Shown here piece after piece: positions 1-64,000 of a stretch of DNA of 64,000 nucleotides (position 1 is its first letter; every line of letters begins with the position of its first letter). Under the pieces are notes generated by a model, which ran no database searches, was not told the origin of the DNA, and was given only the letters and a program-made list of their open reading frames with translations. The stretch is from Diploptera punctata (taxonomy: Eukaryota; Arthropoda; Insecta; Blattodea; Blaberidae). The stretch is taken from NCBI GenBank assembly GCA_030220185.1, contig JASPKZ010001233.1:620001-684000 (forward strand), given 5' to 3'. The position numbers were made by a program, and so were the translations under genes.

Positions 1-25
1 TCCTACATCTCCTCATATAAATCTT

Positions 26-578
26 CTAAGTAGATCGCGATTTCGAGACCATAATGGTCTCATCTTCAGTACTATTTTGGCAACTGATGTTATGTCGATC
101 GGAAAAAACTCTTCTTCTTCCCTCTGTTGATGGACCGATGAACCTCTGGATCAGGTCAGAATTTACAGGAATTTTGAAGTTGATAAGTTTTCCTTTGTTT
201 TTCTGAATGTGGATTTTTTCCCAAACCTTGAGTTCCTTTTGTTTATCTATTTGTTTAATTAGACTGGCTTTTGATTCAATTAAATGTTTTTCGGACCAAG
301 CATGAGCAGCTACTGCTGACTTTTCCACTTCTGCGTTTTTTGACATTTTTAAGATGTTCTTTCACCCTTGTTTTCAAATTTCTTTTTGTTTTTCCAATAT
401 AAATTTTGTCACAATACCTGCATTTGATCTGATAAATTCCTGATTTGTTTTCTTCTTCAATTCTTTCATTTTTATTGGTTTTAATTATCCTATTAAGGCT
501 GTATTTGTTCTTCGGTGCCAATCTTATATTAAACTTTTTGAATTTTTTTTTTAATTTATGGTGTTTCAATGGATTCAA
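26..578 (-). pseudogene. PLE GIY-YIG endonuclease fragment (left arm, antisense)
   Basis: Read on the minus strand this encodes NKSGIYQIKCRYCDKIYIGK, then TKRNLKTRVKEHL, a textbook GIY-YIG nuclease core with a CxxC pair between the GIY and YIG motifs, typical of Penelope-like elements. GIY, YIG and the catalytic Arg of KTR are intact. Near 300-346 the frame shifts and the tail (AVAAHAWSEKHLIESKASLI, later WEKIHIQKNKGKL) continues in another frame. In PLEs this domain nicks target DNA for retrotransposition. No reverse transcriptase domain is present. Confidence 0.8.
31..69 (-). ncRNA. Hammerhead-like ribozyme core (PLE terminus, left arm)
   Basis: On the minus strand CTGAAGA (fits CUGANGA) is followed by a stem GAGACC/GGTCTC with loop ATTAT, then GAAA and the palindrome TCGCGA. 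This is the order of a type I hammerhead with minimal stem III, known from Penelope-like elements. One extra U sits between CUGAAGA and stem II, a departure from the strict consensus, so activity is uncertain. Confidence 0.55.
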
Positions 579-586
579 TCCATAAA

Positions 587-1114
587 TTTAAAAAACAATT
601 CAAAAAGTTTAATATGAGATTGGCACCGAAGAACGAATACAGCCTTAATAGGATAATTAAAACTAATAAAAATGAAAGAATTTAAGAAGAAAACAAATCA
701 GGAATTTATCAGATCAAATGCAAGGATTGTGACAAAATTTATATTGAAAAAACAAAAAGAAATTTGAAAACAAGGGTGAAAGAACATCTTAGAAACGTCA
801 AAAATGGAGAAATGGAAAAGTCAGCAGTAGCTGCTCATGCTTGGTCCGAAAAACATTTAATTGAATCAAAAGCCAGTCTAATTAAACAAATAGATAAACA
901 AAAGGAACTCACAGTTTGGGAAAAAATCCACATTCAGAAAAACAAAGGAAAACTTATGAACTTCGAAATTCCCACAAATTCTGACCTGATCCAGAGGTTC
1001 ATTGGTCCACCGAGAGAGGGAAGAAGAAGAGTTTCTTCCGATCGACATATCATCAGTCGCCAAAATAGTACTGAAGATGAGACCGTTATGGTCTTGAAAT
1101 CGCGATCTACTTAG
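587..1114 (+). pseudogene. PLE GIY-YIG endonuclease fragment (right arm, sense)
   Basis: This is the sense copy of the same PLE C-terminus. The GIY motif is present, but the YIG motif reads YIE and a TAA stop interrupts the frame at 683-685, upstream of the nuclease core. From 764 the frame is open to a TAG before the terminal region (KTRVKEHLRNVKNGEMEKSA onward). Its defects differ from those of the left arm. Confidence 0.8.
1071..1110 (+). ncRNA. Hammerhead-like ribozyme core (PLE terminus, right arm)
   Basis: CTGAAGA at 1071-1077, stem II GAGACC/GGTCTT with loop GTTAT, GAAA at 1096-1099 and palindrome TCGCGA at 1100-1105. One stem pair is now a G-U wobble relative to the left-arm copy, a compensable change. 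Confidence 0.55.
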
Positions 1115-1352
1115 AAAATTTGTATGAGGAGAGGTAAGAAACATTTGATTTTACCATAAATTAAACCTCATAGTGATTAATTCCTATAAAAGTTTTAAAA
1201 AATGGCTTGAGGTGTTTATCTTCAATCTCTTATTAGATTACCTGATAATGTTACTTATCTTTTTTTAAGGACATTTCTTTATATAATAGTTCTTCAAATG
1301 TTTTATTTATCTTCTGTATCATTAAACAAAATAATTATTTTGTTTATAATAG

Positions 1353-1466
1353 GTGCAGTTCGTTCAGATGATGCAATGGAGCTATTATATTGCAGACAAA
1401 GACTTGTTGTTATTGCTAAAGCTTTTGAATTGCAAGCTATTGATATGGTGCATATTCAGTTCAATG
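1353..1466 (+). CDS. CLYBL: CLYBL orthologue, internal coding exon (third from last)
   Basis: The exon encodes about 38 residues including AMELLYCRQRLVVIAKAF and LQAIDMVHIQF. This matches the CitE/CLYBL aldolase-barrel family. The human protein is a mitochondrial citramalyl-CoA lyase that protects vitamin B12 metabolism by clearing citramalyl-CoA (established knowledge). The exon follows an acceptor (tttataatag) and ends at a donor (AATG|gtaatt). It starts with two bases of a split codon and ends with the first base of another; that G joins AT of the next exon to give Asp. The 114-nt length fits these phases. Earlier exons, including the transit peptide, are outside the window. An in-frame ATG upstream is intronic and is not a start. 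Assignment is from recognised family sequence, not a search. Confidence 0.88.
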
Positions 1467-1654
1467 GTAATTACAACTTACTGTGGTCTACTTTAATTAA
1501 CTTATTTTAGATTATATTTTGAAGATAAAAATTAAATATTTTTATCTTAAATTTAAAATTTCTCACTGAATGATAAATTATATTTAAAGAGAAATGTTAA
1601 ATTTAAAATAAAAATATTGAAAGAAAATCTATTGGCTTCTATCTGTAATGACTT

Positions 1655-1745
1655 AGCTTGATGTTGAGCCATAACCTCTCCTTTGTTAGGAGTTACTAGA
1701 CCAGGTTAATTTAGTTACTTTATTTGCCCATACATGTCATAAATG
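1655..1745. repeat. Dispersed repeat I (copy 1)
   Basis: A block around GAGCCATAACCTCTCCTTTG and GAGTTACTAGACCAGGTTAA recurs at 29785-29865 with few changes. No coding potential or tRNA head is visible, so its class is unknown. Confidence 0.5.
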
Positions 1746-1879
1746 ACATGCAGTCAACATGCCGAATCAATATAGTAATGTTAAATTCCCATTAAAATTC
1801 TTAAATAGAAAGCCTCCAGATAGTGTGTCATATAACAGTTCATTGTCTTGGCGCTCTCAGGAAATGTATAAATAAGAGA

Positions 1880-2300
1880 GAAATTCACTTTTAGATTGAA
1901 GACCTAGGTGGCTCACTTCGAAAGAGAATTAGTGTAAAGAACTGGAGACCTTGGGTTTGAATTAATAAAATTAAAATGAGTTGCTTGAACCCCAGTCTAG
2001 GCGTAAATTTTTCTCTTTAATATAAAAATTTCTGTCTGAATCAGGATTTCAACCCAAGAATCTAGTTCTGCATACTAACATCTGAAATGAGATATCTGGA
2101 TAGCACAATTGGTCTGCCAGAACCAGAATTTGAACCCAAGATATCTAGTTCTGCTTACTAGCACACTAATCAATTGTGCTATCCAGGCATCTCAATTCAG
2201 ATGCATACTAACCTATTGTGCTAATATGTGGAACTAGATTTCTTGTCTGAGATGAGATTACTGGATAGCACAATTAATTAGTGCACTAGTGTGTAGAACT
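1880..2300. repeat. Cluster of tRNA-like SINE fragments
   Basis: Several degenerate tRNA-like segments with A-box-like TGGCTCA and B-box-like GGGTTTGAAT or its complement occur in both orientations, with short inverted repeats such as GATAGCACAATT against AATTGTGCTATC. The arrangement looks like decayed hairpin-type tRNA-like elements of the 6279 kind. None can fold as a complete tRNA. Confidence 0.5.
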
Positions 2301-2535
2301 AGAAATCTTGGTTTCAAATCCTTGGCTTTCTAGGCCAATGCTCTACCCGATTGAGCCATCTGGGCGAGTTCCAATCTAAATGCAAATTTTTCTCTTATAT
2401 ATGTTGTCAATTCCCATGCACCATAAGCTATGAAACCTTTGCTTCTATCTTTGCAAATGGCGGCTTCTTTATTAAGAAGACATTTATTTTGGAATTTTAC
2501 ATTACATTATAAAGCTAGTATGGCTTCTTTTGATC
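2300..2535 (-). mobile_element. SINE-H, tRNA-derived (copy 1)
   Basis: A tRNA-like head in minus orientation (GGCTCAATCGGGTAGAGC, then a degenerate B box) is joined to a body containing ATGCACCATAAGCTATGAAACC and GGCTTCTTTATTAAGAAGAC. The body recurs at 8150-8385, which shows a dispersed family. Confidence 0.6.
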
Positions 2536-2689
2536 CAAAAAAAAAGAATATCTTCAAAAAATAATTTATTGATTAAACTGAGTGTATAAATTTACATATA
2601 ATATCATTATTTTAATTAAGAAGTTTAATAGCGTGATGTTAAGAAACTGCAGTGCATTCCAGATTTACTAGGAATACAAGTCAACAGGG

Positions 2690-2940
2690 ATATAAAACAT
2701 CATAAATAAATTATCATTTTTTTACATTTTACCTCATATTTTATGTTTCTTTAAACACGGGAACTGGTTTTCAAGAGTCATAATGTCGGTTGAAAATGAG
2801 AGAGATGTTTCCTCTTGAAAACTAGTTCCCGTGTTTAAAGAAACATAAAATATGAGGAAAGATGTAAAAAATGACTCATTCATTTACGAATTAAGAACCT
2901 CATAATGTTGTTTCCCATACTTAACTATGAATATAAAACA
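2690..2940 (+). mobile_element. PLE-type palindromic element with 10-bp TSD
   Basis: Insert 2700-2930 is flanked by ATATAAAACA at 2690-2699 and 2931-2940. The arms, about 2716-2778 and 2812-2874, are nearly perfect inverted copies (ACACGGGAACTGGTTTTC against its complement). The right arm is followed by the tail GAACCTCATAATGTTGTTTC. The hairpin occupies one end of the insert and the tail the other. Confidence 0.8.
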
Positions 2941-3019
2941 CTGTTCATAAGCTACCTAACTAACTTTGACTAATTACTAATGAACAATATCAGGAATTTT
3001 AATGGAAAATCAAATAATA

Positions 3020-3215
3020 TAATCATCATCATCATAGTCTGTTCACGAATTTAGGCCATTTGTTTTACTGTTTCGGCCTCATTAGAAATATCATCCAGAA
3101 GTCTTTTCAGTGGACATCCTGGTCTTCTTCTCCCTGTAGGTTGATAGTTTAACGTTTGCATGGGTATCCTGTGATCCTCCATTTGATGAACATTTTGCAT
3201 CCATCTTAAATATAT
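3020..3215 (-). pseudogene. LINE reverse-transcriptase C-terminal fragment
   Basis: On the minus strand it reads WMQNVHQMEDHRIPMQT and then PTGRRRPGCPLKRLLDD, the RM...R-P...G-R-GRP...RW motif that ends many insect non-LTR retrotransposon ORF2s. No RT catalytic core remains. An (ATC)n run lies at the 3' end of the element. Confidence 0.6.
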
Positions 3216-3289
3216 AATATAATACTATAATATATTATATATTTCTGAAATTACAACTATAAGAGCTCTTGATCAAATCCTTCTTCCTG

Positions 3290-3850
3290 GGAATTTCAAA
3301 ATTTATTTATTTATCCTTATTCTTCTGGACTTAATTTTTTCCTCATACTAATAAGTTCTGTTGGTTCTTCCAGTTGTTTCAGCAGTTTTACCATCTCTTC
3401 AATTATATGATTTTCACTCCACATATGAGCAGCTACAGATTTTTCTATTTCCCCATATTTTATATTTCTGAGATGATCTAATGTTCCTTCATTCTGATGT
3501 TCATGTTTCTTTGGGTTTTTCATATATAGACTTTTTGACATTCCCCATATTTGATCTGATAAATTCCTGATTTCTTTTACATTTCTTGTATTCTTTTTTT
3601 CCCCTTCTTTATCTCTTTAAAGGATGCTGTATTCCTTTGTTAATTTCTGTTTTCTTACTTTGTTTATTTTACTGTGTATCATGTTTTCTATGAATACATT
3701 CTGTATCATTGTGTTTGTTATGTATTCCTTCTCTTTATTGAAATTTTTTTGTTCATAGAGATGTTTACTAGTCTGTGTACAAGACTTGAATAATGCATGT
3801 TGTTTCTGAGGGCAAACTGCTGGGTTTAACCCATTAGTTTCTTGGCTTTA
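3290..3850 (-). pseudogene. Penelope-like element, RT C-terminus plus degenerate GIY-YIG
   Basis: Minus-strand pieces in shifting frames resemble PLE: NPAVCPQKQHALFKSCTQTS, YEQKNFNKEKEYITN, then KSGIYQIKYGECQKVYI (GIY intact, YIG damaged), and finally VAAHMWSENHIIEEMVKLLK with EPTELISM. Several stops and frameshifts are present, and there is no inverted partner arm. The gene-sized piece suggests an older conventional insertion. Confidence 0.6.
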
Positions 3851-3870
3851 CAATATAAATGTACAATAAA

Positions 3871-4105
3871 TAAGGTGAATCTGGTATAACTTACCTCATA
3901 AATATTTGTGTTCTATTTGACATGTTTCGATATGATGTTCATATCATCATCAGCTTGTCCAGACTTGTTGATGATATGGATAGCATATCAAAACATGTCA
4001 AATAGAACACAATATTTATGAGTAAGATGTACCAGATTCACCTTTTTTTTATTAAGAAGAACCTCATAATGTTACTTTCTATTGTAACTTATTAATAAAG
4101 TAACA
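3871..4105 (+). mobile_element. PLE-type palindromic element with hammerhead-like arms
   Basis: The left arm from about 3872 and the right arm ending about 4042 are inverted copies (AGGTGAATCTGGTA against TACCAGATTCACCT; TTGTGTTCTATTTGACATG against its complement). The tail GAACCTCATAATGTTACTTT follows at 4068-4087. I could not identify a convincing target-site duplication. Confidence 0.7.
3919..3953 (-). ncRNA. Hammerhead-like core, best match to the canonical sequence
   Basis: On the minus strand: CTGATGA (canonical), extra T, stem II GATATG/CATATC with loop AACAT, then GAAA and the palindromic ACATGT before C. The partner arm has TTGATGA and CAAAA, so only this arm keeps the core. Confidence 0.6.
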
Positions 4106-4384
4106 ATATTCTTTGAATCTTCATCATATTTAATCTTCCCAGCTGATCAATATTTATGATGAAGTGTTAATGATACATTTTGGAGATATATGTGCCAGTG
4201 CTCTATATCAGTACTAAGCCAAGTTAAAAATGATGTTTTGTGAAAATTGCATTTAAATATTTAGTTTTCATAATTAAGGAATCTGATTGAGAAGAATAAA
4301 TTGCATATGTGAAATGAAGATCTTAAAAACTATTCAGGGGGAAAACATTATTTGATAGGATACACAATACAGAAATTAGAGACA

Positions 4385-4590
4385 AATGTCAAATTCAAGA
4401 CATAACCCAATTTATTATAGACAGACAAAAATATTGGAAAGATCGTATAGAAAGAATGGAAGACAACAGTCCTGCAAAAAGAGCTAAAAAGAAGATAGAC
4501 AATGGATGAGAGAAGAGCAAGAGGAAGACCAGCCCAGAGATTGATAGACAGTGGATGCACATCCAATACATCTTCCTCCGAGGAGTGATT
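4385..4590 (+). pseudogene. LINE ORF2 C-terminal fragment
   Basis: The plus frame reads QFIIDRQKYWKDRIERMEDN and SPAKRAKKKID, the W..H..RM motif of LINE ORF2 ends, followed by frameshifts. A GAAGAAGAAGAAGA run (4624-4637) is probably the 3' tail. The related minus copy at 45470-45660 has the same end structure. Confidence 0.55.
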
Positions 4591-4841
4591 TGGAAATGAA
4601 CAGGATGACAATCTTACAAATAAAGAAGAAGAAGAAGATTAAGAAAAATTAATTTTGACATATGTGTCTCATGCTAATGTTTAAGGTTGATTAAATAGAA
4701 TATTTTAGTCATTTTTTTTCAAGATACTTTAGTATCTCAAAATCATGCTTTTTAAGATGTTTTAGTATTGAAATAGAGCAGCAATATGTTCATTTTATGC
4801 AGATGTACTGCCAAACAATCATGTTCAGATGTTTAACTATT

Positions 4842-5355
4842 ATAGGAAATATCACTATGAGGCTTAATTAAAATTTTAAAATAAAATTCTTTTACCTCAC
4901 CTCATATCCTGTCTTCTAATTAGACTGGTTTTGCAACCTTAGTGGTTACATCTTCAGTAATTACATGACCAATATTTTGTTGTCCAGAAGCACTGCTTCT
5001 TACTCCAACTGTTGATAGATCAAAAAACTTCCCAATCAAATCAACTTCCTTGGAAAGTTCATAATTCATTAATTTTTCTTTCTTAGTTATTTGAATGTGG
5101 ATTTTTCCCCAAACAATGAGCTCCTTAGGTTTCTCTCTTTGCTTTATTAAACTAACCTTTCTTACAATTATATGTTTTTCTGACCAAGTATAAGTTAATT
5201 TTATTGAGAGGTTCATCTGTCCACCAACAGATGGCATAAGAAGCAGTCAGTGCTCCTGGGCAACAGAACATTGGTCATGTAATTACTGAAGATGTAACCG
5301 GTAAGGTTACAAAAAATTGTCTAATTAGAAGACAAGATATGAGATGAGATAAAAA
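4842..5355 (-). mobile_element. PLE fold-back, minus orientation, with GIY-YIG C-terminal fragment
   Basis: The tail (minus-strand AAGCCTCATAGTGATATTTC) lies at about 4843-4864. The sense arm encodes, at 4920-5237 on the minus strand, the PLE endonuclease tail (TYTWSEKHIIVRKVSLIK, then WGKIHIQITKKEKLMNYEL). The inverted arm returns at about 5258-5355 (AATTACTGAAGATGTAACC, CTAATTAGAAGACA). Hammerhead-like pieces CTGAAGATGTAACC occur in both arms, but GAAA is lost. No clear TSD was found. The element ends 70 bp before a CLYBL exon. Confidence 0.7.
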
Positions 5356-5425
5356 TAATTTTAATTTTATATCCAGATTTACTAGATGAATGTTTAAAAA
5401 TATTCAGTTAATTATTATTTTTTAG

Positions 5426-5604
5426 ATTTGTTTGGATTAAGAGAGCAATGCGAGATGGGGAAACGAATGGGATTTACTGGAAAACAGGTAATCCATCCAT
5501 GCCAAATTCCAGTTGTACAAGAAACATTTCTTCCATCTAAGGATGCCATTGCTTGGGCCCAAGGACTTGTTGAAGCATTCTATGAACATCAAAAGCGAGG
5601 AGAG
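5426..5604 (+). CDS. CLYBL: CLYBL orthologue, penultimate coding exon
   Basis: The exon encodes 59 full codons including GFTGKQVIHPCQIPVVQE and WAQGLVEAFYEHQKRGE. The GFTGKQVIHP block is the strongly conserved signature of the CLYBL/CitE C-terminal barrel. It is bounded by a T-rich acceptor (attttttag) and the donor GAG|gttagt. Phase is +1 in (G from the previous exon plus AT) and 0 out, and 179 nt fits exactly. The reading frame is open with no frameshift. It sits just downstream of a Penelope-like fold-back (4842-5355), so the upstream 4-kb intron is mostly transposon debris. Confidence 0.9.
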
Positions 5605-6266
5605 GTTAGTAAACATTACTCAATCACTTGATACTAATAAATGAAATAGTTTAGAGTAAGAAGGAAAAAATTCTGTAGATTGTACTTTTGAAAAAAATTA
5701 ATCATTGTAAAGCTTAAGTTACTTACTTTATAAAAAAACTCTTTTTTGTGAAGTACTACAACCCTCTATGAGAATAAAACATTTTTATTAATGTCTCATT
5801 AATTAATAACAAAGTAATAGGAGAAAATACACCATCATTCATTAAATGTTTATTTCTGCTGATGGCATTGCAATTTGGGATACAAAAGAATCATCAATTG
5901 AGAAAATATTAACAAAATGGAATGATACTTCAAAGAAATTTGGGCTAAAAATGAATGGAGAAAAAAACAGTAGTGTTAAAAATAGCAATACAAATATTAG
6001 AAGAATGTAAAATTAAATTTGGAGGACACTATCTTAAGAATTTGTTAGGAAGCAAAATTAATAAAGAAGCAAAAATCCAAACAGAAATAAGCAGAAGAAT
6101 ATAAAGTTACACCCCAGATGCTAGCATTTAATTAAAAATTTGCTATGGAACAAGGATATACCATTGAATTGTAAAAAGACAATGCATAAAACATACCTTA
6201 AACCTTTATTTCTTTATATGGATTACAATAATGAAATAAATATAATGCAGGGATGGAGATGAAATG

Positions 6267-6565
6267 TTTAAGAAGCCTTGTAATCAAATGGTAAAGAGAA
6301 AAATTTATGCCTGAACCGGGAATCGAACCCCGAACCTTCAGCTTCCGTGCTGATGCTCTAACCATTGAGCTAATCCAGCCTGGATTAGCTCAATGGTTAG
6401 AGCATCAGCACGGAAAGCTGAAGGTTCGGGGTTCGATTCCCGGTTCAGGCATAAATTTTTCTCTTTACCATTTGATTACAATAATTTAGTAGTGTACTTT
6501 AATATACTTATTTCAATCATAGTAACAGCTTTAGCTTCTTAATATTAATTTAATTTAAGAAGCCT
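6267..6565 (+). mobile_element. tRNA-like palindrome element inserted in a LINE, 12-bp TSD
   Basis: TSD TTTAAGAAGCCT lies at 6267-6278 and 6554-6565. Insert 6279-6553 (275 bp) is two inverted arms of about 101 bp (6279-6378 and 6380-6480) with a single 1-base difference, then a one-sided AT-rich tail of about 73 bp. Each arm holds a near-complete tRNA-like sequence: acceptor GCCTGGA/TTCAGGC, D arm GCTC/GAGC, anticodon stem TCAGC/GCTGA, B box GGTTCGATTCC. The anticodon position reads GGA, but U33 is C and the T stem has a G-G mismatch. It could form a cruciform or hairpin. Fewest-assumption reading: a non-autonomous retroelement related in layout to the PLE palindromes. Confidence 0.85.
6381..6452 (+). 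tRNA. tRNA-like sequence in the hairpin (anticodon position GGA, probably not functional)
   Basis: The sequence folds as a cloverleaf with 7-bp acceptor, 4-bp D stem, 5-bp anticodon stem and a TTCGATT T-loop. Defects are C at position 33 and one T-stem mismatch. A mirror copy lies on the other arm. I read it as a tRNA-derived promoter module rather than a working tRNA-Ser, which would need a long variable arm that is absent. Confidence 0.45.
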
Positions 6566-7283
6566 ATTAGAAAAAAAATTGGAAAGACAAAATTCGGAAC
6601 ACTCGAATAAAAAAAACATGAGTTTGGATAGAGTACAGGATGAAATAGAAGATAGTAGAATAAAATGGTATTGAGGAAGGATTCTGGGATATTACAAAGA
6701 CAGACACTAGAACATAGAGGTCAGTCAAGGTATAGATGAGGAACAAAGTATGAATGAAGATGAATAGATTGGAGGAGTAGAACATGTAGAATGAATGAGA
6801 TAGTAGAGGCTTTTCTCCAAGACTAAACCTTCCAAAAGAGGACACAAGGAAAGATGAAGAAAGGAAAATTAATAATACAAGGTTTCTCATGTACAATCCA
6901 ACCGTCTATACAACTGAGAATAGACATATCAGGCCATTATGTAGCAACTGTGCTGGGTGCTTACAGTAGATGTGCCATAGAAAATCCAGGCAGGCAGTTG
7001 CAACATATATGAGAAACCCAATATATAGCCATTAAAAGTTTAATCAGTTTAAAATTCCTAAAATGTGGAATTTTTACCTTCTTGCCATTGCCCATTTAAT
7101 TGTAGTAATAGTACTATATTTTTTTTCAAAATGTATGTTTTAGGCATTTATATTATTTACTATTATTATATATTCACATTGCTTGGAGAATATGTGAAGC
7201 CGGAGCAGGCCTAAGAATCTTATCCCTGATTAGAGAAGAAGAAGATTTATACATTTTTAAACATCTAACACTACATTACAGCT

Positions 7284-7585
7284 AAAAGTAAAAGTAAAGT
7301 GATCCCACAACAGACCCGGAGGCCCTTGGGGTAGTAGAAGGTTAAGGCTCCCACTTTTTCTAGACAATTGGCACTCTATGTCAGCCCTGCGTGACGGCTG
7401 CCTTTACCCCCAGAACAAGCGTCTGGTACTCATTTCCGTTAGAGGCTGAGTCAACCCCAGGACCATAGTGCCGCCAGAGGGTTTGGGTCAGTTTAAAAAT
7501 CCTGACCCCAACGGGACTTGAACCCTCGACCCTCCGGCTTGTAGCTCAGTGCCTTAACCACTACGCTACAGCGTGCCCCACAGCT
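7284..7585 (-). mobile_element. SINE-A, tRNA-derived (copy 1)
   Basis: Minus strand: tRNA head with A box TAGCGTAGTGGTTAAGGC and B box GGGTTCAAGTCCC, then a body of about 230 bp (GGTCAGGATTTTTAAACTGA, GTCTAGAAAAAGTGGGAGCC). Near full length; other copies are at 9167-9470 and 50663-50967. A short flanking match (CAGCTA) may be the TSD. Confidence 0.85.
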
Positions 7586-7689
7586 ACTTTTAGCAAATTC
7601 CTAAGGAATGAAGCAAATGAGGTTGTTTTCATGAAAATATTTTGTAGAAGTTTTACATATCTTCACTGATCCTGTCCAGTAAACACCGA

Positions 7690-7990
7690 AAATGATCATG
7701 ACCAAAATGTATATATATATATATGTCCATTAGTGCTCTATCACCGACAATTTTTGTTTCACCAAAACCAAACTTGACATATAACAATTAATTTAAAAAA
7801 GTAAGGCCGAGTTCATTAACCAGCAAAATCGGTCCATTGTGTGTAGGAGTTCACCTGAAACAAAAATTTAAAAATTGCTCTAGCAGTCACAATTTTCAAT
7901 GTTTCATAAAGAAACTATATGTATGCTATTAAAATAAACCAAGGAAGGTATTCTCCAAAAATGAGCAAAATCTGATCATTATAAGTAGGG
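7690..7990 (-). repeat. RTE-like 3' repeat F, minus copy
   Basis: On the minus strand it matches the repeat units at 50.1-51.4 kb: GGTTTATTTTAATAG, ATGAAACATTGAAAATTGTG, CTAGAGCAATTTTTAAAT, CAGGTGAACTCCTACAC. An (AT)n run lies at 7710-7722. Confidence 0.65.
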
Positions 7991-8149
7991 AGCAAGAGGT
8001 GGTTCTTCAAGACAATATAACAATGGGTGAAAATAATGAGGATGGAACTGAAGAAGCTTTGGAATTAGTCTAAGAAGAATATGAGGTGAGGTGATAAAAT
8101 TTTACTTAAATAAATAGAGGTTTTCATATTTGAAGAGAAAAATTATACA

Positions 8150-8385
8150 CTCAGGCTGGGGCTTAAACCCAGGACCTTTGGCTTTCTAGGCCAATACTCT
8201 ACTGACTGAGCTACCTGAATAAGTTCCAATCTAAACACAAAATTTTCCTCTTACATATGCTGCTATTTCTCGTGCACCAAATGCTATGAAACCTTTGCTT
8301 CAATCTTGCTTATGATGGCTTCTTTATTAAGAAGACATTTATTTGGGAATTTCACATTACATTATAAAGCCAGTATGGCTTCTTT
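8150..8385 (-). mobile_element. SINE-H, tRNA-derived (copy 2)
   Basis: The tRNA-like head (CTCAGTCAGTAGAGTATTGG and a degenerate B box on the minus strand) and the body GGCTTCTTTATTAAGAAGAC and ACATTACATTATAAAGC match 2300-2535. Confidence 0.6.
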
Positions 8386-8386
8386 C

Positions 8387-8885
8387 CATGTTTTTATTAT
8401 TCATTTCATACATCTCAATGATGAATAAATCATATTTGAAGAGAAAAATTATACTTTAATTTACATTGAGCTGTTTTTGACTCACCTCATACATCTTAAC
8501 TCGAGTTTCTTCACTGCATTTGTGACATTCTGAATGCTGTATCACGTTCACAACTGACGTCCAATGGCCTCCTCTCCTACAGACTATGTTGGATGTCAGT
8601 TGTGAACGTGATACAGCATTGAGAATGTCACAAATGCAGTGAAGAAACTAGAGTCTGTGATGGAGTAAAGAAGTATGAGGTGAGTCAAAAACAACTCAAT
8701 ATAAATTAAAATAAACCTCATAGTGTTATTTCCTACCTACATAAATTATATGCTTAGACTGGGGCTTGAACCCAGGACCTTAAGCCAAAGGTCTTGGGTT
8801 CAAGCCCCAGTCTAAGCGTATAATTTTTCTCTTCAAATATGATTTATTCATCATTGAGATGTATGAAATGAATAATAAAAACATT
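8387..8885 (+). mobile_element. tRNA-like palindrome interrupted by a PLE palindrome
   Basis: Outer arms 8387-8453 plus 8751-8785 and about 8792-8882 are inverted copies (TTATTCATTTCATACATCTC against its complement; tRNA-like GACTGGGGCTTGAACCCAGG against its mirror). The left arm is split by the PLE insertion 8454-8742, so this hairpin is the older of the two. Confidence 0.75.
8446..8750 (+). mobile_element. PLE-type palindrome (family P1) with 8-bp TSD
   Basis: TSD AAATTATA at 8446-8453 and 8743-8750. Insert 8454-8742 has arms of about 110 bp (GAGTTTCTTCACTGCATTTG; GTATCACGTTCACAACTGAC) and the tail AAACCTCATAGTGTTATTTC. A sister copy is at 60654-60893. The uninterrupted mirror arm of the host hairpin (GAAAAATTATACGC) acts as an empty-site reference. 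Confidence 0.85.
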
Positions 8886-9166
8886 GAAGTAGAGGTTATC
8901 TGAAATCCAATATTAAATATTATCCATCGAGATGTATGAAATGAATAAAAAAATCAATTAAATATTAACTCTAGCAACCACCATGTTTGATTCCATGTAA
9001 TGTATACCATATAATTTAATGAACCTTAAATTGCCATTTATCCTATAAGATACATTAGTTTAATTAATTTATTATTTTTAATAAAGTCATGGAAAAATGA
9101 CTAGATAGATATTATTTAAATTGGTTCAAATTATACATCAATATGCAAATAGGTAATAACTTATGG

Positions 9167-9470
9167 TTATGGGGGCATGCCGTAGCATAATTGGTTAAGG
9201 CAATATACTACAAGCTGGAAGATTTAGGGTTTGAGTCCCAGTGGGGTCAGAATTTTTAAACTGACCCAAATCTTCTGACAGCACCATGTCCCTGAGGTTG
9301 ACTCAGTCTCTAATTAAAATGAGCACTAGATCCTTATTCTGGGGTAAAAGCGGCCGTCACACATGGTTGACAACCTGGCTGACATCAAGTGCTGATTGTC
9401 CAGAAAAGTGGGAGCCGTAAACTCCCACTATCTGAAGGGCCTCCTAAGGTCTGCAGAGGAATTACTTTAC
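9167..9470 (+). mobile_element. SINE-A (copy 2), plus orientation
   Basis: Head GCCGTAGCATAATTGGTTAA with B box GGGTTTGAGTCCC, body TTTTTAAACTGACCCAAATC and GTCCAGAAAAGTGGGAGCC. More diverged than the other two copies. Confidence 0.75.
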
Positions 9471-9524
9471 CACTTTATGTATGACTCATGGATATGGATG
9501 AGGATGGGAGGAATGCCTCCATAA

Positions 9525-9612
9525 ACCGCGGTTCCGTGCTTGAAGAACACGAAATATGAGGTGAGATGTGACTCAGTTTTTTTTATTAATTAAAAACATT
9601 TTAGTGTTTATC
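9525..9612 (+). mobile_element. PLE 3' terminal remnant
   Basis: It shows the characteristic terminal block ATATGAGGTGAGATGTGACT followed by an AT-rich linker and a degenerate tail (AAAACATTTTAGTGTTTATC). The inverted arm was not seen. Confidence 0.5.
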
Positions 9613-9629
9613 TCACATACACTTAAAAT

Positions 9630-9850
9630 ATGTGGTCAGTTTGTCATGCACCCCCAGTTGTTACAGATAGTTTTCTCAACCTGGAGCCACTACTCATTGT
9701 AGCTAACCAAATTCCTCAAATTGCTGGATCAGCACTGGTCCTATATTGGCCAAGATTCCTTGAAAAAATGTCTTCCCTCATGGGGACTCAAACCAGCGCA
9801 AGTCCTGTAGCTCTGCACCAAGGCATCATGCCTGTAAGACAACCAGAAGT
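9630..9850 (-). mobile_element. SINE-B fragment (copy 1)
   Basis: It matches the SINE-B body (CAACCTGGAGCC, TAGCTAACCAAATTCCTCA) and tRNA-like end (GGGACTCAAACCAGCGCAAG, the complement of the B box). It is missing part of the head. Confidence 0.65.
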
Positions 9851-9869
9851 ATAGGATAGGAGGCAGGTA

Positions 9870-10920
9870 TAGGTTCAATTGAAATTAAATATGACTAAAC
9901 ATTTAACATAATTTATTTAAGTTGAATAAATCACAGATTTTACAATTGACATAATTTACAGATTCAAGTTTAATTGAACAAATCCATTAATTTATAACAT
10001 GTAATTGACAAAGGTAGTCATCTGAACTTGGACACAGTGTGTTTGAAATATTGTCATAACATGTCAGTTTTATTCTGACAAACAGGGAAATAGTACACTG
10101 GAATTTCCCATCTGTTTATATTCCTGTCCATCTATTATTTTAACAGAAAATTCTTTGAAGTGTGTGAAATTGTAATTCTTTAAGTCACTTAAATTTAAAC
10201 TTAGTAGGAAGTAACACTATAAGGTATTAAATTTATTTGAGAACTGTATGTCAGATGGGAAATACTCGTATACATTGTGAAATCTATCAGTCCATGTATA
10301 TAATATTGCCCATTGGATCACTTGAAGATTACATTGTTATTTATAGAGTATTGCCAGATTAAAATTTAACAATCATTATTGTACATAAATGGCAGAGATA
10401 TACCTGTTATTCATATACACAATTATAGGCCATTAATAATGCTTTCCAAATACATTTTGGAAACAGTATTCAAAGTGAAATTATAAATTAGTTTAGTTCT
10501 TGGCATGTATCTATATAGTTTATAATATCCATTACAGTAAACTCTCAATAATTTGGGTGCAGATATTTGGTTTGCAGGTTATTCATGCATGATTTCAATA
10601 CAAAAAAAAATTCAATATCTGAATTTATAAAGCTATTCCAAAAGTGTATGTGTGTTTTCTAAAGCCACCTACTGCACTTTTCGTGTTTCAGATTCTGCAC
10701 TATGCAAGTAGATGGCGTTAATGTGGTCTATTTTCAATTTATGCACCACTTTGGCAGACCACTTTATGTAGATTATGTATTCTTGTAATGTGTACAGAGG
10801 AGAATATAGGATGAATGTATGTTTACGTGTTGCAAAAGTTTATATGTGTAAATTTAGGCTATCTACACCACTTGTTTTGCACAAACATGACAAATATGTA
10901 GAGGGATAAGTTTACCATAT
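9870..10920. other. CLYBL intron, nothing recognised
   Basis: AT-rich sequence without recognisable repeats or coding exons in either strand by eye. Confidence 0.5.
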
Positions 10921-10927
10921 GGTTTTT

Positions 10928-11050
10928 TGAAAAGTAAAATTAACGCTTGAACAGGAATTGAACCCTGGACTTCTGACTCTATAGGTCAATTGCAGTCCAT
11001 TACACTATTCATGATCCAATACAACTGCCAATCTTTCTTTCCATTTATAC
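10928..11050 (-). repeat. tRNA-like half-element
   Basis: ATTAACGCTTGAACAGGAAT and TTGAACCCTGGACTTCTGAC resemble one arm of the tRNA-like hairpins at 19168 and 21055. No mirror arm is next to it. Confidence 0.5.
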
Positions 11051-11255
11051 AATTCTTTTACATCCGAAGGCAGATAGCTTGCACTATTAACAACAACCTC
11101 TATTCAAAGTATTTTTAACAAGAATATTTATTAATTTTAAGCAGCAAAGTTAATATTTTGACATAAAAAAATTGCTGTATGGTGTTTCATATGTTTTTGC
11201 TGGTCAGTTTTCAGCTCCTATACAGCAGTTATACATAGTTACTAGAGCAGTTGAA

Positions 11256-11720
11256 ATGGCACAGAAAAGAAAGAAAGAAAAAGTAGTTCTGCCGATAAAA
11301 TGAAAATTGACACTGATAGATAAATTTGAGAAAGGGAACTCATGTAAAGAATTGTAAACAACTTTTATAAGATTCATGATGTGTTCCGTTGAGGTTCAAA
11401 AATTATTCAAAATTAAAGTATAAAATTATGGAATATTCACCTGAAAGGTCCGTCTCCTCAACTTAATTAATTATTTAACTGTAGCGCTTTCGGGACTTGT
11501 CCCATCATCGGCAGAATCCCCGAAAGTGCTACAGTTAAATAATTAATTAAGTTGAGGAGATGGACCTTTCAGGTGAATATTCCATAATTTTATACTTTAA
11601 TTGTAAACAACGTTGAAGGTGAATTGGTCAGAGAGGAGAGTGAGAAAAGTGACAAAGACATGCAAGTCACAGTGCTGTCACGCAATTAGTTGATAATATG
11701 CTGAATTATATGAGATGCTT
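11256..11720 (+). pseudogene. Pogo/Tigger-like transposase N-terminal fragment, split by a PLE palindrome
   Basis: ATG at 11256 begins MAQKRKKEKVVLPIK, a stop, then LTLIDKFEKGNSCKEL, resembling the N-terminal helix-turn-helix of Tigger/Jerky (CENP-B-like) transposases. Sequence resumes after the 13-bp duplication at 11612. Only the first about 40 residues are recognisable, and the catalytic domain is absent. Confidence 0.4.
11350..11611 (-). mobile_element. PLE-type palindrome, minus orientation, 13-bp TSD
   Basis: TSD AATTGTAAACAAC at 11350-11362 and 11599-11611. Arms of about 95 bp (ATAAAATTATGGAATATTCA; AACTTAATTAATTATTTAAC and mirrors) meet near 11505-11515. A diverged tail (minus strand TTGAACCTCAACGGAACAC) is at the left. 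The left arm keeps a hammerhead-like core (11481-11512, minus): CCGATGA, stem GGGAC/GTCCC, GAAA, palindrome GCGC. The first core base pair region is changed (CCGA instead of CUGA). Confidence 0.8.
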
Positions 11721-12399
11721 GCATTTTGAATATAATGGCATTATTGCTGTCAGAAAAAAATTGTGTGGCAATTAGAAATAATATAAACACTATAATAATA
11801 TAAATACTTCACAAAATAGAAAAACCACTGACTATTTCCATAAATAAAGAAAATACAATTAAATGTGTTATGCATACTTATTTTTGATATCAATATTTTA
11901 GTTTCATATTTTCATTTATTCTTGTTTTTCAATTGTTTTGTTCGCCTTATCCCTTTCATTAGCCCAAAAAATTGGGAGTTTATTGTAGTTATCTGCATGT
12001 CAATACTTTTAAAATTTACAAAGACCTAGAAAACCATAATAATACAACATGAAAACAAAGTCCAGAGCAAACTTTAGCTCCCAACAGAATATAATAGTTA
12101 CACCTTAAAAAGTTCCGTACTTAACAGATGAGCATAATGTAAAGAGAGCTGCAAAGAAGATACTACCAAACATTCAGCATGCAACTGTCACTGGGCAGGA
12201 AGTGACTATTCACTGATATTCATTGAAAGAACACAATATTTCACAGAAATTGAAAACAGAATAAACTGAAATAAAGACAAAATATTTTACTCACTTATTA
12301 AGGTAGATGTTAGAAATGTTGTCCCTCCTCATCTATCCATTTCTGATTTTGATTAATATATTCCCAGAAACGCTTTCTGGAGCATGGCTTCTGATTATA

Positions 12400-12665
12400 A
12401 AATTACAATAGGAAATAACATTATGAGGTTCTTCTTAATAAATAGGGTTAGTGTGTTACATCTTATTTCATAAAAGTTGAGTTCTTTTAGGATATGTTTC
12501 AATACACATGTGTACCATCTTCAGTTTATCCAAACTATTTCTGCTTTTGATATTCCATGGATTTTTTTGGATAATTACATCTTTAATATGTCCAGAGTCT
12601 CTGGATTATTATGGTAAACATTTTGTTTGTGTTTCACTCTAGGCAAAATAAAGATTGCAATTACA
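12400..12665 (-). mobile_element. PLE terminus with hammerhead-like core, minus orientation
   Basis: The tail (minus GAACCTCATAATGTTATTTC) is at 12411-12430. Further in, the minus strand reads CTGAAGATGGTACAC, loop, GTGTATT, GAAACATAT (12495-12525). A 7-bp flanking repeat AATTACA (about 12400 and 12665) may be the TSD. No long mirror arm is visible. Confidence 0.55.
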
Positions 12666-12669
12666 TGAT

Positions 12670-13280
12670 AAACCAGCAGAATATTCCAACTATGCTCCAG
12701 AAAATGTTTTAGAATTTATTAATCAACGTCAGAAATGCATAGATCAGGAAGAACCATAATTCCAAAATCTGCCATAAAAAATGAGTAAAATATTTTGTTT
12801 CTATTTCAATTTATTATTTATTTGTGTAATATTATGGTCATATTTTCAACTACTTCCGCAAATTCTTCTAATGAGTCTTGGCAAATGGTCATCCCATGCC
12901 CAATGATGGTCACATGTTGAGTGTGCTAAATGTTTGATAGCGCATTCTTAACAGCTCTTCTGTACTTTAATAATAATAATAATAATAACAACAATGAATA
13001 AATCTGTGGCACAATAACTTTGCAGAACCAAGACTAACTTAACCCTTTAATTCCCAGTATAGTCTCTAAACAAAACAACATTTACAGCTGTTTTATAGTG
13101 TGTGCATTAATCTTTGAAGTACCATTGTTATTGCTGAACAATGATTTTCTTGTACCGAGTTTTATCACAAGGTGTATTTATCTACTTCAGATGTTTCTAA
13201 ACATGATATAAACAAATTATCTCTTTGTCAAAAAAATATATATGTTCTTTTTTGTGTTCAGATTATGAGTGTTTTGAAAA
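12670..13280. other. CLYBL intron, nothing recognised
   Basis: AT-rich; contains an (AAT)n run at about 12971-12987. No exon or repeat family recognised. Confidence 0.5.
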
Positions 13281-13284
13281 ATTC

Positions 13285-13640
13285 TTAGGAAAATTTTTGG
13301 ACTAAAGAGAGACAAACAGAAAGATGAATGGAAAACACTACATTTAGAGAGCTACATGATCTTTATGGGAAACCAGATATAATTAGAACAGTTAAGTCTC
13401 ATAGACTGTGATCAGCAGGACATGTGGGATGAATGGGGAATGAAAGAGAGGCATGGAAACCAGAGGGAAAGCACCAAATAGGTATTCCAAGAATAAGATG
13501 GAAGAAAATATTAACCACTATCTGAGGGAGGTGAATTATACAGGGAATGATTTGAAAATATTAACTCAGGATAGGGATATATGGAGAGCATATGTCTGCT
13601 CGGCCATGAACCTCCAGGTTTGTTAGTGCCAGTGAGGTAA
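13285..13640 (+). pseudogene. LINE-E C-terminal fragment (copy 1)
   Basis: It matches the LINE-E consensus: nucleotide runs for KPDIIRTVKSHRL, RMRWKKILTTI and the end GTGCCAGTGAGGTAATTAG. Strongly mutated. Confidence 0.65.
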
Positions 13641-13873
13641 TTAGTTTTTTGCACGATAGTGTGTTCTGTTGTGCTTACAGCAATGGCAACCATGATTGAA
13701 AGTTCAATTTCCTAAATTTTGGGGTTCTCAACCTATAAATAACTATACTATAATATTACAAATTACCTATCTCGTAAGGGAAGTAAAAGCACTGCCCTTT
13801 ATGTATAGTACGTACAATGTATATAAAAAAATATATCCAAAAGGTAGTGTTAATATACATTATATGAAACAAA

Positions 13874-14142
13874 TAACTACATTTTAATTATATTATTTTT
13901 GGTCTGGACATCTTACCTCAATATTAATGTTGATTTGTTCTTGGACATGTTTCAAAACAATTCTCTGTTTTATCTTCAGCTTTCCCAGACTGAAAGCTGA
14001 AGATAAAACAGAGAATTGTTTTGAAACATGTCCAAGAACAAATCAACATTAATATTGAGGTAAGATGTCCAGACCAAAAATAATATAATTAAAATAACCT
14101 CAAAATATAACTTCCTAAAATTAAATATTAACTACATTTTAA
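13874..14142 (+). mobile_element. PLE-type palindrome with 97-bp perfect arms and 14-bp TSD
   Basis: TSD TAACTACATTTTAA at 13874-13887 and 14129-14142. Arms 13888-13984 and 13992-14088 appear identical in inverse, with a 7-base loop CCAGACT. Complementarity continues 7 bp into the left TSD (13881-13887 with 14089-14095). The tail AACCTCAAAATATAACTTCC is at 14096-14115. Perfect arms suggest recent formation or arm-to-arm correction. Confidence 0.88.
13996..14032 (+). ncRNA. Hammerhead-like core (also mirrored at 13944-13980)
   Basis: CTGAAGA, extra T, stem AAAACA/TGTTTT with a short A-rich loop, GAAA, palindrome ACATGT, then C. Both arms are identical, so a transcript of either strand would carry one sense copy. 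Confidence 0.55.
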
Positions 14143-14144
14143 AT

Positions 14145-15235
14145 GAACTGAACTTTATTTGAAACAACATAGAACAATACATTTGTACTTGCTGCCATTT
14201 TATCCCTGATTGGTGTCACAGTCTGCTGTAGTCTCAACTAAATTATTTTTGGCATTTACCATATAAACATTGGCCAGACTGTTAATGTTCAGTTGTTTAT
14301 AATGAATGCAAATATTTCCAACAAAGATGTTTTACTATTATTTATTATTTTGAAAACACCATCGTGCAAAAAATAATGTACAACACATGTTTGTGAAGTG
14401 CTATACAATTTCTTGGAAATTAAAAACCACTTCCCAACCTTGAATTGTAATATACTATTGTGTTCAGTACTTTGTAATAATATATAAAATATCCATAACA
14501 TTTTTTTCACCTAAATTCATAAATTGGGAGTGAAAGGGAAACCATGATTAGCATGTGACAGTACATAGAGTTACACGATTAACATTACATACATCAATCT
14601 GAATTTCAATTTTCTTAACCAGATGTTGCTACTTATATCAAATAACCACTTTAATTATTCTCAAAAGGCTGAGAAGATCCCATTCTAGACTCTACATTCA
14701 AAGAAAATTTTCAACTGTACAGCAGGGAACCTTTCTTTGAAAGCATCATGAAATCCACTATTGGCTTGCTGGACCTGACATAACTCCACTAGAGCCCAGG
14801 TTAGCTGCAATTTTTAGAATTCATAATAGGCCTTCACAATTACCATGGCTGTACCAAGTTTTCACTGTAATCACCCATTAAGCAATTCCACATTTACCAT
14901 CTCCCATGAATTGGACTTTAGGGCAGATGGCAGAATGATAACCAAAAAACATGTAAACATAAAATAAAACATTATCTTAAAATAGTTATTTCATTATCTT
15001 ATCCCATATAATCAATAGATAAAATAGCAGCTCAAGTTAAGACATTTATGATGCAAGATTAGTAAGGAATGTAATGTAATACACTATCTTTATTCAATAC
15101 TTTTAACATGTACAAAACATCATCTTTTCACGATATGCAATATATGAAACACTCTCTAGGGATGAAGTTAAAAAAAATATTTTGCATCTCTTAGATATAA
15201 AAAAAATATTTAAACAGAATTGCACGAAGAATTGA
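14145..15235. other. CLYBL intron, nothing recognised
   Basis: AT-rich sequence, no recognisable repeat, RNA or exon. Confidence 0.45.
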
Positions 15236-15239
15236 GAAA

Positions 15240-15575
15240 ACTCCAAGCACAACAGACCTAAAAGGCCCTTGACCTACCAGCCGGCTGCTAGCCTCACGAC
15301 CACATGTGTTAATCACAGAGGTAGATGATCATAAGCTAGTGCAGGGGTGACATGTGGTCAGCATGTCGAATCCCCCAGCCCATTATAGCTGGTCTTCTCA
15401 ACCTGGAGCTGCTACATATTGTAGCTACCCAAATGCCTCACAATGCTGGGTGGGCACCGGTCCCATACTGGCCGAAATTCCATGAGAAAATTTCTTCCCC
15501 CATGGAGACTCGAACCAGTGCAGATCCCGTAGCTCTGTGCCAAGGCATCTTATCTTAACCACTCAGCTATGGTGC
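15240..15575 (-). mobile_element. SINE-B (copy 2), near full length
   Basis: tRNA head on the minus strand (TAGCTGAGTGGTTAAG, B box GGTTCGAGTCTCC) and body TCCATGGGGGAAGAAATTTT, GGTAGCTACAATATGTAGC, ending with GATCATCTACCTCTGTG. Best preserved together with 45120-45459. Confidence 0.85.
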
Positions 15576-15589
15576 AGGACGAACTGAGA

Positions 15590-16240
15590 AAACAGTTACT
15601 CAAATTATACTTCTCAACTAATTTTAAATAAGGAGAGTATAGTTTATTATTATCATTATTATTAAAGCTATAAAAAACACATTAGTACAAAATTTTATAA
15701 GGATTTGCATAGTAAAACTATAATTTTCCAGGCCAGCCAAGTGTCAATGCCTATCAGCTTCTTTATAGAAATAAGATATATGTCAGTCTCTTTTAGATTA
15801 ATGCACTACTCTCCTTCCCAAAGTTTTTGACTCTAAGTCCTTGTTTTGAACAATAGATGACACAGTTGAATTGATGCACACAGTTGTTGCTAAAGTGCAC
15901 TCAAAAATAGAATCAAATATGTGCTTTGTGATGGCCATTTTTAATGTAAGAGAGAAAATGAATAGAACCCTCACTCTCTTCTCTTTATGAGAGAAAATGT
16001 TATGAACAAAACTTTAATGAGCAAGCTTTAAGTGTCTGACACTGCAATGAAAGTAAATGTCACAAATAAACTGACTTCTTCTCTTGAGTTACCATTTTAA
16101 ACATCTATCAAGTTCAGTAACAGCCATTTTATTGTTGGCTTCTATAGATACAAATATCAACTTCTGCTAGATTTGAAACTTGCCAGACCTGCATTTTCAT
16201 AAGAGTATGAAATATTCTTAATTAGAGTTAACTCTCAGAT
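15590..16240. other. CLYBL intron, nothing recognised
   Basis: AT-rich. Scattered short AGAGAAAATG repeats but no structured element. Confidence 0.4.
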
Positions 16241-16544
16241 ATCTAAGATAAGAAACTAACTCACTGGCACTATCGAACCCATAGGTTCATGACCATGCAG
16301 ACATAAGTTCTCTATACATCCCTATCCTGAGCTAATGTTTTCCATTCATTCCCTGTATAATCAACTTCCCTCAAATCATGTTTAATGTTATTGTACCATC
16401 TCATTCTTGGCCTGCCTACTGGGCATTTTTCCCTCTGGTTTCTCTACAAGGAGTTTCTATGCCCCTCTTTAATTCCCCATTCATGCCACATGTCCTGCCC
16501 ATCGCAGACTAACTGTTCTTATTAAGATTTAAATTAAATTTCTT

Positions 16545-16830
16545 TATACCTCACCTCCTACCCAGTTTTAATTATACCGGTTTCAAAACCTAGGTGGTTT
16601 CATCTTCAGTAATATCGTGAATGATGTTATATCATTCAGGAGAACTGCTTCTTACTCAATCTAATTTCTCCTGAACAACAAAACATCGGTCGAGATATCA
16701 CTGAAGATGAAATCACTAGGTTTGAAACTGATATAATTATAAGACTGGATAAGAGGTGAGGTATAAAGAAATTTAATTTCAATCTTAAATTAAACCTCAT
16801 AGTGATTTTTCCTATAAAAGTTCAATGTTG
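16545..16830 (+). mobile_element. PLE-type palindrome within LINE-E
   Basis: Left arm about 16548-16650, right arm about 16680-16770 (TTTATACCTCACCTCCTACC and mirror), tail AAACCTCATAGTGATTTTTC at 16793-16812 followed by CTATAAAAGTTCAAT. Both arms have CTGAAGATGAAA with a stem against GGTTT, then GAAAC; the left arm keeps the palindrome ACCGGT. No clean TSD because flanking LINE sequence is damaged. Confidence 0.75.
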
Positions 16831-16867
16831 TGTTTATCTGGTTTCCCATAAAGATCTGTTATGTAGT

Positions 16868-17214
16868 CTTCTCCATAATCCATCCATCTATAGTAATTCT
16901 GCCCGAAGGCAGGTCCTTCACTGCAATCATAGCATTTTCATGCTATGCTTGCAGCTTTACTAGGGAATTGTGTAGGTGTGGTAGCTTCCCGTTGCTTTCC
17001 ACACCGGTGAAGGATGATGATGATAATGATAAGGATGATGGCCATATGATTTTGGGGACCGTTTGGGCCTTAAAGTTTTCCTGACATTTGTCTTACAGGT
17101 GAGGAAAAACCCCAAAAAAAAACCTCACCCAGAAAAACTGCCCCGACCGGGGATTGAACCCGTGACAAGGCAGCACGCTACCTCGAGACCACAGTGGTGG
17201 ACCTTCTCCATAAT
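16868..17214 (-). mobile_element. SINE-C (copy 1) with 12-bp TSD
   Basis: TSD CTTCTCCATAAT at 16868-16879 and 17203-17214. Minus-strand tRNA head with A-box-like GAGGTAGCGTGCTGCCTTG and B box GGGTTCAATCCCC, then a body (CTGGGTGAGGTTTTTTTTTG, CCACACCTACACAATTCCC). It supplies the empty-site sequence for the mini-insertion at 18104. Confidence 0.85.
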
Positions 17215-17843
17215 AAGGAACAAATTTAATAAACATGTATACAACTAGAGAGTAATTAAAATGTTATGGTACAATAGACTAAAAAATAGTTTTTATTCAT
17301 TTAGGGTTATAGAGGTTGAAATAATTTTTTTTCTAAGTAAAATAGCAGTAAAATTATTATATAAAAATGCTTTTTTCTATTACTTGAAAGATTGTAAAAT
17401 AGCCATCTCATAACTTAGGAATAATTACAAACAGAAATGAGATGCACAAAGAAATTAAACATATGCTTAATTCTGGAAATGCAAACTATTATACATTATA
17501 AGGACTCTTGTCATCCCAACTTCTCTCAGAAATCATTAAACTGAAATATATAGAACTGTTATTCTCTGTTATTTGGATGCGAAACAATGGACTCTTACTT
17601 TAAGGGAGGAGAAAAGATTACGAGTATTTGAGAATGAAGTTATTAGGAAAATGAGTTTTATTCTTGCTTATATTATTTACTTTAAAGAATGTTTATATGC
17701 CAGACTTTTCTTATTTAATATAATCTTGAGGATTATTAAAGAAGTTTTGCAGTGGAGGGTATTCATTATTAATTCAAAGTTTGGACTAAAGAAATGATCA
17801 GATGAACAGACAGAGAATGGAGAAGATTATTTAAAGTGAACTT

Positions 17844-18242
17844 TATGATCTTTGTCCGTCGCTGTGGTATCGAGGTAGCGTGCTGCCTTGTCATGCAGCG
17901 GGCCCGGGTTTGATCCCCGGTCAGGACAAGCTTCCTGGGTGAGGTTTTTTCGGGGTTTTTCTTCATCTGTAAGACAAATGTCAGGAAGCTTAGGGCCCAA
18001 CGGTCCTCGAAAATCATCCTTATCATTATCGCCATCCTTCACCGGTGTGGGAAGCAACAGGAAGCTACCACACCTATAATTCCCTAATAAAGCTGCAAAG
18101 CATATTAATAAATAATTAAGAACCTCATAATGTGTTTCCCAATTTTAACTTTGAACTGCAAAGCATAGCATGAAAATGCTATGATTGCAGTGAAAGACTT
18201 GCCCTCAGGCAGAATTACTATGGATGGATGGATATGATCTTT
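17844..18242 (+). mobile_element. SINE-C (copy 2) with 10-bp TSD
   Basis: TSD TATGATCTTT at 17844-17853 and 18233-18242. Head GGTATCGAGGTAGCGTGCTG with B box GGGTTTGATCCCC, body CTGGGTGAGGTTTTTTCGGG and CCACACCTATAATTCCC. Its 3' half is split by a 52-bp PLE-tail insertion (18104-18155). Removing the SINE restores continuous LINE-E. Confidence 0.88.
18093..18166 (+). mobile_element. Minimal PLE-tail insertion (52 bp) with 11-bp TSD
   Basis: TSD CTGCAAAGCAT at 18093-18103 and 18156-18166. The insert consists only of a short AT stretch and the shared tail (GAACCTCATAATGTGTTTCC). The paralogous SINE-C at 16880-17202 has the uninterrupted site. It shows that the tail is the constant end and that hairpin arms can be missing, as in 5' truncation. 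Confidence 0.85.
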
Positions 18243-18549
18243 ATGCGAAACTGGATATAATAAGAATAGTTAAGTCTTATAGACTGCAATGGACAGGACA
18301 TGTGGCACGAATGGGGGAATGAAAGAGGGGCTTGAAAACTCCTTATAGGTAAACCAGAAGAAATGCACCCAGTAGGTAGGCCAAGAATAAGATGGGAGAT
18401 TAACATTAACCATGATTTGAGGGAAGTAAATTAATTATTGGAAAGCATTAGCTCAGGATAGGGATGTATGGAGAGCTTACATCTACACAGCAATTAAATC
18501 TTTGGTTTTGATAGTGCCAGTGAGTTAGTCATAACTTAGATATCAGAAA

Positions 18550-19160
18550 CAATACAGTTTTCTCTTGTTATCCCTGAATATCAATACCCACTTTCTGTCT
18601 AACCCTTTTTCTTTTGCATTTTCCATAATTTTTATATCTGAATTGAATTTTCTTCAATAAACTCGGCTATGAACAACTATATCAAATTTTTAAATTGAAT
18701 ATGTTAAATCATATCAACTGATGACTCTTCTTAATTTATTGTATCACATTGCCAATAAAAATATTAATAAATCATTTCATATTTATTCAAAATGTTTTAA
18801 TAAATGTGAGATTGTTTCATTAATCATTATGTAATCAACATTAATAATTTTAACGTATAGGAAGTACCTTTATCTACTCTACTTGAAAAAAATTAAGTTT
18901 AGCTTTTGGTTTTTATCACACTATTATGGAAGCTTTCTTTTGTATGGATGACATGCTATAAGAAAGCTGTAATACCATATTTACCAAAAAATAAGCTGCA
19001 CTTTTGTTCCACATTTAAACTATAAAAAGTATGATTGCAGTTTGTATACACTAACTTTGTTTTTTTACACATCTTTGCTGTTAAAAATTATGCTCATTTG
19101 CAACAATCTGATAAAATCTTTGATGTTTTTATTTGAATTAACATTTTTCAATCCTGGATT
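18550..19160. other. CLYBL intron, nothing recognised
   Basis: AT-rich, no recognisable feature. Confidence 0.45.
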
Positions 19161-19164
19161 GAAT

Positions 19165-19605
19165 CTTAATTTATGAAAGAAAAATTAACGCTTGGGCCGG
19201 GATTTCAATCCTGGACCTCTCCGTACGACTGTGCTGTCCATTTATACTTGAATTGTATAAGTTAAAAGAAATGTTAATGTTTGTATCATTAATGAATTAG
19301 TTGGAGAAAATGCTTTAACATCTCATCTCATAAAGTTGAGTGTCTTCACAATACCGGTTTCAAAAGTATAGTATTACTTCCATCTTAAGTCAAATTCCAA
19401 GATGTTAAAAGTATTTTCTCCAACTCATTCATTAATGTAAATACCTCATAGTGTTTCCTCCCACTGTAATTTTAATTAAGTTTGTATCATTTAAATAGTG
19501 TAATGGACATCACACTCGTACGGAGAACAAGAGGTCCAGGTTTCAAATTTTGATTCAAGAATTAACTTTCCTTTCTTAAATTAAATCCTATAAAAGTTCA
19601 ATACA
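19165..19605 (+). mobile_element. tRNA-like palindrome with PLE-like tail, interrupted by a PLE palindrome
   Basis: Left arm 19168-19235 (GAAAAATTAACGCTTGGGCC; GTCCATTTA) mirrors about 19500-19575 (TAATGGACATCACAC; CGTACGGAGAACAAGAGGTC). Downstream, 19578-19604 reads TAAATTAAATCCTATAAAAG then TTCAATAC, close to the tail end at 16785-16830. Suggests the tRNA-like hairpins use a PLE-type end. Confidence 0.65.
19279..19491 (+). mobile_element. PLE-type palindrome with 12-bp TSD
   Basis: TSD GTTTGTATCATT at 19279-19290 and 19480-19491. Insert 19291-19479. Outer arms TAGTTGGAGAAAATGCTTT and mirror; tail ATACCTCATAGTGTTTCCTC. A degenerate hammerhead core (CTTAAGA, GAAACCGGT) is on the minus strand. 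Arm complementarity runs 4 bp into the TSD. Confidence 0.8.
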
Positions 19606-19966
19606 CCTAGTGTCTGTAACCAAAACTGGTGGCACTTTATCACACAATAATCTAACATTTTTACCAGTATTTAGGCATTAACACTGTTTCATTAGTATCT
19701 AATCCAGTTCTGTTTCAGTAAAATGTTTATAATATTTGTTCTTCTCTCAGTCTGGGTGTGGCTTCTATTTTTTTTTTCTCAGACATTAAGAATGTGGTTT
19801 ACAACTGAGAACAGCCTTACTTTTGGGCCAGTACAGTATTAACTAGGATAAATAACCAAGTAAATTTTTTGTAAAAATATTTTTTATTCATTATGTATAA
19901 CATGTGCATTCACAGATAGACAAAATATTTGTTAGTTACTAAAGTAAACTTTTTTTCTTTCTCCAG

Positions 19967-20083
19967 GGAGTGTTTGTTTATAATGGAAGCATGATTGATA
20001 AACCTTCATTGAGACAAGCTGAAAATATTTTACAGCTTGCCAATGCAGCACAAGGCAAAAGACCTCAAGAAATCAAGCGATGA
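19967..20083 (+). CDS. CLYBL: CLYBL orthologue, terminal coding exon and stop
   Basis: A strong acceptor (tttctttctccag) opens 38 codons beginning GVFVYNGSMIDKPSLRQAEN and ending PQEIKR-stop (TGA at 20081-20083). The GSMID motif with the downstream LRQAEN helix is the C-terminal signature of CLYBL; as I recall, the aspartate of this motif is a catalytic residue in the human enzyme. Phase 0 in agrees with phase 0 out of 5604. The intervening intron is 14.4 kb and filled with nested retroelements. All three exons are uninterrupted, so the gene looks functional despite the load. Confidence 0.9.
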   Translation, partial: GVFVYNGSMIDKPSLRQAENILQLANAAQGKRPQEIKR

Positions 20084-20302
20084 ACTCATGCACAGAGGTA
20101 ATATAATCAATGTATTTTCCAATACCTTAATGATATTCAATAAACAAAACTACTGCTTCATTTATTTGTTAAAAGTGTATAAATATAATTGGCAAGTTGT
20201 AAACTTCAGTTCACTTCATATTTCATGATGAGCCCACAGTTTACTATAAGAATATATTAAAATACAATAATTCAGTTCTTTTTTAAATTATAAATTAATA
20301 AA
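20084..20302 (+). other. CLYBL 3' UTR with candidate polyadenylation signal
   Basis: AT-rich sequence follows the CLYBL stop codon. An AATAAA hexamer lies at 20297-20302, about 215 bp downstream, the first clear candidate signal. The actual cleavage site cannot be placed from sequence alone. Confidence 0.4.
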
Positions 20303-21050
20303 GTTTTTCAAAAACTATAAATATGGATTATTTTGAATATATTATTTTATAGACAAATTGAAATGAGTAATTCTTAGTGTAAGGAACTTGATATTATTGT
20401 AATATTTGACAGTTACATTTTTCCACTAAGCACTACTGATTGAAGGATTTAATATCTATTAATGATAGGAATAGAGAGGAAATAAAGTTTATAATATGTA
20501 TTAAGATTAAGATAATATAGTGTATAAGATTTATAAAAATATATGTAATAATCATTATCATCACTGGGCAGTGGAAACCTTGTTAAATCCACAATGTAAA
20601 AGCATTGAATTATAGTGAATGTAAAATAAATTGATTCATAATTTGAACAAAACACAGGTCTCTCTACAATGTGTCGCATTTCGCAGTACAAATGACTGTT
20701 GTTCAAACTATTCATTTGTAATTTTTTTGTAAATGAATTCAAGCAGTTTATGTTGCCCAGCAATGATACACTGTTATAAACCAGTCACAACTGAAAGCAA
20801 AAAATACCATTTTGTTTTTTCTTGTAACCCCATATGCATACAATATTTATAATTTATTTAAAATGTTATATCCGGGCATTGATTGATTGGAAGTTATTTA
20901 TAGTAATGTGAGTTGAAACTTGCACAAAGAGTTGAAATATTTATATAATCATTGATAACCTTTAATACAAAAAATGTAAGTATAACTTAAATTTCGATAA
21001 CCAAAATTTTGATGTTATGTTCAAATACTTTCCAATACTGGACAATATTA
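20303..21050. other. Intergenic, nothing recognised
   Basis: AT-rich sequence downstream of CLYBL without recognisable features. Confidence 0.45.
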
Positions 21051-21054
21051 ATCT

Positions 21055-21180
21055 GAAGAGAAATATTAACGCTTGAACTGCGACTTGAACCCTAAACCTC
21101 TGGATCTACACACCAGGGCATAGAACTACAGATCTGGGGTTCAAATCCTGTTCAAGCATTAATTTTTCTTTTCAAAACAA
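21055..21180 (+). repeat. tRNA-like imperfect palindrome
   Basis: ATTAACGCTTGAACTGCGAC and AGATCTGGGGTTCAAATCCT with GTTCAAGCATTAATTTTTC form imperfect inverted arms around a 20-bp spacer. Same family as 6279 and 19168. Confidence 0.65.
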
Positions 21181-21224
21181 TATTGTACAACCAAAATTAC
21201 TAAGAATGTAATATATATAAATCT

Positions 21225-21545
21225 CCATGGTGCTACAGGCCTAGAATACTCTTAACCTACCAGTCAGCTGCTGACTCCACATCCAGACATATTAATCACA
21301 GAGGTGGACGAGTATCCAGCCAGGATAGGGCTTGACATTTGGTCAGTATGTTGGGTCCCCCAATTGTTATAGCTGGTTTTCTCAACCCTTTATAGCTACC
21401 CAAATTTCTCACAATCCTGGGTGGACACTGCTCCCATTCTGGTCAAAATTCCATGAGAAAATTTCTTACTGCACGGGAACTCAAACTAGTACAAGTCCCA
21501 TTGATCTGCACCAGGGCATCATGCCTTAAACTGCTCGGCTATGAC
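21225..21545 (-). mobile_element. SINE-B (copy 3)
   Basis: Matches the SINE-B body (CAACCCTTTATAGCTACCCA; CCATGAGAAAATTTCTTAC) and tRNA-like end (GGAACTCAAACTAGTACAAG). Diverged B box. Confidence 0.75.
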
Positions 21546-21589
21546 ATGGGACATATGTGCATATATATTGTAGTGTATTGTAAGCCTAT

Positions 21590-21970
21590 ATTTTCCCTTT
21601 ACAGAGATATAGGCGCTCTCCCCTACAGGGAAGAATTTGAACCATACTAATTTAGTTATACTTGTTTTCGTATAGATGTCATTTTGAGTGGTCTGTGGTC
21701 AGCGTTCCGCCTCATACTGACATCTAGGAAACCAAGGTGGTGCTAGGATGGGAAAATTTGCTAAATTTTGCTTAGAGGCCTTTTCATTCAGGCTTAAGGA
21801 TTTTTTACGAGTTTAAAAATCTTCAAGACTCGGGACCCACGGCTTAAAGTCCCTCCCAGATGACTTGCTCCTTGGATTTTTCCGTCCTAAAAATCCATCG
21901 ACCCCAGCCGGGTTTGAACCTGCAATCCTCGGGACCAGAGGCAAGGAGCATAACCTCTAGTCCACCGCAC
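21590..21970 (-). mobile_element. SINE-D, tRNA-derived (copy 1, full length)
   Basis: Minus strand head GGTGGACTAGAGGTTATGC with B box GGTTCAAACCC, then a body (GATTTTTAGGACGG, TAAGCCTGAATGAAAAGG, GGCGGAACGCTGACCACAG). The second copy, without the tRNA head, is at 44345-44640. Confidence 0.8.
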
Positions 21971-22124
21971 ATATATATAATATATTAAATAATGTATAAT
22001 GAATTTTGAAATCAACTACATATGCCATCTGAACCAAGAGATTTATTTTACAACAACCAAAAGGAATGACACCAATCGATACTAGCTGTCAGGAAAAGGT
22101 TTGAAGATGGAGATTTTTCTGAAA

Positions 22125-22234
22125 TAAGTCCCAATATTTAGGTAAACTTTTGACACTCACTGAGGTGAATGATAAGTTTGCCTAAATAAACAATACCTCA
22201 TAGTGTGAATTCCTAAAAAAGTAAGTCCCAATAT
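22125..22234 (+). mobile_element. Minimal palindromic PLE element (84 bp) with 13-bp TSD
   Basis: TSD TAAGTCCCAATAT at 22125-22137 and 22222-22234. Insert 22138-22221 has 12-bp-scale arms TTAGGTAAACTT/AAGTTTGCCTAA, a short loop containing a GAGGTGA-like terminal block, then the tail ATACCTCATAGTGTGAATTC. Smallest hairpin member here; arm pairing extends 3 bp into the TSD. Confidence 0.85.
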
Positions 22235-22439
22235 ATTTTCTAATTAAAAATTATTGATGTTTGTATAAATATTTTGACTCAGATTAACAAGTTTTATCCT
22301 TAATCACCCATTTTCCTTATCCTGTTTAACAGTTATAGATATGATAGGTCAATAATTGCAGAATGAGTTATATGAACAATGATTAAATTTAACATCCTTC
22401 CAATCGGTTTTTAGTCCTTAAGCTAAATTTGGGTCACAA

Positions 22440-22525
22440 TAATAAAAATGTGATACACCTAGAAGGTCCTTGACCTATAAACTGGCCGCTGGCCTCACAC
22501 GTGTTAATGACAGAGAGGCCCACAA
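22440..22525 (-). repeat. Short SINE-B 3' fragment
   Basis: AAGGTCCTTGACCTATAAAC, CTGGCCTCACACGTGTTAAT match the distal SINE-B body only. Confidence 0.5.
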
Positions 22526-22799
22526 TAAGAATTACAATTAAATATAAACATAAAGGAAATATGAATAAACAAACCATATAGTGCATTCATTAAGACACTT
22601 CATTGGCCTTATCCTCAACGAATTGATTCCAATTCATATTTCCAATATCCAGTTCCCTAACATTAATCTAAATATTTGTTTTATTTGCAATTCTATATGA
22701 AATGCATATCCATAAATTCCATCACAATCTAATATTTGTTTTAAACTTGTTGGAAGACATTTTACAAAAAGAAATTCATATGGATGTAACCTAAAGTAC

Positions 22800-23415
22800 A
22801 AAAAATGAAATGGGAGGCATTAGAACACACATTATATGGATGTGAAACATGGTCTCTTTAGAGAGGGGTCCTGCTATGGTCTCGAGTATGCTAACTTGTC
22901 ACATAGCAGACCCAGATTTGATCCCCAGTCAGGACAAGTTTCCTGGATGAGGTTTTTTAGGGGTTTTTCCTCACTTGTAAGACTTGTCAGGAAACTTTAA
23001 GGCCCAAACAGTCCCCGAGCATCATATGGCCATCACAATCATCATCATTCATATTTGCCTTAGATTAAGTTTAGGATTAAGAACTCTCCTGGCGCACCAC
23101 TACCATCATCATCCATAATATCATCAGGGCAGCCTTCCAAGCACCCCAACCTCAGAAGTGGGTTACAATTACGCCAATGCCAGGAGAGAACACCAAAAAT
23201 GTCGAAATGACAACCTAGGGCATTGAAGGAAAAAAAAACTTTGAGAGGAGAAAAGAATATGAATATATGAGAAGGTACTTCGGAAAAATTTTGGACCAAA
23301 GGTAGATGAACAAACAGGTGAATGGAGAAAACTACATAACAATGAGCTATGAGATTGTTATAGGAAACCAGATGTGATAAGAGCAGTTAAGTCTCATAGA
23401 CTGAGAGAACAGGAC
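22800..23415 (+). pseudogene. LINE-E fragment (copy 4), interrupted
   Basis: TATGGATGTGAAACATGGTC (22836-22855) is the YGCETW segment of LINE-E, which resumes at about 23225 (GAGAGGAGAAAAGAATATGA, GGACCAAAGGTAGATGAAC, AAGTCTCATAGACTG). Between lie a SINE-C copy and about 170 bp of unclassified, more GC-rich sequence. Confidence 0.65.
22863..23050 (+). mobile_element. SINE-C (copy 3), 5' part
   Basis: Head GGTCTCGAGTATGCTAACTT with B box-like GATTTGATCCCC, then CTGGATGAGGTTTTTTAGG and GGAAACTTTAAGGCCCAAAC. Lacks the distal body. Confidence 0.75.
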
Positions 23416-23419
23416 ATGT

Positions 23420-24555
23420 ATTTCAACTGCAGAGATCTCAAGCAGGCATTCTTTAGAAGTACAGAGGTGTATTTTCTCTCTATGAGCATCTTGAAATCAA
23501 TTTGTAGGCTTAAGAGATGCGAAAGATATCATATTTTCATTACTCTTGTTGCTAGTGAATATCCAGCACAAAAATGCTAATTCTGGCGAGAGAAATAAGT
23601 TATTCCAATAGTATTTATTTGTATAGATTTTTATATTGCTTATGCATGCTATTAAATTAATTTAAAGCCAATTTTAAAAATAGTCTAGTGAATCCCTAGT
23701 TAAAGCATTAGTCGCCACTAGTTGTCATTTAATTAGGATGTAAGAGGATTGATATCCAAGTAGAGTTTATAAAGCAAGATCTTAAGGGAATACATCTCAA
23801 AGAAGAAGTGTAACTTTGGAACCCTTGTCCATGACTATGGAGATTGACTGACAAGTAAGTTAGCTTTACATAGAACCTGAGACATTCTTCAAATGCCAGC
23901 ATGGCAGGAAAAATTGCACAATCCTAAATTCTAAACATATTTTTAATAACAAAATTTGGCTGAACTTTACAACCTGTGACACAACTTACTTAATTCCTTC
24001 ATAAACTCCTGTCAAATTTTATTCGTACGGTATCATTTTTTCAAATTATTTCCCATCATTTACAATGATTTTTACAGTTTTTCTAATGATTATTTCAATA
24101 TATTTTTCTATGGTTTTAACTATATACATAGCATGATGATGTGGCAGCCATATTGATTTTAATGAACATTCTATGCAACAACAAAGGCATGTTCCAGGGC
24201 AGCCAACATACAGTAAGTACTAATTAACTGTACACATATACTTCAGAATTTCAGAACTTACTATTTATTTTTCGATATTGCATTCTTTCACAGGTTAGAG
24301 TGCTTAAATTGCATTAGGTTAGTCTTTTATAGGTTAGAGTATACTTAAATTGCGTTAGGTTAGCTTTTAAGTTTGTTAAATATGACATATATGTTGGCTG
24401 CATCCCATGATTTGCATTTGTTGGCACATGCACGTATATGATTGAAAATCTTTCACGTCACATGTTGTAAAATATTTCCAAAAATTCAACACACATCTCA
24501 GCTAAAAGCTATATTCAAATAAGGAGAAATTAATTAAAATAATTGTTTAATTCAT
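23420..24555. other. Intergenic, no gene recognised
   Basis: AT-rich. A short direct repeat (TAGGTTAGAGT...TTAAATTGCRTTAGGTTAG) occurs at about 24293-24322 and 24327-24364. No coding exon recognised. Confidence 0.45.
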
Positions 24556-24559
24556 GTTG

Positions 24560-25390
24560 AAGAAAATCATATCTTCTTCTTCTTCGTCAGGCTCTACGAC
24601 TTCCAGTGGAATGTCTTGGCCTTCTCAACCAGTTTACGCCACTTCTTCCTATCTTGTGCAGTAGATTTCAAATCAAAAATCCCCATCTCTCTCAAATCTT
24701 CAATTACGTCATCTTCCCATCAATCCTTGGGTCTTCCCCTTGGTCTTGTTCCCTGTGGCTTCCAATTCAAAATATCATTCGGCAATCTTCCCTTTGGCAT
24801 TCTTAGTGTATGTCCAAACCATTGTAATCTTTTGGGTTTGATGAAACTAACTATATTTTCTTTATTATTCTTGAGGTATAATTTGTCATTCCTTCTCAAC
24901 CTCCAATTTCCATTTTCCTTTACTGGACCTAGCACTCTTCTAAATATTTTCCTCTCAAACGTTAATAGTCTTAATTTATCTGCTTCTTTTAGTACCCAGG
25001 TTTCGGCTCCATAACATATGATTGGTCTTATTATTGCTGTATATAATTTGAATTTAACATTTTTTGATATTAATTTGCTTTTGTCGAAATTAGCAAAATA
25101 TGCTTTATTCCCTTGCAATATTCTTGTTTTGATCTCTTCTTCAACAGTATTATTATCGTTTAGTATTGTACCTAGGTACTTAAAGGAGTTAATTTGATCA
25201 ATACAGTCACTATTTATAGTTAGTTCAGTCAAATTTGTTTTATTTCTCATACATCTTAAATATTTTGTTTTATTTAGATTGATACAAGTCCATATTTTAT
25301 ACTTTCATTTTTCAATTTGTCAAAGGTTTCCAGTAGGGAATTTTTTGTTCTTGCTGTTATTATTACATCATCAGCATATGCAAGACAAAG
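24560..25390 (-). pseudogene. LINE reverse transcriptase C-terminal region
   Basis: Minus strand 25250-24720 is open for 176 residues: INSFKYLGTILNDNNTVEEE, PIICYGAETWVLKEADKL, LQWFGHTLRMPKGRLPNDIL, GTRPRGRPKD. Upstream (about 25390-25320) a palm-like LAYADDVII sequence precedes in another frame. This is the RT thumb and C-terminus of a non-LTR retrotransposon with only light damage. GAAGAAGAAG near 24577 is probably the 3' end. Confidence 0.75.
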
Positions 25391-25629
25391 AAAATCATAT
25401 CACAAAATAGAATCTTTGTGCATCAATCATGATAATATCTTTAATAAAGCTATTCTAGAATAATTATTTATGCATTTTAGAGAGCAATACAATATTTTTA
25501 TTTTCATATTTATATTCAACATTTTGCCTTTTTTTAATTTACAGCATTGTTAATATTAATTAACAAAATAATTAAATTTATCATGTTTTGTTTTGAGTGT
25601 GACAGGTTTGGAAGCAATATAGTTTTTAG

Positions 25630-25740
25630 GTATATCTTTATATATCTTACATGATATATGAGGTAAGATGTAAATATGACTCATTAATTTAAAATTAAGA
25701 ACCTCATAATGTGTTTCCCATTTTTAACTTTGTATATCTT
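25630..25740 (+). mobile_element. Short PLE terminus with 9-bp TSD
   Basis: TSD GTATATCTT at 25630-25638 and 25732-25740. The insert has a short stem ATCTTAC/GTAAGAT around ATATATGAG, then linker and tail GAACCTCATAATGTGTTTCC. A truncated relative of the hairpins. Confidence 0.75.
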
Positions 25741-25799
25741 ATTCTACCTAAAAACAGAGAGGATAGAGACACAGACACTTCAAATAATATATAACAATG

Positions 25800-27360
25800 T
25801 AAAGCATCATTTCCAGCATCAATATATTTAATCTGTTAATTTAAAAACTTACTTCACTGATTTTGAAAGCATATTTAACACCCATTTAAAATATCTGGGA
25901 GACGGAAGATATAAACAAAACCCAAATGTCTGATAGCTCACTAAGACTGAATTTTTAATTTTTTATACACTATCAACATCCTGCTGTGCACTGAAAAAAA
26001 TTGTTCAGAGCTCTAATATATTTTTCTATGCTCTTTCAAATCAAGACTAGAGCAGATGTAAACGAAATCCACGATCTCAGAGATTTTAATGCATATTATC
26101 AAATATACTTCCAAAAAACTTTCATTACACAAAGAGTCTCTAGAAAAGTTATATCATTTTATCTTACAAATTTCTTGCAGTCAATCTTGTTACTGACAAA
26201 GTTTTCTCTACATAATATTTAAAATGTTTAATGTCCTGTCATCATGTCTCTCTATTATTTTTTCTCTTGCCAGTTTAATTTGTACCAAAGACATAGAGGG
26301 AAGGAAACAATAGAGACGGAAGAAATTCCTTTGGAAGACATTTAAGTACAAATTACAGACACTCCATTAAAAATGCTACACTTAATCATGAAACAAAATT
26401 GAGCATGAATGTGCAATATTGGAATAAATATCTGAAATATATTTTAAAATCAAACTAGCATAAAAAATTACACATATGATACTTTAAAATTTAAGGTAAT
26501 CCAGTTATGCATAAATGCTTATATTACCATCTAACAGATATAAAAATAAGAAAATATTTCTTCAATTTGTGATAGCCTTGATGAAAAATAGATGCATCAA
26601 TCTGGGATTATAATTTTTTTTTTCTGTGTGTCTTTTTTTGAAATAGGCACCTGTCAGTAGTTCATTAAAAGTGACAGATTTTGACTCATCATTTTTGACT
26701 AAGCATTGGGATCCTCATCATTTTTGACTAAGCATTGGGATCCACAATTTTTCTAGATTGTTATAAATCATTATCTTATCAGTTATTTGTCCTAGAAGAA
26801 TTTTTATGGCCTGAGAAAGGGATTTTGATGTCAATGTTTTATGGAGTAAACCCACTGGACTTTTTCCATTTGGGTGGTATTTTAAATATTGCCATAGGAA
26901 AGGTAAATAAGTCCATTCTCCTGATATGTTCTTTCCTGTTTTGCTGATACTTGGAGATATAGTTGAGTTCTTGTAACATAGCTACACATTTCTTTTGATC
27001 TCATTTGAGTGTAGCTGGCTGTTTGGTACATGAATCATTTTTCAGGCAGGTTATTATAAATATGAGACAGAAATTTCTTCAATTCTTGCACGTGGATGCT
27101 GAATAATAATTTGGATATTTAGTTTACATTAGACCCATATAATATAATTTAGAGTTTTACCAGTTGTTTTTTCCCTCATTAATATATTCATAAATGTAAG
27201 AAGAAGAAAAAAGTTACATTATCTCGTGTGTTAAATTTACCAATTGCTAATTTTTAGAACAACTTGTCCATAATATTTAAATTCAATGAGTTAACTATAT
27301 AACACACCCAGTTTATACAATCCTCCTTATAGGATATCACAACTCTTAGTTGCCAATCAG
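25800..27360. other. Intergenic, no gene recognised
   Basis: AT-rich. The only structure seen is the tandem duplication at 26685-26742. Confidence 0.4.
26685..26742. repeat. 29-bp perfect tandem duplication
   Basis: The unit at 26685-26713 (CTCATCATTTTTGACTAAGC...) is repeated exactly at 26714-26742. Probably replication slippage; no further copies. Confidence 0.85.
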
Positions 27361-27365
27361 TCTTC

Positions 27366-27396
27366 TGCTGAAGATGGAATCAGTTCCAAAACGCCT
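27366..27396 (+). ncRNA. Degenerate hammerhead-like PLE remnant
   Basis: CTGAAGA, T, stem GGAA/TTCC with loop TCAG, then AAAAC in place of GAAAC. The loss of G12 would inactivate a hammerhead. It lies just left of a PLE insertion but outside its TSD. Confidence 0.4.
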
Positions 27397-27589
27397 TTTG
27401 AAAAGTTTTACCTTCATTGTGTTAACTGCATAAATGTTTAATAGTTGAAGGAAGTAACACTATGAGGTTCCTTTTAATTATTATGAGTTAAGAATTTAGA
27501 TTCACCTCATATTTTCTTATTTTTCTTGCAGACTAGCTTCTTCACACCTTCATGATATTGTCAATCCATGAACAGAGAAAATTTTAATA

Positions 27590-27979
27590 TAGAGAAAAAA
27601 ACATACTAAAAATAGCAAAAGAGAATGATTTTGAGAAAAAGATGATTCATAAAAAAATAAATAAATTCAAACAACAAAAAGTGAAAAATGAAAGTACTCT
27701 TCAGACAATAAAGAAATTGGTAAAAAGTTCAGAAAATTTACATACCATATTTTAGTATTAACATTCAGACTGTTAACAGGTCATGATTACCTGTCAGCGC
27801 ACCTCCATAAAATTGGAATCTTCAACTCTCCAAATTGTATCCTGTACCAAGACACTACCATGAACAAAGATCATCTTGCTAGCTGTGAGGTTCTGAAGAT
27901 GTCACCTGCAAGAACTCTGGCAGGACTCTATTGGGAAGCAAGAAAGCAAATGTAACACATCCAAGCTAATGGGCATTAG

Positions 27980-28013
<34 letters not shown>

Positions 28014-28497
28014 TTTTAGTATTAAAATTTCAACAAATTTTCAGCTAATTTAACACTAAATTAGCACCAAAAAAGGATTACAGCCTGAATGAATTAAAAG
28101 GAACAAAAATGAAAAGATTGACGATGCAACAAATCAGGGATTTATCAAATTGATTGTAAAGATTTAAAAAATATATACACAGGAGAAACAAAAAGGAACT
28201 TGAATACAAGATTGAAAGAACACCTTATAAATGTTAAAAATGGGAAACAGAAAAGTCTGCAATAGCTGCACATGCATGGTCAGAAAAAACGCACTATAGA
28301 AATTAATCCCAAATTACTGAAACAATTAGAAAAATGTAAGGAACTCACAATTTGGGAGAAAATTTACATCCACAAGAATAAGGAAAAAACTATGAATTTT
28401 GAAATTCCCAGGGGAAAAAAAAGAAAATTGATTTGGAAGTTCATTGGTCAGCAGAAATCAACCTACAGGATCGACAACAACAAAATTGATAGTTAAG
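27590..28497 (+). pseudogene. PLE RT C-terminus and GIY-YIG remnant
   Basis: Plus-strand pieces NREKFNIEK-like, KIAKENDFEKKMIHKKINKF (with a frameshift) before the nested LINE; then LAPKKDYSLNELK, a damaged GIY region, NLNTRLKEHLINVKNG-like, AIAAHAWSEK, LTIWEKIYIHKNKEKTMNFE. The catalytic motifs are broken. Confidence 0.65.
27750..28025 (+). mobile_element. LINE 3' end inserted in the PLE, 12-bp TSD
   Basis: TSD TTTTAGTATTAA at 27750-27761 and 28014-28025. The insert encodes TFRLLTGHDYLSAHLHKIGI, NSPNCILYQDTT (the CPLC knuckle decayed), WEARKQM-stop, then a (CTA)n tail at about 27980-28012. It is the same C-terminus type as the RNase-H LINE at 35325-36520. Confidence 0.8.
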
Positions 28498-28609
28498 ATG
28501 CATTAACAATATCATGAAGGCGTGAAGAAACTAGTCTGCCAAAAAAAAAAAAAAAAAAAAAGAGGCGAGTCTAAATTCTTAACTCATAATAATTACATAA
28601 ATGTCATTC

Positions 28610-29600
28610 TTTGTCTCCATGATGGTCATACTGCTTTCCTACAAATTTTCCAAACTATGTTGTCGTATAAGTGCAGCATTTAATATTGGAGAGCTATTAA
28701 CCATATAGATTTTTATTATCTGTAGTTTTGTGCAAGATTATACATTATTTTAGTTGTACTTTTCTCAATGGATAATGATGTACAAAAACTGCCAATAATT
28801 TAATCTTTAGCAATACCATTAAAAATACCATTTATCTGTGTAGGTCTGTCGCTTATACTGTGCATATACCTGATTATCCTAAACATTGTAATAGCAGTAC
28901 TTACATATCATATTCTTTCTAGTTAACATTAACATAATTTTGAATATATTCTATCTCTTCTGTCATAACGTTAGAGAGAATAAATATACACAATGTATAA
29001 AATTGTATGTTACCTGATAATTATATGAAGAAGGGACAGATATTAAGAAAAACTCCCATTATTTACTAAACCACATATGTAAGAAATTTTTAAGGAATAA
29101 AATATTTAATCTGATGCAAAACATGAAATTTTCATTAGAGCCAAATAAAGTACATTTTACTGTGCTGCCATTACTGTGTAAATTTTACACAACATACAAT
29201 TCTTTTACATCAATAATGTTTTCAATGTGATATTTTTAACACCATTCTATCTTAGCAAAAAAAAAAATCCATGAAAATATACATTAATAATACATTACAT
29301 AATTCTTTCATTAAACTTACATTCATAAAACACACACATCAACATCCATACATCTCAAAAATGTGATATAATTAATCCATCACAGTAAATATCTGAATGA
29401 GGCCATATATTAATTTGAAGCCCTGGTTTAAGGCACAAAACATTGAACATCACAAATAACAATTTAACCTCACGAGAGGAACAACATCTGATAGTACTAG
29501 TACATGCTATACAAACCTTATAACCAAGCTTATGCTTACTTTGCTTTAGTTCCTTTCATCGCTCAGAATGAGCTGCCATTCTCAGAAAAAAAAATAGTTG
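28610..29600. other. Intergenic between convergent CLYBL and SFT2 genes
   Basis: AT-rich, includes the SFT2 3' UTR at its right edge. No canonical polyadenylation hexamer was assigned and no other feature recognised. Confidence 0.45.
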
Positions 29601-29606
29601 ACCATT

Positions 29607-29768
<162 letters not shown>

Positions 29769-29784
29769 CTATCTATAATAGCAT

Positions 29785-29865
29785 AATGCAATATTGAGCC
29801 ATAGCCTCTCCTTTGTTATGAGTTACTACACCAAGTTAATTTAGTTACCTTAGGCAAAATAGGGT
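29785..29865. repeat. Dispersed repeat I (copy 2)
   Basis: GAGCCATAGCCTCTCCTTTG and GAGTTACTACACCAAGTTAA match 1655-1745. Confidence 0.5.
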
Positions 29866-29904
29866 TAATTGGAAAGTTTGGAGAATCAATAATAATAATA
29901 ATTT

Positions 29905-30240
29905 ATACACACACGCTCCATAGTGTGACAGGCCTAGAATCCTTGTGAGGCCTAGACTTCTGGCCTCACATCCACATGTGTTAATCACATAGGTAGATGA
30001 TCATCCAGTCAGTGTAGAGGTGACATGTGGTCAGCATATTGGATCCCTCAGCCGTTATAGCTGGTATTCTCAACCTGGAACCGCTACTTATTTTAGCTAT
30101 TCAAATTCCTCACTGGTCCCATACTAGCTGAAATTCCATGAGAAAATTTCTTCCCCATGGAGATCTCAACCAGTGTATGTCCCATAGTTCTGTGCCAAGA
30201 CATCTATCTTGCCTTAACCACTCAGCTATGGCGCAGGACA
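29905..30240 (-). mobile_element. SINE-B (copy 4) in SFT2 intron 3
   Basis: Body CAACCTGGAACCGCTACTTA, CCATGAGAAAATTTCTTCCC; tRNA head minus strand TAGCTGAGTGGTTAAGGC with a damaged B box (GAGATCTCAACCAGTG on plus). Confidence 0.8.
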
Positions 30241-30275
30241 ATTATTTATACTAGATTAAAAGAATGTGCACTTAC

Positions 30276-30393
30276 CCCAATTGCTGCAAAGAGTGTTAAC
30301 CCAAACATGACAATCACTATAATAGTTGCTATTACTCTTGTTGGAGCAAACATTTTTTTTATCTGATTAAATGGACCCATCAGGAAACAAGTA
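30276..30393 (-). CDS. SFT2-like protein, exon 3
   Basis: The exon begins after tttcag with the last base of a split Ser codon (AG from exon 2 plus T). It encodes TCFLMGPFNQIKKMFAPTR and VIATIIVIVMFGLTLFAAIG before the donor GGG|gtaag. TCFLMGP is the most conserved SFT2 motif, and the hydrophobic stretch is the third membrane helix. The 118-nt length fits phase 2 in and 0 out. The intron upstream (toward exon 2) is 10.35 kb and carries a mariner-like transposon, LINEs and a long-TIR element. Confidence 0.9.
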
Positions 30394-30619
30394 CTGAAAA
30401 GTCAAGAAATAATTTAAATGAGAATAATGTACAAAATAGAATGATGCAAGTTTTCTATATAGTCTGACAAATTGTTTTCCTTTGTTCCATTTTTTCAAGG
30501 CCAAGGCTATGAAATGACTGATAAAAAAACGTAGGTCTAATCCAAATAATTTATGTACAAAGAAAATGTTAATTTAACTGAAGATGTTTAACATATATAG
30601 TTTAACAACTATACAATTC

Positions 30620-31090
30620 TCCCATACTAACTCAGATGGTAGCATACCTGCCTGAATAAAGGGACCAATTTTATTACTTTATTTAATAACATTCTTTAAC
30701 ACCTAGGATCATTAGCCCTCAAATTAAAATCTGGGCATAAAAGGGCAAACAAATTTAGCTCAGAGGTCTCTCTTTCCGGATGAGATTCTTTTATGTGCCA
30801 TAAAACTATGACAAAGGACTCAGGTTTGATACCTGATGTTTAGAAATTTTATTGTAAAATTTCTAATCTTGGGTCTAGCAGGTACGATGTATAATTTCTA
30901 ATCATTAGATTGTGCACTAGACGCCCAAAATAAATTCTAAATCCCTCCACAATGCATATATTAGAAATACATGTTGGTACTACTGGCAGCGATTCATCCA
31001 TCATATAGGGACTTTAAGCCTTGGCATTCCCCGGGATGTATTTGATGAAAGTAGGTTAGGTGTCAGCACCAATTTCTCCTATTTCTTCTC
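30620..31090 (+). mobile_element. SINE-like repeat, tRNA-related head
   Basis: AACTCAGATGGTAGCATACC resembles an A box and ACTCAGGTTTGATACCTGA a B box, but they are about 170 bp apart. The body GGCAGCGATTCATCC, GGACTTTAAGCC, GGTTAGGTGTCAGCACCAAT looks like a conserved SINE domain. No second copy in the window. Confidence 0.4.
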
Positions 31091-31099
31091 TTCATTGCC

Positions 31100-32180
31100 A
31101 TTCCTTGCACAATGCACAAACATTTAAAACATTCACTCATCCTATATTATTTTCCACACATGAATAAATTTTACACATCATCTATGCAAACTGATGCCTA
31201 TTTATTGAATGCAGAATCCAAAGCAAGAAAGTTACAAGTGGGATGGCATTTAGACATGTACTTTTAAGTTAATATTATTTTAATTGACCAAGCTTCTAAG
31301 ACAGGAACATTTTAGATTTATATTTTAGAGATCTTAGTTTGAAACCCATGAAGAAAGTTTTTCTTGTGGATTCTCCAAGTAATCAAGAACATACAGGAGA
31401 TTGTAACATAGGCATCTAGATAGGCTTACTGTTAAATTTTAAGAAAGACTAAAAGCAGTAAAATTACCTTAGCAGAATGTGATTAACATACTGATGAATA
31501 TGTGTGATCAGTATAGCATTGGATCATAGACACGGGGTTTGTGCTGTGCGGTGACAAAGGCTTACACATGCAGACACAGGAGTTGAAATGTGCACAGACT
31601 CAGCAGTATACAAAAACACATTCCACGATTTTATGGTCGAAGTCAGATTGTGTGCTTCGAGTGGATAAGGTGCTCACTCTCTCGCTTTTCCTCGTGTACT
31701 GAATGGCATGTGCATAAGTTATTTCAATTTTTAAATTTGTATCTTATAAAACAGGCGTATATAAGTGTAAACTGAATGACGTGCATATAAGTGTAAAGTG
31801 TAAAACTGTATAATGGCTAATAATTTTTCTACTGTACGTGTATTTATTTATCATCAATATTTGTTAACTCAGTCTGCCAGCTAAGTACGAAGACTTTTTG
31901 AAACACGATTCTCAGATGTAAAAATTTCGTCACGTTCAACAGTCCATAATCTGTACAACAAATTTTATAAAGAGGTGTCAAAAATGTATGGACAACGAAG
32001 GTGGACAGTTCCAGCACCTGCTTCAATAAAGTTGGTAAGTACGACAATTTGTAAAATAGTAACAAAAATGTGTATAGTTGTATCACTATGATCCTATACT
32101 GTCCGTTTCCTGCCACGAATGCATCAGCAGTGTATAGTAAAATCCCTGCATCTGTCGTCCAGTGCTATACTGATTGCACT
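31100..32180. other. SFT2 intron 2, nothing recognised
   Basis: Mostly AT-rich with a slightly more mixed segment at 31500-31720. No exon or family recognised. Confidence 0.4.
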
Positions 32181-32183
32181 GTA

Positions 32184-32217
<34 letters not shown>
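32181..32217. repeat. (TG)n(TA)n microsatellite, target of mariner
   Basis: A GTGTGT run continuing into TATATATATA ends at the TA target of the transposon; the TATATATG remnant continues at 33536. Confidence 0.85.
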
Positions 32218-33537
32218 CAGGGTGGACCGCTCGAATGGACCTAATTTCAATTGCTTGTTACTGGCAAACGGTTGAAGATAGAAACTTAAAACAACGTTCA
32301 TAGTACAGAAAAACTCACCAAGTTTCGAATCCTGTCGGTAGATGGCACAAAGATACGTTTCTCGTTCTTAGATTTAATTGTTTGTGAAAATGGCGACTCC
32401 GCAGATGAAAGCGCAAGCTGTTTTGTGGTATGCGGAGTTTAAATCAATCATTAGAGTTCAAAGGGAGTTCCGGCGTGTGTTTAACCGTGATGCTCCAACT
32501 GCTAGAAGCATAAAGAAGTGGCGTGATACATTATTAGCTACAGGATCTGTGTTGAAGAAGCATGGTGGTGGTCGCAGAGCATCCGATGAAATGGTAGCAA
32601 ATGTTCAAGCCGCATTTGAGCGAAGCCCCCGGAAGTCATTAAGAAGAGATTCGCGGGAACTTCAAATACCAAAATCGACATTACAACGGATTGTCCACAA
32701 ACGCCTCAAACTGCACGCATATAAAGTGCAGTTAGTGCAACGTCTGGAGCCGAATGACATGCCGAAACGAGTGGAATTCGCCAATACGATGCTGGACCGT
32801 CTCGGCGCTGATCCTGACTTCATGACCAAGATTTTCTTCTCGGACGAAGCCACTTTCCATTTGTCAGGCAAGGTAAACCGGCATAATGTGCGGATCTGGG
32901 GATCGGAGAATCCTCACGCTATTCAAGAGCATGTTCGTGATAGTCCGAAGATGAATGTTTGGTGCAGTTTGTCACATAATAAGGTCATTGGACCGTTTTT
33001 TCTTCGCCGAGAAAACTGTTCGTGGTACCACATATCTTGACATGCTGGAGCAGTTCTTCTTTCCACAAATTGAACAACTGCAGCCTAACATCGTTTTCCA
33101 GCAAGATGGTGCTCCTCCCCACTGGTCCAATGAAGTTCGTACGACTTTGGACAACATTTTCCCTGGCCGTTGGATTGGTAGGGGAGGACCAATTGCGTGG
33201 CCCCCGAGATCTCCCGATTTAACACCACTGGATTTCTTTCTCTGGGGCTATGTCAAAGATAAAGTTTACACCACCCCAGTCAAAGACCTTCGTGAGCGCA
33301 TCATAGAGGCTATTGAGAACATTCCAGAAGACATACTCCAACATACTTGGCAAGAAATTGTTCATCGCTTTGATATCGTCACAGTGACTGCTGGGGCTCA
33401 TATAGAGATGTGGTGATCTGGATATCAAAACTTGGTGAGTTTTTCTGTAATATGAACGTTGTTTTAAGTTTATATCTTCAACCGTTTGCCAGTAACAAGC
33501 AATTGAAATTAGGTCCATTCGAGCGGTCCACCCTGTA
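32216..33537 (+). mobile_element. Near-intact mariner/Tc1-superfamily transposon
   Basis: Element 32218-33535 (1318 bp) has TA duplications at 32216-32217 and 33536-33537 and 108-bp terminal inverted repeats (32218-32325 and 33428-33535) that start CAGGGTGGACCGCTCGAATG and differ at only a few positions. It contains a single transposase gene with one frameshift. Low divergence implies recent insertion into the SFT2 intron. Confidence 0.92.
32390..33416 (+). pseudogene. Mariner/Tc1-type transposase with one frameshift
   Basis: The true start is ATG 32390 (MATPQMKAQAVLWYAEFKSI). Residues 1-110 form two helix-turn-helix segments (KSTLQRIVHKRLKLHAYK near 95-112). Catalytic Asp about 152 (IFFSDEATFHLSG), second in VFQQDGAPPHW (33105), third in RSPDLTPLDFFLWGYVKDKV (33216); I count 36 residues between the last two. 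At 32996-33001 a run of six T shifts the frame; without one T the product would be about 342 residues. The stop is TGA at 33414-33416. The element cannot make full transposase unless the extra T is an assembly error. Confidence 0.9.
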
Positions 33538-34376
33538 TATATGTATCAATGGTATTAATAAGCTGTTAGTTTATGCTGATGATGTAGTACTATTGGCCGA
33601 TTGCGAGGAGTTACTAACGGCCAACACGCACACACTATTGAGTAATACTAAGAAATTAGGACTGGAAGTAAATATCAAAACTAAATATGTGGTCACACGT
33701 AGAAATACATTATATAATGGAAATGGACAGCTAATGACAAATAAGGGAAATTTTGAGGAAGTGGCTGAATTCAAATACCTAGGAACAATAATCACAAATA
33801 GGAATGAGATGCACAAAGAAATTAAACATAGGCTCAATTCTGAAATGCATGCTATTATGCATTACAGAGACTTTTGATGTCCCAACTCCTTTCAAAAAAT
33901 GTTAAACTGGAAATATATAAAACTATTATTCTACCAGTTATATTATATGGATGCGAAACATGGACTCTTACTTTAAGGGAGGAAAGGAGATTACAAGTAT
34001 TTGAGAATATTAATTAGGAAAATTTTTGGACCAAAGAGATGAACAGACAGGTGAATGGTTCATAACAGTGAACTACAGGGTCTTTATAGGAAGCCAGATT
34101 TAATACGAACCGTTAAGTCTCGTAGACTGCAATGGGCAGGGCATGTGGCACAAATGGGGAATGAAAGACGTGTGTGGAAGCTTCTTGTAGGAAAACCAGA
34201 GGGAAAATGCCCAGTTGGTAGACCAAGAATGAGGTGGGAGAATAACATTATCTATGATTTGAGGGAAGAAGATTATACAGGGAATTGGAAAGCATTAGCT
34301 CAGGATACGTATGTATGGAGAGCTTATGTCTGTGTGACCATGAAACTACGGGTTCGATAATGCCAGTGAGTAAGTA
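33538..34376 (+). pseudogene. LINE-E reverse transcriptase fragment (best copy)
   Basis: It starts in the RT palm with LLVYADDVVLLADCEELL (intact YADD), KLGLEVNIKTKYVV, FKYLGTIITNRNEMHKEIKH, then a frameshift, ILYGCETWTL-like, RLQWAGHVAQMGNERRVWK, CPVGRPRMRWENNIIYDL and the end GTGCCAGTGAGTAAGTAAG. A non-LTR retrotransposon of RT-plus-thumb type with an (AAGT)n tail, 5' truncated, immediately downstream of the mariner insertion. Confidence 0.8.
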
Positions 34377-34559
34377 AGGTTTGAAGTAGTAGGATTAATC
34401 CTATTGCTAATGGGCGATTTATTTGGGTAAAAATAAATCTAGTAATATATATGTATGTGTGTGTGTTGTTTATGGTCCAAAGAAAGTACAATAAATAGTA
34501 AAAAATTAATTAAAAATGGAGATAGAAATAACCTAAAAGACAACATACTAAATTAGTAG

Positions 34560-34800
34560 TGAATGTCTTCTTTTCATCCAATCAAGTCTTAGGCCTACAG
34601 GCCTGTTACGATCTCACTGATGAATTTTTTATCCAGCGTTTCCTTAGACGGCCCGGAGATCTCTTCCCTGTTGGACAACAACGAAGCATGGCCTTGGGAA
34701 CTCTATCTGAACTCATTCGTTGCAAATGATTCATCCGGTTGTTCTGGTATCTATGTATGTGTTCAATGACCGGTTCTAAATGTAATTCCTTCATCAACAG
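34560..34800 (-). pseudogene. LINE ORF2 C-terminal fragment
   Basis: Minus strand MKELHLEPVIEHIHRYQNNR, NHLQRMSSDRVPKAMLRCCP, GKRSPGRLRKRW. Same type as 42400-43150. Confidence 0.7.
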
Positions 34801-35118
34801 AATTATCCCTCCGGTCCATCCAAGGCTTTTGTGAGAATTGAAAGCAACTCTAAAGTTCTACCTGATGGGTTGCTAGCCCGAAGGGGTAAAGTGATGGGGG
34901 TTTCCATCCAAGCAGCATATACTCTGCAAGTGATGTCATGGTTATACCACCAATACTCAGTCCCTAGAGTATCATCTGTTATAAGCAGATTGCACCATGG
35001 GCAGGTTAAGGTTAAGTTTTGGATAGGAGAGGTTTTAGAATACACTTCACTATCCCATGCAACCTTGGTACTGAATGTGCCCTCAATAATTGCAATAAAT
35101 GTCAGTAAAGAGTGATAA
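34801..35118. other. Unclassified low-AT segment open on both strands
   Basis: About 315 bp with near-balanced composition, sharply different from its surroundings. It is open for 106 codons on minus (34803-35123) and 94 on plus (34831-35115). I recognise neither product; a CPWCN motif occurs on the minus frame. It could be a captured or transposon-derived piece. Confidence 0.3.
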
Positions 35119-35324
35119 AACAAAAAAAAAGTTTACCATTAAAATATTTTCAAATTTTGCCTATATACAGTCCGTGAGATCTTCCTTTATGATTGACATG
35201 TCTGTTCCCAGTTGCCAAAAATCATTTTCTATTTCACCGTGGGTGATATGTTAACTGCATATATAACACTCCAATGGCATTTTGATACACATAACTTAAT
35301 ATGAATTAAAATGTTGTTTTCAAA

Positions 35325-36520
35325 TGCTGGGCCTTGGCACCGAAGCCATTAGCGTTCTTGCTCTCCAATATTTCTCTATGGTGGATCCAACAGGTAATAC
35401 TTCATAGGTTTGTAAGTGTTCTTCATTAATTTCTTCGTCTTTATTGCATAGAGGACAATTTGTATTCGTGTAGATTCCTATGTTATATAAATGTTTGGCC
35501 AAATAGTCATGTTCTGTAAGCAGTCTAAATTTTGCTACTGTAGTTTTACGTGGAATTTCTGGTATAATATCTGGCTTCTTTACTAAAATATTCCATTTTT
35601 TGTCTTTGGCTTTATTACATTCGTCTTGGTTTTGTTTGTTTTTATATTTGTTTTTAATTAGTCTTTTTATGGATGTGAGAGGTAAGTTTTTAGTAGTATT
35701 CTGAATTAAATTGGAGCCTTTTTTGGCAAGAAAATCAGCAGTGTCATTTCCAGCAATTCCACAATGTTGTAGGTATCCATGGCAATTGAATTATTTTCTG
35801 TAGTTTTTGGGGTTGTTGAATCATTTTGGTAGCATTCTTTAATTTGTATGGACTTAATTTTGTGTGAATTTATTGCATATATTGCTGCCTTAGATTCAGA
35901 GAGTATGACAGCATTTTGAAATTTATTTATTCTGTATAGTAATTGTTGGAGTGAAATATGAATAGCCGTTATTTCCGCATCGAAATTTGTTGTGTGGTAT
36001 CTTGCTGGTTGATAAAATGAAAATAATGCACATGTAATTCCTGATCCTGAGTTGTTATCAATAGTAGATCCATTTGTGTAGATATGTAACCATTCTTCTG
36101 GTGAATATCTCTTATTCACAGCTTCTAACGCTAGAGCTTTTAGTACAGGTGTGGGAGTTTCAGATTTTGTAACTGGTTCTTCTAGATTTAGTTGAATGTT
36201 AATTGGTTCAAAGGTAAGAGGGTTTTCTCTGATTAAAATGTTTTCTTTAGATTTAGGAAGTTTCAAATCTGTTTTTATTTCCGTTACTTTGGACAAGAAA
36301 CTTGTTTGTGTTTTCATCTTGGTTGGTTGTAACTGTCTTTTTTTCCCATTTTGATGTTGTTAACCGTAACATTTTTTCATGTTGTGTTATTGCCTGTTCC
36401 TCTAAAGTTAGACATATTGGAGGGTTCTGAGTTAGTGCTTGCATTGCTGCGATTGGAGTTGATTTTGCTGCGCCAGTTATAAGCCGTAAAGCCTGATTTT
36501 GGCATACTTCTAGGCGAATG
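35325..36520 (-). pseudogene. LINE ORF2 C-terminus with RNase H and zinc knuckle
   Basis: Minus strand order: RT end (VCQNQALRLITGAAKSTPI, ICLTLEEQAITQHEKML), RNase H (EEWLHIYTNGSTIDNNSG, NFDAEITAIHISLQ, VILSESKAAIYAINSHK, AGNDTADFLAKKGSNLIQ) and the terminal knuckle CPLCNKDEEINEEHL with YWRARTLM. Two of the acidic RNase H residues are replaced (TDGS to TNGS, SDSK to SESK), so the domain is dead. At least three frameshifts (about 36315, 35760, 35500). A Jockey-superorder LINE is likely. Confidence 0.8.
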
Positions 36521-37554
36521 AATTAAAATTGTTGTGATTAACATGTGAGTGTGCATTTCACACAATGCACTGCAAGTACAACACAGGAACTGTGTCAACC
36601 CAGGATTATGGACCCTCAAAATCATATGACCAACATGAATTGAGATTGGTCAACAGTAAGATGAGTCCCTTTATATGTACGATCACCCATGTGCTGACAA
36701 TCACTTTCTAAGATCTCATGCACTGTAGACTTGGATTCCACTCATTGCAATTAAACTTAAAAGCTAATAAAAATAACTCACCCTAATCTTAAAATAGTCC
36801 ACCTACTGGAATTAGAATAGATTAGCTGCATGAGAGATAATTTTACAGACTATTTAACTCATGCCCCAAATGGGAGTCAATGACCAATCACGTTTCAATG
36901 ATTTCTGTATTACAACCAATCAGAGACGTGTTTCACGAAATAATTATCAACGTTAGGATTATCATATATTAAGCAAAGCTCCTCCTTTTTAATATTCTGA
37001 ACAGGTCTGACCGTTATTTTGCAGTGACTGAGCCTATAACAAATACGGCTACCAGATTGTATATAATAGTGCTTACATGTCAACATTTGTAGCAATTGAT
37101 TATACCACCAAAAAAAGAAACCACTGTTTGCACTTTCTTAAATGTATACGACATCAAAAATGAATTAATATACAGATTGATGTGTTTCATTTTTTCTCCA
37201 CTAGAGAGCATTCTTACAATATTGCGTTCCTTTGGCAATAAATAGTATGATCTGGTTGCAGTGATAAACAAAAGAAGCAGTAGAAGCGTAGGCTACCTAT
37301 CGTTTCTCATTAGTTTTCAAACATCACCGTTTACTTTAAATATAAAATATTTTTAAATAACTGTAGTTAAATAATGATTTGTGAGTAAACAGCTTTATTT
37401 TATTCGTTAAATAGTCCTAACAAATGCCACTCTTGATTTCCAAATTCTCTAGATAAATTCACTCCTCACTTCGTGAGTCGTGAATTTATCGATAATTTGG
37501 AAATCACTCGTGGCATTACTTATGATAAGTGAAAATAATTTGTAACCTGTGGAC

Positions 37555-37985
37555 AATTCTAACTTCTTCTTTTTCATTGGGCACTACAGCTATGTGTAAG
37601 TCTTGGCCTCCTCCACTAGGCCATAGTTCTCCATCCTCGGATCCTCATAGCCACAAGATACTCCTCCACATAATTCATCCTTCTGGTTCTAGGACATCCC
37701 TTTCTTCTTCTCAAGTAAAATCTTCCCTTCCACATTTTCTTTGAGATGCAATTATCAGCCATCTTAGCCTTTGAGACTTTATAAATCTGACTATATCTTG
37801 TCCTTCCGTTAGATTATTCAGCTCCTGGTTACTATGAAGTCTCCATGTGTTTTCATTCTCCTTCAAAGGTCCAAAAATGTTTCTCAATATTCTTCTTTGA
37901 AATGGCTTTAACATCAGCAAGAGACTATGCTTCTGGACCATACATAACAACAGGCCATATCAAAGTCCTGTAGACTTTTAATTTA
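37555..37985 (-). pseudogene. LINE RT C-terminal fragment inside the long-TIR element
   Basis: Minus strand LLMLKPFQRRILRNIFGPLK, ENTWRLHSNQELNNL, IVRFIKSQRLRWL, CGREDFT. Related to the LINE at 24560-25390. Confidence 0.65.
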
Positions 37986-38614
37986 GTATAAAACTTTTAT
38001 ACCTTTTTTATTTTTATACTCCGTCTTCCTCAACTTCAATATTTCATGTATTATCTTCGTAAAGCTTTTCGAAGTCTTGGCTTCATCTTCATTACTCTTC
38101 TTGTTATTGAATTTATTTATAAATTTTATATAGGAGTTTTGCTTGCTAGGCATATTTTCATTTAATACATTTTTATTTTCTGCCTCTTTGACGATTTCCA
38201 TTTCTTCCAAAATATTAATTTTTTGTTTGCTGTTTTTTTTTGTGTATTATTGTTTGTGTTGGTTTTTGAAATGTGTTTGGCGAAACTTGATTTTCCTTAG
38301 ATTTAATTTAGTGTTATGGGATATTAATCTGTTTCTGAGGAGTAGGCCCAGTTTCCCGCCTGAATCCTTTTTCTAATTGTATCATGCAACAGGTTACCTG
38401 ATTTAATCACCGTGCTATGATATTCAAAACTAGAAACCCCTTCAAATAATTTATCTCAGATTATAGGGAATCTTTCATATGGTGAAGGAGAGGTATTTTG
38501 TTTTATTTGGTCAATTCTAATTATATCCAGATATCTGCATTACAACAGCCAGATTTTTTATTCTATGGTTTAATATTACATCATTAATCATAATTCCATA
38601 ATACAGTTTGAAAA
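37986..38614. other. Interior of the long-TIR element, unclassified
   Basis: A 75-codon lysine-rich minus-strand frame (38210-37983, EAENKNVLNENMPSKQNSY) has no recognised relatives. Remainder AT-rich. Confidence 0.3.
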
Positions 38615-39889
38615 CATAAGTAATGCCACAAGTGATTTCCAAATTATTGATAAATTCACGAAGTGAGGAGTGAATTTATCTAGAGAATTTGGAAATCAAG
38701 AGTGGTATTTGTTAAGATTATTTAACGAATAAAATTAAGCTGTTTACTCACAAATCATTATTTAAATATAGTTATTTTAAAATATATACTTAATGTAAAT
38801 GGCGATGTTTGAAAACAAATGAGAAACGTTTGTTATGTTTCACTTGTTCATCACTGCAACCAGATCATATTATATATTGCCAAAGGATCACAATATTGTA
38901 AGAATGCACCCCAGTGGAGAAAAAATGAAACATCAAATTGTTTATAACCAACATTGTAGGTTATTAATTAATTTCTGATGTAAATATGTCAATTATATTT
39001 TTCTGGAACTTATTACCTGGGAAATAATATGTTTAAGAAAGTGCAAACAGTGTTTTTTTTTGTGGTATAATCAATTGCTACAAATGTTTTTATATTATAT
39101 CCCGCAGGCACTATCTATTACATTCATGCACTATATATACAATCTGGTAGCCACATGGATTCTAGAATTCTTATACTTAATATATAAATTGTTATATTCA
39201 ATGTATTTCTAAGAGAGTCAGTCATTGCAAAATAATGGTCTGACCTATTCAGAATGTTAAAAAGGAGCAGCTTGATTTTAAAATGATAAAACTAAATTGA
39301 TAAAATCGAGGTGAAAAATGATTGATTGGTTGTAAATCAAAATTCATTGAAATGTGATTGGTCTTTGGCTCCCATTTGGGGTATGAGTTAAACAGTCAAT
39401 GAAACATCATTGTTCAGAATAGAAAAAATGATCTACTGGTATATGCTAGATATAAGTTCTTTCACACATCACCAGGGTAAAGGTTCAGAGAGGTCATTTC
39501 AAAGAGATTGTGGGACCATTTAGTTTGGCAAAACAGTTTTTTTCATGACCATTTAGGCCTACCAAATTTTCATGAAATCTTTTATCCATCACAAATTACT
39601 CTGTACATCCACCAGGCTGAACTTTATAATAATTTGCTCTATTTTTTTTTCCGTACAACATTCTTATGACACTGTTGTACTACCGGTACATATATATTTT
39701 TTTTGTTTTGTTTTTACTAACACTTCGTTGTATTCTAAACATTTTGCTCTCACCAATCTAAGGAAATAATATAGATGAGATATTTCCTCCTATGACCTAC
39801 CTTAAGTTTCTTCCCTCGTCTAAATAACTATGATTTTGGTTCAACTATGGATTACCTTTCCCTAGATTTTCAATAGTATATTCTTGTAA

Positions 39890-40275
39890 TACTGTTGCTC
39901 TTCTTACTACTTCTGTCTTTTCTAACATTTTGTAATATTTTAAACATTTTCCAACAATACTTATAACATTCTTTTACAATTTTTACGTATTTATTTATGC
40001 GAAACATGGTAACATTACAACATTCTTAGACAATATTGTGATAGTCACTAGCTATTTTCTCTCCTCTTCTAATGTTGCCACTATCAACAATTCAATTACA
40101 CCATTTTAGTTTGGTTAATGTTCATCAGATTAGTGTATACTTCAGTAAATAATATGATATGCATGTAATTTATTTTGTTAGGAAGGAAAAAGTTAGTGTA
40201 CATCCATTTCTAATCAATGCTTGGGAATTTATTGTGAAGGTTGGTCATACCAATTTCATCACTTACTGCCATCTA
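39890..40275. repeat. Dispersed repeat G (copy 1)
   Basis: CTAACATTTTGTAATATTTT, TTAGACAATATTGTGATAGT, AGTGTACATCCATTTCTAAT and GGGAATTTATTGTGAAGGTT match 53640-54020 in the same order. Short AACATTCTTATRACA-type segments recur around 39650 and, inverted, at 54400-54500. Class unknown. Confidence 0.55.
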
Positions 40276-40748
40276 GCAACAGCTCTATAAACTTTCTGTA
40301 GGACTTCAAAGATCTGTGGTTCCACCTAACATATAAACTCATACGCATACACACTGTTATTCTGTAGGACTTAGAAAACATAGTGAAAAAGTAAACTAGA
40401 GTTTTTCCCATATTTCTATACCCTAGTGTCATAAAATGAAAATATGTGAATATTTGCATCTAAACTTAATATCTTTGATGAAGATTCATTCGCTATAAAC
40501 CAATAGGTACAAATGGAATATGCTCTACATTATAGTGAACATTATTGGTCCCATGTTATAAGTTTACAACATGTAAAAGAACAGTGTAAACTTTAAATAA
40601 AAGGGTTCTGAGTTACCAACCCTTTCAAACGGATTTGAATTGTAATGCTAATAATCTGAGCTGTTAAAAAGCATTATTAAATACGAAGTGCAGTATACAT
40701 TTTTTTGAACTTCAGTACATAGCCTGACCTATCATTTCAACTACTCAC

Positions 40749-40919
40749 CTTGCAATAGAGATAATATTGCCTAATGTATAAAATACAGCAAATAGTGATA
40801 ATCCTCCATGAAGAAATAGCAAAAGGGATCCCAAAAGCGAACAGAGGATTCCAACAATGAAAACAAATAATAAATCCTTTAATTCTTGTTTCCCAGCTTA
40901 ATGTTGTTGAATCGAGTAA
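40749..40919 (-). CDS. SFT2-like protein, exon 2 with one-base frameshift
   Basis: After the acceptor (poly-T, cag) the exon starts LLDSTTLSWETRIKGFIICF in phase 0, continues in another frame as VGILCSLLGSLLLFLHGG and LSLFAVFYTLGNIISIA, and ends AG|gtgagt. Both blocks align without gaps to SFT2D1/2, covering the first two membrane helices. The exon is 171 nt, but its entry and exit phases require 170. The surplus base lies in the TTTT run (plus strand about 40858-40864), where three T would keep frame. All other exons and splice sites are intact. Either the assembly has a homopolymer error or the allele is disrupted; I favour the former. Confidence 0.85.
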
Positions 40920-41076
40920 CTGAAAAAAAAAAAATCATTACAAAAATATTGAAGCCTTAGAAGTAACAAGCAGCACTTGTTTAGGTGATCATAAACTGAA
41001 TTGCCTACAATTTAAATTAATTATGCAGCCCATTCAATTGTGTTATAGGATAAAAACACATGAAACATTTATTTAC

Positions 41077-41145
41077 CTGTGGCATGATTCCACTTTCTTC
41101 ATCAGGTTGATCATCTCCACTAAGAGCTCTTCTCAGCTTATCCAT
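41077..41145 (-). CDS. SFT2-like vesicle transport protein, exon 1 (start)
   Basis: On the minus strand ATG at 41145-41143 opens 23 codons, MDKLRRALSGDDQPDEESGIMPQ in two short blocks, then the donor CAG|gtaaat. This matches the cytosolic N-terminus of SFT2D1/SFT2D2 (MEKLRRVLSGxDDEEQGL...). The family is a small four-helix membrane protein involved in endosome-to-Golgi vesicle fusion (yeast Sft2). The exon ends in phase 0, matching exon 2. It is the only ATG compatible with the family start. The intron to exon 2 is only 157 bp. Confidence 0.87.
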
Positions 41146-41394
41146 ATTTCTGAATTAGTAATTTATTAGACAATTCCAATTGTCAAAACGATTACACGTC
41201 AAAATAATGACTATCTGTTCAAACTTATCTGCTCTACGTTTCACCACACAATCATATGCTGGAACGCTTATCACTGAACTGTAATGAAATAAATGCAATT
41301 CTATGATTTGTTTTACATCTAATTCATAAAATATTTCAACGTGCAACAAGTGGAAGTGAACTTCACGTGAACAAACGCCCCCAAAATATACCAC

Positions 41395-41460
41395 AATCCT
41401 TCCAATTCGTTCTTATTCATAGAGAACTTCTTATTGGTCCTCACTGAATATCCATTAGGT
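41395..41460 (-). promoter_or_regulatory. Possible SFT2 promoter with CCAAT element
   Basis: About 290 bp upstream of the SFT2 ATG a minus-strand CCAAT box (attgg at 41433-41437 on plus) sits in a locally less AT-rich stretch with scattered CpG. No TATA box or transcription start can be assigned; this is inferred from position and motif only. Confidence 0.25.
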
Positions 41461-41725
41461 AAGGAAATAATACTAATATAATTATCGACAGACTTAAAGG
41501 CGGACTCCTGATTAAAGTATAATATCTAATTTAGGAAGAAAATAAAATTATAATTTGAAAACAATAGAAACGTTTACTTTCTAGAATTATAACAAAACTT
41601 CATATATTTAAACCACAGAGTGCTCTGTGAATTTAAACAACCACGATCATCTTTCTCTATGCACATTAGGCATAGGAGCACGGAGTGCTTTTAATCAGAG
41701 AGTACCCACTATAGCTTTTAATTAT

Positions 41726-41767
41726 GGGTTATCGCTGATTTGTTCAGCACAGCACCAGCGATAACCC
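41726..41767. repeat. GGGTTATCGCTG inverted repeat
   Basis: GGGTTATCGCTG (41726-41737) and CAGCGATAACCC (41756-41767) form a perfect 12-bp inverted repeat. The same motif recurs singly at 42351, 52696, 53837 and 54031. Confidence 0.7.
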
Positions 41768-42004
41768 ACTAAAATGCGTTTTAATCGTGTGTTGGTTTAT
41801 TCTAAGAAAATGTTATTTCTAAAAAAAATGTTGAAGAATTAATTAGTATGAATACTTTAAATACAAGGATTGAAAATATTCTTCCAGTTTCCTAAGATTT
41901 TATTTCAAGAGAAAAATGTACACCTTAATTTGTTAGGAATACATTCAGAATTGCATTGGCTAAATACAAAATAGTCTTCGAAATTGAGAAGAATTTTACG
42001 AATG

Positions 42005-42185
42005 AATATATTTAGGAAGTAACACAGATTTAACAAAAAATTAAATGAATCAGATTTTACACCTCACCTCATATTTTTGTAAAAATCTGGACCGGTTTGG
42101 AAGGTGAGATTGCTTTGCAATCGGTCCTGAGTTTTACAAAAATATAAGGTGAGGTGTAAAATCTGATTCATTATTATTTTATGAA
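42005..42185 (-). mobile_element. PLE-type palindrome, minus orientation
   Basis: Arms ATGAATCAGATTTTACACCT and CACCTCATATTTTTGTAAAA with mirrors up to 42167. The centre has ACCGGTTTGG and ATTGCTTTGCAATCGG. A reduced tail (minus TGTGTTACTTCCTAAATA) is at about 42010-42030. No hammerhead core recognised. Confidence 0.65.
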
Positions 42186-42399
42186 TTATTTGAAATGGTA
42201 TTGTTAACACCTTAATGACGACTGAGCCACCGGGATCAACGCTAACTTACGTCGATAGATGGCGCAAATTGCTATGACGATAATATAGTTAGCTGTAATC
42301 GATTAGTTTTTTCTGCCAACGCTTGGGGTCTCTGGAGTATAGTCATACGCAGAGATAACCCACTGAAAATATATTAAACTATTATTCTACCAGTTATAT

Positions 42400-43150
42400 T
42401 ATCTTCTTCTTCCTTCCAAGTATTAGGCAAAGGCCTGTTACGATCCTATAGAAAATTTTCTCTCCAGCGTTTCATAGGACGGCCCAGTGATCTTCGTCCT
42501 CTTGGTATATAATTATAAACAGCTTTGGGGATCCGATTTGAACTCATTCTTTCAAGATGGTGTTTACAATTTAGTTGGTACTGTTTAATATATTCCAAAA
42601 TTGGCGTAGTCTTCAATTCTTTTAAGATATCGGTGTTCCTTTTCCGATCCCATCTGGTGTAACCCGCTGTTCTGCGCATGAATCTCATTTCACAAGCCGT
42701 TATTCTGCTTTCATGTTGTTTTTTTAGTGTCCATACTTCACTACCATAGGTCAACACTGGTCTAGCCAAAGTGTTATATAACTTAATCTGGTGTTTTTTT
42801 GTACAAGGGATGGTTTCATAACTTGATTAATAATTCCTAAACTTTTATTATAACTAGTAACTTTTTCAGGGATATCCTTTTCATCCCAGATAGAGAGATA
42901 ATATCCAAGATATTTAAATTGATTAGATCTCTCTAAAATTTTATTCTGGAGACAGATTTTACTTTGTATGGGGTCCTTCCCATGAAATGCCATAATTTTA
43001 GTTTTGTTAATTGATATTTCCATATTAAATTTGGCACCTATTTTTTGTAAATTATAAATTGATCGTTGCAAATCATTTTCGGAAAGTGCCAAAAGAGCTA
43101 AATCGTCTGCAAAAAGAATAGCATCGAGTTTGAGGTTCCTATTGATGGGT
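42400..43150 (-). pseudogene. LINE reverse transcriptase fragment
   Basis: Minus strand FADDLALLALSENDLQRS (palm FADD), KFNMEISINKTKIMAFHGK, NQFKYLGYYLSIWDEKD; frameshift near 42770; then ARPVLTYGSEVWTLKK, MRFMRRTAGYTRWDRKRN, ILEYIKQYQLNCKHHLERM, GRRSLGRPMKRW. Catalytic box intact but the ORF is broken; 5' truncated. Confidence 0.8.
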
Positions 43151-43394
43151 AAATATTTTTAAGGAACTATTAAATAATTTATCTACATTAATGAGTACTT
43201 AAACGAAACAATAAATTAAATGTCAAATGTGCAGAAAATAGGACATTAATGCTCCATTTTTCCAGGCTAAATAATGTTTATATGAATTTAAACGATTATA
43301 CTTAGGTGGGCACCAGTTCTTCGCTAATTTTTATTTGTATGATCAGTAAAATTAATTAACTTTTCACAGAATTAACACGCTTAGTTTATTATGG

Positions 43395-43780
43395 CACAAT
43401 TAAAAGAATATTTAAAAACAAGAAAGGAAACAAAACTAAAATTTTATAAAGCAGTGGCAGTCCCCTTACTATTGTATGGTAGTGAATTTTGAGTTTTAAT
43501 TAAAAGAGAAGAGAAAATCATAGAAGCAGCTGAAATGAGATTTCTGAGAAGTGTGGCCGGCTGCAAACTTCTAGATAAAAGAAGAAGTGAAGATATTAGA
43601 AATGAACTAAATATTTTTAAACTTTTAGATAAAATAAAATAATCTACAAAAAACTGGAAAGAACATGTTCAAAGAATGAAAGATGATCGCATTCCAAAAA
43701 TAATACTTAATTACAAACCAAAAGGAGACAGGAATGTCGGTAGACCGAAAAAGAGATGGATTCAACTTTTTGAATGAGAA
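43395..43780 (+). pseudogene. LINE RT C-terminal fragment
   Basis: Plus strand LKEYLKTRKETKLKFYKAVA, PLLLYGSEF-stop, MRFLRSVAGCKLLDKRRSED, HVQRMKDDRIPKIILNYKPK, GRPKKRWIQLFE-stop. Two internal stops. Confidence 0.75.
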
Positions 43781-44194
43781 TCTATGAGATCACGTGGGCT
43801 TAATCCGTGATTGTTGTTGATGATGGTAGTTTATTGTGAAATTACAGAAGACTCAATTACTCGTATTTATGCTTAGTTCGTTTATAAACACGTATTATTC
43901 TAAACTTATTTGTGTTAAATTGAAAAACTCGCAAATGAATCATCCTTATGTAATACGTTTTTTGGACATTGGGCACATCCAAAATTATTCTTTCCCTCCC
44001 TTTTATCTATAATGAAGATTATAGAATTAAAGTTAAGATAACTGATAGAACCCATGTCCAAGTGTGTTAGCGATATTATTTCTGGTTAATCTGGTTTGTT
44101 GCTTGTTAAATAAAAGTAAGCATTAAATGGCTAGTATTTTTTAATTAAATAAAAACTTAAAACCTAGTTATAAAGGCTAATATTATTTATTAGA

Positions 44195-44335
44195 AAACAA
44201 AAACAATGGCCTTTCGGGGAAAATATGCGAGTTCGATCGAAAATAGTTTTGGACGATGAAATTATCGAACAAGTACAGAATTTTAAATATTTAGGATGTC
44301 ACATAGCTTACAATTGGGAAAATGATATCTTCTTG
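44195..44335 (+). pseudogene. Short LINE RT fragment
   Basis: Plus strand MRVRSKIVLDDEIIEQVQNF and KYLGCHIAYNWENDI, the FKYLG block of LINE reverse transcriptases. Confidence 0.6.
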
Positions 44336-44344
44336 TAATCTTGT

Positions 44345-44640
44345 AAGCCATGTTTTCCTTAACAGAAATTTAGGCGCTCTCCCCCTACAGGGAAGATTTG
44401 AACGATACTAATTTAGTTATACTTGTTTACGTATAGATGTCATTTGAGTGGTCCTGGGTCAGCGTTCCGCCTCATACTGACATCTAGGAAACCAAGGTAG
44501 TATTAGGAAGGGAAAATTCGGTAAATTTGCTTAGAGGCCTTTTCATTCAGGCTTAAGGATCTTTTACGGAGCCTGAAAATCTTCAGCCTCGGGACACAAC
44601 GGCTTAAAGTTTAGTGTAATCCCAGATGTGACTGTTCCTA
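44345..44640 (-). mobile_element. SINE-D (copy 2), lacking the tRNA head
   Basis: Matches 21590-21880: GGCGCTCTCCCCCTACAGGG, GGTCAGCGTTCCGCCTCATA, GAGGCCTTTTCATTCAGGC. It ends where the transposase fragment begins. Confidence 0.75.
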
Positions 44641-45109
44641 CTATTGTAGTATCCATCACGCATTAAATAGGCCTCATCTGGGAATAACACGCGTGTAGGA
44701 AAGGGCAGCATCGTGAACAGTCTGATGTAGAAACCACTGTACAAAGTTCATACGAGGTACAAAACCCTGTGGTCCTATTGCCTGCACATTCCGAAGGTGG
44801 TATGCATGTAGGTTGTACTCCCTCAATACCCTCCAAATGGACTTACGTTCTTAGCACGTATGCTGGTTGAAGGTTCGACAGTAACTCGCTCGACCACAGC
44901 GTCCTCAAAATCAGGTGTACTCACATTAAGCCTCTCGCCGCCTCCGTTCGAGGACGAAGATTCACCGTTTCTCCAAGACGTCGATGAATTGCAGCAAATG
45001 TACGAGTAGTATGTAACAGGATGTCTCCAGTTGGAACGCGGCTGCTCATACATGCGACGAGCCACTATTCCATTTCCTCTCGCCTCACCATAAGTCTCTG
45101 AGTTCAGGC

Positions 45110-45469
45110 AACTCGTACTACTCCGATTTCCACTTTTCAGCGGTTACCCTTTTACCAGCCGGCTGCTGGCCCTTCACATCCACATGTGTCAATCACAGAG
45201 GTAGATGATCAACAGCCAGTGTAGGGGTGACATGTGGTTAGCATGTCGAGTCCCCCAGCCGTTATAGCTGGTTCCTCAACCTGCAGCCGCTACTTATTGT
45301 AGCTACCCAATTGCCTCACGATTCTGGGTGGGCACCGGTCCCATACTGGCCGAAATACCATGAGAAAATTTCTTCCCCCATGGAGACTCGAACCAGCGCA
45401 AGTCCCGTAGCTCTGCGCCAAGGCTTCCTACCTTAACCGCTCGGCTACGGCGCGGGACTAACTCGTACT
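45110..45469 (-). mobile_element. SINE-B (copy 5), flanked by AACTCGTACT
   Basis: tRNA head on minus (TAGCCGAGCGGTTAAGG, B box GGTTCGAGTCTCC) and full body. AACTCGTACT at 45110-45119 and 45460-45469 is the likely TSD. Confidence 0.85.
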
Positions 45470-45670
45470 TCTTCTTCTTATTCTTCTTAAACTTAATTTG
45501 TAGGATTTTCATCCTGTTTATTTCCAAAATCACTCCTCGGAGGAGACGTAGTGGATGTGCATTCACTGTCTATCCATCTCTTGGCTGGTCCTCCTCTTGT
45601 TCTTCTCCCGTCCATTGGCCTATATTCTTTAGCTCTTTTTGCAAGCCGGTTTTCTTCCATAACTCGTACT
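45460..45670 (-). mobile_element. LINE 3' end flanked by the same AACTCGTACT
   Basis: Insert 45470-45660 encodes on minus EFNQHVVRVMEENRLAKRAK, GRRTRGGPAKRWID and an AAGAAGAATAAGAAGAAG tail. AACTCGTACT recurs at 45661-45670. Closest relative in the window is 4385-4590. Confidence 0.8.
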
Positions 45671-46074
45671 ACGTGTTGATTAAATTCTCCAAACAAAAAC
45701 AAACAAAACCTACCAGCCTTAAGTTTACAGTTTATTAACAATTGCAAATTAGACGTATACCAACTTAAATTCATATTGCTACGACAGAATAAGGGCTGGC
45801 GGCACAGAAACAACGAACGGGTTGATTCCAGTGCGTCGCGCGCGCTCCTTGATACATGCACATAACTCATAAACGACATGTTTAGGAATATATGTTCATT
45901 CAAAAAAATTATCTTCTCTGCATGGCCTATCATCCCTGTACTTTTGTCGGCGGAGTCCTGTTACAGCCTGTATATACTAGCGGACCCGACAGATGCTGTC
46001 CTGCCTGAACGTTCAATTCTCATGTCATGGCCAGACGATAAAAATTAAGTTACTTTTTTAACCATAAAATTTAT

Positions 46075-46290
46075 TAATTTATAAGTTCATAATAAAACTC
46101 CTCACTGCCATCTCATGTGGCTCAAGAAGCGTGCATGATAATATCACATCGTTATCGCGCGGAATATGTCGATAATGCAGATGACTACACATCTGACATA
46201 AAAAATCCTATAACCTGATCACAGCGCCACCTATCGGATCCAACTGTGAATCTGAACCAACGCATCTGTGCCCCCGTAAGATATGCGAAC
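46075..46290 (+). repeat. RTE-like repeat, 5' part (copy 1)
   Basis: ACTCCTCACTGCCATCTCAT, GCAGATGACTACACATCTGA and CAGCGCCACCTATCGGATCC match 49920-50100, where the sequence leads into the 3' repeat array. Confidence 0.65.
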
Positions 46291-46299
46291 TAAAGCATA

Positions 46300-47840
46300 C
46301 TTCCTTTTTTCTGCCACGTTAAACAAACCATTTCCCTCTCTGCATTCCTATATCTCCTCTCTTTTATCTCTCTCTCCTTCTCCCTCTCACTACTGAGAAT
46401 TTTTGAGCATTCTTGCGGGACATTAGTTGCACTTGCACTCCAGTGTTGTCAATTCAACTCAACATGAATACTGCAGCACGAGCGGTGAAATAAATGTTAT
46501 TAGGCAAGTAATAGCATTTTGCGATAATGAGAAACAAACAGGTCATTATCTGTTTCCTATGAATTAGGCAACTGAAAGAGCAGATGCCATCATAGATGAG
46601 GTTCATTTTATTTCAATTGACGACATTTTAAAATGACTTGCTTATTTAATATTAATGCAACTTTTTTATGTAATTTTGAAGAAGTTTTTATTTCCCCTCG
46701 TTGTGGCGACAATTTTGAAGAAGTATTAGTGTCCAAAAATAATAAATCAGAATTACTGGTTCTGGTTGGGTTTGATTTTCCGGTAGAGCTGGATTCTTTT
46801 CTCAGGGTCGAAATTGGTACACAGGATAGGAAAACACTTTAACAATCACTAATAACTGAACTAGTAATAAATTTATTCATTTTATAGGTTCCCAGCAGAT
46901 TAAGTAAATTTAAGTGGGATTATTCTTCACTGTCAATTAAAATTAAATTATTTTCTTTTCTTAAATCAACTGTTCTTCTGGTCTTAAATTTTACATTTTT
47001 GTCAGGAGAGTTGTTATTGCTTCTGTACTTGATGAAAGTTATATCCAGACTCTAGAGTAATTCTGTTATAATATTAAAGAACATTATTACATCACATGAT
47101 TTTAATTTAAATTCTATTGGTTAAAGGTCCATTAAATACCATGTTTAAATTTGATTGGTTAAATCAAAAAAGTTAATTGTTTTTAACATCCAATCAGAAT
47201 TTAGTATACTTTTATTTTAAAATATTAAGTTAAGCAGGTGTTCTTATTACAGTTATAACAGAAAGCTTTATATTTCAGACAACAATGACTTAAGACACAA
47301 TTTTAAAAGCATTATTTAGAAAGACTTATATAATACAATTTCTTTAATTGTTATTGAGACATTTTTATTCAACAATAAACAACAATTAATTATTTAAATG
47401 TTTTTCTTTATTTTAGTTTTATTTAAATATTAAAAGAATTTTAAAATATAAAATTATCAACTTAAACTTTCATATTTTAATATGATATTAAAATACTGCT
47501 ATAAATGCCCCTGATGATTTTTGTTTTGTTTCCGGTAGGAAGAACAAAAGAAAAATGATCATTCCCCAAGAAATATTAATGTACTTAATTAATTTTTTTT
47601 AAGTAACTTATCTGCTTGGAATAGTTATACATTTACATATACATACAATGACATTAACACTTTAAATATTTTCATTTTTCCTGAAAAATAAGAAAATTGC
47701 ATTGACCACAATGTTATACATTTTTCATTGTAGAACACAATATATCAAAATAAAATTACAAATATTGTTACAACAATCAACATTTTTTTCAATCTTACAT
47801 ACAATCTTCCAATCATTATAATTGCTCCTGTCTTCATATC
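46300..47840. other. No gene recognised
   Basis: Very AT-rich; short CT-rich run around 46350-46390. The frame 46633-46842 has no recognisable homology. Confidence 0.4.
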
Positions 47841-47843
47841 GTT

Positions 47844-49290
47844 TTAATCTTTAAATGGCTTGATTAATTCTTTCGAATAGATGCCCAACATTTTATTTTC
47901 ATCTATATACTTTAATTCGTATGCTGTGTCATTAAATATTTTGTTGATAACATAGGGTCCTTGATATAATAACTCCATTCTATGATATCTCTTATTTAAT
48001 GCATTTGATAAAGGAACAGTTCTAACTAAAACTTTATCCCCTATTTTTGGATTCCATTTCTGTTTGTGTCTTTTGACATGTTTATTTCTCTTTTCTGCTT
48101 TGTCTCTTATCCTTTTTATTACTCTTTCACATATTTCAATCATATTTTCTTCATTCTGTCCATTCATAGTCAATGGATCAGGATACTAATTTTTCTGGAT
48201 TATTCCCTGTCATCAAGAAAATAGGAGCTACACCAGTAGTTACATTAATTGAATTATTTAACACATCTTCAATTACTTTAATATGTCTAAACCAGTCAGT
48301 GTGACGATGGTGAGTAAGAATTCTCAGAGCAGTAGTTATTTCTCTATTTACCCGCTCACAAGGATTACTTTTGGGATGGTACTTGCTACAATGAAATAGC
48401 TTTACTCCCATCTCATTTAGTTTTCCCCTAAACTTCTGACTCGAGAAAACAGATGCATTATCACTTAATAACGCCTCGATCTGTCCATATTTTGGAATAT
48501 AGTCTCGAACTATATTTGCTAAGCAGGCTCGTGATGTCACTGATCTCAAAGGATATATTTTCACAAATTTGGAGAAAACGTCAGAGAGTACCAGTATGTG
48601 TTTGTATCCAAACTGTGTTCTTGGCATTTCCCCATGTGTATCCATAACTACCAAGCTATTAATTCTATCTCTGATAATATTCTGTGGTACAATGTCATAT
48701 TTAACATTCATACACTTAGATTTTTGACAAATAACACATGAAGAAGTGTATTTTCTAATTTTCCTTTCCAAATGTTGTACATAAAAATATTGACTAATAT
48801 TAATTGCCAATTTTTCACATCCCGCGTGATTTAATGCAATATGAAAGGATCTAAAAAGCGGAATTTCCAAATTTTTAGGAATCATGATCATCCACTTCTT
48901 TACATGTTTACCATTTAGTTTGTACAATATACCATTCTTAATTCCTGTTTTCTTATTATACATGTATTTATCATTTGGAATATTTTCCAAATCTATTGCT
49001 GTGTCTCGCAACTTGTCTAATTCATTATCTGCCTTCTGATTCTCAACAATGTCTTTGAGAAGTCTTGAAAATTCTTTATCTTTATGAATTTTTACATTAT
49101 AAATTGCAACTTCATGTTTAGGAATACTGATAGCATCAGGTATTTCACATTTATATTTGAGTCTGGATAATAAATCCGCAAATACATTCTGCACTCCTTC
49201 AATATGTTTAATTTCTATATCATATGACATGATTTCCATGATCATTCTACTTAATTTGTTATTAGATAGTTTACATTTACTAATGAAACT
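47844..49290 (-). pseudogene. Ty3/gypsy-type pol fragment: RNase H end and integrase
   Basis: Minus strand, in order: RNase H end with YDIEIKHIEGVQNVFADLLS; zinc domain H-x-H and CVICQKSK; integrase core with Asp in VVMDTHGEMP, Asp in LLSDNASVFSSQ and Glu in SNPCERVNREITTAL (34 residues between the last two); then the GPY/F-like module ELLYQGPYVINKIFNDTAYE and a stop at 47844-47846. One extra base near 48180-48190 separates the core from the C-terminal module, so the ORF is broken there. Gag, protease, RT and LTRs were not found. It is an old LTR-retrotransposon relic. Confidence 0.85.
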
Positions 49291-49510
49291 AAACTCATAT
49301 TTTGTTTCTAAAATCATGGCCAGAATCATCAGAAAATCAAAAAAAGTGTCTTTGTAATGGAATTTTTGAACACGATTTTCACCCACTTAGAAACATTGGA
49401 TCGACTTGAAACTTTGTGTACTTGTAAAGGACCCGTGACAATACAATAATTTCATATTTTGTTTCTAGAATCCTGGCCAGAATCATCAGAAAATAAAAAA
49501 AAATGAAAAC
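49291..49510 (-). repeat. Duplicated segment at the upstream edge of the pol fragment
   Basis: TTTGTTTCTAAAATCATGGC (49303-49322) recurs as TTTGTTTCTAGAATCCTGGC about 160 bp downstream, each followed by CAGAATCATCAGAAAATMAA. It extends the pol reading frame at its N-terminus but is not pol sequence. Confidence 0.6.
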
Positions 49511-49548
49511 TGGTATAATAGGTTGCGGACTTGTCGACTTTTTAGTCA

Positions 49549-49640
49549 ATCGTTGTAAGAGCTCAGTTGGTAGAGCGGTACACTCTAGTGGTATATAATT
49601 TCTGTAATCCATAGGTCGCTGTTTCAAATCCGGCTGAGAG
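49549..49640 (+). tRNA. tRNA-Tyr-like pseudogene with intron-like insert
   Basis: AGCTCAGTTGGTAGAGCGG (D arm), CTCTAG at the anticodon, then an insert of about 16 nt, ATCCATAGGTCGCTG and the B box GTTTCAAATCC match eukaryotic tRNA-Tyr, which carries an intron after the anticodon. Acceptor stem and anticodon (GTA expected) are degraded, so a pseudogene or SINE head. Confidence 0.6.
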
Positions 49641-49914
49641 TTTTTTTTTTAGAAGAGTATTACTTTCAGCTCATACTACAATAGAATCGAATTTAAAGAT
49701 ATTTACATTTTTATCTTGCATGCGGTAAAATATTAAAACTAAAAACTCTGTTGAGGGTAGTGAAAATTATTTAATCCCAAGCACGTTGGAAATTAAAATT
49801 ATTTTTCATTTTTTAGTTCGGTTTTCTAATAAATCGTGTTGTTTTAGTTTTTTAAAACTATTATTTATTTACCATAAAATTCACTAATAAATACATTATT
49901 AGATATTATCAAAT

Positions 49915-50438
49915 AAGTTCGCAAGAAAACTCCTCATTGCAATCTGTTGTGGCTCAAGAAGCGGACATGATGATGTCACATTGTTGTCGATTAGAATATG
50001 ACGATAATGCAGATGACTACATATCTGAGATAAAAAAAAATCCTATAATCCGATCGCAGCGCCACCTACTGAGTCCAATTGTGAATCTAAAGCATCCAGG
50101 GACACACTCAAACACACACAAATATATTAAAATCGGTTCGGTCCTTCAGGCAGGTTTTAATTTCGGATTTCAAGTAAACCTCCACTTCTAATTGTCGGAT
50201 TTTGCTAATTTTTTTGTTAATACCTACTTCGGTTTATTTTAATAGGGTATACTGAGTTTTGTTGTGAAACATCGAAAAATGCGATCGCTAGAGCCATTTT
50301 TTATTTTTCGCTTCAGGTGCACTCCTACACCTAATGGTTTTAGTGGGTCCAATTATGAATCTAAATCATCGAATGACCCAATCAGACACACACACACACA
50401 AATTTAATCAAAATCAGTGACAAACACGTCTACAGTAG

Positions 50439-50473
<35 letters not shown>

Positions 50474-51424
50474 ACATTACAATATTCGACACTAGCTAAT
50501 ACCCGTCGTGCGTTGCTACGCCTAAACAAATGAAATATTAAAGGTTAATTACATTGTATGTAATAACCAAACATTATGGTTGCTAGCCAGTTTTTAATTT
50601 CGGATTTCAGGTAAACCTCCACTTCTAATTGTTACATTTCACTCATTTTTGGATAATACCTAGTAGAAGTAAAGTGATCCCACAACAGGCCTCAGGAGGC
50701 CCTTGGGGTAGTAGGAGGTTAAGGCTCCCACTTTTTCTAGACAATCGGCACTTGATGTCAGCCGGGTTGTCAGCCCTGCGTGACGGCCGCCTTTACCCCA
50801 GAACAAGCGTCTGGTACTCATTTCAGTTAGAGGCTGAGTCGACCCCAGGGCCATAGTGCCGCCAGAGGATTTGGGTCAGTTTAAAAATCCTGGCCCCAAC
50901 GGGACTTGAACCCTCGACCCTCCGGCTTGTAGCTCAGTGCCTTAACCACTACGCTACGGCGTGCCCCTTTGGATAATACCTACCTCGGTTTATTTTAATA
51001 GGATATAGGCCTACTGAGTTTCGTTTTGAAACATCGAAAATTGTGACCGCTAGAGCAATTTTTAAATTTTCACTTCAGGTGAACTCCTACACCTAATGGT
51101 TTTAGAGGGACCAATTGTGAATCTAAACCATACAGGGATCCACTCAAACACACAGAAAAAAATTCATCAAAATCAGCCAAGTCGTTTCGGCAGTTTTTAA
51201 TTTCGGGTTTCAGGTAAACCGCCACTTCTAATTGTCAGATTTCGCTAATTTTTTAATAATACCTATCTCAGCTTATTTTAACAGGATGTACTGAGCTTTG
51301 TTATGAAACATCGAAAACTGTGACCGCTAGAGCAATTTTTAAATTTTCACTTCAGGTGAACTCTTACACCTAATGGTTTTAGAGGGACCAATTGTGAATC
51401 TAAACCACCCAGGACCCACTTATA

Positions 51425-51430
<6 letters not shown>
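49915..51430 (+). repeat. RTE-like 3' repeat F: tandem units
   Basis: A 5' part (49915-50100) like 46075-46290 is followed by three related units, about 50158-50430, 50585-51190 (split by SINE-A) and 51195-51430. Each has AGGTAAACCTCCACTTCTAA, GGTTTATTTTAATAGG, GAAACATCGAAAA, CACTTCAGGTGAACTC and CCAATTGTGAATCTAAA. Microsatellites (AC)n and (AT)n lie between the units. Confidence 0.75.
50648..50982 (-). mobile_element. SINE-A (copy 3) with 15-bp TSD
   Basis: TSD TTTGGATAATACCTA at 50648-50662 and 50968-50982. Insert 50663-50967, minus strand: A box TAGCGTAGTGGTTAAGGC, B box GGTTCAAGTCCC, body identical in order to 7284-7585. Inserted into the second repeat-F unit. Confidence 0.92.

Positions 51431-51475
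<45 letters not shown>
51420..51475. repeat. (TG)n(TA)n microsatellite
   Basis: A TATATA run of more than 45 bp after TATGTGTGTG. A shorter (AT)n run is at 50443-50470. Confidence 0.9.
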
Positions 51476-51476
<1 letters not shown>

Positions 51477-51479
51477 TTC

Positions 51480-52200
51480 CTAAATAATAGGGCATCTAAT
51501 CGAAGTTTATAAATTAAATTGCATACCTTCATCATGAAATTAAATATACAAAATTTAAAAAAAAGTTAAAAATTAGAATCATTTCCCATAAAACTAGATA
51601 TTATTCTTTCCTTTTAAACCCTAGCTATAATGTAATTTCCGACAGTTTCTGGAATAAAGTTTTATTTGGGACATTTAGTTGTTCCTAAAAGTAAATTTTA
51701 TGAAATTTGAATAACATCATAAAAAATATCCTAATTTGCAATCTCTAGTTTTTTTATTAAATTTTACATAATTTAATTCCTTTTTGTGCAATTTATTCCA
51801 ATTATATGTAATTTATAATAATATATCAATAAATTTTGGGATTTGGAAATATCGAAAATATGGATAATCATTTTTAATTAATCATTTATTTAAGTTAAAA
51901 ATCATCTGTAAATATACTTTGAAAATAATTTATTTCATAAAATTTAGTAAAAAACGTAATTATATGAATAGAGAGAAAGAAAAAACATAATTATGAAATA
52001 TTTTAACATAAGTTTATCATTTTATAAAAAAATGGCAGAACGTAATACAATGCATACATTGCTCCTCATTAATTTCAATTATAACTATTATTTTTTGTTA
52101 AATTGTGAAAATAAATATTAGTATAAGTAATTAAAATTATTATTTTTATATTTTTTTTAAAATATTATTATTATTTTTAATAAAATAAAATAAATTTAAT
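51480..52200. other. Extremely AT-rich stretch, nothing recognised
   Basis: Homopolymer-rich A/T sequence without recognisable features. Confidence 0.5.
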
Positions 52201-52204
52201 AATA

Positions 52205-52309
52205 TGAGATTCGCGGTGGCGATATCTGATTGGTCGTTATTTATGACCTTCCATTGTCATTTTGTGATCAGACACCGGGTTGAACGGACGTCAATTCGTT
52301 TCGTCTCCG
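52205..52309 (+). promoter_or_regulatory. Candidate promoter and non-coding first exon
   Basis: A sudden island of mixed composition with several CpG, inverted CCAAT (GATTGGTCG) and a consensus donor CCG|GTGAGT at 52310. More CCAAT motifs follow at about 52640, 52890 and 52970. No ORF or known gene attached; could equally be transposon-derived. Confidence 0.25.
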
Positions 52310-53344
52310 GTGAGTATTGAAATGTCCCTATTATTTTTTACTGAACTCAATTAAAATAAGTATTTTATTCCTTGAATATTATTTTAGTAAGTGTGCGTAT
52401 CATTTTTAATAATTATCATTAGGTTTGTCTTTTTTAATCTTTCGAAGTGTAAGTATGCAATTTTGTATCTGCTTACAATCTGTTAGAGTAATGTTCGGAA
52501 GCTATGTGAAAGCATCATTCCTCTCATAAAAGAGTGTTAGAACATGTTTTATTCCCTTTTTAAAGCTTTCCCGTGATTGTCTTAGCTAGTATCAGATTTG
52601 AAAAAGGAATTACAGTGGTACAGTAGGACTCCCTATTTCAGCCAATCAGAAGCCAGATAAGATATACGTTAGCAAATGTATTGGAATATCTTCGTGGGTT
52701 ATCGCTACTTCGGAATATCTGAAGATCTTTGATGAAATTATTAGATATATCAAACTTGAAATAATAAATATATATTATTTAGTTGTAAAACGGCTAAAAG
52801 CCGTGCACATTTTTTTTTGTCTTCGTTTTTTCAAACAGTTAATATGGCGGTCAATCATCTACATCCATAGGATTACTCTAGTTTGAGTTGACCAATCAGA
52901 ATGCACCACATATACAAAGCGGGAAAATCAACTTGAAGTCAATGACCTCTTCCATTATTAACCAATTAGAGAGCTCATTTAGGAAGGGCGCCCGGGATGA
53001 TTGATTGAAGCAATGAAGTGCAAGAATTTTACGCGGTATGTGTTAACTTGTTTATTTAATAATAATAATTATAAATATAAATTGCGTAAGTAGGGCTTTC
53101 GATAATAAATTATGCAAATATTTTATAGCTAATTGGTTTTACATAAATTTCATAATTTAGGGAAAACTGTTGAGTGCATAGAACTGATTGCAACTTGTAC
53201 AAAATTAAATTCAGAAAAGTATATTATTTTGAAGAATTTCAGTTTTAATTTCCATATACGTGGATTTAAATATAAATTCAAGTAGATTTTAGTATTGGAA
53301 TATTATTTATTAAAATTAATGTATTAATTTTCGATCGAGTTGAC

Positions 53345-53540
53345 TTAATTGTTTGAGACTTATATGGGAGGTTCCAGGTTCAAACCACGGTTACGGCCAA
53401 CCTACTTGAATTCTTTCCTGATTTTTCCGAAGCCTTCAAGGCAAATACTGGTGTTGGTATTTCATTACCAGCACCCACTTCTACATATTCACCATTTTAC
53501 AGAAATATTGAAATATATAAGAGTGGCAGCTCTTGCCTAA
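53345..53540 (+). repeat. Possible tRNA-related SINE fragment
   Basis: GGTTCCAGGTTCAAACCACG resembles a B box followed by a SINE-like body (CCTTCAAGGCAAATACTGG). No A box and no second copy. Confidence 0.35.
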
Positions 53541-53639
53541 ACTGGCTGCAAGTTCAACTATACCATTTTTAAAATTAGGGCTCAACTGCACTTTTACTAG
53601 CGCTTGATTTTTCAGTTATATTGGTGTAAACTATAGCTC

Positions 53640-54020
53640 TTCTTTTGTATTTACTAACATTATTTAATATTTTAAACTTTTTCAAACAATGTTATAACAT
53701 TATTAGACAATTTTGAAGTATTTATTCAAATATGCAAATCACAATATTATGACTCTGTTAGACAATATTGTGATGCTAACTGCTATTTTCTCCACAGAGT
53801 ATATTACTTAGTCTATGATTTTTCTATCGCTGTTTTGGGTTATCGCTGGTTGGATCAGCGTTAAGGAGTGATAAGTAAGTGTAAACCCATTTTTAATAAA
53901 TGTTTGGTAATTTTAATATTATTAATATTTTTTTAATATAGATTTGGGGATTTATTGCAAATATTGGTCATTTAAATTTCATAACGACGGATAGTAATCG
54001 AGGATGATAATCGATATGTG
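53640..54020. repeat. Dispersed repeat G (copy 2)
   Basis: Colinear with 39890-40275. An inverted partial copy follows at about 54395-54500, and a PLE palindrome lies between. Confidence 0.55.
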
Positions 54021-54149
54021 GTTTGATTGTGGGTTATCGTTGGTTCTATAAACTCTGACGCATGCGCACTATTGTTCTATAGTACTTTGAAAATATTTCA
54101 TGCTAGTTTAAATGCAGTTTTTCCATAAATTACATTAGGAATTAACATC

Positions 54150-54385
54150 GAGGTTCATCTTAATAAATAAGGTGAATCAGAGTCATCTTACCTCATAACT
54201 TGTTGTGTTCTATTTGAATTAGTTTTCATGTATACCATTGTCAGCTTTTTCAGACTGTTTTTCCTACAACGTAAATTTCAACTGTCTGGAAAAGCTGACA
54301 GTGGTATACGAGTGCATGATATACTGAAACTAATTCAAATAGAAGTTATGAGGAAAGATGACTCCGAATTCACTTATTCGTTAAG
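54150..54385 (-). mobile_element. PLE-type palindrome with hammerhead-like arms
   Basis: Tail (minus GAACCTCGATGTTAATTCCT) at 54148-54167. Arms TCATCTTACCTCATAACTT, TTCTATTTGAATTAGTTTC and mirrors. Right arm: CTGACAG, stem GTATA/TATAC, GAAAC; left arm keeps CTGACA and ATGAAAAC. Core is diverged. Confidence 0.7.
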
Positions 54386-54554
54386 TAATTAATAATTGTA
54401 AAATATGTTATAAGAATTGTTGCAAAATGTTTAAAATAATATGAAATGTTGTTAAAAATGGCAAAAGTATGTAGTGCAACAGTGACATAAGAAATTTGTA
54501 TGGAAAATCATAGAATGACCTAATCTAAAGTAAAGCCAAAATAAAACTAATAAT

Positions 54555-54735
54555 AATAATTTCTTCTTCTTCACTTCAGGGTTTAGGCGATTTGCCTGTT
54601 CCAAATTCATAATGATTCCTTCCCTCTCTTCCTAGGTCTTTCTACATCCCTTAATCCCTTTGGTTTATAATGATATGCTATCTTGGGCAATCTTGTTTCT
54701 TCCATTCTCTGGACATGCTGTTCACAGTCGACGCT
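54555..54735 (-). pseudogene. LINE ORF2 C-terminal fragment
   Basis: Minus strand EQHVQRMEETRLPKIAYHYK, PKGLRDVERPRKRGKESL; GAAGAAGAA at its 3' end. Confidence 0.65.
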
Positions 54736-54739
54736 GTGT

Positions 54740-55100
54740 GTTATTGAATTATATCATTTATTGAATATATTTGCAAGGAGTAGTGAAGTGTCTCATATAA
54801 CATCTCCTACTCAATTCTCAACCTCACCTTCTCATGGTGCAACCTGTTTTAACAAACGAGGTTCTGGGGACCGAGTCATGGTGGTGTAACCATTCCAACT
54901 AATACTGAGTAAATGCAGTATTGAAGCAGGTCCAGATGCATAAAGATGGCAACCCCATCGCTGGACTTACCACCTCCTTGCTAGCAACTAGTTGGTGGGA
55001 CATTCTATTGCTTTCAAGCCTGATAAAAGGAAAAGCCAGACGGATCACCATGATGACGACTTACGGACGAATAAGGCTAATGAATGGAGAAAAGAAAATT
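54740..55100. other. Unclassified moderate-GC segment between LINE pieces
   Basis: Contains AACGAGGTTCTGGGGACCGA and GGAAAAGCCAGACGGATCAC. Looks like a LINE 5' region because it leads into a LINE C-terminus, but no domain was recognised. Confidence 0.3.
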
Positions 55101-55104
55101 TATC

Positions 55105-55325
55105 CTTCAAGAACATAATGTGTCACCAATACTGGACTACATCTCCAGATATCAGCTAAACTGGAAGGAACATGTCTCAAGAATGGCTAGATCCAGGATC
55201 CCCAAGGCAATAATGAACTACTGTCCAAATGGGAAACGGTCACTTGGTTGACCTATGAAAAGATGGCACGAAAACCGCTTTCTCAGGCCGTAACAGTTCT
55301 TCTAGGACTAATACCTGGCAGGATG
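55105..55325 (+). pseudogene. LINE ORF2 C-terminal fragment
   Basis: Plus strand LDYISRYQLNWKEHVSRMAR-like, SRIPKAIMNYCPNGKRSLG, then a stop and RWHENRFL; a GATGATGATGAT run follows. Relatives at 34560 and 42400. Confidence 0.65.
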
Positions 55326-55419
55326 ATGATGATGATTGAATATATTTCTAATTCACTTCTTATTTCTTCATTTCTTATGTGGTCCAATTTTGTGCTCATT
55401 GTGAATACTTCGAGTAATT

Positions 55420-55960
55420 ATTATGCATTGCAGAAACTCTTGACGTCCCAAATCCTTTCAAAAAACGTTAAACCGAAAATATATAAAACTATTGTTCTAC
55501 CAATTATATTATATGGATGCGAAACATGGACTCTTACTTTAAGGGAAGAAAGGAGATTACAAGTATTTGAGAATAAAGTTCTTAGGAAAATTTTTGGACA
55601 AAGAGAGATGAACAGACAGGTGAATGGAGAAGACTACAAAACAATGAATTACATGGTCTTTATAGGAAGCCAGATATATTGAGAACAGTTAAGTCTCATA
55701 GACTGCAATGGGCAGGACATGTGGCATGAATGGGGAATGAAATAGGTGATGGAATGTTGTTGTAGGAAAACCAGAGGGAAAACGCCCAGTTGGTAGACCA
55801 AGAATGAGGTGGGAGAATAACATTAACTATGATTTGAGGGAAGTAGATTATACAGGGGATGATTGGAAAACATTAGTTCAGGATAGGGATGTATAGAGAG
55901 CTTATGTCCGTGCGGCCATGAACCTCTGGGTTCGATAGTGCCAGTGAGTTAGTTAGTTAG
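55420..55960 (+). pseudogene. LINE-E fragment (copy 6)
   Basis: KNVKPKIYKTIVLPIILYGC, ETWTLTLREERRLQVFENK, VLRKIFGQREMNRQVNGEDY, then frameshifted QWAGHVA-like and PVGRPRMRWENNINYDLRE pieces, ending GTGCCAGTGAGTTAGTTAG. Confidence 0.75.
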
Positions 55961-56315
55961 TTAATTATTACACCAAAGAGGCAACCAGCCTCTTGTGGAG
56001 TAAATGGTGACAGGGCTGCCGTCTTATGGCTTAAACCATTTTGCCCTATATGAAGGGATGCTCCTTCCACTCTGACTAGACCATTGGAGTCTTCACCCTT
56101 GTTACTCCGGGCATGGGCCCTCCATATTTATAATCCTGGAGAGAGGGTGTCCCAGCATTTTTAAGCCCCCAGGAACTGGGCTCCTTGTTGGTCCATGGGT
56201 CCTTATTACCATAGCTATTCGACCACCCCACCATAACTGGTGGAATCCCCCATCTGCCACCCAGGGGATGTGTCCGATAGGGGTTACAAGGTCCCCCACA
56301 GGAATAATATTGTAA
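55961..56315. repeat. GC-richer unclassified repeat-like segment
   Basis: About 350 bp of clearly higher GC (GGTCCATGGGTCCTTATTAC, CCACCCAGGGGATGTGTCC), open on minus in two frames. It directly precedes LINE endonuclease-like sequence, so a LINE 5' region is plausible. Confidence 0.4.
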
Positions 56316-56334
56316 TAAAACTGAAAACAATATT

Positions 56335-56590
56335 TATTCTATCGTTGTACGTGCTCTCAATGTAACAAATCAAAATCTTGAAGTTTTAGATTAACTCATC
56401 CAGTTCCGCCAAGATTCCTTATGAGCTGGCAGTTCGCCAGTGACAGGAGACATGAAAGTAAGCAATATATCCCCTCACCTCACTCTAAGCAAACAAACTG
56501 ATTTGCAGGGGGTTCGTAAAGAAAAAAACACACCTCCACATTTCTAAAGCTTGTCTATACAACATCTCCATGGTAGAAATACATTCATAA
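56335..56590 (+). pseudogene. LINE endonuclease N-terminal remnant
   Basis: VVRALNVTNQNLEVLD then a stop and LIQFRQDSL resemble the start of the apurinic-type endonuclease domain (NVRTLN...LE.L). No catalytic residues can be confirmed. Confidence 0.35.
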
Positions 56591-56594
56591 TCAT

Positions 56595-57010
56595 CATCAA
56601 CAACAAGGATTAAGCCCAATGGCCTGTTCCGATCTCATTATAGGTCGAATTGGTCCTTCCATCTCTTCTATGCTCTTCCCAACATTCTTCTCCCTTTTGG
56701 TTTATAATTATACATTCTTCTTGGTATGCGCTGTTCATTCATTCATAATACGTGCTGAAGATAAGCATTTTGATAATATCTTATTCTTTCACAGAGATTA
56801 AATATATTAAGTTCTGTTCTTATATCTTCGTTTTTCTTTTTATCGGTCCTTTGGTATCCCGCTATTGCTCTCAACATCTTCATTTCAGCAGCCTCTATTT
56901 GTTTACTATCTGCCTTTGTTAATGTCCAGGTTTCACATCCATAGATAAGAGATGGAACTGCCAAAACTTTGTAAAACTTCAAAATAGTTTCTTTTCTAGT
57001 CTTATTCAAT
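56595..57010 (-). pseudogene. LINE RT C-terminal fragment
   Basis: Minus strand MNKTRKETILKFYKVLAVPS, LIYGCETWTLTKADSKQIEA, AEMKMLRAIAGYQRTDKKK, NIFNLCERIRYYQ, then the frameshifted end. Confidence 0.75.
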
Positions 57011-57251
57011 ACAGAAATACATTCCTGATTAAAAATATGGAACAGCTATTCCATGCCACTGTGAATATTTGGTTGGAGAACAAGCATCATGTTATCCAGG
57101 TGATAACATATGTTCCTGCTAGAGCCAATTGCCAACATGTTTACTCACATATAAGGGGATTCTATCCCAGCAGTCCACTTACATTAGTGTGCAAGTTGGG
57201 GTGAGAAAATGGACAAGTTAGAGTGAGGTAGTATAACAGATTAGTTTAGTG

Positions 57252-57422
57252 TACACTTGTTTGTTTAACATTAACTATGATTTGAGGGAAGTAGATTATA
57301 CAGGGAATTATTGGAAAGCATTAGCTCAGGATAGGGATGTATGGAGAGTTTATGTCCGTGCGGCAAAAAACCTATGGGTTCAATAGTGCCAGTGAGTAAG
57401 TAAGTAAGTACACTTGTTTGTT
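57252..57422 (+). mobile_element. LINE-E 5'-truncated insertion (143 bp) with 14-bp TSD
   Basis: TSD TACACTTGTTTGTT at 57252-57265 and 57409-57422. Insert starts in NYDLREVDY coding sequence and ends GTGCCAGTGAGTAAGTAAGT. A textbook target-primed insertion. Confidence 0.9.
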
Positions 57423-57582
57423 AGTGGTTGTGATATTTTTACTTCACTGTCTGAGTAATGACTAACACATATTTTGCATTGCTAATATGGTGATTTTAGG
57501 TTAGTTTAAGCTCAACTTCTCACTTCATTTTAAGGCATATCTCACTTTTTTAGAAAAAATCAACGTAATATATTTCTATCAT

Positions 57583-57979
57583 ATAATTATTCACATACTT
57601 ACTTACTTACTCACTCACTGGCACTATCGAACCCATAGGTTCATGGCCGCGCAGACATAAGCTCTCCATACATCCCTATCCTGAGCTAATGCTTTCCAAT
57701 CATTCCCTGTATAATCTACTTCCCTCAAATTGTAGTTAATGTTATTCTCCCACCTCATTCTTGGCCTACCAACTGGGCGTTTTCCCTCTGATTTTCTTAC
57801 AAGAAGCTTCCATGCACATCTTTCATTCCCCATACGGGCCACATGTCCTGCCCATTGCAGTCTATGAGACTTAACTGTTCTTATTATATCTGACTTTCTA
57901 TAAAGACTATGTAGTTCACTGTTATGTAGTCTTCTCCATTCATCTGTCTATTCATTTCGCTTTGATAATTATTCACATA
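57583..57979 (-). mobile_element. LINE-E insertion (367 bp), minus strand, 15-bp TSD
   Basis: TSD ATAATTATTCACATA at 57583-57597 and 57965-57979. Minus strand MARMGNERCAWKLLVRKSEG, KRPVGRPRMRWENNINY, DWKALAQDRDVWRAYVCAAM, stop, then (AAGT)n. Best view of the LINE-E C-terminus. Confidence 0.92.
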
Positions 57980-58116
57980 TTGCAACAATAAATTGTGTTT
58001 TTCTTTTTTTTATTTGAACTTGTAGGATGGTGGCATAGAATCACCAACTTTCATCTTAATAAATAATTATTTTTAAAAACAAATCTTTACTTACTTAATT
58101 TTGTTTAATTTTTCAG

Positions 58117-58169
58117 ATGATTTGACTGCAGCCGACAGTTGGATTCGGTCCGAAGATTTGAAAAGATAA
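58117..58169 (+). CDS. Candidate terminal exon of an unknown gene
   Basis: A strong acceptor (TTGTTTAATTTTTCAG) is followed by a frame, starting with two bases of a split codon, that reads DLTAADSWIRSEDLKR and stops at TAA 58167-58169. Composition is coding-like against its AT-rich surroundings. I do not recognise the peptide and cannot link it to another exon; the nearest candidate first exon is at about 52.3 kb. Confidence 0.3.
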
Positions 58170-58289
58170 GTATTATTGTTTTGACTTGAATTTTTTAAAA
58201 TTAGTTTGTATCAATTTGATGTGTTAGGGTTTGAATTATTTTCCGACCTAACTTTGGGCCAATAGAAATGCAACCTGGTCCATTAACTT

Positions 58290-58475
58290 CCTCGTAAACT
58301 TTGTCATCAATATTTCTGGGTTAAGCCCAGTCCTCTCTCTGTCAAAGTGACATTGGTCTGTTTGGTCTTCCTCTGCTTCTACATCCTGTTAGTTTATAAT
58401 TCAGTGATTACCATAGCATTCTCCTTTCTGTGGTTCAACCATTTTTCATGGTGGACTTCTATCTGATCAACATTT
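58290..58475 (-). pseudogene. LINE ORF2 C-terminal fragment
   Basis: Minus strand WLNHRKENAMVITEL, stop, then KQRKTKQTNVTLTERG; the layout (mixed composition, end near GGGTTAAGCCCAGTCC) is that of other LINE ends here. Heavily decayed. Confidence 0.4.
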
Positions 58476-58499
58476 ATTTTTTATCTAATCTTAAGAGTT

Positions 58500-59270
58500 G
58501 AAAAAGAGGTTTGAAAAATTCATTTTTTCAGCCTCCAGTGTTTAAGGGTACAACTAGATGTAAGAGTGTATTTTGTCATTTACTAATTTTGTCTTGCTTT
58601 TCAGCTCACATGAAATTGGATTTTTTTGGAATTAAATGTTGTCTCTTCGAAATGCTTTATTTTGAAGAGATTAAAAATGAATAAAATATAAAGAAAAGTA
58701 ATATTTTGCTAATGGGATGGAGAATTTTTTAGTTTGTAATAAAAATGGTTGAAGATGCAAGTTTTCGCAAGCGCGTAGAATAACAAATGTAGATACTAAC
58801 ACTTAAAGTTTGTATCTTCAACGTTGATTTAATAAATTTTTAATCATTCCATTGGTGACTTCATCCAAAAAATCAAAAAGCTTATTTTCCCTCTTAAAGT
58901 GTACTTTATTGAAGTGTAGCCACAGCTGGGGATGTACCATAGAGGAAGATGCTTACTTTGGTCTGTCGTTGCTTGATTCTGAGTTTGACTCAGAACTAGG
59001 AACTGCAAGGCTGTGAGCATCTTTCTCAATGATATTATCCATTTTGCAATTCAACTCTCTGTTTGAATTTTTTTCAGTTTAACCATATCCTAAAGATGGA
59101 TTTTCTAAAACATTAATTTCCATATAAAATATATAGTTAACTGATGCTTTTTTCAGTGAAACCCCATAAGGGCTTCTTACAGTTGAAGCTCAAGCTCTTA
59201 GAAGCTTTCTCATAAAGTCTTCTGAACACTCACTACTTACAGGGACTTGGGGATTAAAGAGAGAGCAATT
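58500..59270. other. No gene recognised
   Basis: AT-rich; no repeat family or exon recognised. The 61- and 62-codon minus frames here have no familiar motif. Confidence 0.4.
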
Positions 59271-59275
59271 TGTGC

Positions 59276-59375
59276 TTGCTCCAGAAGGTAGCTCAGTGGT
59301 AGAGCACTAGTGAGTAGAGCTGGAGATTTTGGGTTGAAATCCCAGTTCACATGCAAAATTTTCTTTCTAGTTACA
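59276..59375 (+). repeat. tRNA-like element with good A and B boxes
   Basis: GGTAGCTCAGTGGTAGAGCA (A box) and GGGTTGAAATCCCAGTTC (B-box-like) followed by GCAAAATTTTCTTTC, the same downstream motif as the tRNA-like hairpin arms. Single arm only. Confidence 0.55.
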
Positions 59376-59929
59376 ATAATTTTGGCCTGTAGAAGGCTTA
59401 TTTGAAAACATTCATTTCCAAACATGTTTTTAAATTTTGTATTTTTAGCTGTGAATTTACAGAGAAGAGGAAAAGTAAGCTAAATTATTGAAACCTTAGA
59501 CCTTAACATACCAGATTATCAACAAATCCTCCATGAAAATTCCCTATTTTATTCTAAAAGATTGGAGGATCATAAGCAATGTTTTATTTAGAATCAAACC
59601 CACATTCTAAACAGCTTTACGATGATATGTCATGGATTTATATTAGCTACTTAATGACAAGTAGCAATTAAGAAAACTAAAACTAAGGTTGAAAGACTGC
59701 ATCACACTAACAATGTGACTCAATATACTGTCTTCTGTTAGCCAGTGACAGCAATTATTTCAGTTAATTTTGGATCTTTGGAGTTAGCTTCTTTATTTGA
59801 GAAGTATCAAAATTCAAAATATAACATAGCTATGTGCTTCTACCTAGCATTGTGCTATGTATTTTATAATATACTTTTTCCAAAATGACAATAATTCATA
59901 AGTGAGAAATTTTCACTTATGAGGGTAGG

Positions 59930-60605
59930 TACTTTAATAGTGGCAATACTGCTGTAGAGATGTCATGTAATGGAACCTACTGATGTCGTCGATTGCATAC
60001 ACCAGTTACATACCTACCTTATTTCAGAACATATAAACTCTCCTTTCCCACATTACACGCATGTGAGGTGGCAAAAAGAACAGAGCATCGTGTTAGCTGG
60101 TCTAATGAAGTGTTGTCACAATGTTTTTCAAACAGAAAAAAAAGAGTTGGATAAGGATTGAATGTGCCACAATTCATACAGCACGGCAGTGTCATCAAGG
60201 TCGTCAGGAGGCTTTGCGGGGAATCTGAATTGCCTTACAGAACAGTGTCATGGTATGTTGCTTTTACCCACTGTGCCACTGTTCTGTAAGGCAATGTAGA
60301 TTCCCTATAAACCTCTTGAAGACCTTGATGACACTGCCATGATGTATGGTCTCCAGCATATTTAATCTTCATCCAACTCTGTTGTTCCTGTTTTGAAAAT
60401 ATTATGACAACATTACATTAGATCACCAGCTATCACGAGATTCTCTTCATCTTGCCAGTTCACATGCACATGATATGGGGATGGATACTTTAAATGTTCT
60501 GGGGGTAAGGTGCTATGTAACTAACCTATGCTACCAACGACATCATTAGGTTCCATCGCCTAACATTTCTACAGCAGTGTTGCCACTATTAAAGTTACAA
60601 ACATA
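59930..60605. mobile_element. Fold-back of a mariner-like transposase N-terminus
   Basis: About 59930-60255 is mirrored by about 60270-60605 (CTTTAATAGTGGCAATACTG against CAGTGTTGCCACTATTAAAG; CATTGCCTTACAGAACAGTG with mirror). Each arm encodes the helix-turn-helix start of a mariner-type transposase in shifting frames (TARQCHQGRQEA, ESELPYRTVSW). Arms are about 320 bp and differ at many sites, so it is old. No catalytic domain. Confidence 0.65.
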
Positions 60606-60641
60606 ATATTTTTCATAATTAACATATCTAATTCAATTTGT

Positions 60642-60905
60642 AGATTTATTAAGTTATGTAGGTAGGAAATAACACTATGAGGTTTAGTTTAATTTTGTTG
60701 GGTTGTTTCTTGACTCACCTCATACTTCTTAACTCCCTTGCAGACTCGAGTTTCTTCACTGCATTTGTGACATTCTCAATGCTATATCACGTTCACAACT
60801 TGTGCATTGAGAATGTCACAAATGAAGTGAAGAAACTCGAGTCTGCAAGGGAGTTAAGAAGTATGAGGTGAGTCAAGAAACAACTCAACAAAATTGTAGA
60901 TTTAT
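60642..60905 (-). mobile_element. PLE-type palindrome (family P1) with 12-bp TSD
   Basis: TSD TTGTAGATTTAT at 60642-60653 and 60894-60905. Insert 60654-60893; tail (minus AAACCTCATAGTGTTATTTC) at left. Arms GAGTTTCTTCACTGCATTTG and mirror match 8454-8742, opposite orientation. The spacer is shorter than in that copy. Confidence 0.88.
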
Positions 60906-61337
60906 GTTCCGGTCAACTTATTGATGAAGATGTTATTTTTTAACTAGTTAAATAATACACTAGATAATTTCTTCATTTGATGTGAATTGATCATGTTGAA
61001 ATGTCTAGAGTAAGAAACTGATCATATAACATACACTAGCAAATATATTTATATTTGTTAGATGGTGAAGCAGGGGTTGATAATCTAGTAGTTAAGGTCG
61101 AGAACATATTTAGTGCTGCTAATTTTTGCAGGTGCGGTTACACTATATGCTGCCACACCTGCTGCACATCGCTGACATCATATTAAAAGTGAAAAAGACA
61201 CACAAGCAGGGATTACACAAGTGGCTTCGAGGGAGGGTAAAAGGTAGGAAGAAGAAGAAGATTTTACACTGAACTGGTACTTTAACCTGAACATAGGCAG
61301 AATGTTATCAGTCCTCCCGATTGCAGCGAAATTAGAT

Positions 61338-61595
61338 ATTAAGTTTCTTTTTCAGGTTAAAGTCATGTACCGTAGCTGAGTCGTTAAGGCAAGATGCCTT
61401 GGCACAGAGCTACGGTACTTGTGCTGGTATAAATCCCCATGGGTGAGGATATTTTCTCATGGAATTTCAGCCAGTATGGACCGGTGCCCACCCAGCATCA
61501 TGAGGAATTTGGGTAGCTACAATAAGTAGCGACTCCAGGTTGAGATAACCTATTTCAACAGAACTAGATTTTAAGTTTCTTTTTCAGGTTAATGT
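61338..61595 (+). mobile_element. SINE-B (copy 6), plus orientation
   Basis: Head CCGTAGCTGAGTCGTTAAGG and body CTCATGGAATTTCAGCCAGT, GGGTAGCTACAATAAGTAGC. The flank TTAAGTTTCTTTTTCAGGTT occurs at about 61339 and again at 61571, a probable TSD of more than 20 bp. Confidence 0.8.
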
Positions 61596-61650
61596 CCCGT
61601 GCCGTAGCTGAGTGGTTGAGGCAAGATGCCTTGGCACAGAGCTACGAGCA
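61596..61650 (+). repeat. SINE-B head fragment joined to mariner
   Basis: GCCGTAGCTGAGTGGTTGAG and CCTTGGCACAGAGCTACG, then an abrupt switch to transposase sequence at about 61650. Confidence 0.75.
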
Positions 61651-62182
61651 CTAACTTTCCGGAATTTCAAATTTTCATGAACAATATCGTACACCGCACC
61701 ATAGGAAATGTTGAACTTCTGCGATAAGGCTTGCAGTTGCACACACCGGTCGTTCAGAATTGCCGCCTCAATGCCTCTGACATTCTGCGGGATTGCTGCT
61801 GTTGTCGGCCGGCCGGAGCGTGGCGAATCACTATGGTTCACGCGTCCCTCTTGGAAGAATGTGCACCACCTGGAGACATTGCTACGGTCCATACAATCAT
61901 CCCCATACACACCACGCATATCCCTGTGAATTTCACTGGGTTTATGCCCTTTGGCCCACAAAAATCGAACAACACTTCTCTGTTCCTCACAGGTGGACGA
62001 CTGTAGCATGCGTGCCATCTTTGTTGCATAGTTCAAGCTTCTCTCGCAAGAGGTGCACCTGAGAAAAAAATACCATCTGTAGTGAAAACTTCAAACTATA
62101 TCTCTGTGAAATTTCAACATTCTAGCTGCAATACCAAGGCAGAAAAAAATTATTGTGCGTTACTTTCCGATCCGCCCTCGTA
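61651..62182 (-). pseudogene. Mariner-family transposon 5' half
   Basis: Terminal repeat at the right (minus CGAGGGCGGATCGGAAAGTA, next to TA at 62181-62182). Transposase start at 62018 or 62036 (minus), MARMLQSSTCEEQRSVVRFL, WAKGHKPSEIHRDMRGVYGD, SNVSRWCTFFQEGRVNH, SGRPTTAA, FNISYGAVYDIVHENLKFRK. These are the two helix-turn-helix domains and GRP linker of mariner transposase. The sequence is open until it stops matching at RKVSAR, where SINE-B begins. The DDD catalytic domain is missing. Confidence 0.85.
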
Positions 62183-62189
62183 TTTAAAA

Positions 62190-63910
62190 CAAAACCATAA
62201 GAGTACAATTGTGCAGGCTATTTTGGGGTATTTTTAAAGTTGCCGCATACATTTTTTTTTCAGACTCTACTGTAGGTGCAGTAAGGTTCTCCTTCAAGAA
62301 CATTGACAACAAATTTATTGCAAGAACATACCAGTACATTATAGACTATACAGAAATGTGCTTGTGATTTAGAAAAAAAACAAATTAATTATGTTAAATT
62401 GTGTTACATAAATTTGAATTTATCGTTACATCTATCTTGTTGAGAACTTTCTACACCTTTTATACTTGTTTAATATGTGCAAAAAAATCTTAGTAAGAAG
62501 TGATGGTAATTACTTAGAGAACCTAACTGTTCAGACAACTGAGCCTTTTATCAAAAATAATTTGACCTGACCTTTGACTATTCAGTGATTTCTTGGTAAT
62601 AATGTGAAGATAGGCATTGATGTTAGAATTAAAAAATGTTTAAGACTAAAAAAATTCAAACTATTTGCTTTCTTGTCACATGTTGGGACAATTGGTTGAT
62701 AGGCCAATGGCGTTCTCAGTCAAAAATATACATTGGATTTCTTCTATAATGAACTGTTAGATTTCCTAAGTAAAAATTAACTAAATATGCAAATAGACTA
62801 TAATGTTACATAAAAAATAATTATGTATACTGTAGAATTATTGAATCTTGAACTATGTATGTGACTTCAGTGTGTACAGTAATTTCATTGAGAAAATTCT
62901 ATTCCTCTTGAATAATGTACTTCCTACAGTGACCATAAAATGTATAAAATTTTTGTTTTTGTGAAATATTAATATTAATTCAAAAGAATAAATGAATTAG
63001 TGTCATTATAAAATCAAATTAGTGTTATTTCGTTTTCAAAAACAAACTAATCGTGACAAGTCTGGTTAAGAGTTAATGTGCGCACATTCACATATAAAAT
63101 ATGATAAAAACCGTTCAGATTAGAGAAATGATGCATAAGTTTCAGTTAGGATTTTTTTTTGCTACTTTCTTCTAAACTTAAGGTATTTTTAAATTAAGTT
63201 ATTTTTAAAGGTTCATTGTCTATAATTGTATGTTTTTTATTGTGCCAATAATTCTCACTTTGTACTTAAATTACTTTGTTTTCTTAAAACACAAAACAGC
63301 ATATTGCTACTCATTACACCAGGCTCGTCCAATGTTACTGCCATAGCATATGCATTATCCAGATCCTGTTCGATACTTCCTATTAGAAATGACACAAGAA
63401 ATGTTACTTTGTAAAACAATTTTGCATTTTTAATTATTTCTTTTGAAAAAGAATTACAAAAAAATTGCCAATATTTTTCTTGTATAACTTTTTCAATAAC
63501 TTCCTAATAAATAGTGATCTACTTTATCTACTATGTTCATCTACTTTTTTAATAAATGCTTATGAAATTATGTAAATTATTTTGATCAACTTTCTTAATG
63601 AATTCTGAAAGATAGAAGAAAAAAAACTGAAAATAATTTATAGTTAAAGATATCTGAAAAGTTGGCAAATTCCTTGTAATTTTTTTCTGAAAAGAGTAAG
63701 AATAAAAACATGCGAAAGTTGTTTACAAAGTAGCATTGCTTGTGTTGAGCTTTCAATTTTATTTTTAATTGGGTGGGAATTTATAGAGTGCTTTCCATGC
63801 GACTGATCCACCGTGCCCGAGCGAGACCTTTTCGAAATTAATAATAATGTATAGCGCACAATGTGCAAAGATTAGTTAATCTATATTATTAAAATTCATC
63901 GGAGAACATA
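62190..63910. other. No gene recognised
   Basis: AT-rich; no repeat family or coding exon recognised on either strand. Confidence 0.45.
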
Positions 63911-63914
63911 TTGT

Positions 63915-63985
63915 TTAAACAACTCACCTCATAGGATTCATGCATTATACCTCATAATGTTTACTTCCCAACATTAATTAAATAT
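63915..63985 (+). mobile_element. Minimal PLE terminus
   Basis: CAACTCACCTCATAGGATTC, then ATACCTCATAATGTTTACTTCC, the shared tail, within 60 bp. The short inverted piece between the two CCTCATA blocks resembles the 22138 mini-element. Confidence 0.55.
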
Positions 63986-64000
63986 AATCTATAATATATT

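Follow-up and report, generated by a model that had tools for sequence, protein, structure and literature searches.

A tRNA-headed short retroelement of Diploptera punctata whose head-to-head inserts resemble those of Penelope-like elements

Structure of the palindromic insert and its repeat family

The window (the whole stretch of 64,000 nucleotides analysed here) carries a palindromic insert of 275 bp at 6279-6553, flanked on both sides by exact direct repeats, hereafter target-site duplications (TSDs), and located among several Penelope-like elements (PLEs) and a related repeat (Table 1). Apart from a single additional A on the right side, the two ~101-bp arms are exact inverted copies of each other, and inverted-repeat analysis resolves them into two segments, 6278-6344/6415-6481 (67 nt, 100%) and 6343-6378/6380-6415 (36 nt, 100%, spacer of 1 nt). 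These coordinates confirm the insert limits, the arm length and the one-base difference described in the first-pass annotation, and its claims of a tRNA-like sequence in each arm and of a one-sided tail with a 12-bp TSD agree well with the Rfam scores and the coordinates in Table 1. The sequences TAGCTCAATGG and GGTTCGATTCC of the unit fit the A box and B box, respectively, of what we take to be the consensus of these promoter elements. When the insert and one TSD are removed, the rejoined flanks form the open stretch NKYNAGMEMKCLRSLLEKKLERQNSEHSNKKNMSLDRVQDEIEDSRIKWY, which is broken by the insert, and thus the interrupted frame is restored as predicted; by eye, we take this stretch to resemble the end of a LINE reverse-transcriptase protein.

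Table 1. Position of the palindromic insert, its parts and the related inserts within the window
Feature	Position	Strand	Remarks
PLE copy	337-804	frame at ~422, minus	225-nt inverted repeat (95%) around GIY-YIG frame
P2 head-to-head pair	2702-2933		short/tail ends; 10-bp TSD
Left TSD TTTAAGAAGCCT	6267-6278	no strand	exact 12-bp direct repeat
Left arm	6279-6378	-	unit ~103-104 down to 3; one tRNA-like head inside
tRNA-like head, left arm	6308-6379	-	Rfam tRNA, 41.8 bits (gathering score 29)
Right arm	6378-6553	+	unit 1 to ~177; second tRNA-like head inside
tRNA-like head, right arm	6379-6450	+	Rfam tRNA, 46.4 bits (gathering score 29)
TTTTT run	6456-6460	+	unit 79-83; directly after tRNA
One-sided tail	6482-6553	+	~72 bp, unit ~105-177; compare PLE 'tail' (PMC11167929)
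Right TSD TTTAAGAAGCCT	6554-6565	no strand	exact 12-bp direct repeat
Family B insert	8124-8888	no strand	outer ends at unit ~97 and ~143; same plan
P3 head-to-head insert	13881-14130		short and tail end; TSD TAACTACATTTTAA, 14/14; 104-nt arms, 100%
P1 head-to-head pair	16522-16826		short/tail ends; TSD of at least 9 bp not found
P4 head-to-head pair	63885-63986		short/tail ends; 13-bp TSD, 1 mismatch

The promoters of the two tRNA heads face outward, and therefore no pol III transcript through both arms is predicted. The layout had been proposed as 'divergent-to-convergent': the promoters are indeed divergent, but neither convergent transcription through both arms nor a transcript folding into one long hairpin is to be expected from this arrangement. 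Judging from its sequence, the TTTTT run could be a weak pol III terminator. Rfam microRNA matches on the palindromes all scored below their gathering thresholds and are attributed to the perfect hairpin shape, and a 12-nt repeat, GATTACAATAAT, at 6221 and 6474 was put down to chance by estimate.

The genome-wide arm search suggested in the first-pass annotation was performed with a 58-nt arm pattern, allowing up to 3 mismatches, over 3.12 Gb in 10,165 contigs. A total of 6,516 matches (3,345 plus 3,171) were found for this element, family A, while the same pattern read backwards gave 0 matches genome-wide, so that chance is excluded. The unit of family A is 325 bp, with the tRNA head at 1-73, the T5 run at 79-83 and an AT-rich body, and each arm of an insert carries 0-4 extra whole units (four in one arm at L041). 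For the analysis of individual inserts 81 loci were sampled, with exclusion of nine (seven overlaps, one haplotig and one overlapping the window); the family A loci are a non-random sample, being mostly exact matches to the 58-nt pattern, first among the matches listed, and mostly from those up to contig C762. One insert occurs at both L027 (contig C21) and L067 (contig C631), one locus being the reverse complement of the other; the pair was regarded as haplotigs and entered only once in the counts. The assembly thus seems to hold haplotigs, and copy counts are maybe inflated. An assembly artefact is unlikely as the source of the palindromes, because the inserts have TSDs and the L027/L067 insert has the same structure on two contigs.

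Family A shares with tRNA-derived SINEs a tRNA-like head with matches to the A and B boxes, a short unit, a high dispersed copy number and TSDs. On the other hand, no poly(A) or simple-repeat tail is present in the family A ends examined, and no LINE-like 3' end was noticed on inspection of them. The unit is too short for a reverse transcriptase (RT) plus GIY-YIG endonuclease; family A itself is not an autonomous PLE. No ribozyme was detected in the unit up to E = 5, neither the hammerhead of retrozymes nor that of PLEs, by a scan of low sensitivity, since a similar one at E 0.05 missed the hammerhead-like core of PLE copies.

Geometry of the inserts, target sites and template

After mapping of the units (clusters of at least 150 bp kept, 10 shorter ones dropped, and matches below 86% identity ignored), a total of 65 family A inserts were classified into 50 head-to-head, 0 tail-to-tail, 14 single-direction and 1 complex. 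The outer ends of the head-to-head inserts lie at unit positions ~105 and ~181 in 44 of 50, with another end in the remaining 6, and the same outer end was never used twice (0/50). If each end were chosen independently at 0.5, the absence of same-end pairs among the 44 would have P = 5.7e-14. A TSD of at least 8 bp was identified for 42 of these 44 inserts (those of 8-9 bp possibly by chance), of at least 10 bp for 37, and of 12-13 bp for 24. One-sided tails together with inverted and tandem copies, as in these inserts, are characters of PLEs.

The position of inversion differs among inserts, and at the junctions some of the unit is missing or present twice. In view of this variation and of the 0-4 extra units, the simplest assumption is that a new palindrome forms with every insertion. 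The head-to-head layout recurs in the majority of sampled inserts, and hence the view that other copies would show only single tRNA-like units, with the palindrome as a one-off rearrangement, was rejected. The proposal of a SINE with two head-to-head tRNA units as its fixed form was also rejected, because the 325-bp unit contains a single tRNA head and the inversion point varies. The 105 and 181 ends would instead be the start sites of reverse transcription; the left arm of the window insert is then read as cDNA begun at the 105 site, the right arm as cDNA begun at the 181 site, and the tail as the stretch separating the two presumed RT start sites. The window copy would then be the simplest form: both cDNAs would have stopped close to the 5' start of the tRNA, which gives the near-perfect palindrome.

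This geometry bears on two other origins of an inverted insert. One is a snap-back, in which the enzyme turns around on the single cDNA that it has made and uses it as template; self-priming on an antisense template has been proposed for inverted PLE repeats (PMC3846280). The near-perfect palindrome of the window, centred on the tRNA 5' end, and the exclusive head-to-head orientation of the pairs agree with such a process, but the second end is fixed ~76 bp short of the first in 44/50 pairs, and the junctions skip or repeat unit parts. Moreover, the arm with the 105 end can outrun the other, as at L012 (695 versus 434), which already disfavours the snap-back, and we consider it very improbable. 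The other is transposase-driven movement of a DNA element bordered by terminal inverted repeats, either a fold-back transposon or a MITE. Long inverted repeats plus TSDs are what such an element would leave, but the inserts have neither identical terminal repeats nor a fixed TSD length: the two ends differ (105 versus 181), their positions vary by several bases, the TSD varies in length and the inner structure varies by whole 325-bp units. These features already contradict this origin, to which we give practically no weight.

The target site was analysed for 37 family A inserts with a TSD of at least 10 bp, oriented with the 181 end rightward. The left flank ends with A-A-A-C (21, 26, 22 and 16 of 37, respectively) and the right flank starts with G/A-T-T-T (26, 27, 26 and 17 of 37), and all 37 TSDs begin with A or T; the bases beside the TSD edges are partly shaped by TSD delimitation. 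The site is roughly symmetric, as if each strand were cut at the same motif. At L029 and L037 two structurally different family A inserts occupy the same target within a PLE terminus of type P2 (see below), their TSDs reading TATGAGGTAAGAT at one locus and the reverse complement of it at the other; family A may favour PLE ends as targets.

For insight into the template, sequence variants were compared between units. Variants were common to units within one insert in 177 of 669 comparisons (63 inserts; 65 of the 177 from L049:1646, the first L049 insert, alone), to units of different inserts in 345 of 15,882, and across the two arms of an insert in 69 of 358, these comparisons being not independent of one another. 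Within-insert variants are thus mostly unshared (492/669), and the two arms seem to derive from one template or from close relatives. Either a multi-unit transcript or a circle would explain the shared variants. In an earlier set of 42 head-to-head inserts, inner cDNA ends were enriched at unit 1-3 (12/84 versus 0.8 expected if uniform, P 2e-11) and at unit 66-78 (12/84 versus 3.4 expected if uniform). The pile-up at unit 1-3 points to an RNA 5' end at the tRNA start, and hence to templates that are linear at least in part. A few inner ends, from several inserts, lie at unit 57-61 (4/84 versus 1.3 expected), which presumably adjoins the base equivalent to tRNA A58, where, speculatively, a methyl mark would stop the reverse transcriptase.

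A retrozyme-like template, in the form of an RNA circle containing a single 325-nt unit and used by an enzyme of any source, is tentatively conceivable on these data and compatible with mobilisation by PLEs. Contiguous 325-bp units in single inserts, the variants common to units of an insert and the expression of animal retrozymes as circles (PMC7229834) are in line with a circle, whereas the ribozyme was not found by the weak scan, the cDNA ends at unit 1-3 suggest that templates may be partly linear, and these observations can also be accounted for by a read-through transcript of several units.

A related but more diverged repeat, family B, has a unit of 302 bp and gave 1,242 matches to a 47-nt pattern. 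Its 34 inserts (two pieces in the window counted as one) include 15 inverted and 19 single-direction. The ends lie at ~95-102 and ~135-154, ~42 bp apart like PLE tails, in 9 of the 15 inverted inserts (L009, L011, L045:182, L068, L073 twice, L074, L078 and the window); one (L063:1292) has two short ends, and five (L010, L014, L038, L045:969 and L051) have another or an unreadable end. The window copy is read as one family B insert broken by a nested hairpin element at ~8452-8742. Family A thus shares the head-to-head plan with family B, which follows it less regularly. For either family, the predicted fold has the sequence preceding the tRNA paired over ~30 bp with the tRNA 3' half plus trailer. 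The fold energy is -61.7 kcal/mol for A against a mean of -39.8 after shuffling of the upstream stretch (lowest of 300, -48.7), and -38.0 for B against a mean of -27.3 (lowest -38.5, so that at least one shuffle reached the value of B). This modelled pairing may be the relic of an old inverted junction or may be of use to the RNA. A further tRNA-like family with the trailer TTAATTTTTCTTTCTTAAATTAG forms a palindrome at L077:1093-1177, and 19166-19220 of the window looks related to it.

Penelope-like elements of the same genome

Frames for GIY-YIG were identified by regular-expression scan at 14 places in 326 kb of loci plus the window, overlapping loci included. In the genome search, 45,022 first-look candidates were obtained, of which 150 were scored, with 150 matches listed above the cut-off. 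One open reading frame, L079:907-2517, carries both RVT_1 and GIY-YIG; its protein has 919 relatives at E <= 1e-20 among 7,988 scored candidates, and its organism-named relatives are all arthropod among the 120 matches listed. PLEs are abundant in this genome. Downstream of the GIY-YIG frames there are a hammerhead-like core, recognised by eye, and terminal sequences that were sorted into four types, P1-P4.

A total of 35 head-to-head pairs of P1-P4 were classified into 23 with one short and one tail end (4 of them in the window), 3 short/short, 0 tail/tail and 9 with another end. A TSD of at least 9 bp is present in 21 of 35 pairs, of which 14 are 12-15 bp, and 14/35 are without. As in family A, the left flank of PLE inserts prefers AAAC (A 9, A 12, A 13 and C 9 of 20 inserts with both flanks complete), with a weaker right-flank motif (T 8 and T 10 of 20). 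For all four types (L035, L047, L038, L063, L040 and L079), structure prediction gives a TGAGGT/ACCTCA stem surrounding the short end, and the pair beside it is A-U in P2 and P4 but a compensating U-A in P3; this modelled stem is a candidate RNA element for positioning reverse transcription. Positions 1-64000 of the window contain 60 inverted-repeat pairs of at least 22 nt within 400 bp, several of which are PLE inserts of the same geometry.

The terminal sequences were also compared directly. The 181 end of family A resembles the tail end of P4 over 26 columns (22 identical, 3 mismatches, 1 gap; 1/1000 block shuffles as good), and the 181-like end of family B resembles the short end of P1 (2/1000 rough block shuffles as good); these matches are short and come from 32 end comparisons, and are thus taken as supporting evidence only. 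No PLE end matched the 105 end of family A or its B counterpart at the reporting threshold. Tail length is ~76 for A, ~42 for B and ~38-46 for the PLEs here. Against the involvement of PLEs stand this longer tail of A, the unmatched 105-like ends, the lack of a ribozyme hit in unit A, the weaker right-flank motif of the PLEs and their pairs without a TSD, the single-direction inserts (14/65 for A and 19/34 for B) and the misfit pairs of family B and of the PLEs.

Proposed integration and comparison with known systems

The head-to-head majority in family A and the same anatomy in PLEs suggest that this short element rides on the enzymes of Penelope, and not on those of LINEs as is usual. The palindrome is, with good probability, one young insert of a 325-bp tRNA-headed short retroelement that is mobilised in trans by PLEs. 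We are inclined, with less assurance, to the wider proposal of a class of tRNA-promoter SINEs parasitic on PLEs instead of LINEs, for which paired initiation is normal, the two RNA start sites being used once each, one per cleaved strand.

From the anatomy and ends of the inserts, their TSDs and flank preference, and the abundant PLEs of like build, we infer the enzyme, the RNA form and the order of steps as follows. An RNA reading past the T5 run, multi-unit or circular, would be bound by the PLE protein. Its GIY-YIG domain would make a staggered cut at an AT-rich site, about AAAC^AA(N)8TT^GTTT, so that the two 3' ends lie 12-13 nt from each other. Reverse transcription would begin from one of them at about RNA site 105 and from the other at about 181, and each cDNA would be extended over a variable distance in the direction of the RNA 5' end, in some cases through several units. 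Joining of the cDNA ends would then give the head-to-head product, which has a short end on one side, a tail end on the other and a TSD.

For the PAc PLE in vitro, reverse transcription from two adjacent internal RNA sites, cutting and extension of both DNA strands and an ATT cut preference have been described (PMC11167929), and its genomic tail is the stretch between the two start sites (PMC11167929). For PAc, however, the two strands were not seen to differ in their start site, so that the pairing of sites is not itself demonstrated, and the later integration steps of PLEs are stated there as yet to be validated experimentally (PMC11167929). In a rotifer, the pLTRs of PLE copies are inverted, and one of them may carry a tail (PMC3846280). 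The layout, for which the first-pass annotation knew of no standard SINE class, fits these Penelope-like elements, a match overlooked there (PMC3846280, PMC11167929). In the open-licence literature, as covered by titles, abstract openings and passages, no SINE mobilised by PLEs was found, a scope that does not establish absence overall; the nearest remark there is on short nonautonomous Penelope elements in butterflies (PMC6685494).

In the best reading, a tRNA-headed element that integrates in the Penelope manner takes the place of the two-headed SINE of the first-pass annotation. The prevailing view is that SINEs parasitise LINEs. If the use of PLE enzymes is true, pol III-driven elements would have a wider range of partners than known so far, the inserts of such a SINE would record the integration mechanism of PLEs, and many of the long palindromes in the window would be integration products of one machinery. 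The many young inserts, each with one end of either kind, give a testable model of two staggered cuts, one start per strand and cDNA joining.

The same inserts might be ascribed to a SINE mobilised by LINEs with frequent twin priming, in which the LINE enzyme would prime one cDNA at the 3' end of the RNA and a second at an internal site, a mechanism put forward for the 5' inversions of L1. The overall geometry, with two opposite cDNAs joined per insert, is the same, and LINE-like motif matches are present in the scanned loci. To our knowledge, L1 inversions have no fixed internal start, unlike family A, in which both ends are fixed. The TSDs of 12-13 bp are also LINE-like (human median 13 bp; PMC12016303). 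In the human germline, however, 5' inversion is reported for a minority of 18.4% of L1 and almost none of Alu (0.02%, 1/5,936; PMC12016303), against the 50/65 sampled family A inserts with their two fixed ends. Since, in addition, PLEs of the same genome show the same short/tail pattern, we regard twin priming on LINE enzymes as unlikely.

Among other known systems, the dimeric SINE Sbg9 of Blattella germanica has two SINE parts per element like family A, but joins two different SINEs, and the passages that describe it mention no palindromic structure (PMC9191728). Metazoan retrozymes are likewise short non-autonomous retroelements of similar unit length with tandem copies (PMC7229834); theirs carry hammerhead ribozymes whereas none was found in family A, and the word 'inverted' is absent from the main text of the retrozyme paper (PMC7229834). 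The tRNA-derived SINEs share with family A the tRNA head with A- and B-box matches, the short length, thousands of dispersed copies and TSDs, while the sampled family A inserts are distinguished by being mostly head-to-head with two fixed ends. In comparison with the Penelope/Poseidon PLEs, family A has a tRNA head in place of the pLTR with hammerhead, a length of 325 bp without room for RT plus endonuclease, and a longer tail, but it agrees with them in the head-to-head and tandem copies, the one-sided tail between two internal RT starts (presumed ones in family A), the short TSDs and the AT-rich target (PMC11167929, PMC3846280).
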